A stretch of 64,000 nucleotides of DNA from Ornithodoros turicata (lineage: Eukaryota; Arthropoda; Arachnida; Ixodida; Argasidae), in assembly GCF_037126465.1 (NCBI RefSeq), contig NC_088202.1, positions 103,447,962 to 103,511,961 on the forward strand. The letters run 5' to 3'. Numbering within the stretch: position 1 is the first letter of the stretch; every line of letters starts with the position of its first letter. Under the pieces are notes generated by a model. The model did not search any database. It worked only from the letters and a program-made list of their open reading frames with translations, and was not told the DNA's origin. A program made the position numbers and the translations under genes. Shown here piece by piece: positions 1 to 64,000 of this stretch.

Positions 1-1518
1 ATGTACCCCCTGTCGCAACAGAGTGCAACGTTGGACAAATTTTTCATCTGCCAAGAAATAACGTTGTGTCCTTACTACTCGGAAGACCTTCACCGTAACA
101 TTCACGGAAGGTAAAAAAATTCTCCTTCCTTCACTAAAACCGAAAACGTTGACGCAACGCAATCGAGTTGTTCAATAGTCCTAGGTGGCTCGCTCCACCC
201 TTATCGCGGCCAGCACAGGCATGTTTGTGAGTAGATTTTGAGGCCAGCAGAAAATAGGTTTTTACCCGGCGTCCCCAGCGGCCCCTCATGGGGAGCAGGT
301 TGTGGATGTCACGTGATAGGAGGTTTATCACATTCCTGAGAAGAATTCGGTAGCTTTTAGGGAAGCGTTGCTCTCTTATTTTTTATTTGGTTTTCTCTCT
401 TCTGCAATCCTTTTGGGTCCCCTGTTGCCAGTGTTGATTCTCGAGTCCATTTTTCTCCCTCTTCTTGTGTCGTCTGCTTTCCTGGGAAGGAGCACTCAAA
501 GCAGACGGCGTTTTGGCCCCCTGCCATTTTGTGCATCGCGCTTCCTGTAGGAAGAGGCAGGTAGCTGTTTCACCTTCCGCTTCTTTCTGTTCCTTTCTAG
601 ACAGGATGGGCTTCTCTCACAGGATATGATCTTCGATACGATCACCCGAAGCAAGCAATGCCCAAGTCCAAAAGGAAGAGTGCAGCTGGCCCTATTTTGA
701 GTAGAGAGCCTGCCCTCAGGCTGACGTTTGCTGAGCAAAGTGCGGATATTTGTTTCCTCTCTGTTTTGGGGCATTCGCTGATACTGACGATGACAGTAAA
801 AGGCATGGATCGGGTAAAGAGACGAAATGCAGCCGGAGTAGAAAAATGAAAAGGTAAAAAAAAGGAAGAATACCATTACCACTCCCTCTCCCCGAACAGC
901 ATGTACACATGTATATCTGCATCACTTAGAAGAATCGCGAATCACGACAGAGTAAATCTGGAACAAGGAACTCGACGAAATATGCCTAGCACGCGGTCCT
1001 AAAATGCAGTTTCGATATCACTAACTGATCCGCGAAATCGCCCACTTCTCCTTTATACTCCCAACAAATGGTCAAGTTTCGTCTTGCGCGCATACATACA
1101 AGCGTACACAAAACGCCCCTTCAGCATAATTTTGCCATATTGTTACTCATGAAGGAAACAAACAAGTAGACACGGCTGCCGCAACTAAATAATACTTCAT
1201 TCTGTTGAGTGCTGTTCTCTGGAGTTTGCATTGGCAAACGAAGTCGCAAGGGTCCCGAAGCTCCCAGTGATGGAGGTGTACTGGTGCGGCGACAGCAGCA
1301 CACAGGTCACGGTGCTTCACTTTCTCTTCGATGGCCTTCGATAGGCCAATAGATGTGTGATCTCGACAACATCTTCATCTTGGTTTGCCCAACATGGTAG
1401 TCGTGAAGGGTGTCTAGCAGCGACTCCCTCTACGCAGGGGAAGAAACTGCACGTAAGGCACAAAAATACACCCATTGCATACGACGAGTTCCTTTTGCCT
1501 ATGGTCGTGGGCATGGAG
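1..1518. other. Unassigned non-coding DNA
   Basis: Only short random-looking open frames occur on both strands, with no recognisable protein motif, RNA gene or clear repeat. A 65-codon minus-strand frame around 1317-1514 contains a hydrophobic stretch that could pass for a signal peptide, but nothing else supports it. Confidence 0.4.
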
Positions 1519-2241
1519 TCAGTTCCTCCGCACCGTGCGCCACGTGCGTGAGATAAAGTCTGCCGCCTTGGACAGAGGCAAATCGCTAGCTGTAGCTACG
1601 GCGATATCTTTGGTGATCATATTGAATGACATCAATTTCTTGACAAGCCACGCTGAAAACTTTGTTGTACAGACTGGTCGAATTCCCGATATGGGTCTTC
1701 CGGGAGTCGAGACAAACGATCTACATTTGGCACCCTGATTTGTTCCTTTAAACTGGGTGTCACACATGTAGCTCGTCAACGACAGCGCACAATGCTGTAA
1801 ACGACACTGTGATACATCTTTTTGGTCAAGTTGTAGCCAAGTGCTTGTTCTTCGGTACAGAGAGCAAACGTTCTTCCCGAAAGACACTGTTGAATATTTT
1901 TCATTAAAAAAAATTGTGGCAGGTGCCTGCCTTTCAGTCTGTGCATATTTCTTCTCTGCCGATGCGAGGACATCTGATACGCGAGCTGTACTTAAGACTG
2001 TACTCAAAGTTGATATGGTGACAAGTAAACCAACCGAGTCCTCTGGAAGAAACACCATCCGCCAAGGCGGTGATCTTCTGTCAGTCGTAATGAGTAGAGA
2101 GCGAATTTTTAGGCACAAAATAAAAACGCATAAAAATGCACTCAAAAAGGCCCAAAAAGGCGCGAGTTTTCTCGGAATAGGCACGGCGAATATTGCACTA
2201 CGAACAAAGCCGTCAGCATAGGTTGCCTTATACGGTAACAT
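1519..2241 (-). CDS. Hypothetical 240-codon open frame
   Basis: This is the longest open frame in the window outside clear transposon proteins: an uninterrupted 240 codons from ATG at 2241. Residues around 28-50 form a hydrophobic stretch that could be a membrane segment. The C-terminal half has scattered cysteines without a recognisable zinc-finger spacing. I recognise no family. A 126-codon frame overlaps it on the opposite strand, which weakens the coding case, and no neighbouring exon or promoter signal is evident. It could be a chance open frame, an exon of an unknown gene, or the remnant of an unrecognised transposon. Confidence 0.22.
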   Translation of the reverse strand: MLPYKATYADGFVRSAIFAVPIPRKLAPFWAFLSAFLCVFILCLKIRSLLITTDRRSPPWRMVFLPEDSVGLLVTISTLSTVLSTARVSDVLASAEKKYAQTERQAPATIFFNEKYSTVSFGKNVCSLYRRTSTWLQLDQKDVSQCRLQHCALSLTSYMCDTQFKGTNQGAKCRSFVSTPGRPISGIRPVCTTKFSAWLVKKLMSFNMITKDIAVATASDLPLSKAADFISRTWRTVRRN

Positions 2242-2366
2242 AGCACTCTATCACGTGGACTTCTGTGACAATTGGTGCTAAGAAATAATACGCTTGTATT
2301 ATAACTTCTGAAGTAATCCTTCGTTGCACTGCAAAGATTCCACACAGCCAGCGAGAGAGAGAAATG

Positions 2367-2389
2367 AAAAAAAAAAAAAAAAAAAAAAA
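2367..2389 (+). repeat. Poly-A tract (23 bases)
   Basis: Uninterrupted A run after a GA-rich stretch (GAGAGAGAAATG). It may be a retroposon tail, but no body is recognised upstream. Confidence 0.8.
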
Positions 2390-2654
2390 CGGTATGGAGA
2401 TTTTGGCGTCCACAAAACCGCTCTGATCGCATGTCAATCTTTATTTTGGAATTGGACTACAGTACGTGCACACGTCGTCTTATTGAAAGTACGAAGTCAG
2501 TGTGTCCCGGCGTGGAATTCTGCCGCCTGTCGCTACGAATTGTCCTACATGCCGAGGACAACCTCACGATGTCTACCGATTTGATGGTGCGTGCCTGTAA
2601 AACGAGTACTCGCGAGGGATATCGTCGGGAACAGAAGAAGCGTCACCACCAGAG

Positions 2655-2815
2655 CTGTAAAGTAACTAATTACAAGTAATTGAGTTACTCTAATTACTTT
2701 TTGTGTAACTAATTACTGTAACCAACTACTTTCTAAAACGTGTAACCGTAATTTAATTACTGTTTTCACGTAACTCTTTTTACGTACTCTGAGTAAAGTT
2801 ACTTCATCAATCTAA
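2655..2815. repeat. Degenerate TAATTACT-type palindromic repeat
   Basis: The words AACTAATTAC, AGTAATTGAG, CTAATTACTT and TAATTTAATTACTG recur on both strands over about 160 bases. The pattern resembles the degenerate palindromic patches at 55060-55150 and 57720-58420. No family name can be given. Confidence 0.45.
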
Positions 2816-3889
2816 TTTCTCTATCACACGGCAAATTGTTTGTATTGTATTGCATCGAGCTACACGAAGAAAAAGAACGACATTTGGAAATAATGTCGCT
2901 GTCGTTGATTAAGACCTCTGGAAGAGCGCTACAAAACCAAGTCGAAGGCTCTACGCGAGGCAGTCGGTAGAAGACGTAGCCAGAAGTCGGACGCCCCAGC
3001 ATCAACCCCATCCAAGGTTCAGTTTTTTTCCCAAAAATTATGCTTACCTGTCAGTACTATCCACCTTGTGTGCGTTATACGTAGAAGTGAAGTGAAGTGC
3101 CCACCTGTGTTCATCGATCAAGACATCCCCACTCTTCTTCTCCTTCTTGTTATATGTTAAGAGTTGTTAGCCATAATCATCCCCAAGGAACCCCCGAAGA
3201 CAACCACTGCACATCACCTAGCTTTGATTTGTTGCCCTCCATTCGCATCCTTGGACTTTTAATTTTTGCTGTCAACCGTACTGTTGTTGGCAGAGTAAAT
3301 TTGTTATTGTTACAGACACCTCGACTCTTCTCATAGTTACTGTTGTGTCGTTCCCGAGCGCGTGTCCTTGACCCGGGGACAGTCCGTTCACTTCTTCTGT
3401 GTTTGTCGGAACGGTGATACATCGGATACTGAGGCTGTTTAGCTTAGGCCAGTGGAAGTAAGCATAGCCCTCCCGATCTAGCGACGGAGGTGAGGGCCCA
3501 GTTGGTGCGATCGCGAAGCAGACCCAGTGAGACCGTGGGGTCAAGAAGCGGCACACCGGGTGTCCGTGACAGTGAGTAACTTATACAACTCTGGTCACCA
3601 CTAAGCACAGCTGCAAGGGCATGCAGACACGGTCTTGCACCGCGTGCAAGGAATGCAGACGAAAAAAGAATTAACTTTCTGTCACAGAGGAAGACAAAAT
3701 CGCATTCTGTGATGTAGCGCGGCGAAGCGTTGTCCTCGGCTGTTGTGAACTTTTTTTTTTCGTTGCATAACGAAACTATGAAATAAACACGAAGCAGCAA
3801 GTAAAGTACCCGTTTATGCACTTGTCGGGACATATTTTCAAAAAAGGTACTAATCGGAGAAAAAGGCAAAAAAGGCACTAACATTAGGG

Positions 3890-5230
3890 TCCCAATGGAT
3901 TCCCTTCGACCCGATTGCGGCTTAGAACATTGAAAGGCAGCATTTGTACGTCTCCCGACGAAGAGGCATATTCCTGGGATTCCGCTCTCTAGTAATGAGC
4001 CAGGACACCAGCTGAGGTCAACATAGTCTTCAGCTGTTCGAACGCCATGCTAAGCATGGCGACGACCACTGCCAGGCCGTTCCTTCCTTGAGTAGACACC
4101 TGAGAGGAGCTATAAATAGTTTCCGTAGTGTTGCACCATTCCTAACAATGACTGGAGTTCCGACACTTCATTTGGTGGAGGCATATTTAGCATTGCTGAT
4201 ACCTTCTTGAGAGACGGTCCAAAATCTTTGGCGTACACAACGTGCCTTAGTAGATGCTCCACTTGGGGCTGTAGGAATGCACATTTCTCTTTTTTCAGAG
4301 TGAAGACAACCTCCTGCACTCGTGCGAAGATCCTGCTCGAGTCGTCGAGGTTCTCTGTAACATTTATTCGAGTGATTATGACGTCGCCGAGATAACAAGG
4401 CCTTCTTCATCGTGCGCTTGAGAACAACATGACATTCTATTAAACTGAAACAACAGCTTAATAGTGTTGTTCACGATCATTTTCGTAGCCGACCTTATTT
4501 GTAGTCAAGCTTCAGGCACATTCAGCTCGGCAAACTTTTGTCTGCCATTGAGGATCGCTCTTGTCGGGGCAACTGGTAGTAGGTGACGGTCGTCAGAGTC
4601 ACCACATACCCTACATTGTACAATTTGTCTTCGGCACTACCACGAAACATTCAGACGCCCATTCAGAAACCTTAGTCGTTTGCAGCACACCATTTTCTAT
4701 TGGGTTGTACATATATATCTTTGTTTTGTGTGCTGCTTGCCTAGTCGGAAATGGAATGGAGCAAGGCTAGAAAATTATCGGTTGTGCCTCTTCCTTGAAG
4801 TACAGCTGAACGAAGGCCTTTGTACACCTTCTAAGCTCCGGACGGAACAACTCGTTGTGTACCTTCAGAAATGCTTTATGGGTGGTTGTGCTGAGATGAC
4901 GCTCCCAACAAAGAGGTGATTCGTATGAATGCTGGGCGCTCGAATCCAATCTCGCCCAAGCAGGTTTGCATGTTCGGTTTGTGTGAAAAGAACTCTCCCT
5001 ATACGATACCCCAAGCATACTTGAAGCTATACTTGCCCACGCATAGGAATTTCGGCCGTGTTGAATCAACGACGTTGGTACCTGGGTGGACTTTCCAAAC
5101 TTGAAAAAAAGTCCGTTCGACTCACAAGGCTGGACGAGACCCTGTATCCGCTTGGAGGACAGCATCTTCCCCTCTGAATTCAGCGGGTCAGGAACTTCGT
5201 TCGTCATGTTCTTCAGCGAGGTAAACATCG
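3890..5230 (-). pseudogene. Degenerate Ty3/gypsy pol fragment (pre-RT, RT, RNase H tether)
   Basis: Reading the minus strand, pieces of a gypsy polyprotein appear in order across several frames. At 4850-4767 there is a pre-RT segment (VQLYFKEEAQPI). About 4770-4600 gives IENGVLQ, SEWAS and VVVPK, the fingers of RT. About 4540-4450 gives KFAELNVPEA and LLFQFNRM, the palm. At 4394-4383 the catalytic YxDD box reads YLGD, so its first aspartate is lost. At 4319-4110 the thumb is LKKEKCAF, LLRHVVYAKDFGPS and LLGMVQHYGNYL. About 4110-3985 gives the RNase H tether EQLKTMLTSAGVLAHY. Stops and frameshifts occur throughout, so the copy is dead. The 5' part (5228-4850, one long frame) may cover decayed protease and linker. 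No LTRs were located. Confidence 0.8.
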
Positions 5231-6295
5231 CTCACGAGACATAACCTTCCGGAAACGTCTATCACCTCGATAATTTCTGGAAGATGAAGCATTACCATTA
5301 CGACATATTGTCGATATGTGACCTCTTCTTGGGCAAGAAGGACAATCCTTGGAAACGAACATCATCTAAGTAGCTGCCCCAGAGCGGAACGGTATCACTC
5401 CTTTTCCGGAGCGTGGGGCTCTTGATGAACTCTCACGCTCCAGCTTGCAGGTCGGAGCGCGTGGGTGTACCTCTAGCCCGCCATAGTACCTCGAAGTAAA
5501 GTGATCGAAATACCCTCTGCAAAATAAACTTAATGCACAGTAGCGCGCGAGAAACTGCCAACAGCGAACTGAGACTAACCTGGACAGAAAAATGCAAACA
5601 CCAAACTTTGACTAACCTAATAATAAACTAACCAACGTGGTGTTCCGTCGTGTCTGCCCCGCTACCCAAGCAAGCTAACGCCGAGGTAAGCAACGAGCCT
5701 TCCGAAAGCAACGAGCAAGCTCGGATGTCACTTTCACTTTTTCGCCGACTCTTGTTGGTCTTTACGTGCGGAGAACATATTGAACCTTTCGAACTCCTTA
5801 AATCTTTATGGACTATAATATTCAGACAGCCTCTAGGCGAGCAGTCTTCGTATGAAATTTCCCAACATTACACGGGCGAACTAAAAACGCTTCCTTGTGT
5901 CGCTTGTAAACTCCAGGGCTAACTGAAGATACGCGCAAACTGCTTTTATCTGTGTCCGTGGTGATCCCGGCCACTCGCAACCGCAGCTAAGCTTCGAACC
6001 TTACTTGATAGAAGTTCCATTCCTCCACCAATAGATCAAATGATCCTGGGCTCCGGAAATGACTATTATATGCTCTCGTACTATGCTCTCGTGTGACGTC
6101 GCGTCAATAGTCAATGCCACCGTCGGTGAGAGAGACACCAGAGATCAAACCTCCTCGTCACCTGGATTAGATCGACTACCTGGGTGTTTAACGCGGTTTA
6201 CTCCAAGAAGACGCCCAAGTGCTTTACTGAACAACAGTGGATCACGGGCTCTCTGAGCTTCCTTGACGTCACTGGTAGGTTGGTCCAGCGCCACT

Positions 6296-6325
6296 ACACA
6301 CACACACGCACACACACACACACAG
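6296..6325 (+). repeat. (CA)n microsatellite
   Basis: Near-perfect CA dinucleotide repeat with CG interruptions. Confidence 0.85.
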
Positions 6326-6608
6326 ACAGAAGCGCTTTACTACTCAAACATAATCGCAAGAATATAAGCACAATGGACAAACACAATCTCTTACACAAGA
6401 CAACCTGCGGCATTTTCCTTCGTTGTCATATCACACACCGTGAAGCAGGAACAAACGCTATAACATGAAGAATCTCCGTTGCAGTCTCTCCGAAAACGAC
6501 CGCCCATGTATTCTCACAAGCCGAACCATCCACAGTAAACAAGGGCTTCCTCTGCCCATTTTTTTCGCAGACAATTGTCAGTCTGCCCCTTCCTTCAGTT
6601 CCACGAGC

Positions 6609-6642
6609 AGACACACACAGACACACACACACACACAAACAT
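6609..6642 (+). repeat. (CA)n microsatellite
   Basis: Second CA repeat with ACACAG interruptions about 300 bases after the first. The flanks are not otherwise similar. Confidence 0.8.
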
Positions 6643-6985
6643 GTAGCAAGAGCTAAGTACACATGGGGGCTCTGAGCTTCCCGTAATTAAAGAACGATCG
6701 GGAGTTTCCTCGCATTGATCGCTGTCGGTAGTCCGATGCGGCAAATCGCGTGCGACATCGATTGTGCTGGCGCGCGCTCAGCGCCGCGTGCTGCATGTTT
6801 CTTGTTCTACAGCTGCGAGAGTGTGTCACAAGTCGCAACTTGCTTTCACCCTAGATATATTAGGAAGAATACAGTCATTAAGTGGCGAAGTCGACGACTG
6901 CCAATGTTGAACTTTAGCTGCGTAGAAATGATACCGAATCAGTGGAAAGAGGCTCACTCCGTTGGAGTAGGTGAATGAGAGAATG

Positions 6986-7016
6986 AAAAAAAAAAAAAAA
7001 AGAAAGAAAGAAAGGA
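6986..7016 (+). repeat. Poly-A followed by (GAAA)n
   Basis: A 16-base A run grades into GAAAGAAAGAAAGG, a simple A-rich tract that may derive from a retroposon tail. Confidence 0.75.
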
Positions 7017-9889
7017 AATGAATGTGACCTACGTGAGTAGTATGTTTCTCGCAAGAAGCAACAGCAAACCCGGCAAGAGGAAGAGGAAAGCTCACTCAAC
7101 ATTAGAATTGGATGAAACATTAGACTAGCTGATCCTCCTCTTGCATACAACTCATTCGCTGCGCTGAGCCCGCCTTAGTTCAGTTCTCGTACAATGACAC
7201 TGGATGTGTTCCGCCGTAAATCTGTTTTTAAAAACTAACCGCAATGAAGTATATTTTGCCCTTTCCTTTTTAGGTTCGAGTTGTAAACTCATGCAATACT
7301 GGCAAGAATGCGACTTCTTTTTGCATGACATTCATTCATTGATTACGCACATTCATTCTGCAACTTGATCGTGCGGGTAATGCCCGCCAAGTAGCATCTG
7401 TAATTGACGAGGTGCGTTTAGAACTATAGAGATTGGTCTATATAACATCCGTGTAGTCTGCACTCCTCATAACCAGAGCAAGGTTCTACGATGTACGCGG
7501 TCACCTTCTGCAAGGTTCCACCTGGAAAGACGCGCGAATGCAAATTCGATTACATTGGGTATAAAGCAATGTCTGCTGTTGAACTTCAAATGTATATCTC
7601 GGCTGTATTGTTGGGCTTGGTATAGTACACGGATAAAACTCTTGTATCTAAGGAGTGTACCACTTCTAAAATTAGCTATCTGTGAAGAAAAAGAAAGAAA
7701 AGAAAACACCGCATATTTACGAGAATCTCAATAATTTTGGCCCTTCGGTATTCAGAATTTCTTGCGCCAATGCTTATGACGATGTAACTCGCCGAAAATG
7801 AAGGCGCATGTGTAGCGCGTGCTACGATATATTTTTTTCCCCGACTGGCAACATTGGTCATGCTTTGTAGAACACTTCTGCACCATTCATTCATACCAGC
7901 TAGCAGGCGGAAATCATAATTTCAGTGCAAGTGCCCACAACGTCGGCACAAGTTTCTCCCAACCCATTGTTCACGGTGTATCCCGTACGCTTGACTGGCT
8001 CGCAGTTCCTCCTGCTTTTGACGGGTGAAGAACGACTGAGTCTTGCTCGCCTCTTGTTTCTGCTGCAGCAGGAATGCTAAGGATTTAACCCGCATGAACG
8101 ACTGGGGCTCGTCGTCGAGGCTCTTGCCCGGTGAAGGAAGGTGCACTGACGTAGCGGAACGGGGTTACTTTACTGGCTCCGAGAAAGAAGACGGATACCT
8201 TCTTCTTTCTCAGGGTTCAGCGGAGGAGTCTGGGTGTGGGAAACATCCCTGACGGAGTGGAGAAACAGCTTTACTGGCGAAAGAAATGCAGGACGCCCGA
8301 AGAATGCAGTGTAGCGTGGTGATGCGCGTGTAGGAAAGGAAAGAGCAGTGAGCTGTGGTGAACTTTTGTGACGCAGCGCGATAGTTTTAATGCGTTTGCC
8401 GAGCGCTCTGTTTACCACGTGGTGCGATGTTACCTTTACAAGCGTATCGTTTTGTGTCGTTTAACGCTGCCAAAGTTTCCAGAAAGGGCTGCTACGATTC
8501 GTATGCTTGATTATACATGCCGATTGTCGCTTCGTCATCAGTAAAATGGTAAGAGGTATGTGTTTACGGCCTTTTATCCCGTACTACCTTTTGTCAATTG
8601 CAGCTTCTGGTTGTTCGCGAGGCATCGCTTCGTCGCATGTGTGCATTATGCTGATCTACGTGTGTCACGCGGACGTGCTATAATTCGGCAATGTAAGTGC
8701 GCTAGAAAAAAAGCTACAAAACAAGCGCAAGTGCGAATCTCTATATAGGCATCCATTGTCCCTTATACAAGATAAATTTTATCCAGCGAGGCATGCGTTT
8801 TTCGAATGTGTTGGAATTCGTTACTCGATGTTCTCAGCTGGATGAATATCACTAACGAGAAGGAGCTCCGGCGGGCAGATAAGTAAAGGTCAAACATACA
8901 TAGGCAGTCATTATTTGATGTGGTTTCAAACCATCTTGCCGGAACAGTTCTCGTCGAGGAAACTGTCTTCTTGGGGATGCTGTCATTTGCTCGCGTCCGG
9001 ATCCATTCTGCTCGGTACGAATGGAGGGACTCGTCCGCCGTTCCTTCCGGCGCGGAAGATATTCTTGCGCAGTCGGAGTTCCCGTTTCTCTCTTTTGCTT
9101 TCGGCGCTGCATGCTTGGGGGAACGAAACGAGATAACGGTGTGCCATCAAACCTGCCTTTACAATCGGGACGCTCAAATTTACGGAAGTCATGCATGCAG
9201 GGCGCGTAGGATATTGGAAGAAGCACGATTTATGAGTACCGAATAAGCGAAAAATTAAGTGAACACGGGGATAATGGGATGGAAGGGGGAAAGACTTACA
9301 CACAAGTTGTCGTTTACGAGGTGAACAGTAATATGTCTTTGTGTTGTTCTGTGCTCTTGGATGTTTTCCTCTTGTTTGTTGTATCGCGACGTAACGCCAC
9401 CAATTATCATTATAGTTTGCCCATTCACCATGATGCCATGTTTGTCTGTATAGATGTACATGTTGACTTTTCCGTTTACTGTTGATGTTCTACGTCATCA
9501 CCTCTTGTGGCACTGAGATACCGAGCGGGTCAGTATAGATATTAGGGATAATATCGCGACTGGACATTGCTATCCCGAATTGCTATCCCAATGAAAAATT
9601 ATGCGAGATTAGATAAATGTATGTTAGATATATCATAAACCGACTTGTGATTACGCTAGAATCGTGTAAAAAAACAACTCGTGCAAACATTTTTCCTGTG
9701 GCGAATCCCGTTGGTCGTTGTCGTGCAGCACAGTGCACTGTGCCGGTGTTGCTTGAGTGTGGAAACGAACAAAGAGCGAAATGAACGACCAATGAAACGT
9801 GATGCTCGTTGTACTGAAGCGACCAGTGCAACCTTTACACTCGTATCAGTGTAATATTACTCTACATTACAACGACCAGCGCAATTCGC

Positions 9890-9955
9890 CTTTAGGTGGT
9901 GGTGGTGGTGCTGGCGAATGGGGTGGGCAACGTCACGACTGACGACCTGGGAGCA
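9890..9955 (-). repeat. SINE tail fragment
   Basis: The stretch GGTGGGCAACGTCACGACTG is shared with the SINE inserted in the gypsy element near 44.3 kb, where it lies at the SINE's 3' side. A GGT run precedes it here. The tRNA-like head was not found, so this is probably a 5'-truncated copy or the tail of a related repeat. Confidence 0.5.
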
Positions 9956-11951
9956 TCGTTGAAGTAACATGAATGCCATTCCCAGCACAAGGTGCGTCCC
10001 TTCACTAACTTAACTACGTCGCATCACGTGGTGATGTCTCTTCTCTGCAGGGTAGTTTCACACATGATTTTTGGAATCTGTGGCGGAGTGCTGCTCGTGC
10101 CGCCCATGGCACTTTGCCGTGGAATCAAAGGGCAACGAAATAAATTATTTATAAGTCGGTATCTACATAAAAATTCGCAGATGTTCGTAACGTAGGTTTC
10201 ACGTCTTCTCTGCGTTTCATGGTTGATGCGATAGAGGCTCGCCGCTCACTGTGCCTCGTCGCAGAGGGCCTGTAATACTTTGCGAGCATTCTAACTTAAT
10301 CAGCTGCGACGCCTACACAATGTACACTCGCCTGGTGCTCCTCGTGGCTCATAATTCTGCAACGTAACAACCCTGTGCTTGTTACTTATATCGGGTTTTC
10401 CTTCTATCGCGCATCAACGATGACCCAGATAACAACAGAAACAAAAAAAGTCTCATGTCAAGTTAGACGTAATGAAAATCCTCTGTTGTTTGACAAGAGC
10501 TCTTTGACCTTGTCACACCTCCTCGCCCCCCTCTCTCTATCAAAATTTCTCGGTCCCTGAGCATATCCCGTCCACCAACACTCTCCCCTCACAGCTGCTT
10601 TCACCTTTTTGGGCACCATCGGACTTCGATCCTTATTGTGAAGGGGCTCATTATTTCATTCCTTACATCACCGCCAGCATTGGGGTAGGGAAACAACAAA
10701 AGTGACCAATAACGGCTTTGGAGTTACACAACACCACACCAAATCTAACGATGGTACGTTTATCGTTTCTAACATCTCGGCCAACTGCCGAGACATATCA
10801 TTGTAAGAGATACCACGTAGAGGCTTAATCAATCAAAACGAAGTATATCTTACCATTAGACAGGTTCCACGCTTTGGAGCAGCGTCCCCCATCCAAATAA
10901 TAAAATGAGTAACCTAAGAAGGTCCATATGAGAAGCATGAACGTATGTTATCACATTGACTGCGCTCATGGCATTATGGTATTCTGCCCCGTCCCAAAAT
11001 GGATTCCCCTTTCGTGCGTTTGGCAGCGGATATCCGAACTCTTTTATTCGACACCTATGATTTGATGGTTCCTTTTCAGCACTCAGCTTATTGCGACCTC
11101 CGCCTGTGACTTCTCCAAATCCATCTATTCTGGCGACGAAGAAAAAGGCAGAAAAGCGAACAAGGAAGGGCTTTAATATAAAACGACTACGAAAAATATG
11201 ATCGAGTAGGTTTGCGCAGCCAGCCTGAAAAAAGGACACGGAAAGAAAGCAGCCGAAACAAAAATTATAAATAGCTAGAGGCCGTCATATACGAGGGCTT
11301 GGTTCAGGTAAAAGGCGTGTATAATGCGACGCATGTCGTTACTACAAGCAGAAAAACTGCGGGTAAATAAGTACATAAAAGTTGGGAGGGGTGCTAAAGA
11401 TGGATTACTTTGTCGGAATAAGCGAGGGAAAAGACGTCCGTTAGGCCTAGCCGAATGCTTTGGAGCTGTTGCTCTTGTTTTTCTTTTCGTCTTCTTTTTC
11501 AGCTCGATTTTATTGTTTTTGTCTTTCCAACCAATGTGGGTGGGAAAGCTGTCTGTGGTGATCTTCGGGTTTGGTACGGCTATGGTCATAGAGCGGAAAA
11601 ATCTATAATGCTCCGTCTCTGTCTTTTCTCCGAATGCAATCCTCTCCCTCCGCGACGATAGGGTCACTCGGCCTACACTATATTCTGGGAAGGGTTGCTG
11701 TTTTCTTTATTAGGTGTTGTCATTCGACGTCCACATCGAGCTTGCGTGTTGTATATGATGACCGGGACAGAATGAGACGAAGGAACCTCGTCGGCCGATA
11801 ATAGCGTGGAAAGAAGAGGGAAGACAGCAACTATTTTTTCACAACAAGAAAAGTTCTGTTACAGGAGAAAAAAAAATTGTGCAGTTCTCGTTGGTGCTCT
11901 TAAAGTGCTACTACTGAATAAAAAAATATTTTATTTCGTGCTATAGATCAA

Positions 11952-12082
11952 CCTCAAGCAGCACAACCTCCCGGCCCAATATTGGCTTAATATTGGCAAT
12001 GCTAGTCCCATGCTGGGTCAATATTAGACCAGTATTGCCAATATCCTGCCAATATTGGGCCGGGGTGTTGCGCTACTTGGGT
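11952..12082. mobile_element. Small foldback element, GGCCCAATATTGG arms
   Basis: Inverted arms of about 33 bases meet the pattern CAAC-CCCGGCCCAATATTGG on the left (about 11952-11985) and its complement on the right (about 12049-12082). The middle is built from further AATATTGG-type words. No coding capacity and no clear target-site duplication. Confidence 0.55.
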
Positions 12083-13602
12083 ACCTGACTGAAAGACAGT
12101 GCGCGCAAAATTCAAATCCCGACAGTGAACATCGCGCGTCAGCAAAATAAAAATTTGGGATTAGCCAAAGTTTGCAATGAGGGTAAAAAGAATATAAAAA
12201 AAGGGTTTGCAAGACAAACCACACATCTCATAATATTAAAAACCCCGAGACTAGGTAAGTACGAAACAGATACACACGGGCAATGTTGAAAGACATATCA
12301 TGCGCTGAACTTTTATGTAAGACTCCACTTGGTCCAGTTATTTCTGGAAAATCGTTACTATAAGAGAGAAAAAAAAAAACAAAAAAAAAAAAACGCTGGC
12401 CTCTCAGCCTCAACATTTCCAATGGCCCATACCGCCCGCGAAGTCTGGCGTGTATGCGCACATGCGTAGTTTCGTAGCGGTCAAAACTTACATAGTGCAA
12501 GAAAACCTAAAGCTAGCTAGCCGCTAGCCGCCATCCTCTCAGCTATCCCAGTCAAAAATGTGTTAAGATATATTTAGTTTCCTGCGTAATATATTAATAG
12601 CATATCAATTTACAATGCAGTTTTGTGTATCACTTTTACTTAATATGGCTTCCAGATTTAATCGCAAGGCCCCCAAAATTCCCGACAGCACGAGTTTCGT
12701 ACTTTGCACCATACTTTGCACTTACACACCGCCCTTTGTCTTGGCTAACCCCGTATTTGTTGTCATCACATTCCTTTAAGCAAGCGATTCCGCCGTTACT
12801 TATAACTTGTAACAGCTTACAGCGCCCTTCCGTAGCTGGCGCCACACTCTACGCGCACACTGCGTTTTTCGAAGGCACTAACCGTTTACTGATTGTCCTT
12901 CGGTTATAAGATAACATAAATTCTTCGTGAAGAATAGGAAGACGTTCTATGGTGTAGGTTCATTTATAACTTATATATTTTTCAGCGACAATATTTTCCT
13001 TATAAAATGGCACCTAGCTGACGATACCAACGTGAGTGATCGATGAATGTTCAAGGAAAACAACGAGAGGTCAGGCTTTCGGAAAGTATGACAGTTAAGT
13101 GCCTTATAACGCTACCACTTAGTGGCCAGCTTGTTCGACGTTTTCCGAGAGAAAGAGACAAAAAAATATCATCGAAATTCTGCCAATAAACGAATAATTT
13201 CTCGGAGAGAGTTGGTGACCAAGTGAACCATTTTTTTTCCCGGTAGTGCAGCATGGGACAAAAGTTTACGGAACGCCGGGGTGTGGTATTTATCAATTGG
13301 AGCGATACCCTAGCAGCAGACTGTAGCGGACACACATACTGAGAGATGAATGAAATAGGCGGTCGCCCGTTTCTTATTGGATCTCTGCCTGATAACCAGC
13401 AGGGGGCCGCTCCGATGAAGAAATACGCCAGTGCCGTGTTCCGTAAATTTTTGTCCAAAGCTGTACATCTAACAAGTACATTATGTATGCGCTTTAGACA
13501 GGCGCACTAAACGCGGCGTTCAATTACTGCCCGAGCTATCTCCCAGTTTCACGCAACGTCCCTTCCGATATTTTTCTTTCTTTTATTCTTACGAGGTAAA
13601 TT

Positions 13603-13651
13603 ATTATTATTATTATTGTATTATTGTATATATATTATTATTGTTATTATT
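13603..13651 (+). repeat. (TTA)n microsatellite
   Basis: TTATTATTATTA repeats interrupted by GTATTG and TATATA. Confidence 0.85.
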
Positions 13652-14732
13652 CCTTGCTTTATGCATCTTCAATTTCTACTACCTGCCCCTGTTTGCCTAG
13701 CAGCTCACCGGTATGGAAAATATAGTATTACTTGAGTGTCGCAAGACAAAGATTTCAGTTTCACGAGCGAAGTGAACATTTCCTGTGCATGCATAACAAT
13801 TTAGCTAGTCTAGGCGAAGCTCGGATCGTCGGTTACGCAAGACGCCCCAGACGCTGAAATATCTTCCGCACACCACGACCCACAGCGAGCTAATGTCGGA
13901 GAAGAGGGGAAAATAATGCAAGAAACTGAGGGTTGTTCAAGTAATGGTTAGGAGTACGGAGTAGTGCAAAATACGTGTGATTAGTGCCCCGTCTTGCCTT
14001 CACCCGGGGCTTTGTGAATATGGGGACTAACATTGAAGTGAGCTGGACGAAATCGTTTCGCAACGCGAGTAACCGCATTCACACTAAGTGTTTTACATTA
14101 GCAAGGTGCCAGGTCGCCATTCAATGTGCACAGGGTTTGTCATTAGCGGAATGGTAAATACATGCAGATATAGCATACTGTTCCGCTGTACGCGCGACTC
14201 TTTGTATACTTATGCGGGGGGCAGCGCAATTCATTGAAAAGTTTTTTGATGCATAGGAAATGTTGTACGCAACGAATAATCGAGGTCAAGTAAATAAAGA
14301 ACGTGCTCTTACATGATTACCGCACTTTTTTGTACTTGTTACACTGCTGGTAGCGGGGAGTAGAGTTCACAGTGGAGACATACCTGCATGGAAAAAGACG
14401 GAGAATTGTATTACGCATTGAATTCGGAAGAAGGAAGCACCACAGCACGAGTCAAATACGATACTCAGCCTTACAATACCCAAACTTTATAAACCTTTCA
14501 TCATAAACATTCTGTATGTCGCTTCACGCACTTCAGCGGCACACTCTGGTGGAGTGTCACCATTTCCTAACACTAAAAGAATGCGCGAGAACGGTGGTAT
14601 AGAAAGGAGCTAAATATAACAGCAGGAAGGGACACCTTAGCAAAAGCAGACGTTGCACCATTTGCACCTGCATTGATGATATTTGGCATGGAGGCCCACT
14701 TGTGGCTGTCAACTGAATATTAAGCAGACACT

Positions 14733-14751
14733 AAAAAAAAAAAAAAAAAAA
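14733..14751 (+). repeat. Poly-A tract (19 bases)
   Basis: Uninterrupted A run. No retroposon body recognised upstream. Confidence 0.75.
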
Positions 14752-14901
14752 GCAGGGAAGGAAGAAGAAATTGCACATCGTTGTCGTCCACGGGATTCCT
14801 CCAGACGCTTTAATTCTGTCTGGTATTTTCATCCTTCCTTCATCCTCCTAATATAATGTTCCGCGTGCAATGAGGTAGGGTACCGCACCACCGCGGTGAA
14901 A

Positions 14902-14961
14902 ACTAGAGTCACTACATAAGCTACGCTACTAAATAAGCGTAGCTTATTTAGTGACTCTAGT
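14902..14961. repeat. Near-perfect 26-bp-arm hairpin
   Basis: The left arm 14902-14927 (starts ACTAGAGTCACTA) is the reverse complement of 14936-14961 with one mismatch. The loop is the 8 bases at 14928-14935. The near identity suggests recent origin, for example by a templated inverted duplication during repair. Confidence 0.85.
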
Positions 14962-15407
14962 CAAAACACCCCATGTCAACGCCATCATCCATTGTTGTTG
15001 TTGTAAATACTGTGAGAAATTTGGCCAGTGCATGGCTTAAAGTAGATAGCGGAATGCACAATGCCAGCAGTTCCCGTTAATTGAAGACGTGCATGTACTG
15101 GAGCGAAGCGAGTTCCTCTGAAGCGAATTCAACTTGGAAAAACGAAAGTGATTCGCAGAGCCCGGGAACACAACGTTGAAGCGGAAACCTGACCTGTGTC
15201 GTGATGCTTTCCGCCTCCCTCCCCCACATTGGTGACATCAGCAGGATATAGTCACATCGGCGAAGGTTTCGTGTTTGTTTTGCTTGTAGTCAGTCATGAA
15301 AAAGCAGTTTGTCCTTGTGGATTACCCATTGAGGGAAACAACGAGAAATTAGACGAGGCAGGCTACAACATGGGCGACACAAACACGTAAGCCTCCAATG
15401 GCCAGTA

Positions 15408-15568
15408 TCAAATTAAATCGAACAACTGACGCCAGGATTCGAACTTGGGTCTTCTGATTTCCGGTCAATCAGAAGGTCCAGGTTCGAATCCTGGCGTCAG
15501 CGCCTTTTGCCTGAGTTGTTTGATTTAATCCGCTGAGGGATTACGTTCGGAGAACAACAACAACAACA
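15408..15568. repeat. Head-to-head pair of tRNA-derived SINE pieces
   Basis: Two RNA polymerase III B-box-like sequences face each other: GGATTCGAACTTGGG (read as its complement) on the left and CAGGTTCGAATCCTGGCG on the right, separated by an 8-base centre around 15461-15468. The complementarity extends outward through a CAACTGACGCC/GGCGTCAG block and an AAATC..AACAA / TTGTTTGATTT block. The right half ends near 15551-15568 in an (AAC)n tail typical of a SINE or LINE 3' end. Confidence 0.6.
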
Positions 15569-15769
15569 ATAGACGATGTCGATGAGATGAGGCGTTCGGA
15601 GAAGCGCAAAATAGCCAACACACGAGATCACTTCCAAGATATCCTGCTCCTTCTGTTGAGAAAACTTGTATCAGGGCTGTTCACACTTTTAGCGTGAACC
15701 TGATCGAGCTTCAAATAACTACATCAGATTGGCATAGCTTTTCTCTGAATGATAGCGTACTTGACATGA

Positions 15770-15872
15770 AATCAGGAGGGCCTAGGTTCGATCCCTGGTG
15801 TCGGCACACATAGTTCCTCCCCCCTCGCTCCCGAGGTATTAGAATTTCATTGTTTCGTGGTCCTTGGAGCCT
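15770..15872 (+). repeat. SINE-like fragment with B box
   Basis: CTAGGTTCGATCCCTGGTG matches the tRNA T-arm/B-box pattern (GGTTCGANTCC). An upstream A box is not clear, so this is a partial tRNA-related repeat. Confidence 0.4.
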
Positions 15873-15928
15873 CATGTGTTTGTATCGGACTACATGGGGC
15901 TCGCCTCGCCCCATCCTTATTGCATCTA

Positions 15929-16536
15929 CAGGGTGTTACCCTATAAAAGTCTACCCGCGACGGCATGCCGTGCTCGCCAATTACTCAATGCAGGCGGTAC
16001 AATGTGTTGCCTACGTATAAAACTCATAAGGACATTACATCATGGTAAATATCGAAGTGATTGAGCACCGTAACGCAAAGTTATAGCGCAAAACGTGAGG
16101 TTCCCGTAGTCAAAACAGCCAAGATGGCGCCTCTCAGTTAGCAGACGACATCCCTTTTGGGTGTCGTCTGCTGAGTATGCGTCGGCATTTTTCGTTCCTC
16201 GCGTTGCTTAGTTCTGAGCAAAATACGACAGTTACACGAAAGTGAAATGAAAACTGCAGTTCCATCCGGTTGGCAGGATATGCGACACTGGCGTTGTCGT
16301 GTGGGGAGCAGCATGTCAAGTGCTCTTCTCAACGCCGCCATCTTGTTTGTTTTGACTATGGGAATTGCACGTTTTGAGTTATAACTTCGTGCTGCGGCAC
16401 TCAATCACTTTGAAATTTACCAAGATTAATTGTCCGTATAAGCTTTATATAAAGATCGCACAATGTGCCGCCTGCATTGAGTAATTGGCGAATATGGCAT
16501 GGCGGCACGGGTACACTTTTATAGGGTAACACCCTG
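15929..16536. mobile_element. 608-bp MITE with long TIRs and TA target duplication
   Basis: The ends are CAGGGTGTTACCCTATAAAA on the left and its complement on the right, each flanked by TA (15927-15928 and 16537-16538). The TIRs extend inward about 200 bases with moderate divergence, including a shared GCAGGCGG/CCGCCTGC block and GTCAAAAC...AAGATGGCG with its counterpart near 16330-16360. A further internal hairpin (about 16140-16172) has AGCAGACGAC arms. There is no transposase. A TA duplication and CAGGGTG termini suggest mobilisation by a Tc1/mariner-type transposase, but the autonomous partner is not visible. Confidence 0.85.
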
Positions 16537-16544
16537 TATTATGT

Positions 16545-19330
16545 ACTGATCGAGCTGTTTGTGTTGCACTCAAAAGCAAGCGGAATTTCATTGGCAGGTA
16601 TAGATAAAAGAGCAGGCTTATTGAAAGCAAACACGAGGAAAATCCTGCAATTGCTTCTGTGGACTGCGGACGCGCGTAGCATCATTAAAAGGCGCCGACG
16701 GATGTTGATTCTCTTTGGCCGGCGGATGTCGGAGCACGTGCATTTCGGGCAGTGCGACCGTGCTTATGCATATGCTACACGCAGCCCAGCGAGTAGAAAG
16801 CACATGATTATGCGCGAAATGTGGCGGCAGCGGCAGCGTCGAGTTTGTGCCAGATATTAACGTGAGGGCGCCGCTCCTAATAATAGCACAATTATTCTGC
16901 GATACCGCGTAAATTTTGTAACTCTGTGATGAGATTAGTTTCATAACATAGAAAGTCTCGACTGAGCCTCAAGGTTAAAGTGCGCCAGTATTGTACAACT
17001 TTGTCTGTGCATAAAATGATACGAGATAATAATGAGAAGACAATGATAAGAGTATTCATGCACCACTTCTGGATTGTGGTAAGGTTGGTTGGTTAGGTTT
17101 GGTTGAAGGAAACCTAAAATGCAAAGTAGATGGTAAGGCAATAGTGGTAAGATGGTGGTATAGGCGTGAACAGCTTGCTGTTGTTGGTCTCACAATTCTG
17201 GACAGTGTCACGACTTAGAAAAGGGTGGAATGTTGCGACAGGTATTTTGCGTCTCTTTTCGTGGGTGTAAATTTCGAACGACAACGACAACGAGTGGAGG
17301 ATTTACATCACTTCAGTCAGGGCGCAGCTTATTTGTTCGACATTTTCACTGTGATCTGTTCATCGTGGTGACTCAAAAATATTCGACGAATATTTTCGGA
17401 GCTTCTTTATATAAATGTTGCTCAGGGTCTTGCCATTTTAGCGAGCAGCATATGACAGCTGATGTATACGACATGACTGGCAATGCATGAATGTTTGAGT
17501 GGGGAACTTTGGTATCGACCCCTTCACGACATATCCGACTCGAAAGACGCCCAGTCGTAGGACTGAAAGAGGACGCCTCGTATTTGAACTCCGCAACAGT
17601 ACATATATATCACCGCGGTTCAGTTCGCTCGCGAAAACAACTTTCGCCACCATTTTATCACTCTACCTCGCTGGAACAGTGTGCTGCAAAACAGACACGC
17701 TCTCTCGTGCATAGACCTGACAAATAAAAAGTCGGACCACCTGGAGAAATGCCACAGTGAATCTGGAGCGGAGAAACAGCTGCATAACGGCGCTACCAAA
17801 GAGATATAAATTCGCGTGCTGTCCCCAAAGAGCGTTTGGGTCGCAAATGCGCTATAGGGGCCTCCCGCTCGTAAAACTTGTTATTGTCTCCAACGGGCGA
17901 GCTCCAAGTGCTACCTGAGAAAGCTCTTAGAGGCCACCGTTAAATGAGGCCTTCCTTAAGCTTTCAAACTTTTTCCTCTCTTTATTCGTGATCCAGCGAC
18001 TGAATGATACCGCAGTCTTTTTTTACGCTCGCTCTTTGCTGTCGGTGGTTTCATTTTATCTACTCAGAGTCGGTTTACCTCCATTTTATTGGCACCTTTC
18101 TTTTATGTTCGTCCCAGTTCTTGTTATGACGCCTTTCCGTGGCCGATTTCATTGCTGCACCAGTATTTCTTTTCTTTTTTTTTTTTGTTCCTCTCAGTTT
18201 TCCGCGACATTGGAGGTTTCCGTATTCAGCCATTCGCCTTGATCGTGACAAATGGTTAAGCGCTGTTACGCTTGTGGAAAGCGTCAAGCGGTTTCGAAAA
18301 TTTGTGCGTCATGCATAGGTGCCCCTCAAAAAAAAAAAAAAAAAAAAAGGAAAAAGAAAAGAGAGAGAAGGATGAAAAGTACAGTTTCGGCGTCTTTCAA
18401 AGCTGTCAGGGCGGCTTTAATGCAACATTCTTCTGTCGTTTTTGGAACTCGATTCTTGCCGTTATAAGTTGAAACCTTGTGAGACACACGCAGTGATGTA
18501 GTATTTTTCGAAAGTTTATCCGACATTGTTCTTAATCAACGTTTATTGACGTGGATGCACTTTACGTGTTCAGTGACGGAGTAATTGCAAATATTCTGAT
18601 TCTGGATTCAGAGCGACGTTTTTCTGGACGGTTACACGTTGTACCCTTAAGTATATACTGGGCTGTGAAGATATCTTCTGGTACATTTGCTGGTATGCTG
18701 TTGGTCCTGGGGGCGTGTGGCTGAGGCCGCTTTCGTTCGCTCTCGCACGACGTTCGGCCAGCAATTTGAGCTCTTGCACCCACAAACGCTTTGACATCCA
18801 TGACGCCTTCTACGCGATTATTTTTGGAGGGCGTCAACCAACACAGGTGCAGAAAACGAATAATAACCCGCTGCTCTGTGAAGCTGAACATCGCCGGTGT
18901 CTGAAGTGACTGAGACCAAGTGGTGCCACAAGCGCTTGCTAACCTTGACGATGTTGCTGCATCTCTCACTCAATTCCGAGATATCTCCGCTTCTTAAAAT
19001 GCCTGTCATGCTGCTACCCACTCATGTTCCAGAGAAAAATTTGGAAACATGAGAACTTGAATGCCCTTTGTATTGCCAAAACGTTGTTGCTGTTGCTTGT
19101 GTACGAGTATGCGAGCCAATTCTGGGTTAGTAAGTGTGGCCACATTTGCAGATAGCTCTGATTCTTTGAGCTGGTTTCGCAATTTATGTCACCAGCACCG
19201 CTAACCGTTATTTTGCATCAGTAAAAATGCAGGGCAGGTCAGTACGAGTTTAGCAACTTCAGAATGAGAGGACCTACATCTATTACTTATGTATAGATTC
19301 ATTACTATTCCTACTAGAAGAAGGATACAC
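16545..19330. other. Unassigned non-coding stretch
   Basis: No supported gene. It contains A/T-rich simple sequence, including a 21-base A run at 18328-18348. A 135-codon minus-strand open frame (18562-18969) has no recognisable motif and I do not consider it supported. Confidence 0.4.
18328..18348 (+). repeat. Poly-A tract (21 bases)
   Basis: A run followed by AAAAGGAAAAAG and GAGAGAGAAG simple sequence. Confidence 0.8.
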
Positions 19331-19338
19331 AAGAAGTA

Positions 19339-19692
19339 TAGAGTGTATTCACCTACGTCACGTTTGGACGTGCCATGCGCGTAAGCTCCTCCCACTGGTG
19401 GTCACTTTCCGTGGTAGCGTCATTGCGAGACCACCACCACCTGAGAGACGACAAACTGGGCGATTTTTCGATGCGACAACAATAGTCTTCGTACAAGAAA
19501 ACGTGAGAACGACAATGACGAAGTGTCTTTTGGAGAAAAGAAGGGAATGGACGCGACCGGATTTGAAAACACCACATTCTACGGTTTGTTTTCGAGCAGA
19601 CGCTAGATAAATCTCGGCAGCTGCGCCGAAAAAGTGACCACCACCATGGCGGCCAAAGGCGTTTGTTTGACGACATGTGAATACACCCTATA
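19339..19692. mobile_element. MITE with GTGTATTCAC termini
   Basis: The left end reads TATAGAGTGTATTCAC and the right end GTGAATACACCCTATA, giving inverted ends next to TA dinucleotides. The inner sides again pair (GGTGGTCACTTT with AAAGTGACCACCACC). About 350 bases, no coding capacity. The end motif is similar in style to the CAGGGTGTT element at 15929. Confidence 0.65.
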
Positions 19693-21438
19693 AGGTCCAG
19701 AACGGAAACATTAAGCCAACAGGTGAGGCAGTGGAGGCACGCTTGGAAACTGTTGGGTTATGCGCCTTTTCGAAGGCTACAGGTATTCCCACATCTCGTT
19801 ACTTAATTTGTTTAATATGTTACCGGTGGCCAGATGCAGCATCTCCTTTCTCTATTCACTTCCAAAGCAGCTTCCCGTCTTTCATTCATCGCATTAAGCG
19901 AAGGAGGCAAAAAAGAGAGAAATTATTCTTCACCTGACGAATTCTGCTGCTCCCACATTAAACCCCATTCCCACCCTGCAATAGAAAAGAAGAACGTTAG
20001 GAAACAACCTCGACGTTACCCACGTCCTCTCGTACAACTGCAACGAGATGCGGCAAAACGAGGAAACAGGAAGAAAAAGGAGGAACTGGGTAGTTTACAC
20101 ATATAGCACACAGGCGTGATACACTTGATCTATAAGGCCTCTTGTAGCTTTAGCGTTGAAGTGAGAAATTAGGGAGACTTCCGAATATATGCTACCACCG
20201 AGAGGCTGATCGCACCAAAGTGCAGGAAAAAGGAAACAAAAGGAAAGCATACGGCAAGTACTGTGAAAAAATAAAACAAATAAAAAAGAAACTGAGGAAT
20301 GCCCAGACAACAGAAAAAATTGTACAATGGCTGCCGAAAAGCGTGTATCGGAATTTGACATCTGGATTTGGCAGCGTTCTTGTTATCAGATATATTTACT
20401 TAAGAAAATTAATGATGCCACTGTTCGATATTTCGCCCCTGTACTTACCTCTCGGAACGTTTCGCGGTTTCTCTCTTTTTTTTTTTGTCGAGATAAGATT
20501 GGTTGGCGACTGACTAAGGAGACAGGCACTTTTAAGCGATACCCTCTTCCCCTTGGAAGTTAACTTGCGTTTAGTGCAGTGCAAAAAACATTCAGGTTTT
20601 TGGAATATTGAAGCGAATAATTGGATAGCCCATTCAAATTCAGAATCGAATATGGAGTTCTATATTGGAATTTCGAATGGAAGCAATGTCTCTTCCAAAC
20701 CGAATATATTCGAGTAGTTCCCAAGTTGCACTCAGAAGCCCCGAAAACGCCAGAAAAGGGGGTATAAAACAAAGTGGATGTTCCTTCACACGATGATCCG
20801 TATGCATATGTCACATGCATGTGCTGTACTTGCGTATACATGCTATATGTGTGTTCAGCTTTTAACTATTGGCTTCGTATTCACTTCGATTACGTAACTA
20901 TTTCCTTTGTATTTGCTTCGGGTGCATAACTATTCATTTCGTATTCGCTTTAGTTTTAGAATTACTTGTGCGGCACTTCTTTGGGTGTGCGGGAAATAAC
21001 CGTGAAGAAATTTGCCCCGGAACTTCCCGGAAAAGAAATACAGTAGCGGTTTTATCTCATTAGAGTATTTTGTTTTTGTCAAGATGCACGGCGTGCATCA
21101 CTTATTTATTAAGCAACAAAGAGGTTTGTGGGTGTGAGGTCACTTGAAGTATATGAACACAAGCTTGGCACGCTACAGTACAGGAGCAACAAAATTGTTT
21201 TGTCAAAGCCCTCGGATGTTCGCTAGACGAGCAGTAGATTTACTTGACTATGTCAGTTTTTTTTTCTTTGTCATACATCGACAACGAGACTCTGAAAACT
21301 GAGTAATTGGGACAAGATTTACATACCCCGAAAATTGAAGGCAAGGCTTACCCGATTACGACAGGTCAAAGCCACATTAGACAGGGAAAACATAGGAACT
21401 TTACATAACACCAGGATACACGGAACAAACCAACTGAG
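19693..21438. other. Unassigned non-coding stretch
   Basis: Short unsupported open frames only. It contains the 32-base tandem repeat at 20864-20959. The last bases before 21439 form the left flank of the palindromic element. Confidence 0.4.
20864..20959 (+). repeat. Three-copy 32-bp tandem repeat
   Basis: Three exactly 32-base units start at 20864, 20896 and 20928. Each begins AACTATT and contains a TTYGTATTYRCTT core. Units are diverged from one another. Confidence 0.75.
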
Positions 21439-21444
21439 CAAGTC
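21439..21444. repeat. Left 6-bp target-site duplication CAAGTC
   Basis: CAAGTC immediately precedes the AGTAGTAATTGG terminus and recurs at 30334-30339 immediately after the opposite terminus. A 6-bp duplication is the expected product of a Polinton-type integrase. Confidence 0.85.
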
Positions 21445-21489
21445 AGTAGTAATTGGTCTGGTCGTATGGTCGTGGGTCCACTCAGCAAC

Positions 21490-21830
21490 CTGGACCCCTG
21501 CGTGGATTTTTCCCCGCGCGGCGCGTGTGCGGAGGGTTGTCAGCACGGTTATCTGCGAGGGGAGGGCTGCGTGCGCGCTTACCCTCTCACATTTTTCAGG
21601 CTGGGCCGACTTCTTTCGACATTTTTGAGCCTTGGCCGATTTTTTTTCGCGATTTTTTCCTGTGCGCGGTAGGCGGCGCTCGGGTGGAGGCTCTTACCGG
21701 TGGGCGGAGCGTGGCCGGACGGATGCGTGCGCGCTTACCCGCTCACATTTTTCACCCTGGGCCGACTTCTTTCGTCATTTTTCAATCTGTGCTGAATTCA
21801 ATCGCAATTTTTTTCCAGCTACAACAGGTG
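21490..21830 (+). repeat. GC-rich subterminal tandem units, left
   Basis: Two units of roughly 150 bases each carry GCGTGCGCGCTTACC followed by CTCACATTTTTCA and a CTGGGCCGACTTCTTTCG core. The composition contrasts sharply with the AT-rich interior. They may serve as binding sites for replication or integration proteins, but that is inference. Confidence 0.7.
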
Positions 21831-24086
21831 TGCAGTAGACTGTTTACATGCAAAGGATAGCCATACACAAAAGTACAAGTGAAAATATATTTATTAATGT
21901 CATTAGTGTCAGGAATTATGTTATGACTCTATGTGATGGAGAAAAACCCAGCCAAAAACCTGAAGCAGAACAAACACAATACAATACGTGTAACAAAGAT
22001 TATACTTATTACAGGTATGATGCAATAGCATTGAAGGGGCATCACACATCATACACAATATTTTTTAGTGGTAATCACGCGTTTTCAATTAAGCAGAAGG
22101 GATAGCACATTTAATCAAAGAAGATATTTTAATCAATATGATTACAATCAAAATTAGAAATTTTATTATAAAAAGTCTCACATTTTTCAGCCTTGGGCAG
22201 ACTTCTTTCGTAATTTTTCCGCCTGGGGCGACTTCATTCGTATTTTTACCCGATACAACAGGTGCGCAGTAGGTGGTTTACATGCAAGTATAGACATGCA
22301 AAGAGGAGTCATACACAAAAAGTACAAGTGAAAATATATTTCTTAAAGCCAATAGTGCTGGGAATTGTAATGCCAATTGTGATGCCAATCAGGTGAAGGA
22401 GAAAAACCCAGCCGAAAAACCTTCACGACCTGTAGCAAAAGAAATAAAAACACAAGACAGTACATGTGAATAATATACAGATTTTATTCACTATACCTAG
22501 CCATCTGATTCTGAAAGAAAACATAAAATCAACATTCATCACATTGCTTACTAGTTTAATATTCCAACATGACACAAATAATCAGTTTCTTATGAAGTGA
22601 ATAGCGCAGACATAAGGAAATAATCCGAATCAACACGATCAACACATAGCATTAGTATAGAACCAATCCTCCAATGTGTAGGGAAATAATAGCTACACAA
22701 TACCATATCAAAATGAGAAACAGTCACCACATTTAATCAAACAACCAGCTCTGATGATATCTGCTATGATTTATTGAAGACGGGTGCCGATAGATGTATG
22801 GAAGACCACGGAACACGAACGACACGAACACAAGAAGAAATAAATCTATCCCACTACAAAGAAGCTATTCTTAATGAATATGATTACAATCAAATTACAA
22901 GTTGTATTATAAAAAGTCTAATATTACTATACGTGCGAACCATCATTGCAATAGTGTGAATATCTATCGTAACATTTCGCGCGCAATAGGGAATCTAAGT
23001 TTCATATTCCAACATTACACAACTCTTAATTAACCAGTTTCTTATTAAGTGAACAGCATAGACGTAAGGAAATAACGAGAAACAACACAATCAACAGCTA
23101 CAATTAATAAAGAGCAAAACCTGCGCACCATCCAGCACATAGAGAAACAATAGCTAATCAATCTATCAAAAAGCGAAATATTACAATTTTAACACTATAG
23201 CACAGACTTAACGCTGAAGAACAGAGGAACACTCTAAGCGGCGACACGTAAACAACAACAGAGGAAAATAATCTGTAATTGAACCATCATGAAATCGAAC
23301 AATATACAATTTTCATTCTAACAAACACTACGAACCTTGATGGAGGTATCCAAGACATAGAAAATATGCACGGTTTTCATCTCGGTTTTCACTCTTTTCC
23401 TCACAGCCGGGAGACTGTATGCTTTATCCCATGCTTTATCACTCAAAGGGTGTGGGGCTATATTCCTTCGTCCAGCAAACAGAACGCTCTAGAGGTCAGA
23501 TAAGATAGTTCAAAGCCGATATATTTCATTGTGCAGTGCAAATAGATGCCGATATTACTCGTTGGGATCACTATCTTTTCGCATCCTTTCCTTGAAACGG
23601 AAATCTTTCGTCAAAGTCGTTGACAAGTCGACTAAGTTTGTACAGATGCGATATTCTTATTGAACATGTAGATAAAGTCCAAATTATTCAATGGTACCAA
23701 CAATACTCAATCAAAAACGAGAAACAAATTTAATTACATCAATTTTTGTAATACCTTGCAACAGAAAGTTCTAATGAACCACACAGAAATATCAAATGTG
23801 AAATGCAACTCAGAGGTATGAGGCATTCCCATCTTAGAGATTATTTTTACTTATATCAATCGAGTGAGCAATTGAAACAAATGCAAGACAATAATTATTT
23901 CAGGTAGTAACTTCACAACTCATAGAATATCAGTCGAGTGAATACTTGAAACAAAGTCAAAAAACATAAATTCTCACGACAGGTGGATATTACAGCATTC
24001 TAAACCAGATAATAAAATTTTAATAAAATGACCATAGATACGCTTTTAATTAAGTGTAGACGAGCACTTGAAAACAGAAGAGACAA
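21831..24086. other. AT-rich non-coding interior of left arm
   Basis: No supported gene. Several AT-rich modules recur within the arm and are mirrored in the right arm. Examples are TTATAAAAAGTCTAATATTA-type sequence and AGAATATC-type sequence near TTTAATCAAA. A 74-codon frame (23279-23503) has a mirror at 27838-28029, but the two disagree by frameshift after about 40 codons, so coding is doubtful. Confidence 0.5.
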
Positions 24087-24104
24087 TTGCTCTGCATTGA
24101 AAAG

Positions 24105-24656
24105 ATGGACAGATTTTGTACTCGCTACCATAAATCATGGGAAGATGTGATAAAAAGCTGCTTCGAAAAGGAAGAGCCGCGAAACGATTCCATTATTGCT
24201 GCATTTGAATACGCCCTAGACATGGTCGTATTCGGAGATATGGTACAAACTAGAGAACTGCAGGTGCAGGAATTTATATGCCGAATCTACAGTACTTATA
24301 AAAATATCTGCACATCAACGTCGGAAGGGCCACTGGGATTGATGGCGGAGTTTTTGAGGTTTGCTAATGAAGAATTGAAATACACTAGACCAGATGTAAT
24401 TGTAATCATTGTAATGGGCGTTGCGTTCATCAAGAAAGCAGTCGGATCGAATTATCATATACAAGCGGTCTATATCGCACGATTCATTACGGATTTGTTG
24501 AAATTGCACATATCTGAGACGTATCTGAGACGGAAAGTACATAAAAACTTATCACATGATATGTTCCACTACCATGACAACACAATTATTTTCTTCTACC
24601 AGTCTCTGCAACGATGTCGAATGAGCAGAAGTTCAGTATTATTGTACAAGGTCTGA
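24105..24656 (+). CDS. Tentative Bcl-2-like small protein, left copy (altered C-terminus)
   Basis: The frame is open from ATG 24105 (an in-frame ATG 18 bases upstream is also possible). The predicted protein is all-helical in character. The segment VIVIIVMGVAFIKKAV followed by VYIARFITDLLKLHI mimics the hydrophobic pattern of Bcl-2 helices 5 and 6. The canonical BH1 NWGR is absent, so the call is tentative. Compared with the right arm, a tandem duplication of about 10 bases near 24513 (GTATCTGAGA) shifts the frame. The right copy stops soon after LHISE, while this one reads about 40 codons further into what should be non-coding DNA and over the next gene's start. If correct, the ancestral role would be blocking host-cell apoptosis. 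Some adintoviruses are, to my knowledge, reported to carry Bcl-2 relatives. Confidence 0.5.
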   Translation: MDRFCTRYHKSWEDVIKSCFEKEEPRNDSIIAAFEYALDMVVFGDMVQTRELQVQEFICRIYSTYKNICTSTSEGPLGLMAEFLRFANEELKYTRPDVIVIIVMGVAFIKKAVGSNYHIQAVYIARFITDLLKLHISETYLRRKVHKNLSHDMFHYHDNTIIFFYQSLQRCRMSRSSVLLYKV

Positions 24657-24838
24657 TGTATCATCACTTATTGAAACTCAACGAACATATCAACTGCGGT
24701 GGACCACCGGACGATTTTCATCTAATACTGTCTTGTACGCCATTCAAGAACATTCATACAAAGAAAGGAAACAGCAATAAGAGACCCTTTCTTCGTGGTT
24801 TAAGTAAATTTCGTTCCGAAAATAATCGTAACTTTTAA
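24614..24838 (+). pseudogene. Second palindrome gene, left copy, truncated
   Basis: The first 56 codons or so (starting MSNEQKFSIIVQGLMY) match the 115-codon right-arm copy at 26379-26726. Homology ends at 24784 where the palindrome stops. The remaining codons are unrelated sequence from the loop, so this copy lost its C-terminal half when the palindrome formed. No family recognised. Confidence 0.65.
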
Positions 24839-26555
24839 TATCCACGACATAGAGAATTCACATTATGATATAGTGTATATAGAAGATATCAATCCATTCG
24901 ATTAAATTCTCTGTCATCATGAAAGAGTGCTCGTCAAAGTGAGCAAGCTCAAGCTTACGTATTGTGAAATTACACATTCTACAACACTGATCGTAACTCG
25001 CAACATCTGCTCAAATTTTAATTAAACTCTTACTGATGAAAGATGAAAGTCACTGAAAAGGTTAGCCAGCTGTAGGAGTCGAACCCACATCTTCTGGATG
25101 TGTGGTAGTCACCACTTCTCCTGAATGTGAATCGATAAATTATAGCATTTAAGCCACAATCAAATATCTTGTATAGTATGTGTGACTATATGCAGAACTT
25201 TTTAATCTATATCTTTTAAAAAATGCAAGAAATAGCGTGCAGTTTTGGCTTTAAAAATTTAAAGAAGAAAATGAGCTTTAATGTTGAGTTTGCGTTTCAC
25301 AACGTTATGAGCTAAAAACTTATAAAATTAAAGTATGGCCTTTCCATTTGTAGTGCCCGGATGCTATGACACTAAAATAATGTGATAGCTTTTCTGTATG
25401 GCTACGGGAAATCTCGAGTATATTTTGTGAATTGGATCTATGTTTATGTGTGACCTGCGCTGATGTGGTTATTATAATTAATATACCATATCTTCCACTG
25501 TGTTTATGCATAACGCTCATCTTCATTGTATATTGGTTAAGCACTTCTGATGGCGGTTGTGTGATCCGCTTCTCCCAAAATCTGATTGCCACTTGGAAAT
25601 TATTTCATATACGTTTGTGTGCCGTGTGTTACGAAGATTACGTGATTAGAAACGTAGACTTGGCCTGCACGTGATGCTCGTAAAATCCTTGGTTTGCATT
25701 GTGGCATCTGATAATAGATTCGCTTTTCGCGAAGACTTCCTATTATCTCGCAGGCACTGAACCCGAATGCAGTTGATGACACTGTGGCGAACGCTTTGAC
25801 TTATCCTGCCGCGATCAGTTATCTTGCCTTATTTCCCGTTTTGCCCTATTTTGGACAGCTCCTTTTTCCTATCCAGACACACAAATGGATAACTGTGTTG
25901 ACGAAAATATTTATTCCGCGCTTGTTGCTTGTCAAAGACGCCTTTTCGTCTTCTTTTCCTACGTCTGGCCTAGTCCAACTGTTTGAGAAATATACAGGCA
26001 CTGTGGAATTTAATTCGTGAAATGTGATAAGTTTTCACAAAAGATTGATGATCCTTTTCTTTTGTAATCAAAGATTGATGTATCATGCCTCAAATTTCAA
26101 TGTCCGATCATTCTCCGACAATTCTATCCTTGGGGTGATGAAGTTGTACAGAGTGTAGTCGGGGAAAAAACCTATTTGATGACTAGCTTTGATTCGATAT
26201 TAGAATTTTTGCACATAGTGTGGAATATTCGTTCCCTCAGCAATCATTGTGTTCAATCTAGCCATACCAAATGCAAAGTGTTTTTCATTGTGATGCATAG
26301 AATTCATTATAATGATGACAAAGAATACAATTATTATTTCAATTATACACTTGTTTATTTCGATAGATTACAATTGTCCTATTCCAAACTCTGAAGTTTT
26401 CGTTTGTTGTCTTGATTGATGAATTCGGAATGTATTGCATAATGATGTCTTATTAGTGCGTGCTTGAATCCAGCGTTGCTTAACGCAGGTGATATGTTGT
26501 CGCTGTGCTTGTACTGCTTCAGTAACTTGCACTTTGTTGCGACGAACTTGCACAA
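24785..26555. other. Unique central loop of the palindrome
   Basis: This stretch has no inverted counterpart. Its right-hand end (26379-26555) encodes the C-terminal half of the second gene, continuous with the right arm. The right side of the loop is therefore parental sequence, and the left junction at 24784/24785 is the break. It also contains a SINE-related fragment (25035-25125). A 78-codon plus-strand frame (25784-26020) and its neighbours show no recognisable polymerase, integrase or capsid motif. Confidence 0.65.
25035..25125 (-). repeat. Fragment of tRNA-Thr-like SINE inside the loop
   Basis: GATGAAAGATGAAAGTCACT, followed by GGTTAGCCAGCTGTAG and a GAACCCACATCTTCTGGAT segment, matches the complete SINE copies at 60.2 and 60.5 kb. 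The homology breaks off in the anticodon-arm region, so the copy is truncated. Confidence 0.7.
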
Positions 26556-26726
26556 TCTCTTATTGATGTTTCCTTTCTTTGTATGAATGTTCTTGAATGG
26601 CGTACAAGACAGTATTAGATGAAAATCGTCCGGTGGTCCACTGCAGTTGATATGTTCGTTGAGTTTCAATAAGTGATGATACATAAGACCTTGTACAATG
26701 ATACTGAACTTCTGCTCATTCGACAT
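26379..26726 (-). CDS. Unknown 115-aa protein, right-arm copy (apparently intact)
   Basis: An uninterrupted frame from ATG 26726 to a stop at 26379. It begins about 70 bases downstream of the stop of the Bcl-2-like gene on the same strand, suggesting a two-gene cassette. The protein is hydrophilic and rich in Lys, His and Asn, with a few cysteines but no clear zinc-binding spacing, signal peptide or membrane segment. No family is recognised. The left-arm copy preserves about the first 56 codons with only a couple of substitutions, which is mild support for past coding constraint. Confidence 0.5.
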   Translation of the reverse strand: MSNEQKFSIIVQGLMYHHLLKLNEHINCSGPPDDFHLILSCTPFKNIHTKKGNINKRLCKFVATKCKLLKQYKHSDNISPALSNAGFKHALIRHHYAIHSEFINQDNKRKLQSLE

Positions 26727-26795
26727 CGTTGCAGAGACTGGTAGAAGAAAATAATTGCGTTGCCATGGTAGTGGAACATATCATGTGATAAGTTT

Positions 26796-27246
26796 TTATG
26801 TACTTTCCATCTCAGATATGTGCAATTTCAACAAATCTGTAATGAATCGTGCGATATAGACCGCTTGTATATGATAATTTGATCCGACTGCTTTCTTGAT
26901 GAACGCAACGCCCATTGCAATGATTACAATTACATCTGGTCTAGTGTGTTTCAATTCTTCGTTAGCAAACCTCAAAAACTCGGCCATCAATCCCAGTGGC
27001 CCTTCCGACGTTGATGTGCAGATATTTTTATAAGTACTGTAGATTCGGCATATAAATTCTTGCACCTTCAGTTCTGTAGTTTGTACCATATCTCCGAATG
27101 AATACGACCATGTCTAGGACGTATTCAAATGCAGCGATAATGGAACCGTTTCGCGGCTCTTCCTTTTCGAAGCAGTTTTTTATCACATCTTCCCATGACT
27201 TATGGTAGCGAGTACAAAATCTGTCCATCTTTTCAATGTCGAGCAA
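26796..27246 (-). pseudogene. Tentative Bcl-2-like gene, right copy, frameshifted
   Basis: The same gene as 24105 on the left, with most residues identical. An extra 4 bases (ATTC repeated, near 27097-27105) shift the frame after the DMVVF segment, splitting it into an N-terminal piece (27246-27028) and a C-terminal piece (27089-26796). Unlike the left copy, the C-terminus stops shortly after LHISE (SEMEST then stop), which is likely the ancestral end. The two copies are therefore broken at different places. Confidence 0.6.
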
Positions 27247-29960
27247 TTGTCTCTTCTGTTTTCAAGTCTCGTCTACACTTAATTAAAAGCATATCTATGG
27301 TCATTTCATTAAAATTTTATTATCTGGTTTAGGATGCTATAACATCCACCTCTCGTGAGAATTATTGTTTTGACTTTGTTTCAAGTATTCACTCGACTGA
27401 TATTCTATGAGTTGTGAAGTTACTACCTGAAATAATTATTGTCTTGCATTTGTTTCAATTGCTCACTCGATTGATATAAGTAAAAATAATCTCTAAGATG
27501 GGAATGCCTCATACCTCTGAGTTGCATTTCACATTTGATATTTCTGTGTGGTTCATTAGAACTTTCTGTTGCAAGGTATTACAAAAATTGATGTAATTAA
27601 ATTTGTTTCTCGTTTTTGATTGAGTATTGTTGGTACCATTTAATAATTTGGACTTTATCTACATGTTCAATAAGAATATCGCATCTGTACAAACTTAGTC
27701 GACTTGTCAACCACTTTGACGAAAGATTTCCGTTTCAAGGAAAGGATGCGAAAAGATAGTGATCCCAACGAGTAATATCGGCATCTATTTGCACTGCACA
27801 ATGAAATATATCGCCTTTGAACTACCTTATCTGACCTCTAGAGCGTTCTGTTTGCTGGACGAAGGAATATAGCCCCAAACCCTTTGAGTGATAAAGCATG
27901 GGATAAAGCATACAGTCTCCCGGCTGTGAGGAATGAGTGAAAACCGAGATGAAAACAGTGCATATTTTCAAGGTTCGTAGTGTTTGTTAGAATGAAAATT
28001 GTATATTGTTCGATTTTATGATGGTTCAATTACAGATTATTTTCCTCTGTTGTTGTTTACGTGTCGCCGCTTAGAGTGTTCCTCTGTTCTTCAGCGTTAA
28101 GTCTGTACTATAGTGTTAAATTTGTAATATTTTGCTTTTTGATAGATTGATTAGCTATTATTCCTCTATGTGTTGGATGGTGCGCAGGTTTGGCTCTCTA
28201 TTAATTGTAGCTGTTGATTGTGTTGTTTCTCGTTATTTCCTTATGTCTATGCTTTTCACTTAATAAGAAAGTGGTTAATTAAAAGTTGTGTAATGTTGGA
28301 ATATGAAACTTAGATTCCCTATTGCGCACAAAATGTTATGACAGATATTGACACTATTGCAATGATGGGTCGCACATATAGGAATATTAGACTTTTTATA
28401 ATACAACTTGTAATTTGATTGTAATCATTGATTAAGAATATCTTCTTTGTAGTGGTATAGATTTTATTTCTTCTTGTGTTCGTGTTCCGTGGTCTTCCAT
28501 ACATCTATCGGCACCCGTCTTCAATAAATCATAGCAGATATCATCAGAGCTGGTTGTTGGCTAGGAGCGTGCTATGTGGTGAAGTTCATTTTTAACATAT
28601 CTATTTTCTGTGTTGATAAAACAAAGTAACGTTTGTAGTGTCTCTTAGAATGAAAATTATATAGTGTTCGATTCGATTATGTCACGATGATGATTTTATG
28701 ATAGTTAAAGTGATAGATTATTCTCCTCTGTTGCTTTGATTAAGAATAACTTCTTTGTAGTGGTATAGATTTTATTTCCTCTTTGTTCGTGTCGTTCGTG
28801 TCCCATGGTCTTCCAGGGTCTCTGCTGTTCACAGTTAATAGTGAGTTTTAGTATACCGTTGATAAGGTTATCGTGTGTATCGGAACCAATCGTAGTCGCT
28901 CGTGACTCAAATCTTATCCACTGATTGGATCCGGTTGATACGGTTTGACGCAAGCCAGGTTATCAACGGTCTGCTAAAACTATCTATTTCCATACAACTA
29001 TCGGAACTTCCCTCTATTGAACTGATGGTTCTCACGTATAGGAATATTAGACTATTTTTAATAGAACTTGTAATTTTGTTTGTATTCATATTGCTTAAGA
29101 ATATCTTCTTTGATTAAATGTGGTGACCGTTTCCCGTTTTGATATGGTATTGTGTAGCTATTATTTCCCTACATGTTGGAGGATTGGTTCTATATTAATG
29201 CTATATGTGTTGATCGTGTTGATTCTAATTATTTCCTGATGTCTGTGCTACTCACTTCATAAGAAACTAATTAAATAAATTTGTGTCATGTTGGAATATT
29301 AAACTAGTAAGCAATGTGATGAATGTTGATTTTATGTTTTCTTTCCGATGGCTAGGTATAGTGAATAAAATATGTATATTCTTTACATGTACTGTCTTGG
29401 ATTTTGTTTCTTCTGTTTCAAGTCGTGAAGGATTTCAGCTCGGGTTTTCTCCTTCACCTGACTGGCATCACAGTTGGCATTACAATTCCCAGCACTATTT
29501 TCTTTAATAAATATATTTTCACTTGTACTTTTTGTGTACATCTGTTAGAACTTTGTAATTAAAACGCCACTATGGTGCTCACATATAATAATGTTAGAAT
29601 TTTTATAATAAAACTTTTAATTTTGATTGTAATCATATTGATTAAAAATATCTTTTTTGACTAAAATGTGCTACTCCTTCTGCTTAATTGAAAACTTGCG
29701 TGATTATCAATAATAAAAAATTGTGATACTCCTTCAATGCCATTGCATCATGCCTGTAATAAGTATTGTTACGTGTATTGTGTTTCTTCTGCATCAGCGC
29801 TTTTTTGGCTAAGTTTTTCTCCTTCACACAGAGTCATCACATAATTCCCGACACTAATGACTTTAATAAATATATTTTCACTTGTAGTTTTGTGTATGGC
29901 TATCCTTTGCATGTAAACAGTCTACTGCACACCTGTTGTAGCTGGAAGAAATTAGCGATT
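27247..29960. other. AT-rich non-coding interior of right arm
   Basis: Mirror of 21831-24086 with extra insertions (see 28540-28990). No supported gene. Confidence 0.5.
28838..28987. mobile_element. 150-bp MITE inserted only in the right arm
   Basis: The left end ATAGTGAGTTTTAGTATACC is mirrored by GGTCTGCTAAAACTATCTAT at the right end, with a second inner match (CGTTGATAA / TTATCAACG). The corresponding place in the left arm lacks it. The terminal motif matches the MITE at 51941-52108. Confidence 0.7.
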
Positions 29961-29984
29961 CAAGCCGGCTCAGGCTGAAAAATG

Positions 29985-30260
29985 ACGAAAGAAGTCGGCC
30001 CAGGTTGAAAAATGTGAGAGGGTAAACGCGCACGCAGCCCTCCGGCCACGCGCCGCCCACCGGTAAGAGCGTCCACCCGAGCGTCGCCCACCGGTCGCGG
30101 GAAAAAATACGCGAAAAAGGTCGACCAAGGCTAAAAAATGTTGAAATAAGTCTGCCCAGGCTGAAAAACGTGAGAGGGTAAGCGCACACGCAGCCCTCCC
30201 CCACCGATAAGCGCGCGAAAACCCTCCGCACACGCGCCGCGCGGGGAAAAATACGCGAAG
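29985..30260 (-). repeat. GC-rich subterminal tandem units, right
   Basis: Mirror of the left subterminal units: GAAAGAAGTCGGCCCAGG and GGTAAGCGCACACGCAGCC-type blocks repeat twice at about 150-base spacing. Confidence 0.7.
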
Positions 30261-30333
30261 GGCTCAGGGCAGGGCCCAGGGGTCCAGGTTGCTGAGTGGA
30301 CCCCCCGCTCCTACGACCAGACCAATTACTACT

Positions 30334-30339
30334 CAAGTC
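30334..30339. repeat. Right 6-bp target-site duplication CAAGTC
   Basis: Exact copy of 21439-21444, immediately outside the CCAATTACTACT terminus. Confidence 0.85.
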
Positions 30340-31017
30340 GCCTTCGAGAAAGTGGAGACCCAGCTTCCATTTGCATGTATAAATAAAAAAGCGAAAATCT
30401 CGCGAAGTTGTGAAATACGTATTATAGTAATAGACTTTTGCAAAAGGGGACAGCTTTTCTGCAGGATGTCGCAATGTTTCGCTGCTTGCAATCTAGTTCG
30501 TACCGCACTGATGTCATGCTTCTAAATACCCTGCATGACGCCGTAAGACGCCCTTCCGCAATGGTTTATGTATCTTTGCAGCCTCTGCAAAGTGCGTGTG
30601 GATGGCATGAATACTTCTCCACTTCTGCAGGAAATGCTAACAGTGTGAGCGGTCGCGTTTGACGCCTGTGCTGTTCTGAGTAACCCCTGCATGGTCACTG
30701 TTCACTGAGCGCAATGAAGTGTCGGAGTCTTACTTTGTGTGGAGAGCGCTCCTTTGACCATCTTTCCAATTCATGAAAGCCTTCCTGTGCCTTGCAGAAA
30801 GTGTGCTTTTTCTATGGGAAAATGCGATTAGTTCAACCTGTTGAACCAGTTTTGAAATAACGAGACGCAGGTCAGGCGCGATAGTCAACTTCTAATAAAG
30901 TGTCATGTACGGCCCACCTGGTTTGGTCTGGTCTAGGGAAAATAATAGGGAAAATGGGGAATGTGGCGCTCTTGAAGAGAGCCGACTACTACAGTTCAAT
31001 TAAATATGTATTTTACT
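30340..31017. other. Unassigned spacer
   Basis: Right flank of the palindromic element up to the LINE 3' tail. No gene or clear repeat seen. Confidence 0.4.
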
Positions 31018-31315
31018 TATTTATTTATTTACCTTCATGGCCGTGAGACAATACAGAGGGGAGCGGTTGACATTTGATAACAGGATGTTAAAAGGAGACT
31101 CCGCACCAAAAACGTGTTGAAGTAGCAGTGCGACATCAATCCATACCGTGTGGTGTTTCAGTGGACACAATTTCTCATCCCCAGGTGGCAGAGATAATTA
31201 GAAAACGAATATTTTCCTTTGAGTTATTGGGCGCTCCTCCACAGAAGAGCGGTCCAGCAACACTGGGCATCACCTGACCGGTATTCTTCACATGCGCCTT
31301 TCTGTAGGCTCTGTT

Positions 31316-32120
31316 CTACGAGGCAGAAATGAATCGTAAAATGATCTCGCTGAGCATCAGAGGATGCTCACTTTCTGCGGGTGATCGGTACGAGGCAACA
31401 TTGAGTCGTAGGCGGTGGAGAAGGAATATTTCTTTACGGCTACGGTGGCAAGTGATGACGAACTCTATCAATGGGTCGATAGACCGTAGGAATGAGTTGG
31501 ACGTCGAAGTTTCGGCACGGAACTGCTGAGCACATGTGGCACACCGACGACTTATGTGTAGACGGCATGTGGAGGCTGTAAGCGGCAGAGGTGCCAGGGC
31601 CGAAGTGTCATCAGACCCAGTGCGTCTCGCTACTGCGTCTGCTCGGGTATTTCCATACACGCCTACGTGGCCACCCATTGAAACGTGATGTTGTAACCAG
31701 TGGCGAAGAGTTCATTGAATTTTTGAAGCGTCATGGTATGCAAATCGCTTATTATGCTGGGGCGTGATGACGACAACATATCTAGTGATGCCTTGCTGTC
31801 GGTAAGAATGACCCACGTTCCGTGCCCGGATTCGGTAATATGCTCCAGTGCCGCCAGGACAGCTCGGCTTCTGTCGAGGACACTGCATAGAGGAATTTGA
31901 AACCGTGCCCCAGGTCTTCATCCGGAACGTAGAAAGCCGCGCTCGAACTATCTTGGGTTACTGAGCCATCGGTGTATATATGGCGACTTAGTCGGTGTGT
32001 TGAGGCGAGGGGCTTCAGTGTGACTTGGTGGGCCACGACTGTGGACGTCTTCCTTGCGTTGGAGGCCAAGAATGTCGGAGTGAATACAGGATCTTTCAAG
32101 AGTCCACATCGCCAGTGCAT
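31316..32120 (-). pseudogene. LINE RNase H domain and C-terminus, frameshifted
   Basis: HIYTDGSV (first Asp) and VSSTEAELS (Glu) are in one frame. ILTDSKA-type sequence (second Asp) follows a frameshift near 31862, and GGHVGVYGNTRAD (His and last Asp) is in the 31678-31316 frame. The C-terminal part contains LHRLRLNVASY, the conserved RLRLNVA block also seen in the LINE piece at 39.5 kb. Confidence 0.75.
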
Positions 32121-32149
32121 AGGATGGTGTAGACGCGGGAGATGGAATG

Positions 32150-33821
32150 CTCCTTTTCAGGTGGGCAATGGCACTGCCGAAAGCAAACACCGGGCAGTCC
32201 TCATCAATGCGACAAAGAGAGTGGATCGGATGCCGTGTAATGTAGCGTATATAAGCGCGAAAGGTATCACCATCCCGCAGTATCTGAACCGGCTGCTCTC
32301 GCGCCTCTGCCAAGACAGAATACGTCTGCGTTGTCCTGGGGACTCGCAAACAGACACGGAGACTACGGGCCTGGATGTTGAGCAGTTCCCGTTCTTGGGT
32401 GCGACTGAGACCATGCAGAATGGGTAAGCTGTACCGCAATGTCAACAACACCAGGGCTTGATGGGCGCGATAGAGGTCAGAGCATGACGGGCCCCAGGAT
32501 GCACCAGCAATACGCCTCAGTACATTTACCAAACAGTTTCCCTTGGTAGCAAGCAGCTTCACATTCTGGGACCACGTCAGGCCACGGTCAATTGTAATCC
32601 CCAGGTATCGGCAGGTCGTGACAAAGGTCAGGGGTGAGCCATCAATGAAAAGCGGGTACTTATGGAATGATCTTCGTGAGAATGCCATGGCTACTGTCTT
32701 GCTAGGCGAGACAACCAAGCCGCGGTGCAAGAGGTATCTTGAAATGATGTTTAATGAACCTTGTAGTCGGCGTTGGATCGTGTCACGCTGAACGGCGGAA
32801 GTCCAGATACATATGTCGTCAGCATATATTGTAATGTGAGTGTGATTGTGAAGCTGCGCAGGAAGAGAAGCCATAATGATATTGAATAAGAGGGGACTGA
32901 GGACGCTCCCTTGTGGGACACCACGGTGCACGCGGAACGGGGAGCGGTCAGCCAATTAGTCATTAATCCATGACCAGGGGCAGCCCCCGACTTCAGCTTC
33001 TGAAAGCTTCGCCATGATTGCGCGATGGAGGACACTGTCGTACGCTTTCTTGACGTCGAGGAAAACAGCGGCTGTCAACAAACCTTCGGCCCTTGCCTGT
33101 TGTGTCCTACTGGTTAGAGATATGACGCTGTCCATCGCTGACCGGCCTGGGCGAAAACCCGCCATCGCCTCTGAAAAAAAAAAACAAGAAAAAAACGTGC
33201 TCTCAAGGTACCAGCTCAGGCGGTTGAATATTATACGTTCCAATGTCTTCCCCACACACCTTGTAAGAGCTATTGGGCGGAAGGAATCGATGTGATGCGG
33301 TGATTGACCTGGTTTCCGTAAAGGGACCGCCATCGCGGTCTTCCACTCGTTAGGGACTTCTCCTTGGCTCCAGCTCTTGTTGAAGATCCGTAGGAGGGAG
33401 GCTCGCCCTGACAGGGGAAGATTCCGAAGGGCCTTATACGTGATCTGGTCTGCTCCAGGGGAAGTATGCAGAGGAGAGTCCCGTAGTACAGAGTCGAGTC
33501 GAACTCGAGAAGGGTAAGGAGCAAGTCCAGAGCCGGGTCTTTCGAAGACTGCATACCGGGTGGAAGACCTCGAGCTGATGAGAACACGCCTTGAGGCGGC
33601 GCTGTGAGGGGCACGCAATAGTCCTTCAAAATGCACAGTTCAGAACGCGAGGTGGCCAAGGACAGTGAGCGGAACGGGTGCCGTTGAACCACAGGAGTAG
33701 AAAGTCCCTTGAGCACTCCCCAAATCCGAGACATAGGGGTACGGGGAGACAGAGATGTCGAAAAACGACGCCAATGATCCCGTCCGAGTCTACACAAGTG
33801 CCGGTGGACAGCCTTCTGCAC
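32150..33821 (-). pseudogene. LINE reverse transcriptase with internal stop
   Basis: The linker (HWRRFSTSLSPRTPMSRIW) leads to RT motifs TYKALRNLP, WKTAMAVPLRKPG, SFRPIALT, GFRPGRSAMD, FLDVKKAYDSV, GVPQGSVLSPLLFNI, the catalytic YADDICIW (YADD intact), and YLGITID in the thumb. A TAA interrupts the frame at 32953-32955 region, between SWIND and LADRSPF. An A-rich insertion (about 33173-33198) adds a Phe/Ser/Cys-rich patch before the GFRPG motif. Despite intact catalytic aspartates the copy is inactive as it stands. Confidence 0.85.
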
Positions 33822-34079
33822 ACGTCGCGCTTCTTGGCGGTCGTGTGGTAGATGGGTGCGTCGCGCACGCCGTTCCGCGCGGCGACGAAGGGTACGGAGC
33901 CGCTCGTATTAGGCGTCCACTGCAGAGAAATGAAAAGGGAACCGGAATGTCCTTGTAGCCTCCTGCGTCGCATTAGCCACTGCATTAGCCACTGAGCGAC
34001 GGAAGTCCTGCTCATTTCGGATCCCACAACTTGAAGAAGCAATCTTGATGGCGTCTTGATAGTGTTGCCAGTTTGTCCG

Positions 34080-34786
34080 TCTAACGCAATGTGAGGCAGA
34101 TGACTAACGGACATGTCGTATACTGAACAAAACTGGTAGGTAGTCACTACCGGCGGGCTACTGATGGCGATGCAACGGTGAGGTCAAGACACTATGAAAG
34201 GTACGTGGTGTGAATAAACGTCGGAGAGCCATCATTTAGAACACAAAGGCTCCTGTCGGCAAACAGGCCCGCAAGTCTTTCACCTCTTTCATCACAGCGT
34301 GTGCTGCCCCAAATCACATTGTGGGCGTTGAAGTCCCCACAGAGCACAAAAGGCGCAGGGAGCTCATCTATAAGTGTTCCCAGTTCGTTCACGTTATAGT
34401 TGACCGCCGGCGGGAGATAGAGAGAGACGATTGTGAGGTCAAAAGGGGGCGAAGCGAACTGTGCAGCAGACATATTCTCCAGTCCCAGTCAGACGCAGAT
34501 GGCGTAGGATGACCGGAATATCAGAACGGACAAAAAGCGCCGCACGGCTTGTCCTACCACAGGGCTCAGAGACGAACGTAACGTAGTTAGATAGTCGAAA
34601 GTCCTTGGTGATACCACATTCTGCGATGCAGAGCACGGGAAATTTGTGTCTCCATACAAATTGGCGAAAGTCCGATCTCTTCGACTTCAGGCTCCGCGAG
34701 TTCCACTGAAAAATAGCCGTTGTTTGATGCTGAACTGTTGGTGCAAGTGGTGCTGCATTATTCATTGCGGGTTGCAAAGGGGCCAC
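34080..34786 (-). pseudogene. LINE APE-type endonuclease domain, frameshifted
   Basis: Motifs appear in order: QWNSRSLKSKRSDF (N motif), PVLCIAE (catalytic Glu), then after a frameshift near 34450 IVSLYLPP, LCGDFNAHNVIWGS (Asp/Asn motif) and NDGSPTFIH. Further frames give SCLDLTVAS and, near 34080, RRTNWQHYQDAIKIASS, the usual end of the domain. The enzyme nicks chromosomal DNA to prime reverse transcription. This copy cannot be translated whole. Confidence 0.75.
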
Positions 34787-36185
34787 GATTACTTAGTAGA
34801 CGTTCGAGAGCAAGCACGGCTTTAACCGCTGGTAGGTCGGCTGACGCAGGGAGTTGCTGGACGATGGCGCATAGCGCAGCAAATAGCATAACAAGTACAG
34901 AATCAAAGACGTTGTCTTGTCCCTCCGGTTCACGGGGGGTTTGCTGCTTGAAGCTGGTCGTGCGCCGGCCAACTTCCTTAGGTGGCAACTCAGATAACGG
35001 AGCGCTTGGCTTTGTTTTCTTGACGGCGGAGGCGAAAGGCTTCGACGATCCCTTTTCTCTCACGTGTGGGCTGCTCACTGCTGCCCGGAAGATTCGGGAA
35101 ATGGGCTGCAGAAAGCAGCCCATTTCCCAGCAGTAAAAAATGAAAGGTCTGCACAACCAGGATGTGAACGGTTAGATCTCAGAGGAGCGGTGTGTAGCTT
35201 CCCACTCAGAGCTCGCCGCCGGTGAGCGGCCACAGCCGCCTTGGCAACTCTGCATGCACGATAAGTCGTGGTATGATGCCCGCCGCAGTTTGCACACTTC
35301 GGCTCACGCCGAGCTGTGCATTCCTTGTAGTCATGCGCACCAGAGCACACTTTGCATCGCTGTGATCCACGACATTCTTGAGCGTAGTGACCGTATTTCT
35401 GGCATTTGATAACTGAACAGGGGGTCGACATATTCCGATACGGGGTAGTATGTGAAACCAAGCGCAATCTCCGCAGGTAACACGTGTCCAGGTTCAAAGG
35501 TCAAGAGGACGCTGGACTTGACGATTGCGTTTGCAGAGCCGTCACTCTCACGGGAGTATGCCATCTCTCTCTTGACGCCAATGACTCCATTGGGACTGAA
35601 GTATTCTAAGAGCTGTTCGCTGTATAGGCGAGGTACGCCAGTAATTCTACCCATAGTGTGCAGGTATGACTCCGGTATATAGGGTTGAACAGCGACACCT
35701 GCGAGTGTCTGGAGACCCAGCAGCCGGTGCGCCGAATGTTCGGATGACACGTGAACTATGAGAGTTCCTTGTTTGTTGATACGGTGATGTCGGACTTTCT
35801 TTTGGGTCACTGTCAGGATATCATGTGCTATAAGGTTAGGGTTCACTTCCCAGAAAGAGTCCGAGGTGGTCACACACCGGAAAACGACTGGTATGCCGCT
35901 TGGACGACTTTTCCTATAGGTCACTAGTTGAAACGCCGCATCACCCTTCTGTTCACGGGCGTCCTGAACATCCATGCGCAGGTTGCTGCCGCCATCTGAC
36001 TGAGACCCTGCACATTCGCTGTCTAGACCCTGAAGGATCTCAGTTTGGGATGTGCGAGATGTGGGCAGTTTAACGTCGCATGAGCGCCTTCCAACGGGGG
36101 ACCGACTCCTGTCGCCTGACTTAGAAGTGCCCGGGCCGTCGCCGCGGCCGGCGGCTCCACCCACCCAGTTCCATGGGTGGGGCCC
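34758..36185 (-). pseudogene. LINE ORF1 (gag-like, CCHC zinc knuckles), frameshifted
   Basis: The N-terminal half is a single frame (to about 35435) with a nucleic-acid-binding-type core around FWEVNPNLIAHDIL and RITGVPRLYSEQ. After a frameshift near 35440 the zinc knuckles continue: CFKCQ-type start as IKCQKYGHYAQEC, then CKVCSGAHDYKEC and CANCGGHHTTTYRAC, three CCHC-like units expected to bind RNA. The tail in a third frame is rich in Lys, Pro and Ser. A perfect 14-bp hairpin at 35096-35128 lies in the tail and probably helped break the frame. Expected role: RNA chaperone of the LINE ribonucleoprotein. Confidence 0.75.
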
Positions 36186-36540
36186 TTCGTAAAAGGTTTC
36201 GTAAAGAAGGATATTAATGGCATAAGTAGCATGCACTGTATTAGTGCGATAAGTTATCATGGATTTACATTTCAATAAGTTAAGTTGCATGTGTCATGTT
36301 TGACACCACGTAGAAAGCTTAATGAGGCCACTGCGAAGTAATTCCATATCAGAATCCTTATAAATCTGACGATAGATGGCACAATCATCAGCGTAGAGAC
36401 GCTTGGTGGATGTAAGATCATTTGGAAGGTCGTTAATGTATATGGGAAAGAGAAGCGAGCTAAGGACGGATCCTTGGGGAACCCCAGAAAGGACAGGCGT
36501 TAGATTGGATAAATATCTAGGAAAGTAAATAAAATGATTG
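36170..36540 (-). pseudogene. CR1/jockey-like LINE RT fragment
   Basis: The minus strand reads LSGVPQGSVLSSLLFPIYIN, then RLYADDCAIYR (YADD box) and LIKLSTWCQT, with the thumb start MQLNLLKCKSM. This is a different LINE type from the neighbouring I/R1-type element. It is truncated at about 36180, where ORF1 of that element begins, so a single open frame crosses the junction and fuses the two by chance. Confidence 0.75.
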
Positions 36541-38655
36541 TTAAGGAATAAAAATGAAAAGAAAATAGCAGGCGCGTGTCACATACGTCACATGGTTGTC
36601 ACAGTAAAGTCACAGTCACAGTGTATCCACTAGCTTAGTGTCTCCCTCCCACCTCCCTCCTTGGGTACGGTAAGAGGCTGAACTCTACTCCGTGGCTCAA
36701 GTGAAGCGGAGTAACCCCAACCAGAGCTTTCCTCTAATGTGTAGATAATAATGCCACTCGTAATCAATACAGAAACTGTCGCCCTAGCAGACTCCATATA
36801 CAGGGTGTTTCACCTAAGTGATAAATAAAAAATTCTAACTGGCGACGTACTCGCCGGAGGATTGTGGGACTTTCGGCAATTACCTTCTGGAAACTTTTGC
36901 CGCCATTTAGGAAGTTTTAATTGAGGAAAATTTACTTGTTTCAATCGAAGTTTGAAAATTGCCAAGCCAACCTCACTTTTTTTTAAACAGAAATATGAAG
37001 TCATCCACGGGTAACCACTGACCCAACAGAAACTATGCGCAGTACAGCAACAGAAATAGTAGGAAATTAGTAAAAGTGCTGATGTTGATGTTGGTGAAAA
37101 AAGTGCTGAAAGTGAAAAGTAAAAGTGCTGCTTTAGCCCCGCCCGCCTGATTGTCGCAAAAGAGCGCGCGTGAAAGATGCGGCAATAGGAGAAAGTGTCC
37201 CCGCCACTTGTTTTACCTTTCTTTCCGTCGCTTTGAGCTTGATGCTGGTGACGATAGTGTTATCATAAAGAACTCACGAGATAGGTCCCTGTTTCATTCA
37301 CATTTGCAGGTCACAAACAGAGAAAGGGATTTATCTGGGAAGCCACTTCCGATAAAAATACTGTCCGCGGAACCAAGGTCGAAACGTTAAAATCAGCAAA
37401 ACAAAACAGCGTTAGGGGGGGTTAACTTGAATGTATCGATGAACTTAATTTCGTCAAGTTGAATGGACTGCCTACTTTTATTCCGTATTAACTTCCCCTC
37501 TCATGCCATACTCCACCTTGCTTCACGCATTTGCAAAGTAACTCCCTCACGGCAAACAGTCACTCTCCCTTTCTGTTAAAAATTTACTTAACGATCGTCC
37601 TTCTCGTATGAAAATCTTTGAGTTATACTAGGATGGGGCCATTAAGTTGTTGCATCGTCTTGGTTACATATTTACTGGTTCTGCACTGAGGCTTTCATTT
37701 GGTTCAGGTTCTCATGCATATGGGTTCATTCCCATGTCGTGGCATGTGAGCCAATTTTGCTGCCGTATACTTATCCCGTTACCACGTTGCAGGGAGCTTC
37801 TCAATGTGGACCTCTGTAGCGGAGAAAGTTTGTAAGACGACTCTTGAAACGAGATGTGGTCAAGCATTATGCTCTGTACCATGCTTCAGTACCCACAACC
37901 GTGCCGATAAATCTTTCGGCCAAACACCTATTAGGCGCGAAAGATCGAGAGGGCGATAGACCCTCGCCGCGAAACAATTGGCTCTCCTCGCCCTGATTTC
38001 CGGTTATGGTCGTAAAATGTGAACACCCTTCGTCCTCTGAGGACGTCGGGTGCACGTGGCTGTGTCGCCCGCACACTCGCAACCGGCATCTGTCTGGATC
38101 AGGCTGCGTGCGTGTTATCTGCCCTGCTCCCGGGGTCCCGGAAAATAAAGCTGGCAGCCACTTATCGCTCGACGCGCAGGCCGCCTTTGAAACGGCTCCT
38201 TTTAATGAGAGCCACCGTGGCAACCCTTAAGCCTTCTTCCCCTCCGTTCGGGATTGTTGTCCCACAGGAGTGCTCCACAGCCAGTCTACCGTGGCCCGTT
38301 CTAAATAACGACTGCGGAGAAAAAGAAATCGCAGGTTCACCGCCTCTGCGAGTTCTTCTTCTGCCAGCAGCCTCGTCGACAGTTCTTTGCTTCTGAAATT
38401 TGGTGGGAAGCTGTCGACGAGGACGTCAGATGCGTTATGATGTTTCGTGATTGTAACGAACGTAGGAGTACGACAGTTAATGTGACTTCTGGCTGCATTG
38501 GCCTGTTGTGTTTGTCTAGCAGACCGCGGGCGGCACCACTATGGACTAATATATGGTAGTATATGGTCGGTCATGAGAAACTCGCACACACAGAGAAAAA
38601 GTTTCTTTGCTTGTGGGACTCCCTCTGTTGCCAGAAGGGCGTTCGGCGAAGGCAC
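36541..38655. other. Mostly unassigned; one MITE end
   Basis: CAGGGTGTTTCACCTAAG at about 36801 resembles a Tc1/mariner-type MITE terminus (compare CAGGGTGTTACC at 15929), but I found no matching opposite end. A 12-bp-arm inverted repeat, CCTCGTCGACAG, lies at 38371-38382 and 38411-38422. No gene supported. Confidence 0.4.
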
Positions 38656-38938
38656 TTCTCGTGTTAACATCGTGAAGCAACTGTGGCTATAAGCGGCAAT
38701 CAGACCTGGACGAATGGAGAGAGGACAGCAGGAAGGGGTGAGAGACAGAATGTTTAGCACGCGTCCTGTGCCGACTTCAGGGGAGACTGTGCCGAAATCC
38801 GTCTGGAAAGTCTGCCCGAAAACGCAGAAAAAACCTGAAACAGCACAACCGCTGCAAGGACTCGAACCCACCACCTCCCAGCCTTCAGCATGACTTTGGA
38901 GTTGCCACCAACGGGCGAATGCTGTATCCATGTCCGTG
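38656..38938 (-). repeat. tRNA-derived SINE, family A, full copy
   Basis: Read on the minus strand: a tRNA-like head with B box GGGTTCGAGTCC, then GCTGTTTCAGGTTTTTTCTG, CCAGACGGATTTCGGCACAG, CCCTTCCTGCTGTCCTCTCT and the tail TAGCCACAGTTGCTTC. The same order occurs at 62961-63232 on the plus strand, which defines the family. Confidence 0.8.
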
Positions 38939-38944
38939 GTTCTT

Positions 38945-39499
38945 TACCGTTATGTTGCGAGGTGACGGCCGGGGTGATGCGAGATTGATTATACGAATGT
39001 AGCGTTCACGAAGACGACGAGTTTTCGCACGACCCTCGTAACGGTAGGGAAAACATGATTAAAAGAGGCCCAACCTTTCAGTGCAGTCTTTAAAAACGAC
39101 AACGATAAAGTACGAGAGAACGCTGACACACACAGAACAGCGACATCGAACATCGTCCCTTGTCATTGTCGTTTTCAAAGACTGAACTGAAAGGTTTTAC
39201 CGCCTATAATCATGTACCACAACCCACAAGCCCGAATTCATATGCGTAGGAAAAAATGTCACGCCGGAGCTTTAAAAAGCAAATGAGCAGCTGTTTAACA
39301 GCGAGCAGGTTGCTCATTTGTCGTTGAATGACAAATAGAGTGTTCTGATAAAGACACTTACTACTGAGGAAAAGATCAGGTGAAAGAAACGCAACTCTGA
39401 GAAGAACACACACACACACATTGGATGACGATGACGTGGGCGATTCACCACCGCTGAGGCGGTACACTGCCCTATTCCACATTGTGAACGGATGAGGGG
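38945..39499. other. Unassigned; contains an inverted repeat
   Basis: AACCTTTCAGTGCAGTCTTT with AACGACAACGATA (about 39071-39110) is mirrored by TTGTCGTTTTCAAAGACTG and AACTGAAAGGTT (about 39168-39196), a small foldback. A CA repeat of about 14 bases is at 39407-39420. No gene. Confidence 0.45.
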
Positions 39500-39502
39500 A
39501 CG

Positions 39503-40400
39503 ATGATGGGGGGAGCACTTTCAGTGATCCGTCACCAAACCGATGGAGCGCAAGAACTTCGCAAGAAGACGAAGGCCTTGCATCTGGTGGGCAGCGTTCG
39601 ACAACGGTCCGAGGTTCTTCGGTCGTCGATACGTTGCATAGAAATTCCCATCAGTGCACACTCGTCGGGATATTGCCCACAAGCCAGGATGACGTGGCAG
39701 AGGTCGCCGTGCACTCCACATGTGGGGCAGAGTAAAGACGAGGTGGAGCCAAGACGGTGTTTAAAGGCAGGTGTAAATGCAACGTTGAGCCTAACGCGGT
39801 GGAAGAGTGCAGTAAAGAGGCGCGGCAGTCGCGGAGGAATTTCCAGAGAAAGCGTGGGGTCTACGTCCGAGAGAAGGGAGTTGGCTATGTCGTGTTGCCA
39901 TTGAGCCTGCATCTTGGGGTCGGTGAGTGTCGAAAGGAGATATCTACGGTCGCCTGGAGACATCATTATCGGGAAAAAGGCTGCGAGCTGATGGGCACTC
40001 AAGGCGGTTCTGTCTGCTTCTTCATCACCGCTGATGCCGACATGTCCGGGGATCCACTGCAATGCGACAGTGCGCCCTGCAACGGCCGCCGCCTTATAAA
40101 CTTGCAGGATGTCAAAGACAACAGGACTGAGGGACCCGCGTATCCCAAAGTTGGTCATACACTGGAGCGCGGGTCTCGAGTCTGTAAAGACGACCCACGA
40201 CTGAGCTGGGCTGGCTGATATTTTTTGCATAGCAAAGAGAATGGTGTAGAGCTCGGCACACGTAGATGATGTTCTGTGCGAAAGATGGTAACCACAGGAG
40301 GCTGACTGAGATAGAATGACAAATGCCGAGGACGAGCCATCCCGAGTAGATGACCCGTCAGTGAAAACCGACCTCTGAGAAGAAGGAGGGGGACATAAGC
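39503..40400 (-). pseudogene. 5'-truncated LINE: RNase H and C-terminus
   Basis: One open frame covers the whole fragment. The four RNase H catalytic residues are all present: VFTDGS, CAELYTIL, VVFTDSRPAL and GHVGISGDEEAD. The C-terminal domain follows, with HRVRLNVAFTPAFKHRLG and a C-P-T-C...H...C zinc-like signature (CPTCGVHGDLCHVILACGQY). RT is missing; the element is cut off at about 40400 as expected for incomplete target-primed reverse transcription. The sequence differs from the 31-36 kb LINE, so it is a separate subfamily and looks younger, as the frame is intact. Confidence 0.8.
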
Positions 40401-40429
40401 AGGATATAAGCAGAACTTTATGTGCAATA

Positions 40430-42880
40430 AAATTATTGATCCGTCAGTCAGTGTTGTATGTTGTGTCGCCTTTTTAGCTCCCCGGCATTGTTTTCTTTAT
40501 AGCGATTTTAAATTATGAACTACCAAATAGCCGAGTTTTTAACCCTTTTCGAAATTTCTACTTCATTAGCGTCTACGGAAAACGGCGCTCTTTTTAGCTT
40601 TCCTTATAAGATTCACAATTCGGAGGCAAGAGCGCTGTGTGTATGCGACTTCTGCGATGTGTAGAAGGGCGGGGCCAAAGGAAGCGATCATGTTTCTCTT
40701 ATTGTTTCGAACAGAGTATGGTGTATAGGATGAGGGATACAGCGAGCTCCTGAAAGACAGAATAACTTTTACGTCTCGCTATTCGACACAGCCTAAGCTT
40801 TACTACTACAGCACGTTTAATCAAGTTTCTTGACAGGATCCTCCACCTTCAAGAACACTCATAGAGGCAGGTTTGGATACATGCATGGAGACAGATTTTA
40901 ACTGCTCATTTCACCATGATTAGATTATGGAATGTTGCTTATTAACCTCGATGCCGTTACTTTCAACCTTAATAGGGCGATGTGAAACTCACGTGTATGC
41001 CGAAAGTGATATTGCGCTCACCAAACGTGTATTCAACTGACAGGCTTCGCCACATCATACCTCTTTATGCGGCAAAGCACCCTTTACGGACGACGCGGCC
41101 TTACTGAAGAGCTTGCGAGGTACAGTACTGGCAGCACTAAAGTAGGACCGCCCACAAAGACCAAAGTAAAGAAGAATAGTGAAACTGTATTGCCGATTGA
41201 CACATAGACGTGATGCTAATCAGGCTCTGTTAGCGACATTTTAGGATCGAAAGTACACATACCTCAAGATGCTTCCACCCCTTTCCTCACTTTTAATCAA
41301 ATTACAGTTGAATACCCCGACTGTACTACTACAACGAAGGAACAAAAATGATTCCATGTGCGTGACTACTAATTATTTAGTAGTCACGCTCATCTCAAAA
41401 TAAAGTTGATGTTGCACTAATTATTTCTCTTTGTTTCCCGAAGGGCAAACTTCCGGCGTGTCAGTGAACAGTGCGTCTATACCTGTCTCCGTATTTACCT
41501 ATGCACCTCTCGAACGAAACGGTGAGGTAACAACGGGACTGAAAGGAACATTCTAGAATCCGTTCGCAATAATTCACGCTAATTGGCCGTCGTTTCCATA
41601 TGCGCTTGTCCCATGATTGGCTGACAAGTGTCATTACGTAGCTGTGGCGCAGGTGCTTTGTGACTTGAAGCACCCGCCTCACAATGAAAGCCGGTCCCGG
41701 AAAGATGGTTGTCGCTCTCTATACCTGACCAGAGGCGATGCGGCCACAATGCTCTGAAAGTGGCGCGCATTGTTAGCTAGAACAATACATCTCCCAACGT
41801 CCCAGTGCGTCCCATACGAAAGCACAATAGTGAGTGCTGCAGGCAGAGAGGAAGCGTTGTAACGAAGAACACTCGTTGCTATCTGTGATTCTTTTGTGCG
41901 TTGCACAGTTGTTTGGGGAATGCAGCCCAGTTCAATAATGTAGCTTACAGAAAGAAAGACGTAGACAAAAAAAAAAGAAAAAAAAAAGAAAGAAGGATGG
42001 CAGTCGTCGGCCGCCAACGTAGCCTATGAGTATGACACAGTACTATATATTATTGTAGATAAGTTCGATTGAAAAAAATCGCGGGCGACAAATAGATTAA
42101 ATATTTCCACTTCGACATGAAATAGGGCTAAGCTCAGGGACAGAAAAATACGTGCTTTTCGCGTGCTGTTATCTGTGTGTATTCACCTAAAGATTTTTTT
42201 TTTAAATCCTGTGGCAGGTAGTAAACTCATCTGCCGTTTTGGCAAGCTTTGATGCCTTTTCAATCCACAAATGTGCACAAGACGTGTGACAGGTAGAGAC
42301 TCAGCGGTTTAGGGGCATTAGTACTGCCAATAAGTTCCGCTAATCTTCTATAGGGATACCAGTTTTTGATCGTTTACTGTATCCTTAGATTCTTTTACAA
42401 TACTTCTTCCTTTCTCTGCTACAAAGGCTGTTTTGGTCAGCAAATCACAACAAGGGGATAGTCACTCCACCGAGACCATATGTGAGGACACAAGCTTTTG
42501 TTTGGTGTGCAAATTTTTATTCAGGAATCCATTCTGTAGTACAGCTTAGACAAAATGTCGTTTAGCTCGAAAAGTTGCACGCATGTGGTATAGGCAGCAC
42601 TATTTTGTTAAGAACCCCCTTTGCAGGTGTTAAGTACGAACGAAACCGGTAAGGTTTGGAACGCAATTTAGCTCGCAGGAGTACGCATATTAGAAGGGGA
42701 CGAAACAATTTTCCCTTCCCATTTATTCCATTCTTGGATGGCACGTTTAAACGGCAAATGCATATGTGGTTGCAGGCCATTCCTCAAACGCCAGCAGTTC
42801 GCTACTCGGCTATTAATAATTGGGAGTAGATTGACTCGTAAGGTTGAGTCCGCCAACATATGTGTGGCTGCATGCTGCAC
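40430..42880. other. Unassigned non-coding stretch
   Basis: No gene supported. A perfect 12-bp-arm hairpin (GCGTGACTACTA arms, 6-base loop) is at 41360-41389. A-rich simple sequence is at 41967-41990. Confidence 0.4.
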
Positions 42881-42884
42881 GTGC

Positions 42885-43071
42885 CTCAGGGTAGGCCTGC
42901 GGATAATTTCGACCACCTGGGGTTCTTTTAACGTGCACCAGAAACCTCCGACACACGGCGCTGGAAGCAATGTTTACCTCCCCCACAATGTTACCGTCCT
43001 CGGCTGGGATTGAACCCGCGATCTTGAGCTCAGCAAGCCAACATGTTACCGGCTGAGCTACCGAGGCTTTT
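42885..43071 (-). repeat. tRNA-derived SINE, family B
   Basis: The minus strand starts GCCTCGGTAGCTCAGCCGGT (A-box region), then GCGGGTTCAATCCCAGCCGA (B box), followed by a body containing GTGCACGTTAAAAGAACCCC and GGTGGTCGAAATTATCCG. The acceptor ends pair but anticodon and T stems do not pair well, so it is a SINE and not a working tRNA gene. Confidence 0.75.
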
Positions 43072-43696
43072 GTTTCGTACAAGACGACTGGGCAGTCCCT
43101 CGAACTAGAACAAAATATGGCGACCAAAAAAGAACCGTACAAACAACCGTACAACGTTGTTAAATCGACGCAACACAGTCTCTAGTGATACCACACGAGA
43201 AACCCAGAGATTAATGTTTAGTAACGTATATTATGCACAAGTTTTTCCCACATATGTACTTGCTTCGCTTCACCCCTTTGTGTCCTTGTGTTATACTCTA
43301 CTATACTCTACTATATAGTTTGATTGTATGTAGTATGTAGAGAATTATATACTCTATACTCAAGAGCCATTTCTCTTTCTACGCATTGATGACTGTCAAT
43401 GTCCACCATGGGGCCCTGTGCCGTGTCAAGCTTGCATATGCAGCTTTCTGCACAGAGCCGACCCACATTGTAGTATACTCAATGTGAATAAAAACAAAAA
43501 AAGGAAGGTAGAATGTACAATGTCCTCCGTCTCATTGTAACGGCCACAGCAGAAAACAGCATACTCACGAAGTGTGCACCACATCGAAAACTGGAGCTTT
43601 CTTAAGAGAATCGAGGACCCAATGTTGTAGACGCGTCCGCAAAACCACGTGAAGTGAAGGGAAGAAATAAAATTAGAATGATCCATTGGTGTATCC

Positions 43697-43752
43697 TTTG
43701 TTTATCTCCCCCACATTGCTACCGTCCTCGGTCGGGATAAGCCGCGATCTGC
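43697..43752 (-). repeat. SINE family B fragment
   Basis: TATCTCCCCCACATTGCTAC and CGTCCTCGGTCGGGAT match the inner part of the family B copy at 42960-43020. It sits at the 3' edge of the gypsy integrase remnant. Confidence 0.6.
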
Positions 43753-43754
43753 CG

Positions 43755-44300
43755 CATGAGGCAGTTTTTCTGAAGCGCGTGGTGCCAGGTAGCTTGAGCA
43801 ATCCCGAGAACAGTGAAGCTTCGAAGTGCCTTCCGTGATGATTTTAGCGGGCTCGCCGAGGCGAGCAACCCAAGTCAAGAGAAACGTGTAGGCGACAGCC
43901 TCAGCTGTTGTGTCCGCGCTGGGTGCAGCTTCAGGCCAGCGAGTGTACCTGTCGATGCACGCAAGGACATAGCGGTAGCCCCGGGAAAATGGAAGTAAAC
44001 CAACAAGGTCCAGGTGCACTTTCTCCAGTCTGTTGCAGGAAGAAAGGAAAGTCGAGGGGGGGGGGGGTGTAGTGGAAGTGTAGCGGTTGACTTTTGCTTC
44101 CTGACAGGCCAGGCAGGTCTTCGTCCAGCGACGTCATTTCCTATGCCTGCGCAGATGTATCTTGCAGTTATGCGCGAACACCACTGTGTGCAAGGGAGTG
44201 CATGTGGTCAAACACCGTGCGCCGAAGACAGCCTGGAACGAAGGGGGCGAGGGATGTCGAGGGATGCGTGAAAGGGCTCGCCGTTGTCGGCCTAACAGAG
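43755..44300 (-). pseudogene. Gypsy integrase remnant, catalytic Asp lost
   Basis: The zinc-binding end (CTPLHTVVFAHNCKIH, then TKTCLACQEAKVNRYT) is followed, after a 12-base G run (44056-44067) that coincides with a frameshift, by the core VHLDLVGLLPFSRGYRYV, IDRYTRWPEA and TFLLTWVARLGEPAKIIT. The first catalytic Asp (HLDLV) is kept. Immediately after KIIT a short deletion removes the usual DRG with the second catalytic Asp and shifts the frame. GRHFEASLFSGLLKL continues in the other frame. Confidence 0.8.
44056..44067 (+). repeat. 12-base G tract
   Basis: Uninterrupted G run at the point where the integrase reading frame shifts. Replication slippage in this run is the likely cause. Confidence 0.85.
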
Positions 44301-44475
44301 GTGGGCAACGTCACGACTGACGCCTTAGGGAATGTGCGTCCTGGGCCGACTTCTAAGGGAGCTGTGCCGACATATGTCTGAAAGCGTCTGAGGAAAACGC
44401 AGGAAAAACCGAAGACAGCACAGCCAGCACCGGGATTCGAACCCCGGTACCTCCCAGTCCCGAAGTGAGAGTACT
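44300..44475 (-). repeat. SINE inserted in the gypsy element
   Basis: Minus strand: B box GGGGTTCGAATCCCGGTGCT, then TTTTTCCTGCGTTTTCCTC, TATGTCGGCACAGCTCCCTT, and a tail with CAGTCGTGACGTTGCCCACC. The middle is related to family A, but the tail differs and is shared with the fragment at 9890-9955. It separates the protease from the integrase remnant. Confidence 0.7.
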
Positions 44476-44639
44476 GGAGGCCCGCGGTCTCGTTGTGGTG
44501 AAAGACGCCGTGTGCTTCTTCCAGTTGCAGGCGTGAGTGAGCGCGAGAATCTCTTGCAAAATGGCAGCATTTGAAACGGCTCGAGAAGAGTGCCAGTTAT
44601 GGTGGAAGGTCTGAGAGCGCGCTTAGCGCGTACTGAGAG

Positions 44640-44995
44640 TGCTGTAATGGGTGTGGATAATCTTGCCTCCGGCAACGTCCACGTTAAACGTGTAAGCGGC
44701 TAAGAAATCAGCTCCCAGAATAGGAACATCGACGGCGACGAACAAGGAAATCCATGGGAAGGATCGGCGAAGTCCAAGCTTGGGGGTTAGAGAGCGCTCG
44801 GTATAGATGGGAATGCCGGTGTTGTTCACTGCGCGAAGATGGTACCGCAAAGGTCGGAGGCCTTTACACACGGTCACACTCACAGTAGTGTAGCGCCCGT
44901 AGTTTAGGAATGTAGCGGAATAAAGTAGCACGGAAAACGCTGACATCCGCACCTGAGTCAACAAGCAATTTACTTCCGGAGATTTAGTCGATTAT
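44640..44995 (-). pseudogene. Gypsy protease remnant
   Basis: The active-site box KLLVDSGADVSVF (D-S-G) is visible near 44960. A frameshift at about 44935 leads to ATFLNYGR and RAVNNTGIPIY, then LRRSFPWI and VPILGADFLAAYTFNVDV, the conserved ILGxDFL end of the aspartic protease. It would cleave the Gag-Pol precursor in an active element. Confidence 0.8.
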
Positions 44996-45299
44996 AAAAC
45001 AAGCGGCAGATGAAGGGGGTCGACGCTGACTGCGAGAACGATGGAGGCGAGGACGGAACCGCCGAGAAATCCTGAGGGCAGCTACCGTTTCGGTAAGGCT
45101 CGCAATATCGGCCTAGAGGCGACCGAGCACATCAGAGCTAGAGGCAGATCCCTGAGCCTCGCAGGTTGGGCTGGTTGATGGCGCCACTGGAGGGCGTAGT
45201 GTAGAAAAGGCGCACAAAGAAAGGGTAGATACCTCCATTATTCTGTATGCCACGTGCGCTTGTTTTGCCAACGATCCACTCTTTCCCAATCTCATGATA

Positions 45300-45708
45300 T
45301 CTTGATGTGACGTGCCGCGACGAGTAGTCTATTGGCTTGGATGCCGATCCCCGAGCTCCACCGCAGTGAGCAGTGACTGTAGTAGCCTGCGTTCAGATGC
45401 CATCGTCCAATCGGGAAGGGCGGGGAGATTGGAGAACGTCGACCAGCTCAGCGGGTATCTCATGAAGTAAGATTCTCACGACATGGCGTTATTTCGTTAG
45501 CTGAGCTGAGATACCACCTTCTTCAAAGTGGGAATCGGCCTGGAGAAACCATACCGCTGGGTTGGCTGTCCAGAAGGTATGCAAGCGCACGGCGTGGTGA
45601 CCTATCGGTGAGCGCGAAGAAGCAGCGGAATCGCCAACTTGATGACGGAGGAAGCAGCTCTAGGTGATGACGAACGTCGGGTTCAGGTTGTGTGGGATGC
45701 GAGGTCAT
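45300..45708 (-). pseudogene. Gypsy gag remnant
   Basis: A frame opens at ATG 45708 just after the putative primer-binding site. After a frameshift the capsid-like segment reads HTFWTANPAVWFLQADSHFE, then ISAQLTK and RHVVRILLHEIPAELVDVLQ, which matches the start of arthropod gypsy Gag capsid (usual form: PPFWTANPALWFAQVE.. and HVVSALPPEVA..). Stops follow. Confidence 0.65.
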
Positions 45709-45730
45709 TGTAAACGCCAGACCACCAATT

Positions 45731-45895
45731 TCTAAGAGAACTAGGCAACAGGTGCGACCGCACTCTCGAGGTTCAGAAGGAGAGCGAATGTTTATTCGAG
45801 GCGGTAGTGACGACGGAAGGGACGTGGCACCGGCCAGGCGCGGCAGTCGTACAACCAATACACTGATGATGATGAATGGTGTCGGACGACAGTCG
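45731..45895 (-). repeat. 5' LTR of the gypsy element (probable)
   Basis: On the minus strand it runs from about TGTCGTCCGACACC to a TTAGAAA end, with an AATAAA signal at 45791-45796. TTGGTGGTCTGGCG directly follows and looks like a primer-binding site. Boundaries are approximate because the partner LTR is absent. Confidence 0.5.
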
Positions 45896-45954
45896 TATTC
45901 CGCGCCGCCACAAATGATTTACACGATAGTATGTGTTGACCATGCGCTCGCACC

Positions 45955-46060
45955 GAATTAAAACATCAAATACTTGGGCGTCCTGTTAACCACTTGGAAC
46001 AGCGACATGCGTCGTCAGGACGGATCCTCAATACCGATAAGACTTACGCAACGCCGTCAG
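45955..46060 (+). pseudogene. Possible LINE RT thumb fragment
   Basis: One frame reads IKYLGVLLTTWNSDMRRQDG, resembling the KYLGV box after the RT palm of CR1/L2-type LINEs. The match is short and alone, so it may be chance. Confidence 0.3.
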
Positions 46061-46103
46061 TCTAATGAACCGACAGGTCCGGCAATCCAGTGACGGTGCC
46101 TAC

Positions 46104-46124
46104 AAAAAAAAAAAAAAAAAAAAA
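46104..46124 (+). repeat. Poly-A tract (21 bases)
   Basis: A run following CAGTGACGGTGCCTAC. May be a retroposon tail. Confidence 0.75.
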
Positions 46125-47346
46125 GAAGAAGACCTCATGGCTGGCTTCGCCGATTTGGCGCACAGAAAGATTTTCTTCTATTGGGCAGTTCTCCTCATCG
46201 CTGGCAGTGCATATGAAGATGGCAGAACTGGTTGGGAAACGTAGGTACGCTGTTAAAACTGAAAAAAGAAAAGAAAAAGGGCGGGGAGGGTACTTCGAGA
46301 TAGTCTTGCCGTTGTTGGCCACACCACAGAACAGAACAGAACAGGACATTCCGTATCCTGATGTGTTGAAAATGGGAGAATGGGAGGAGGCGCCTATCTG
46401 GGATACATTATGCGTGTCCCAGATAGGCGCGCCTCCCCTGTTTTGAACAAATCAGGACACAGAATGATTATTCTGAATGATCATTCAGATATCATTCGGA
46501 ATGGTGGTTGGCTAGGAGCGCGTTATGTGGTGAAGTTCCGTTTTAACAACGCGCGTCTATAGCAGATACAAGATAATTATGAAAGTATAATATCAAAAAA
46601 TTTTTTCAACGGTAACAAGTTTAGAGGCGAAAGAATTGACTGAGGACGTGATATGTTTGCGCTGTCAGCAGAGCCTCCAGTGACCTTTTGCACATTAAAG
46701 GCTCATTCCACCAGCAAGCCTCTCTGATAGATGCGAAGAAACCGCTCCAGCGAGCCTCGTCAATATTGTCTGAACGTAACTCAGGCAGTATGCCCTACGG
46801 GACTGCACCTTCTTGCCCGTTCTATGGCACTCCTTTCTTCAGTTATTTTCGTCCGCATTGCGAAAGCCAAAGCTCTAATGTTTCCCTCACGGATGGATGA
46901 ATTATTCGTGCGCGGAAGGTAGGTAAAGACTTGCCGGACCAAGCTTATGGTGCTCAGCTACACTTTGAGCCTCCAGATGCGATCCTTTATGTCGGCATAG
47001 CCTGTCGTCTGCGGCACCCTTCTTCTGATATCATTAAGCAGGCTTAGTGTTTCTCCTTATCGGTCCAGAGCCTGTACACTGTTTTAGTAGGCATCCACCA
47101 CATACCATCCTGCCTGCATACCATCGACGACATAAGTCGTGCTACATTGATCTTTCACAGTATGCTACGTGGCTGTACTAGGTCTTCTAAAGGTATTTTA
47201 TAGCTTGTTGTGCCTCTTCGTTGGGTAAGTGTTCCCGCGCAAGAGTAATTTGATCTAACGGACAATTCTCATACAAGTTAACAATTACACAGCATGTGGG
47301 CCTCTCATTGTTTTTCACTCATCCTGGCGATGTTTCTTTTTGTGAA
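46125..47346. other. Unassigned; shares a repeat with the palindrome right arm
   Basis: GGTTGGCTAGGAGCGCGTTA followed by TGTGGTGAAGTTC (46502-46535) is nearly identical to 28552-28590. No gene supported. The remainder shows nothing I can name. Confidence 0.45.
46384..46437. repeat. Near-perfect hairpin
   Basis: GAGGCGCCTATCTGGGA on the left is mirrored by TCCCAGATAGGCGCGCCTC on the right, around a loop of about 10 bases, with one small indel. Confidence 0.8.
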
Positions 47347-47349
47347 TCA

Positions 47350-48236
47350 GGGGTCGGATTCACAAACGCGATCGTAAGTTACGCTAAGATGCGCTAAGAC
47401 GTCGTAGCCCGCGACGCGTGTACGACGGCGTCGTAAGCGCGATTCACAAAGCTATCGTAGTGGAGAGGGTACCCCCTTTGACGAGGAAGAGGAAGTTGCT
47501 CGCTTCCTGTCACGTGCACCTCGGAGAGAAACAGCCAAAGGGTGTGAGACTATGTTTTCGCTATGGTAACGATGACGAAAATTTGTAATCGCACCAATAA
47601 GAGTCGTCCTATTAGAAGAATACGAAGTTGTTCGTCCCCAAATGTTTTGTTACTGCACGTGTTCTTTCGGTAGCCATAATGGATGCCATGCAATCAGAGG
47701 CGAGTTCGATGACACAGCAAATATATTCCCAGTATGTTCGTCTCTGGGAGGGGGTGGGTGAGGCTGTTTTCTAAGCGATGTGTGGCACTCCGTTTTGCAG
47801 CTTTTATGGCTTCTTTTGCCTTTCTTGCAGACAATTTGGAGGGGTGTTTGGGGGTGTCTTAGCGGTGTGTAGGGGATGCTTGAAAAATCCCTGCGACCCG
47901 ATTTTACGGAGCACAAAGTTGAAGCATTTGTGGAAGGTTACCAAGCAAAAAAGTGCCTCAATGTCACTTCGGGGATGGTCTCGAAGGTTCTGTGGCAAAG
48001 TGCTATGCGTTGGCGCGTATTACGAAGTCTTTGTTTCCCGTCACCAAATCTACCGCTGCCAAATAACGCCGCCATCTTTCTTCGTAAGACTGCTCGGGAG
48101 CTCTCGCAGGATTCCGCCGTAAGCTGCGAAGATTTTGCGACGCGCGCCCTTCGTGAATCTACACTTCGTCCTAACTTTCCCGTACGACGGGGTTACGACA
48201 GATTTCGTCGCACGATCTCTTTGTGAATCCGACCCC
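47350..48236. mobile_element. 887-bp MITE, GGGGTCGGATTCACAAA ends, TCA duplication
   Basis: The left end GGGGTCGGATTCACAAA is mirrored by TTTGTGAATCCGACCCC at the right end, both flanked by TCA (47347-47349 and 48237-48239). Subterminal sequence on both sides is rich in GTCGTACG-type words. A 3-bp duplication and G-rich ends fit PIF/Harbinger-type mobilisation. No DDE transposase is present. Confidence 0.8.
47876..48226 (+). CDS. Myb/SANT-like ORF inside the MITE (tentative)
   Basis: A 116-codon frame. Its first 45 residues or so (RPDFTEHKVEAFVEGYQAKK, then TSGMVSKVLWQSAMRW) resemble the helix pattern of the Myb/SANT-like domain of PIF/Harbinger accessory proteins (typical form NFTxxEVxALVE...W..V). 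The second half has no recognisable domain, and it runs almost to the element's terminus. It could be a remnant of the transposon's second protein, captured when the MITE formed by internal deletion. Sequence-only support is weak. Confidence 0.4.
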   Translation: MLEKSLRPDFTEHKVEAFVEGYQAKKCLNVTSGMVSKVLWQSAMRWRVLRSLCFPSPNLPLPNNAAIFLRKTARELSQDSAVSCEDFATRALRESTLRPNFPVRRGYDRFRRTISL

Positions 48237-48239
48237 TCA

Positions 48240-51200
48240 GTGCTAGCTGATTCCTGACTCGTTCGTATTCGCACACACGTTTCATGTAAGGCATAGATAA
48301 ATTAACAGCAGGAGGGAGACATTGGTGTTCTTGCGGAGTGAAGGAATATCCGCCGGACTGCCTTCCCGGTCGTGAAGCAGTCTGGCGGTTATATGTTTCT
48401 CCCGAAGAAAAACGAAGGAAAAGTTCAAGACGGCTAAATCTTTACAATGTGTTTGAGAAAATCCGCGCCATCGCCAGGGCTAAACCGAGTTTGCTTGGTC
48501 GTGAGATAATTCGTTTGTGCGGGGCAAAGTCAAGATACACTCAACGTTCTGTGGTCAGAAGGCTCCAAGGCAAGTAAGGCTTGCTACAGACAACAAGAAG
48601 GCAAGCGCAACCATGGGCACACATGTCGCCGCATACGCAAAAAAACAATCTTTCTGAATAACACACCCAGTACACACAAGCGATAATACTGATGATGCTG
48701 ATAAACATGTTCCCACTTTCCTCCTAACGACCGTTATCTTGGTACTTCCGTTTTCACTCTGTGGCCACACCATAACGGCGAATCGAGGGACTTTTTCCTT
48801 GGCGCGCCCGGGCTGATAGCGTATCTCTGTCGTCGCAGCTTCATAGAGAGAGAAAGAGGAGGAAAAGGAGAGGAGGCCCGAGGAGGCCCGAGGGCACTTG
48901 CGTCTGGGAATCTGTCCCCCTTTGTCCGTTGTGGGTGCGTCTTCCGTGGCGCATGAGCACAAAAGCACTTTGCTGAAAACATTGCTCGAGGTAAGCGGAC
49001 AGACGCAAATTAAGATTTCAATCTTTTTACCCCCACGCAGAATGATGTTTGATAGATAAAAAAACTCGTTTTCTGCACTCTTACCTCTTATTTACCGGTA
49101 TCTGCAGCTGACACGGCAAAAAAGCAGCAACAAAAAAATGGGACTTTCGCCTCGCAGCTTATTTCATCGCAAAACGCGAAACGGAAGAAGCGAAAGAGAG
49201 AGGGAGAGAAGGTAAGAAAGAGAGAAAAAAGCTCTTCGCCGTGTCCTTTCCTTCGACAAAAATGAGAGTACCAGCGCATTCTAAGCGAATGCACCTGCGG
49301 GGGGGTCGAGATGGTGTAAAAGTAATACGGGAAAATGCGGGAACCGCGAAGGGTATTTTCTTTCTCTCTCCTTTTCAGCAGGAAGATCTTGTCGGCGCGG
49401 CCTGGATCGATGTGGAGTGACAATGAAAAAGGCAGCGCATTGGAAGCATCAGTCTCAGGTACACGGCGCGCAACCTTTTTCTCCCTTTGTGGCAAAAGAA
49501 AGCCGCGATAAAGAAAAACAGCGGGAAGAGAAAGCTGAAAAAAAGGAAGAAAAAGACAGAAAAACTATTGCGTCTGTCTATCGTCCGCATGGTGTGCGTG
49601 TTTATTTCTTTCATTCATTCATGTCTTTATTTTTTTGGAATGTTGCTTATTTCTACATCTCTTTAAAGAAGCCCTGTGTTGGTGCAAGATAGAAACCAGG
49701 TGCGCGCTTTAGAAGATCCATTAGCTGAGCCCTGGCACTGCTGAACTAGTGCGCACATCCGGCGTTCTGTGTGTGTGCATGTCCGTAAGGATGCTTACAA
49801 AAATTTACGGGGCTCAGGTTTATACTAAACTGCACGACTGAAGTACACGCACAGTGGGCCACTGTTATCGTTTTCGTGCGCAAGACAGGAAAAGAGTGGC
49901 AATGCTTTATCTCTCGCGAGGCGGCTGCATATGGTAGGCGATTGTTATGGTCAACGATATCTTTGGACGAGTTCTGCTTACGCAAGTCGTGGCTTTATGG
50001 CTGGTAGAAACGGGGTTCTTCCGGGATGCACACTTTCGTGGTAGCAGCATTGTTGACCTTCGAATAACAAGCAATTTTCCCACGTGCGTTGGTGAAAAGA
50101 TGGAAATATATCTGGCTTCTTGTTAGATGACACACGCATGACGTCAGCCTGTTGCGTCTCAGTGCTTCTGAGGGAAATGGACCATCACAGCACGTATCTA
50201 CACGAGCGTGTTTGGAGGGGGTGTAGTGTGTGCGGAAACGCCTACCCAAACGGCACAACGTATTCGAAACGCATATGAATGGAGGGGTTGACTTGTTCCT
50301 GGAGTGCAAAATGAAGCACCACAGTGGTATGACACCTGCCAGCCACCCTATGCACTTGTGGAACCACATTCTGCTGCTTGAGCTAGTGCCCCGTGACAGC
50401 ATTCTGGGTCGCCAGAGACGACGACATCTGTACTGATGAACCAGGCCACAGTGCTGGTCACCTGGTTCTGAAGGTATCCGGTAGAATTATGTTAAACTCT
50501 GGCAGTGAATGACAAGTGGGCATTGTGGGGCGTAAAGTACACCCGTCCCTTTTCTAAAACTAGTTGGATTGTAACTTAACGTCGCTAATTTCACTTTAGT
50601 TCAACAAAGCAACTGTGGCTATGTGCTACAGACGTGTGGACAGATGAAGGGACAGCAGGAAGGAGCTGGAGAGAGACGCGGAACTACACGAACTGATATG
50701 TCTGTTCACGCAGAGACACATGGGAGCGTACATGTCACGTATTACTTCACGGTGCCTTTGATCAAGTCGTACGAGGCTAAATCCCAATAGTACGGAAACG
50801 CAGCCATGACGAATGCATTAGGGTGTATAGATAACACAGAACAGCCAAGTTAACCTGACTAGTTGGAAATAGATGCGCGCAGAGTTAAGATTGATTGCCC
50901 CATAACAGAAAAGGCGGCACCGATGCAAGGCAGAAGCTATGCATCACGGTAACCACAGGACAGAAGGAAACCACTCGCGCGGGGCCGCTTATGAATGGTT
51001 CGGATCGGCTCTTAATTATCGAACCATGCGAAACGCCACTATGGAGAAAATATGCAGTTTAATAGAGACGTGGTTTGGAGATGATACGTAGAAATGGCGC
51101 TATTGCTGGCATTCCAGCGGTGAAACATCTCATGTCGTCATCATTACATATCTATTGCTGCTGTTATAGGGTAGAACCTATATGATTATCCGGACCGCGG

Positions 51201-51940
51201 CACATCGGCTTTCCTTTTCTTTTTCGTTTTCATCGATTGATTTGAAATGCGCGATTACTTGCGTCCTGATTAGCCATTAGAAGAATTTAAAGACTCAAGC
51301 ATCCTAAGGTACCTTCCTCAGTCGATAATAGACACACAGTATTGATAATCAGAACGAGAAAAAAATGGGGAAGGAGTCGCGAAAACGTAAAACTGGCTAT
51401 TGAAGAGTCAATCCAGAGGAACTCTGACCTCCTCACTCCTGACCGCTCGTTGTGTGCTGAAGAAATCTGGAGCCAGATTTTGGGTTCGACAGCTGCTGTT
51501 GGGTGGCGACACAGAATGGACAAGGAACGCTTGAAGAAGCGGACTGGAGGCGAAGGACCGTAAGAAGAAATCCCACGCCCTCCCCAAGACACACGTTCTA
51601 CTTTGTAATAACTAAGAAAAAGACAATAAAGAATAAAGTGTATGAAAGAAACAATAGAAATCACCAGTGACGATCACTTTCCATGTGTCTGCATGTACTT
51701 AAAGACGAAAAAAATCACATAATCTCGACCAACTGGGCTTCTTCGAGAACGTCACCAGTGCTTACAGCACCGTAACTTGGTATTGCACCGGCCAACAACC
51801 CAAGTTTTAAACTATAATCGAATGGTCGAGCGTCCAGAGGAGACAAAATCGTTTGCAGGACTACTACTACGTTACACTCATTGTATTTAGGAGCACCAAA
51901 ATACTGAATCACCCTTCAACTCTTACGTACTTTAAAAGAA
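48240..51940. other. Unassigned non-coding stretch
   Basis: No gene supported. Purine-rich simple sequence around 48845-48900 and 49170-49230. A family A SINE tail is at 50600-50680. Confidence 0.4.
50600..50680 (-). repeat. SINE family A 3' fragment
   Basis: AAAGCAACTGTGGCTATGTG and GGGACAGCAGGAAGGAGCTG match, as complement, the 3' end of the 62961 copy. Confidence 0.65.
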
Positions 51941-52108
51941 TAATAGTGAGTTTTAGTATAACGTACGCTGTCGCCTTTGCTAACGTTAGGAATAGCGTGG
52001 AGGAAATGCGCAAAGCTCTGTTTATGTTTTGGACGTTCGCAGAACCACCAACGATATCCCTTACGTACGCAAAGGCGATAGCGTACTATACACTAAAACT
52101 CTCTATTA
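51941..52108. mobile_element. 168-bp MITE
   Basis: The left end TAATAGTGAGTTTTAGTATA and the right end TAGTGTATAGTACGC (as complement of the end, continuing to TAATAGAGAG) form TIRs of about 75 bases, including a GTACGCTGTCGCCTTTGC block on both sides. The terminal ATAGTGAGTTTTAGTATA is shared with the MITE at 28838. Confidence 0.8.
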
Positions 52109-53449
52109 TCTATGTGACCGGGCTATATGGTGAGGAACCGGTTCAGGCGTATTTTTGCTGATACAGCATTTTAATTGCACCCCGGACTTTTTTGGAATGA
52201 TATCGCCAATATCAACAGAGACAACATTATGGCGCCAATAAGAACGAAAACAACCATGTAATAAGCGCCCAAAACACTTGCGGGCCGCCACCCCAGCCCA
52301 CAGAAGGGACACCTAGTGGTGGGAACATAATACTAGCCGTCAAATTGTGCCTCCTTAATAGGATGGCAGCAAAAAGGAAGCATTGTTGGATAAGCTTATC
52401 GCGTTTTCGGAACAGCTTCGCTTGATCTGCTTTCAATTTACCCAAGCTCTGTGCCATCTGGCGTATCTTCTATACCAACAATAGAAAACATATGCCAAAA
52501 TTGATTGACATTATGATATAGCTTATCCTGGACATCTCTTCAGTGTAGGGTGGTGAAACGTGTCCAGAGTATGGTGCTGCATGACGACATCCATGGCTAT
52601 ACAAACACGAGTACCACTAATACATCGTGCTCGTTTTTGAAACGACCTTTGAAACAGAAGGCTATGTATATCCCGTGTGAGTTCTCAACGCGTCATGTGC
52701 ACGCGGAGATGCCACGGTGCTCTTTGTTGTGTCTTAAGTAGTAATGCGGCTGACCTGCTGAGGTCCGAATTCGCAAAAGTTCGCGAAATTTGAAAAAGCT
52801 CGCTGAGGTTCGACAGCACTGCGCATGCACGTCTATTTCTTTCTCGAATCTGGAAGCAAACGTTTTGCGACTCGACAAACAGCCACGTATTGGTGTTACG
52901 TCGGTACTATTCCATTTTATAGTCAACTTAACCGGGTCCAATAATATTCCATTCGATAAGTCAAAGTGTGTTTATTTGAGCTTGTGCTGGCCAGATGGAA
53001 AACCTCTGGAAATTACCTGTTGTGGGCACCACGTAGCGCGCTCTTGTGTAGTGGCGCAAGGACAAAGTTGCACAAGCAAAAGTCTTTAGTCTGACAAGAA
53101 ATTTAAAAGTTCGGCTAACAGTGGGTTCGACAGTGATCCTCAAGTTCGCGAAAATTCCTTGTGATCACTAATCTCTCCTGCATGGCGTTTCGCTCGAAAT
53201 GCATTGCCTAGTGTTATGTGTATTTTGCTGCGAGAGCTTGCAGCGTGGGCGGAACCACATGGAGGAGAAAACTACAGAGACTTTTATCCGCACGCATGAC
53301 GTTGACGGTGACAGTCAAACGGATTATTTTCACATAACATCGTGCACCTACGCCGGAATCTCAAATCGCGTGGATTCCAGTGCTTTGCCATGTTGATAAA
53401 TTATACTGTATACAACTTCACGTACAAAGTAACGCATAACCTAGGTGAA
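52109..53449. other. Unassigned non-coding stretch
   Basis: Short open frames without motifs. Nothing I can name. Confidence 0.4.
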
Positions 53450-53758
53450 CTAGGAAAAAACCGCCCTTTCCAACAGAAATATACGATCTGATCCGTCAAA
53501 AGTGAACTCTGAGCAGGCGCTGTCGATAATACAAGCCAGCGTCGTCCCAGGGGCTCCGTTATAGTCTCGTAACTTCCAGTTAGTAGAATACTTTAAGTAA
53601 TAGTCATCCTTTCCGTCTTCCTGGACATTTACCTTTCTGTAGTTCCATCCTTTACAATTCTTAGTGCACGACTTCTGAGAGCAGTATTTGTTGGTCTTGT
53701 TATTTTGCAAGAACACAACTTGTTTACCCTTAGCGTCCTCCATGTTGAGTCCTCCCAA
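53450..53758 (-). CDS. Possible coding exon, cysteine-containing, unknown
   Basis: About 100 codons are open, with protein-like composition (balanced charged and aromatic residues, five cysteines: YCSQKSCTKNCKGW then a pair downstream in LACIIDSAC). The style resembles a small secreted tick protein or one exon of one, but I cannot assign a family. The frame has an internal ATG (53743) and no signal peptide, so if real it is an internal or terminal exon. No companion exon was found nearby. Confidence 0.3.
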   Translation of the reverse strand: MGGLNMEDAKGKQVVFLQNNKTNKYCSQKSCTKNCKGWNYRKVNVQEDGKDDYYLKYSTNWKLRDYNGAPGTTLACIIDSACSEFTFDGSDRIFLLERAVFS

Positions 53759-53759
53759 A

Positions 53760-56700
53760 AGCTTTCAAATGAAAGGGGTCTTTTCAAATTACAATTACTT
53801 CCTGCTCCCGCTCAGTGTGTGTCCAGTTGTAATGCACCTAGCGTTCCATCAACTTCCATCACAACCGGTCCGAATACTTCTGCGTCCTACAAATTACTCT
53901 GTCATTGCGATGTGAAATCCTAAGAGCGGTTCCCGGTAATTTGAAATGTTCAATACAACATTCCGACTTATTTCCTCGTCTTCTTACCTTATAGACTCGG
54001 TGGAATGAGGAAATATGTCCCGCACTTGACGTTCCGTCCCTGAGCCAATAGAAATTGGGAACCTACTGGATAACGAATGAAGCAGTATTTTCCATTTAGC
54101 TCATGCATGGCTAAGCGAGAAATATGCAGACTGCCTTCAGAAAGGGCAGCATTTCCTACGTGCGCGTAGATTCACTACGGAAAGCGACTTGATACTCTTA
54201 GTGCGAATGTTAACATGATAGGGCGAGCCCAAGGAGCCAGCAAACGATAACAATTTGTCCTACCTGAAAGCCCTTTCGGCCCTATGTGTCGTCAGTGTCG
54301 CTCCGCCGGCACGCCTATAGTAGAAATATACGCCTCGTCCGTCTGTTTCTTGAAGCGTCATCGAAGGGTAGACGTTTTCAAACATGTATGACGACACGTG
54401 ATGGGAGGAAACTAATATGATTCATGTATGCGCAAACATAAAATCGCACCATGTGAACGGACGCATATGTTGCAATGCGACTTGAAGGACGGTTTCAGTT
54501 ATGTATACATGTGCTTTATTTTCGTTTCTTGCGTTCCTTTTGTGTATACGTGCTGCGCCGTCTATCCTTTTGTGTATCCGCACCGCCTATTGTAATATTT
54601 GCTGCTGGTTCTGCAACTTGTGTTTTTGAAGTTTGTATGGAACGTGTTTTTTTTACTATTTTATATTATGTAGCATAACCGGCATGTGCATCAAGTTGCA
54701 TAACGAGCAGAAAATCCGTGGGGGAGTAGGGGAAATTACTTCTATTTCATGCCTAGTAGTACTGCATTACTAATGTCGTAACTTTCATCAAGTAATGGCC
54801 TCACGTTGGCATTACATATTCCAAGAAGCAATGATAGTATTATTGCGAAATTTTTTATTCCGTGTTAGCGCCGCGAAACAACTGTGGCTATGAGCGGAGT
54901 ACAGACGTGGACAGATGGAGAGAGGACTGGAGACTGGTCAGTGTCAAAAGTGATTGAGATTTCCAGCCTGAACCGGGCATACTTCGTAACACCTAGATTG
55001 ACACAATGCGTGAATTTTGAGCCCAATAAATAAGTAATTGGATTGCGCATTCCCTGACAAAATATAATGCATTACGTTGCTCCTCCACAAAACGTAATGC
55101 ATTAGAATTCCTCATTACCAAGATGGAACGCATTACCGGTGATGCATTACTTTCTACTGCATCTGTCCCTACCTCTGGCTGGCACTGTGTGCACATTTCT
55201 CATGCTCAGCGAGCGTATGGGAATCAACAAATGCGGAGAGTCAGTTGAAAGAGACAGCGATCCTGTGCTTCACGACCCAATTTTTACTATGGCTACCTTT
55301 CTCTCTTTTGGTTTACACCACAAGTGTATTAATCTCGCTGTTAAAGTCCTGCCGCTGATGTTCACTGAACTTCTCGTCAACCACCTTTATCTAGTTGTTG
55401 GTTGGACAACCGAAGTACATGTATATCGCAATGTATACCGGAAGTGCGAGCGCCCAGGGGTCGCCGGGTAGATCAAGGCTGGCTTCTTGTGTGGGAGAGG
55501 TTTACTAGACGGATTTCACATGGTACTATACAACAAGCACAACACACACATAACATACACAACACAAGATCAACGTTACAGGGCGATGCAAATTGCGGCT
55601 ATTAACAAATGAGAGGCAATGAATGATAAATGCTGGCTTCTTCGTGGGCAGATTTGCGAAATGAAGGGAGGCACTGGTGAAACACCTGCCAATCACCAAC
55701 ATGTACTTGAACTTTCCTTGCCTTGTGCTGTTTTAGGGAGGATTCAAAGATTGTGCCCCTTCAGAACTTGTCATTTCCCCTTCCCTCTTCTCCGTCTCGA
55801 CGCTCACAGTGTTGACGTGAGATTAAGTGATAACTTTTGGAAAAACTATCAGAAATCTAACTTCTGCGAGAGCGCCTTTTCTGGATCAGTACATATCCAC
55901 GAAGTTACAAAATATATTTTAAAAAGTATAAAAGTGACTTTGAGAGGAAGACAACTCAAAGCAGCCTCTGTCGCAACTGGTGTCTTTAGCTAAGTGCTAG
56001 CACAATGTCCTCATCGTAGACTCATTAATTTTCTGCGGTGATAAAAGGCATCGTTGGACGGATACGCCATCGAAAAAAGAAGGGGGGGGGGACTTTGCTA
56101 AGACGCAGCAGTTTGCAGCAGCATGATAGGGAACGCCTTTAAAAATTGCCCTATTGTTATGGTCAAGCGAAAGTAACGCGAAAACAATCAGTAAGAATGG
56201 CGCGTCCAGCGGGGCTAGCTCTCATTATTGTACTAATGAGTTTTGAGAAAATTAAATTTCATAGCGAATGGACGCACTAGGATGAAGTAACTCTAGACTT
56301 CTCTTTCTCGATTTCTTTTTCTCTCACGGTGATTATTAAGAATAAAGAACGTAATGATTCAGAATTAACGCGGTGAAATAAGCATGGTCATTGCGTACGT
56401 AAGTGTATTACAGTTACTGGATGGCGACATATCTTTACGCATCCGATCCAGGAGGTCATTATTGCCAGTTGTAAGGTTTTTGTAGGCTCGGACTCTTTGA
56501 CATTCATTTCAAGGACAGAAAATAAACGCTTAAAGCGTGGTACTTATACATCCCAATTGTCTGTAGATATTCTCCACAGGGAAAATCGTAACGCAGCTTA
56601 TTGGCGATGCGAATTTGTCGCAGTGGAGACCTCGTCTACCAAATTCTCTTGCGTGAAGTGCTTTCCCTTCCACTGCTACTCATCGTCTCAAATAATAAAT

Positions 56701-57720
56701 ATCTGGCAATTTATTGCTATTCTGGAGCTTTCATCTCGTAACAGCATAAAAGCTTCATGTAATACGACCAGAGGCGTATAGAGTGCATCGCACACGGAAG
56801 TTAACCATGATGGACGTGTTGTTCCGGACGATCGGGAATGCTTCCCGTTGAGCAAGTACAATTCGCATCAGAGTTAACTTGAACGCCATTTCGGCATACG
56901 CTCCCTGGTGGTGCTGAAAAGAAGTAACGGCGGAGGGTGTCTGGGTCATCTCATTCCAGTTAGAGGGGTGGCCATCGTTATAAAGGCGTTGCTTTCTTCT
57001 GGGCGCTGCCAGGGTGGCCCTCTTACCGCTTCGCAGGCTGGAGCTGTACGCGAGGCTTTCCTGTAGAAAATTCTTGTCGTTCTCTATCTGAATCCGGAGA
57101 TGTCTGAATGCGTGAAGATGTCTTTGCCTCTATCATACCAGAAGAAAAATACAAAGGATTGTCGAAATGTCATGAATTTTTATAAAATTATCGGCGAATA
57201 TTTTTCAGCTACTTTAATCAATCTCTAAAAGATGCAGCGTGTATACCACTGCTACATGTCGTACGACACTGGCACAACGTTGAAGAATATATTAAGGATA
57301 ATGCCGTATCCATGCAAGCTTTGTGTGCCATGTTTTTCATGACGTGTTTGCCTGCTATTGCTCTTAATACAAATACCTCGAAATATGATGAATATTTGGA
57401 ACATTATGGGCGAATATTTAGCAGCAACTTTCATCGATCTCCAAAAGATGCAGAGGACTAATATCTACACATAAAGATGCAGATTGTACCAGTATTTACA
57501 TACGCGTACGGTACTGACACGATGTTGAAGAATAGATCAATGATAATGCGGTGTCCAAAGAGTTTGTTTTCGTTATCTTGATGAAGCTCCCCACTCTCCA
57601 AAGCCAAAATAAAGTTGTTGTTGTTTTTTCGTTATCTTTGCGACTGCATTTTAGTGACGAGTTTACCAGTTATTATTCTTTCGAACTCCTGCATAGTTTT
57701 CCCTGTGATGGGCAAAGTAT
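53760..57720. other. Unassigned non-coding stretch
   Basis: No gene supported. A 124-codon plus frame (55619-55993) has no recognisable motif. A SINE tail is at 54868-54945, a degenerate GTAATGCATTAC patch at about 55060-55150, and a short G run at 56083-56091. Confidence 0.4.
54868..54945 (-). repeat. SINE family A 3' fragment
   Basis: CAACTGTGGCTATGAGCGGA and ACAGACGTGGACAGATGGAG match, as complement, the family A 3' end. Confidence 0.7.
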
Positions 57721-58420
57721 CCAAAGTCGTACTTAAAGCAAAGTACTGCCGTCAGTGGTACGTCAAGTATGTACAGTACAAAGTAATCCCATTTTAAATG
57801 TACAAGGGTCGTTGATTAGGTTGACCGAGACATTTGGTCGAGAAAAATCTCTGAGTAAATGTAAATGAATAAAACTTTCGGAGGAGGACGTGCAATCCTC
57901 CTCCGATCAGTGGCACGTGCAGCAGCAGCTATCATAGCGGCTAGCACCGTGTTTGTAGCTGTAGAACACGACGCATAATCAAGTTCCTTGCGAAGGAGAA
58001 CGTCAAACCACCTGAGATTTTGGAAAGATTACGGGCACAGTATAGAACAAACGATGTCAAGGGGAAGAGTGCACGAATGGTGCAGGCAGTTTGGTGAAGG
58101 ACGTGATACAGTGACCAATGAACTAGATGGACACGGTCATCCGATAGCAGTCCAGTGAACGTCGGCGTTGAGGAAGCCATCCTCGAGATCCGGCGAGTAA
58201 CAGTTCGGGCCATTGCAGCACAGCGTAATTAGACACGAAATTTACTAGATATTTGTCTTTGCATTTCCAGTTGGGTACTTGAATGGAAAGTATTATAGCC
58301 AAAAGTACTAAAGGTGCAGTACAAAGTACACAATTGGAAATGTACTTGAAATAAAGCTCGAGCACAAGTACTTGGAAATGTACTTTAAGTAGTACTGGTA
58401 CTTCAAGTGCTGCTCATTAC
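57720..58420. repeat. Degenerate AAGTACTT-type array interrupted by mariner
   Basis: Palindromic words such as AAAGTACT, AAGTACTTGG, GTACTTCAAGTGC and AGTACAAAGTAC fill 57720-57800 and again 58255-58420. The mariner remnant lies between them, suggesting it inserted into a pre-existing array. Confidence 0.5.
57803..58235 (+). mobile_element. Mariner-type transposon remnant (5' part)
   Basis: Starts after TA with CAAGGGTCGTTGATTAGGTT, a mariner-style terminus. Transposase N-terminus: IIKFLAKENVKPPEILERLR then QYRTNDV, followed after a frameshift near 58055 by VHEWCRQFGEGRDTVTNE, and in another frame VEEAILEIRRVTVRAIAAQ. These are the two helix-turn-helix parts of the DNA-binding domain. The catalytic DDD domain and the 3' end are missing. 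Confidence 0.75.
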
Positions 58421-60177
58421 TGGTTCTACATAAGGACGTCGCGCATATCCCCATTACTATGTGGAGGTAAACTCCCCATTCATCATCTCGCTATCAAGTT
58501 GTTGTTGTTGTTGACAGCACCGATGTCTTGCCTCGAGAAAGAGGCCTCTCTCCATTTGCGCTACTCAGAAAGAGAGGGACGCTCGCACAAAACATGCAGC
58601 TTTGATGTGTGACGAATTTCCCTTTCTTATCAGACATTAATTTGCATTACAATAACTTCCAACTCTTAACAATATCATCTTTACATTTTCAGGTGCATAG
58701 GTACACACTCCTCTCCATTTTATGTTTTCTTAAAACCAACCAACCAACTTTTATAGTTGCGGCCCTGATGACAGCTGAATTAACTGACTATAAAATTAGT
58801 TGCTGACTGCTGGATTGTATTATTTTCAAAATTAAGGCTCCCAGTGAGCAAACACGATATGGCTTTGTTTTCTATTTTTTTTCCTGATTCCTTTCCTTTA
58901 CATATAAAGTGTGTGTCGTCGCATTCGGTTGTAAAACCGAAAAGGGAAGAGAATCTCGAATTGATACAGTCAGCGTTCAATGATAAAAGTGTTCAGACCA
59001 ATACCTGGGGGGGGGGGGGCGTTAGGCGCCTAGCTATGGTGACTAAAGCATTATCATTGTTCTTGACGACAGACCATTGAGATAGATATCCAACTGTCTT
59101 TAGAACAGAGTACAAATTGTGCCCAGGTGGAATTTAGTAATATTCTGATTCTTAAGTTCGACCATACATAATCACAATTGGTAGCTCAAATTTGCTGACT
59201 TTCAGAACCCCGAACCAGGCAAACGTTGATTGCGGATAACATGTAGCTAACAAAACATGCCTTTCTCTACCTCGTCCAATCTAACATGTAGGGTGGAACG
59301 CACTTCGCACCTTAGCTGATTCTGGTCACCGACTGCAATCTTAGTATATCTTTTTTTTTATCGTTTTCTCTCAATAGGGAGAAGGCTATGCAAAGTTAAA
59401 ATACTGCCAGTACAGTATATATTTCCAACCATATGCAGTACCATGCACAAGCAGCGGATATTATTTTCAAGCAAAACAATAGCTTAACAGTTTGATAGAG
59501 AGCTTTCCCCTCCCACTTGGTTTCTCGTAGCCGTGCTGCAGGTCATTGAATACATTGAATAGCCATCATTGATCATTGCCATCACAGCCATCATAGCCAT
59601 CATTGATTCGCCAGATCTGTGATCTGCGTTCAGATCTGTGGAGCGTTCTTCTGGCGCACTGTCTGCATCACGTCGTAAGATGTGGCGCAATGGCTTCAGA
59701 TGGAGCATGTACTGTAAAAATAAGTCGTCTCTGCATGAGCTGTCACTTCCTGGAAAAATTGCGTGCTCTAAGCGCTCTGCGTCGTTTCGCTCTTAATTAC
59801 TGCTCCATGATGATAAATTGTTCTCCCACTTTTGCTCGTGAACACATCGAAGCCATCGAAAAAAAAAACATAACAAAAAAGAAAAAATGCCTGTCAACAA
59901 ATGAACCAACACTTCGTCTGCAGGGGTGAGACATTGGGCACTCGGCACCGAAATACAGTCGCATTTGCGGCCGCATTATTTGCCGACGTTCTAAATCACA
60001 AATACGTTTTCAATGTAACGCAATAAGTTCAATTTCTAAGAAAATTCCGAAAATTTACAGCGTTACATTTTACATTTTGTCTTTACTCGTACATTTTTGG
60101 AGCACATAGTCTTGTAAAATCACAACTTGTCTACGACACGACGAGTCACAAGACATCAGTGTCCGACACGACAGTGC
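58421..60177. other. Unassigned non-coding stretch
   Basis: No gene supported. A 13-base G run is at 59007-59019. An imperfect GCCATCATTGAT-type tandem is at 59561-59608. A-rich sequence is at 59860-59887. Confidence 0.4.
59561..59608 (+). repeat. Short AGCCATCATTGAT tandem
   Basis: AGCCATCATTGATCATTGCC is followed by two further GCCATCA-containing units. Confidence 0.6.
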
Positions 60178-60362
60178 CGATGAAAGATGAAAGTCACTGA
60201 AAAGGTTAGCCAGCTGTAGCGATCGATCCCACATCTTCTGGATTACCGGTCCAGGGCTCTACCAATTGAGCTAAGCTAACACGCCTCTCCAGGGACTTTC
60301 GGGGTGCGTCATCTGAAGGGACGACAAACCAGCCACTCACTCACCCTCCTTTCACTCTTACA
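60178..60362 (-). repeat. tRNA-Thr-like SINE, copy 1
   Basis: The minus strand contains a complete tRNA-shaped sequence from GTTAGCTTAGCTC to AGCTGGCT. Flanks are CCCGAAAGTCCCTGGAGAGG and AGTGACTTTCATC. This copy has changes in the T loop (GATCGATCGC) that damage the B box. Confidence 0.75.
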
Positions 60363-60509
60363 TTTTTTTGCTCACTCATACAACACATTCATACGACGGA
60401 AATCGACGCAAGCGGCACCTGTTGAACAAGAGAGAAACTGATATTCTGAGGCTGGAACAAACATACAAGGGACAGATACAAACAAAGCCTCAAACTGCCT
60501 AGGAAATCA

Positions 60510-60712
60510 ACGATGAAAGATGAAAGTCACTGGAAAGGTTAGCCAGCTGTAGGGATCGAACCCACATCTTCTGGATTACCGGTCCAGGGCTCTACCAATT
60601 GAGCTAAGCTAACACGCCTCTCCAGCGACTTTCGGGGTGCGTCATCTGAAGGGACGACAAACCAGCCACTCACTCTCACTCACCCTCCTTTCACTCTTAC
60701 ATTTTTTCACTT
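60510..60712 (-). repeat. tRNA-Thr-like SINE, copy 2
   Basis: On the minus strand, the acceptor GTTAGCT pairs with AGCTGGC. The D arm is GCTC-AATTGGTA-GAGC, the anticodon arm is CTGGA-CCGGTAA-TCCAG (anticodon GGT, but C instead of U at position 33), and the T arm is GTGGG-TTCGATC-CCTAC. All four stems pair with a few G-U pairs. The identical flanks at copy 1 and at 25.0 kb show it is a dispersed repeat, not a single tRNA gene. Confidence 0.75.
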
Positions 60713-61115
60713 TTCACCCTTACACATGAATGTGTCGTATGAGTGAGCAAAATTTTTGGTCCATGGCACGGTCAGCGTTGACCAGATTGGGTTCCAAAGT
60801 TGAATGAGCGTTGGCCGCCGATAGCTGAACGACGGACAGCCACTGTCAATCCTCGAGCTTGGTCTGACATAGTTGACCAAGCTCTTGCCGTTGTCGGCTT
60901 CGTCCACGGGGTTAACGTTGGACCCACGATGGCTTTTGTTTGGGTTGTCACTGAGCCACGATAAAACCAGCGTTAACCAAGTTGACTTTCTAGGTTGACC
61001 CAGTGTTGTCAGCCGATGGAAGGCCGGTATCAATCTCTAAGGGTGGTCTGACCTGATGGTTGTCGGAGATATAGTTCCACAATTTTGCTGGCAACCGTCG
61101 CCCATGCGCCAAAAT

Positions 61116-61634
61116 GGGCGCGTTAAGTAGCGACTCTTGCGCTCCAAAGGGAGTGACTCTAACTCCACACGGAAACGCTCCAAATCCTCCCCTGCTTGCC
61201 AGCCACCCTGTATCGGCTTCCGCTCACACCTATTTCCGCTTCGGGGTGCTTGGCTTGGCAGACACCAGACACCGCAGGCGTGCGATTTTTAAAAGCGGAG
61301 CATTTAATAAATTGATTTTGCGAAATGCTGAGTCGATGCATCGTTTGTTGCAAATTTGTGCAACCCACATTCGAGGTGGAGGAGTCTTTTTGCAGCGTAG
61401 TGCAGTTATCAACACCACGATTCACGTCATCTACCTGCCAAAACGCCATAACCACCAAAGAACATCTGTACGCTGCAGGAACTACGTCACTACACTTCCG
61501 TTTCGTCCCGGTCCTTTTCACTCCATCACTCCGTTTCTGAGATGCAGTTACACGCACTGGAAGTGTGATTGGCCGTTTAGTGGATGGGGTCACTCATGAC
61601 TCCTTTGATTCTGGAGACTCCACTTAACGCGCCC
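61116..61634. mobile_element. 519-bp MITE, GGGCGCGTTAAGT ends, AAT duplication
   Basis: GGGCGCGTTAAGT on the left is mirrored by ACTTAACGCGCCC at the right end, flanked by AAT (61113-61115 and 61635-61637). Inner TIR sequence also pairs, with divergence (CTCCAAAGGGAGTGACTC with GAGTCATGAGTGACCCC region). Open frames inside overlap on both strands and look like chance. Confidence 0.8.
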
Positions 61635-61637
61635 AAT

Positions 61638-62955
61638 GACAATGTACCGGCGAAAGACCGAGTCATTAGAGCTGCAGTTGCGTCCTGCCTTTACACTGTC
61701 TAATAAGACGCATATTATTATACTGTGAATGGTTATGTATTAAGAGGTGGGCTGAAATGTTCCTTGTCTAGTGTATTTGCTTGCGCGCTCAAGAGAAGAA
61801 AGTTTAGGCATTACAGTAGAACGGCAGAACTCAATACGTTTCGTCAAATGTTGTGCTGACGACCTGTTCGGCGGTCTTTCATTTTATTATTTTTATCACA
61901 AGTTTTCGTCCTACAAGGAAACTGTAATGAAACATGATTTAATTTTTCAGAGAAAACAAAAAATAAGAAGAGCCCTCCAGTGGCCTGGCTTAGTAAAAAT
62001 AAGTAAATAAATAAACAGAATGGAGAATGTGGCCCTACTCTGTGAGGAGGCAACTCACGGGGTTTCCGCTCTGCGACAATGCACAGGCCCACGCTTCGCT
62101 GTTAATCCGTGACTTGTGAACAAAGGACGACGTCTTTATTTGCCCTAGCCCTCCGTAGCGTGCTTCCTCGACTTTGCGGTTGTGGGCTCGTTTTGTTCCT
62201 TCTAATTTCCAATGTTGGAATATTTATTGAAAGGGCGCAGGTGAAAGCAAATTCGCGGACGGAGCGGCACTCGACCTTGAAATGAATGCGCCCCAATTAG
62301 CATCGACGTTGAATCGCCACGTTATAGGAACGTGGAAAAATGTTTCGCTGCATGGAGTTCCCGTTTGGGTTCTACACCGCTGCAGTGCAGAGTTTAGTGG
62401 TAGCAGTATAGGGAGCGGAAAGGTAGAGATAAGGACACTAAGCCGTCGGATTAACTTGAGAGCGGTGGGGCGTTTCGATCTGCTAGCGAAATGTAACCGT
62501 TGCAGTTCCACGCAATTGCATCCCGAACAAACGATCCCATGGCATCCACTATAAATGAGCCCTCGCCAACTTTCGATAGAGTCTAGAAAAAGGAAAGGAA
62601 AGGAAGGAAGTGAAGATAGAAAATGCGAACTTTGAAAACAGAACAACAACTTTATTTTGAGATGATGAATGGGGAGTTTCATTGCCAGGGGCGATACTTT
62701 ACCCCATTGCTCGTGGTGATGTCGGGAATGCAATAATGAGCCCCTAAACAAATGAACTAACAGAGATATAAATGGCACAGTAGTAGAAGGCAGGAAACTC
62801 GTATACTCTCTTACCGCAGCTTCATCTACCACAATTTGTTTTTAGAAAATCAGTGCGAAGGCTTTCTAATAGCCTTCCCAATTTTCCAAGCTGTTAAATT
62901 AACAAAGCAAAGCTGATCTAGCTTACGTTAGAAGGTCGTCACTCGCAACAATGCC
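61638..62955. other. Unassigned non-coding stretch
   Basis: A (TAAA)n-like run at about 62000-62014 may be a LINE tail. A 202-codon minus frame (62224-62832) is long but shows no motif, and I do not regard it as supported. Confidence 0.4.
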
Positions 62956-62960
62956 GGCAC

Positions 62961-63232
62961 CAGCTCGCGTGGCGCAGTGGTTATGATCATCACCTTCCAC
63001 GCCGAGACTGGGAGGTGACGCGAGTTCGAATCCCGGCACCGGCTCTGCTGTCTCACGGTTTTCCCTGGGTTTTCAGACCTTTCCAGACGAAGGTCGGAAC
63101 AGTTCCTCCTGAAGTCGTCCCGGGACACATACTAACCCCCCCCCCACGCCGTCCCTCACTCCTTCCTGCTGTCCTCTGTTCACGTCTGTTATACACCGCT
63201 CATAGCCACAGTTGCTTCGTGGCGCAAACACA
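62961..63232 (+). repeat. tRNA-derived SINE, family A, full copy
   Basis: A box GTGGCGCAGTGGTTA and B box GAGTTCGAATCCCGGC lie at tRNA spacing, giving an internal RNA polymerase III promoter. They are followed by GGTTTTCCCTGGGTTTTCAG, TCCAGACGAAGGTCGGAACA, CCTTCCTGCTGTCCTCTG and TAGCCACAGTTGCTTCGTGG. Confidence 0.85.
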
Positions 63233-63235
63233 GAA

Positions 63236-63555
63236 TTGAAAAAAACATGGCAAAAATTCAGTCATTGGCCGTCTCTCTTACCTTTCCCTCTTTTTCCTGC
63301 CCTTCACCCTTGCAGGCAATGGCCTTCACTACTCACTGGCATATTCATGATACTCATGCCAGTATTTTTCTACTGGTAGAGAGTCGACGCCCTGCTCGGA
63401 CATAAACGTCTTTTCTTACTCCGTGAGTCATCGGAGCTTGGTCTTCGTGATAGGCATTGCAACAACAACAACAAACACACTGATGATCATGAATGGAGGA
63501 ATTGGTCACCTGGGTTGTGGTCTACTACCCCAATGTGATGTACGATTTTGAGTGA
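63236..63555. other. Unassigned spacer with (AAC)n
   Basis: GCAACAACAACAACAAAC at about 63460-63478 looks like a retroposon tail. Nothing else identified. Confidence 0.4.
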
Positions 63556-63601
63556 TTTCCTCCATAAGCTTCACTGCCTCCTGGCGCGCAGCCTCTGAGT
63601 G

Positions 63602-64000
63602 TGCTTCGGAGTCCCTCTGGCGGCAGAGACCCATATGGTCATTGCTGAGGCTAAGGAATCCCCACTTGAAGTGCTTCGCTACGGGGAGACGTGTCGGCAG
63701 TACCTCCGCCTTCTAGCTCACCATCGGTGGCATCAGCTAGTTAGGAAGCTTCGGAGACGCAAGCACAGCAGTGTACACCCATGTGTCTCTCAACTGAAAG
63801 CTAGCGTACCTGACTTTGTGGTCGCACCGACAGCTCCCAGCACTCCTCCTTGGACTTGTCCGATGCCCTGCATTTCTCTGTCGGTGCCTGGGCTAACAGG
63901 GAAGAAAGGCAACGTCGCTGCATGCGTGACGAAGCAGCTCACTCTCGATATGATGAGCTCGTGTTATGATACTTCCACCGCAGTTTTCACGGACGGCTCA
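63602..64000 (+). pseudogene. LINE RT C-terminus entering RNase H (runs off window)
   Basis: A frame open for 133 codons to the window edge. It begins VCFGVPLAAETHMVIAEAKE (the post-RT region: typical CLGLPR..S...AEA), continues HRWHQLVRKLRRRKHSS, TPPWTCPMPCISLSVPGLTG and KQLTLDMM, and ends AVFTDGS, the first RNase H aspartate box. This is the same domain arrangement as the LINEs at 31 and 39 kb but on the plus strand. An in-frame stop just upstream (about 63597) and lack of the RT palm indicate 5' truncation. Confidence 0.8.

Follow-up and report, generated by a model that had tools for sequence, protein, structure and literature searches.

How an element made of two inverted arms is copied, inserted and inherited is the question raised by an 8,889-bp palindromic element, with ends AGTAGT...ACTACT, at 21445-30333 of the window (the whole stretch of 64,000 nucleotides analysed here). 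We consider it probable that this element belongs to a satellite, non-autonomous family of Polinton type, whose heritable genome would be a giant palindrome, with Polintons acting in trans to replicate and insert it.

Ends, arms and lost centre of the window element

The target-site duplication CAAGTC, read directly from the letters, flanks the element on the left (21439-21444) and on the right (30334-30339), and insertion of the unit as a single piece, as put forward in the preliminary description, is supported. The left terminus, AGTAGTAATTGGTCTGGTCGTA (21445-21466, forward strand), established from the letters and from arm comparison, starts with (AGT)2, while the right one (30312-30333, reverse strand) is its inverted copy, perfect over 22 bp. 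Since (AGT)2...(ACT)2 ends with terminal inverted repeats and a 6-bp duplication are all present, the element is Polinton/Maverick-like at its ends, in agreement with that description; both the motif and the 6-bp duplication are reported for Mavericks in PMC8097293.

The two inverted arms are likewise confirmed: when 21445-24784 is aligned with the inverted 26556-30333, 3,000 of 3,168 columns match and 168 do not, and there are 38 gap events besides. Comparison with other loci indicates that the left arm (21445-24784, forward strand) has lost its inner end to a deletion of ~1.9 kb, and that the right arm (24785-30333, reverse strand) spans 5,549 bp as far as the edge of the lost centre. The outer arm (21485-22440) has a GC-rich end, after which come diverged repeats of ~80-250 bp that recur in the right arm.

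The preliminary description placed a unique 1.8-kb loop between the arms and read the junction at 24784 as a copy-back joint, and neither view holds. The supposed loop (24785-26555) is the inner portion of the right arm; its sequence scores at no fewer than 40 places in the genome and itself occurs in inverted pairs about a gap of ~156 bp, the window copy being therefore the deletion product of a larger palindrome. The junction (24783-24785) is, by comparison with locus L044, a later deletion that carries a 2-bp (GA) microhomology and has removed the left partner of the inner right arm together with the 155-bp centre. The window copy is a worn, damaged member of its palindromic family. The former loop also contains, at 25035-25099 on the reverse strand, a 65-bp piece that resembles tRNA-Thr in its 3' part and trailer; it was considered as a primer relic and rejected, ~61 bp of it being an insertion missing at that position in all five other loci compared.

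The earlier observation that no Polinton core gene is seen also stands, none of 17 frames of at least 63 aa, drawn from the 109 window frames of at least 40 aa, reaching a Pfam cut-off (best score below it, DUF3023, E 0.022). PolB, integrase, capsid, ATPase and protease gave no match at the Pfam cut-off in these frames or in nine frames of three other copies.

A genome-wide family of palindromes

Further genomic copies were found, and the window element is not the single derivative that had been supposed. The 1.07 Gb host genome holds a large, old family of 10-13 kb elements, with more than a hundred loci scored, that are near-complete palindromes about a conserved, GC-rich centre of 155 bp. 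The 150 listed matches of gene B, one of the two genes carried by the arms, were taken without regard to pairing, and among them are 37 converging pairs (commonest spacing, 2,924 bp), no diverging and no same-strand pairs, and 76 rows without a listed partner. The terminus behaves likewise, 37 converging pairs and 26 rows without a listed partner being found among 100 of 217 matches listed. Palindromy is thus the state of the family, as the listed B rows pair only in converging orientation and converging pairs occur among the listed terminus rows. All ten fetched pairs, picked beforehand as facing pairs, align inverted. Target duplications of 6 bp are exact in 10 of the 13 loci with ends read, match at five of six bases in one more and are not clear in two. 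An assembly artefact is scarcely credible: palindromes can be misassembled, and one fetched locus (C184) is the second assembly copy of another (C8), but many loci have their own duplications, diverged arms and a fixed geometry.

Besides the locus that supplied the probe, 11 of the 16 others fetched contain the 155-bp centre; one terminus is there doubled in inverted orientation around an unpaired loop, which is the copy-back feature. This shared centre points to one old origin of the palindromes. The copy-back (snap-back) origin advanced for the window element is thus plausible as one ancient event at the 155-bp centre, though not at 24784. It might instead be argued that these elements are deletion derivatives of Polintons with extremely long terminal repeats, similar to MITEs, whose palindromy is accidental and plays no role in replication. 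Polinton terminal inverted repeats do vary in length, and the palindromes share their ends and 6-bp duplications; nonetheless, in the intact copies read the repeats extend as far as the centre, whereas those of vertebrate Mavericks measure 46-1,447 bp according to PMC8097293, the centre is conserved, and a second, unrelated palindromic family with the same plan is present in the same genome. We regard this explanation as unlikely.

Arms of one element are 93-99.6% identical to each other, and a tree built from 33 arm rows groups them as sisters at 13 of the 15 loci with two arms, leaving two loci without resolution. At C2:104.4 Mb, an inverted copy of the left host flank lies beyond the inner right end, identical at 320 of 321 bases, which shows copying from arm to arm in the chromosome; arms need not, therefore, be evened out in a hairpin. 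The same locus would favor chromosomal inverted duplication of an ordinary element, with likeness maintained by gene conversion, as the source of the palindromes. This is most unlikely, considering that at other loci with ends read palindromy stops at, or a few bases from, the AGTAGT ends, and that target duplications enclose the whole palindrome in most loci.

Wider pairs (18-33 kb) were evaluated as autonomous parents and discarded, as they contain other insertions, including an ISXO2-type transposase and a second palindrome; no Polinton core genes were recognised in their frames of at least 120 aa, read by eye. In the literature searched, neither this palindromic family nor an integrating Polinton satellite with a wholly palindromic genome is described, consistent with the initial claim that no known class has such an architecture. 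The family is apparently undescribed so far.

Two conserved orphan genes

Two small genes per arm had been proposed, and the arms indeed carry two conserved orphan genes, A (~150 aa) and B (115 aa), each present twice per element, the copies in both arms being directed towards the 155-bp centre. In the window, the left copy of A (24105-24656, forward strand) has its C-terminus altered by an 11-bp insertion near 24515-24525, and the right copy (26796-27228, reverse strand) is disrupted by a 4-bp insertion near 27105. Gene B is open in the right arm (26379-26726, reverse strand, 115 aa) and shortened by the deletion in the left (24614-24838, forward strand).

Between elements, dN/dS values for A and B are mostly 0.18-0.34 at dS of 0.25-0.5, and seven chosen, overlapping pairs show a synonymous excess with P from 0.005 to 6e-5, substitution patterns that indicate purifying selection on both genes. 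Among the matches listed, 147 of 150 B copies are stop-free. Between the arms of fetched elements the differences seem neutral (5 synonymous and 19 not, pooled over nine pairs, two of which represent a single locus assembled twice), unlike those of the window element, which are rich in synonymous changes (9 of 18). The putative products of both genes probably serve the satellite itself.

No relatives of A and B, or of the 22-base terminus, were found in viral contigs, and a 17-base terminus gave 34 matches in prokaryote genomes versus ~30 estimated by chance. Searches of 5.8 billion proteins with B alone and with alignment A1 returned no relatives, while solved structures gave three matches for A, with E about 1, and none for B. 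Single-sequence folds, with mean pLDDT of 47 for A and 43 for B, were set aside, and the idea of a Bcl-2-like gene A found no support. A and B are two protein families for which these searches gave no relatives, kept by selection.

Candidate helpers and proposed propagation of the palindromes

Polintons with long open PolB frames occur in the same genome, at least 91 PolB matches being scored. A 19-base terminus of the palindromes is found at both ends of two PolB loci (C1:169887654-169899172 and C3:80465225-80478329), which lie inside terminus pairs versus 0.035 expected, and at one end of a third (at C1:93620069), 981 bp from PolB; 41 of 44 PolB loci on C1-C3 have no terminus within 12 kb among the 100 of 217 matches listed. 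A candidate helper with the same 19-base terminus is thus present in the genome, and the palindromes appear to exploit the replication and integration functions of co-resident Polintons. An ATPase and a weak integrase match were detected at PolB locus L080, which is not one of these three.

A full-length relative with PolB had also been envisaged: the three loci share the terminus, but no full-length parent carrying A or B was found, with no PolB within 30 kb of gene B, among the 91 PolB and 150 B matches listed. This last observation, together with the arrangement of B in converging pairs and the recurrence of one centre across diverged subfamilies (in 11 of the 16 other loci fetched), makes it very unlikely that defective copy-back genomes are made repeatedly from a living parent Polinton with single A and B, even though the palindrome is the expected copy-back product and A and B are under selection.

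In the satellite reading, a single copy-back event on a genome with protein priming would probably have given rise to the first palindrome. The linear palindrome would then be copied by the helper's protein-primed PolB from either of its identical ends, and the displaced strand could snap back on itself, giving a duplex hairpin of ~6 kb whose loop is the centre; this hairpin would rebuild a double-stranded origin and might even out mismatches between arms; the linear form would be inserted by the helper's integrase. More tentatively, and with rather less confidence, a whole satellite virus-like class may be envisaged, represented in one genome by two or more families unrelated to each other and having a self-complementary palindrome as obligate hereditary form. 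Taken jointly, strands from the helper Polinton's protein-primed copying would snap back into hairpins, arms would be corrected against each other every cycle, both selected genes would be retained as two copies, and the outermost 25-60 bp would be swapped to suit different helpers.

Polintons are placed close to the root of many DNA viruses of eukaryotes, and palindromes of ~12 kb are generally unstable in chromosomes. If the satellite reading is true, it accounts for the spread of such palindromes to more than a hundred sites, offers a natural eukaryotic system for protein-primed replication, and implies that a snap-back genome can turn into a stable, very successful lineage.

Polintons, Mavericks and adintoviruses (Orthopolintovirales) share with the palindromes their (AGT)2...(ACT)2 ends, terminal inverted repeats and 6-bp duplication, and three of the 91 scored PolB loci their 19-base terminus; the palindromes differ in their 10-13 kb size, in inverted repeats reaching the centre and in that no core gene was found. 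Copy-back or snap-back defective genomes and symmetric adenovirus-host recombinants, on which no paper was found in the literature searched, also mirror one end of a protein-primed linear genome, but they are typically transient laboratory products, whereas the palindromes form an old lineage that is inherited, integrates and has genes under selection. Self-complementary AAV genomes similarly fold into one long hairpin, although the ends and priming of the palindromes differ, and these are natural and integrated with target duplications. Foldback (FB) transposons resemble the palindromes in having very long inverted repeats that contain inner repeats; on the contrary, their duplications are of ~9 bp, while those of the palindromes are of 6 bp and accompany Polinton ends and conserved genes in both arms.

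The window copy as an internally deleted palindrome

The arms of the window element (21445-30333), proposed in the preliminary description to be inverted copies of each other, align in inverse orientation from end to end (21445-24784 and 26556-30333), with 168 mismatches and 38 gap events over 3,168 aligned columns. Divergence is uneven, amounting per 250 bp to 0-6% in the inner 2 kb versus 9-11% in the outer 1 kb. AGTAGTAATTGGTCTGGTCGTA starts each end and CAAGTC flanks the element on each side, in agreement with the inverted termini and 6-bp duplication noted earlier.

The window corresponds to C2:103447962-103511961 of the host genome (1.07 Gb, 379 contigs). Searches of this genome with the outer left arm (40 candidates scored) returned 62 matches, many being facing pairs 9-13 kb apart and others lacking a partner among the matches listed. 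The loop (24785-26555), formerly taken as unique, gave 98 matches from 40 candidates scored and forms inverted pairs elsewhere in the genome, with a gap of ~156 bp between them. Taken together with the facing outer arms, these pairs indicate that intact members are palindromes of ~10-13 kb in which the loop sequence makes up the inner portion of each arm. The window copy is hence a member whose inner left arm and centre are gone, and position 24784, previously read as a copy-back joint, is the joint of this deletion, carrying a GA microhomology relative to the intact centre edge in the fetched piece L044.

A 65-bp tRNA-Thr-like fragment is inserted in the window element (25035-25099) and occurs in L061 as well, and the same fragment is found at two tandem tRNA-Thr genes of the window (60179-60243 and 60512-60576). 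By eye, minus-strand frames at 31316-33908 resemble the reverse transcriptase and RNase H of a non-LTR retrotransposon.

Ends, centre and likeness of the arms across the family

Ten facing pairs picked from the outer-left-arm search were fetched in halves, and seven more loci were added later; the C184 pair duplicates the C8 locus in the assembly, since their flanks are alike. In each of the ten pairs the halves align as inverted arms, which follows from facing orientation having been the selection criterion. Main pieces of the two arms within one element are 93-99.6% identical, while identity of the fetched arms to the window right arm is 69-96%, piece by piece. Exact 6-bp target duplications were read at 10 of 13 distinct loci (window included, four further fetched loci standing outside this count), namely CAAGTC in the window, GTCAGA at C13, GATGCC at C2:81.4 Mb, AACGGC at the outermost ends of C2:104.4 Mb, AACTTC at C1:174.1 Mb, TTCGCA at C8, CATACC at C1:151.2 Mb, TACGTA at C5:63.4 Mb, ATCAGC at C4:33.6 Mb and ACCTTT at C4:51.9 Mb. 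At C5:35.2 Mb five of the six bases match, and the ends read at C2:123.0 Mb and C4:49.8 Mb show no clear duplication. A frame for an ISXO2/IS1595-type transposase (PF12762) lies inside the family member of the C5:35174801 region (L064, 1074-2435, minus strand).

One base of the (AGT)2 motif is altered at the right end of C13, and likewise at C1:174.1 Mb. At the ends of 13 loci compared, the 25-60 bp directly behind AGTAGT vary among elements and the following stretch is conserved, both ends of any one element agreeing with each other; this pattern looks like, and suggests, an exchange of termini, that is, of replication ends. Vertebrate Mavericks have (AGT)2//(ACT)2 ends, 6-bp duplications and repeats of 46-1,447 bp (PMC8097293), and Ixodes ticks often carry integrases of adintoviruses (PMC10675110). 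The paper listings and abstracts searched, mostly from outside subscription journals, yielded no described palindromic or non-autonomous Polinton family.

The 155-bp centre, taken from C13 (62% GC), recurs in 11 of 16 other fetched loci at ~75-95% identity and forms the unpaired loop of a folded single strand. Two copies in inverse orientation are present at C1:174.1 Mb (C1:174104501-174105195, L052), indicating that the palindrome midpoint has shifted there.

A tree built from 33 arm pieces of 18 loci (matches below 500 bp dropped) places both arms as sisters in 13 of 15 two-arm loci (support of at least 88, or identical) and gives no resolution for the remaining two. The two arms of an element thus become alike either by the time it inserts or through later conversion. 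The element at C2:104.4 Mb (104403521-104418375; L047, L048) bears on the latter, as behind its inner right end sits the left host flank in inverted copy, identical at 320 of 321 bases, with a second right end beyond. Arm-to-arm copying in the chromosome captured host DNA here, and chromosomal conversion has happened at least once.

Copy number of and selection on genes A and B

The fetched arms carry two small orphan genes, A with ~150-160 aa and B with 115 aa, which point towards the centre. Frames open beyond 90 aa, some shortened, number 17 for A and 15 for B in the 22 arms of the window and ten fetched elements. Searching with B returned 3,871 candidates, the best 150 of which were scored and represent up to 113 loci; 147 are stop-free and many share a score of 221.0 bits, which is what a young burst would give. 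Within these 150, 37 converging pairs lie within 16 kb, spaced by 1,467-3,321 bp (commonest 2,924) with one at 14,288, and diverging or same-strand pairs number zero. Another 76 have no partner among the matches listed, which means little because only the best candidates were scored.

Between elements, both genes have evolved under purifying selection. For A, dN/dS is 0.24-0.34 at dS 0.25-0.35 when the window and L043 are compared with other subfamilies, and 0.54 at dS 0.07 between the window and L043; for B, it is 0.18-0.24 at dS 0.36-0.51 for the window alone against other subfamilies. Very close copies span 0 to >1 and are too shallow for use. The synonymous excess is significant (P 0.005 to 6e-5) in seven chosen and overlapping pairs. 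Differences between arms within elements follow the neutral ratio, with 5 synonymous versus 19 not over nine arm pairs (C8 and C184, one locus, counted twice; window arms left out), and the window's own arms show 9 versus 9. At the thresholds used, no relatives of A or B were detected in Pfam, solved structures, viral contigs or 5.8 billion proteins.

Candidate PolB helpers and a second palindromic family

At least 91 scored matches to PF03175, the Polinton-type polymerase family (PolB), occur in the host genome, many in stop-free frames of 1,142-1,282 aa. The terminus pattern AGTAGTAAWDRGBSTKGTC, derived from the ends of five palindromes, gave 217 hits versus 6 for a reversed control, and among the 100 hits listed 37 pairs under 30 kb converge and one diverges. 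Eleven of these pairs enclose a scored B and two a scored PolB, against an expectation of 0.035 from the 44 PolB loci of C1-C3: C1:169887654-169899172, with AGTAGTAATAGGTCTTGTC at both ends, and C3:80465225-80478329, with it at the left end and a pattern hit at the right. This 19-mer also ends palindromes with paired B, e.g. C1:40602969-40614434. AGTAGTAATAGGGGTTGTC, which also ends palindrome C4:33569636, stands 981 bp from a third PolB locus, and the other 41 PolB loci on C1-C3 have no terminus within 12 kb among the 100 of 217 hits listed. Termini of the palindromes are thus common to three PolB loci. A 4.5-kb piece upstream of a different PolB locus, on C7, contains an ATPase frame of the packaging type (PF13173 and Pox_A32); its integrase match is weak, cut short and below the cut-off (E 0.036). 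None of the 91 scored PolB lies within 30 kb of a B among the best 150 of 3,871 (closest, 34 kb), so that the palindromes seem separate from their helpers.

In the probable mechanism, both ends would serve a helper's protein-primed polymerase as origins of replication; the displaced strand would self-fold, restoring a duplex end, the arms would be repaired against each other, and the linear form would be inserted by the helper's integrase. The simplest origin of the founding palindrome would be an ancient copy-back at the centre.

Nested in the C4:49.8 Mb member is a 14.5-kb palindrome (C4:49788899-49803418; L069, L070), with arms 94-96.5% identical, AGTAGT at the left end, a one-base variant at the right and the duplication TACATC. 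It shares no blastn similarity with the window or with one first-family arm and, on these sequence comparisons, represents a second, unrelated giant palindromic family. Its outer arm has at least 40 scored copies, including 15 facing pairs 9.1-22.8 kb long as gauged by arm matches.
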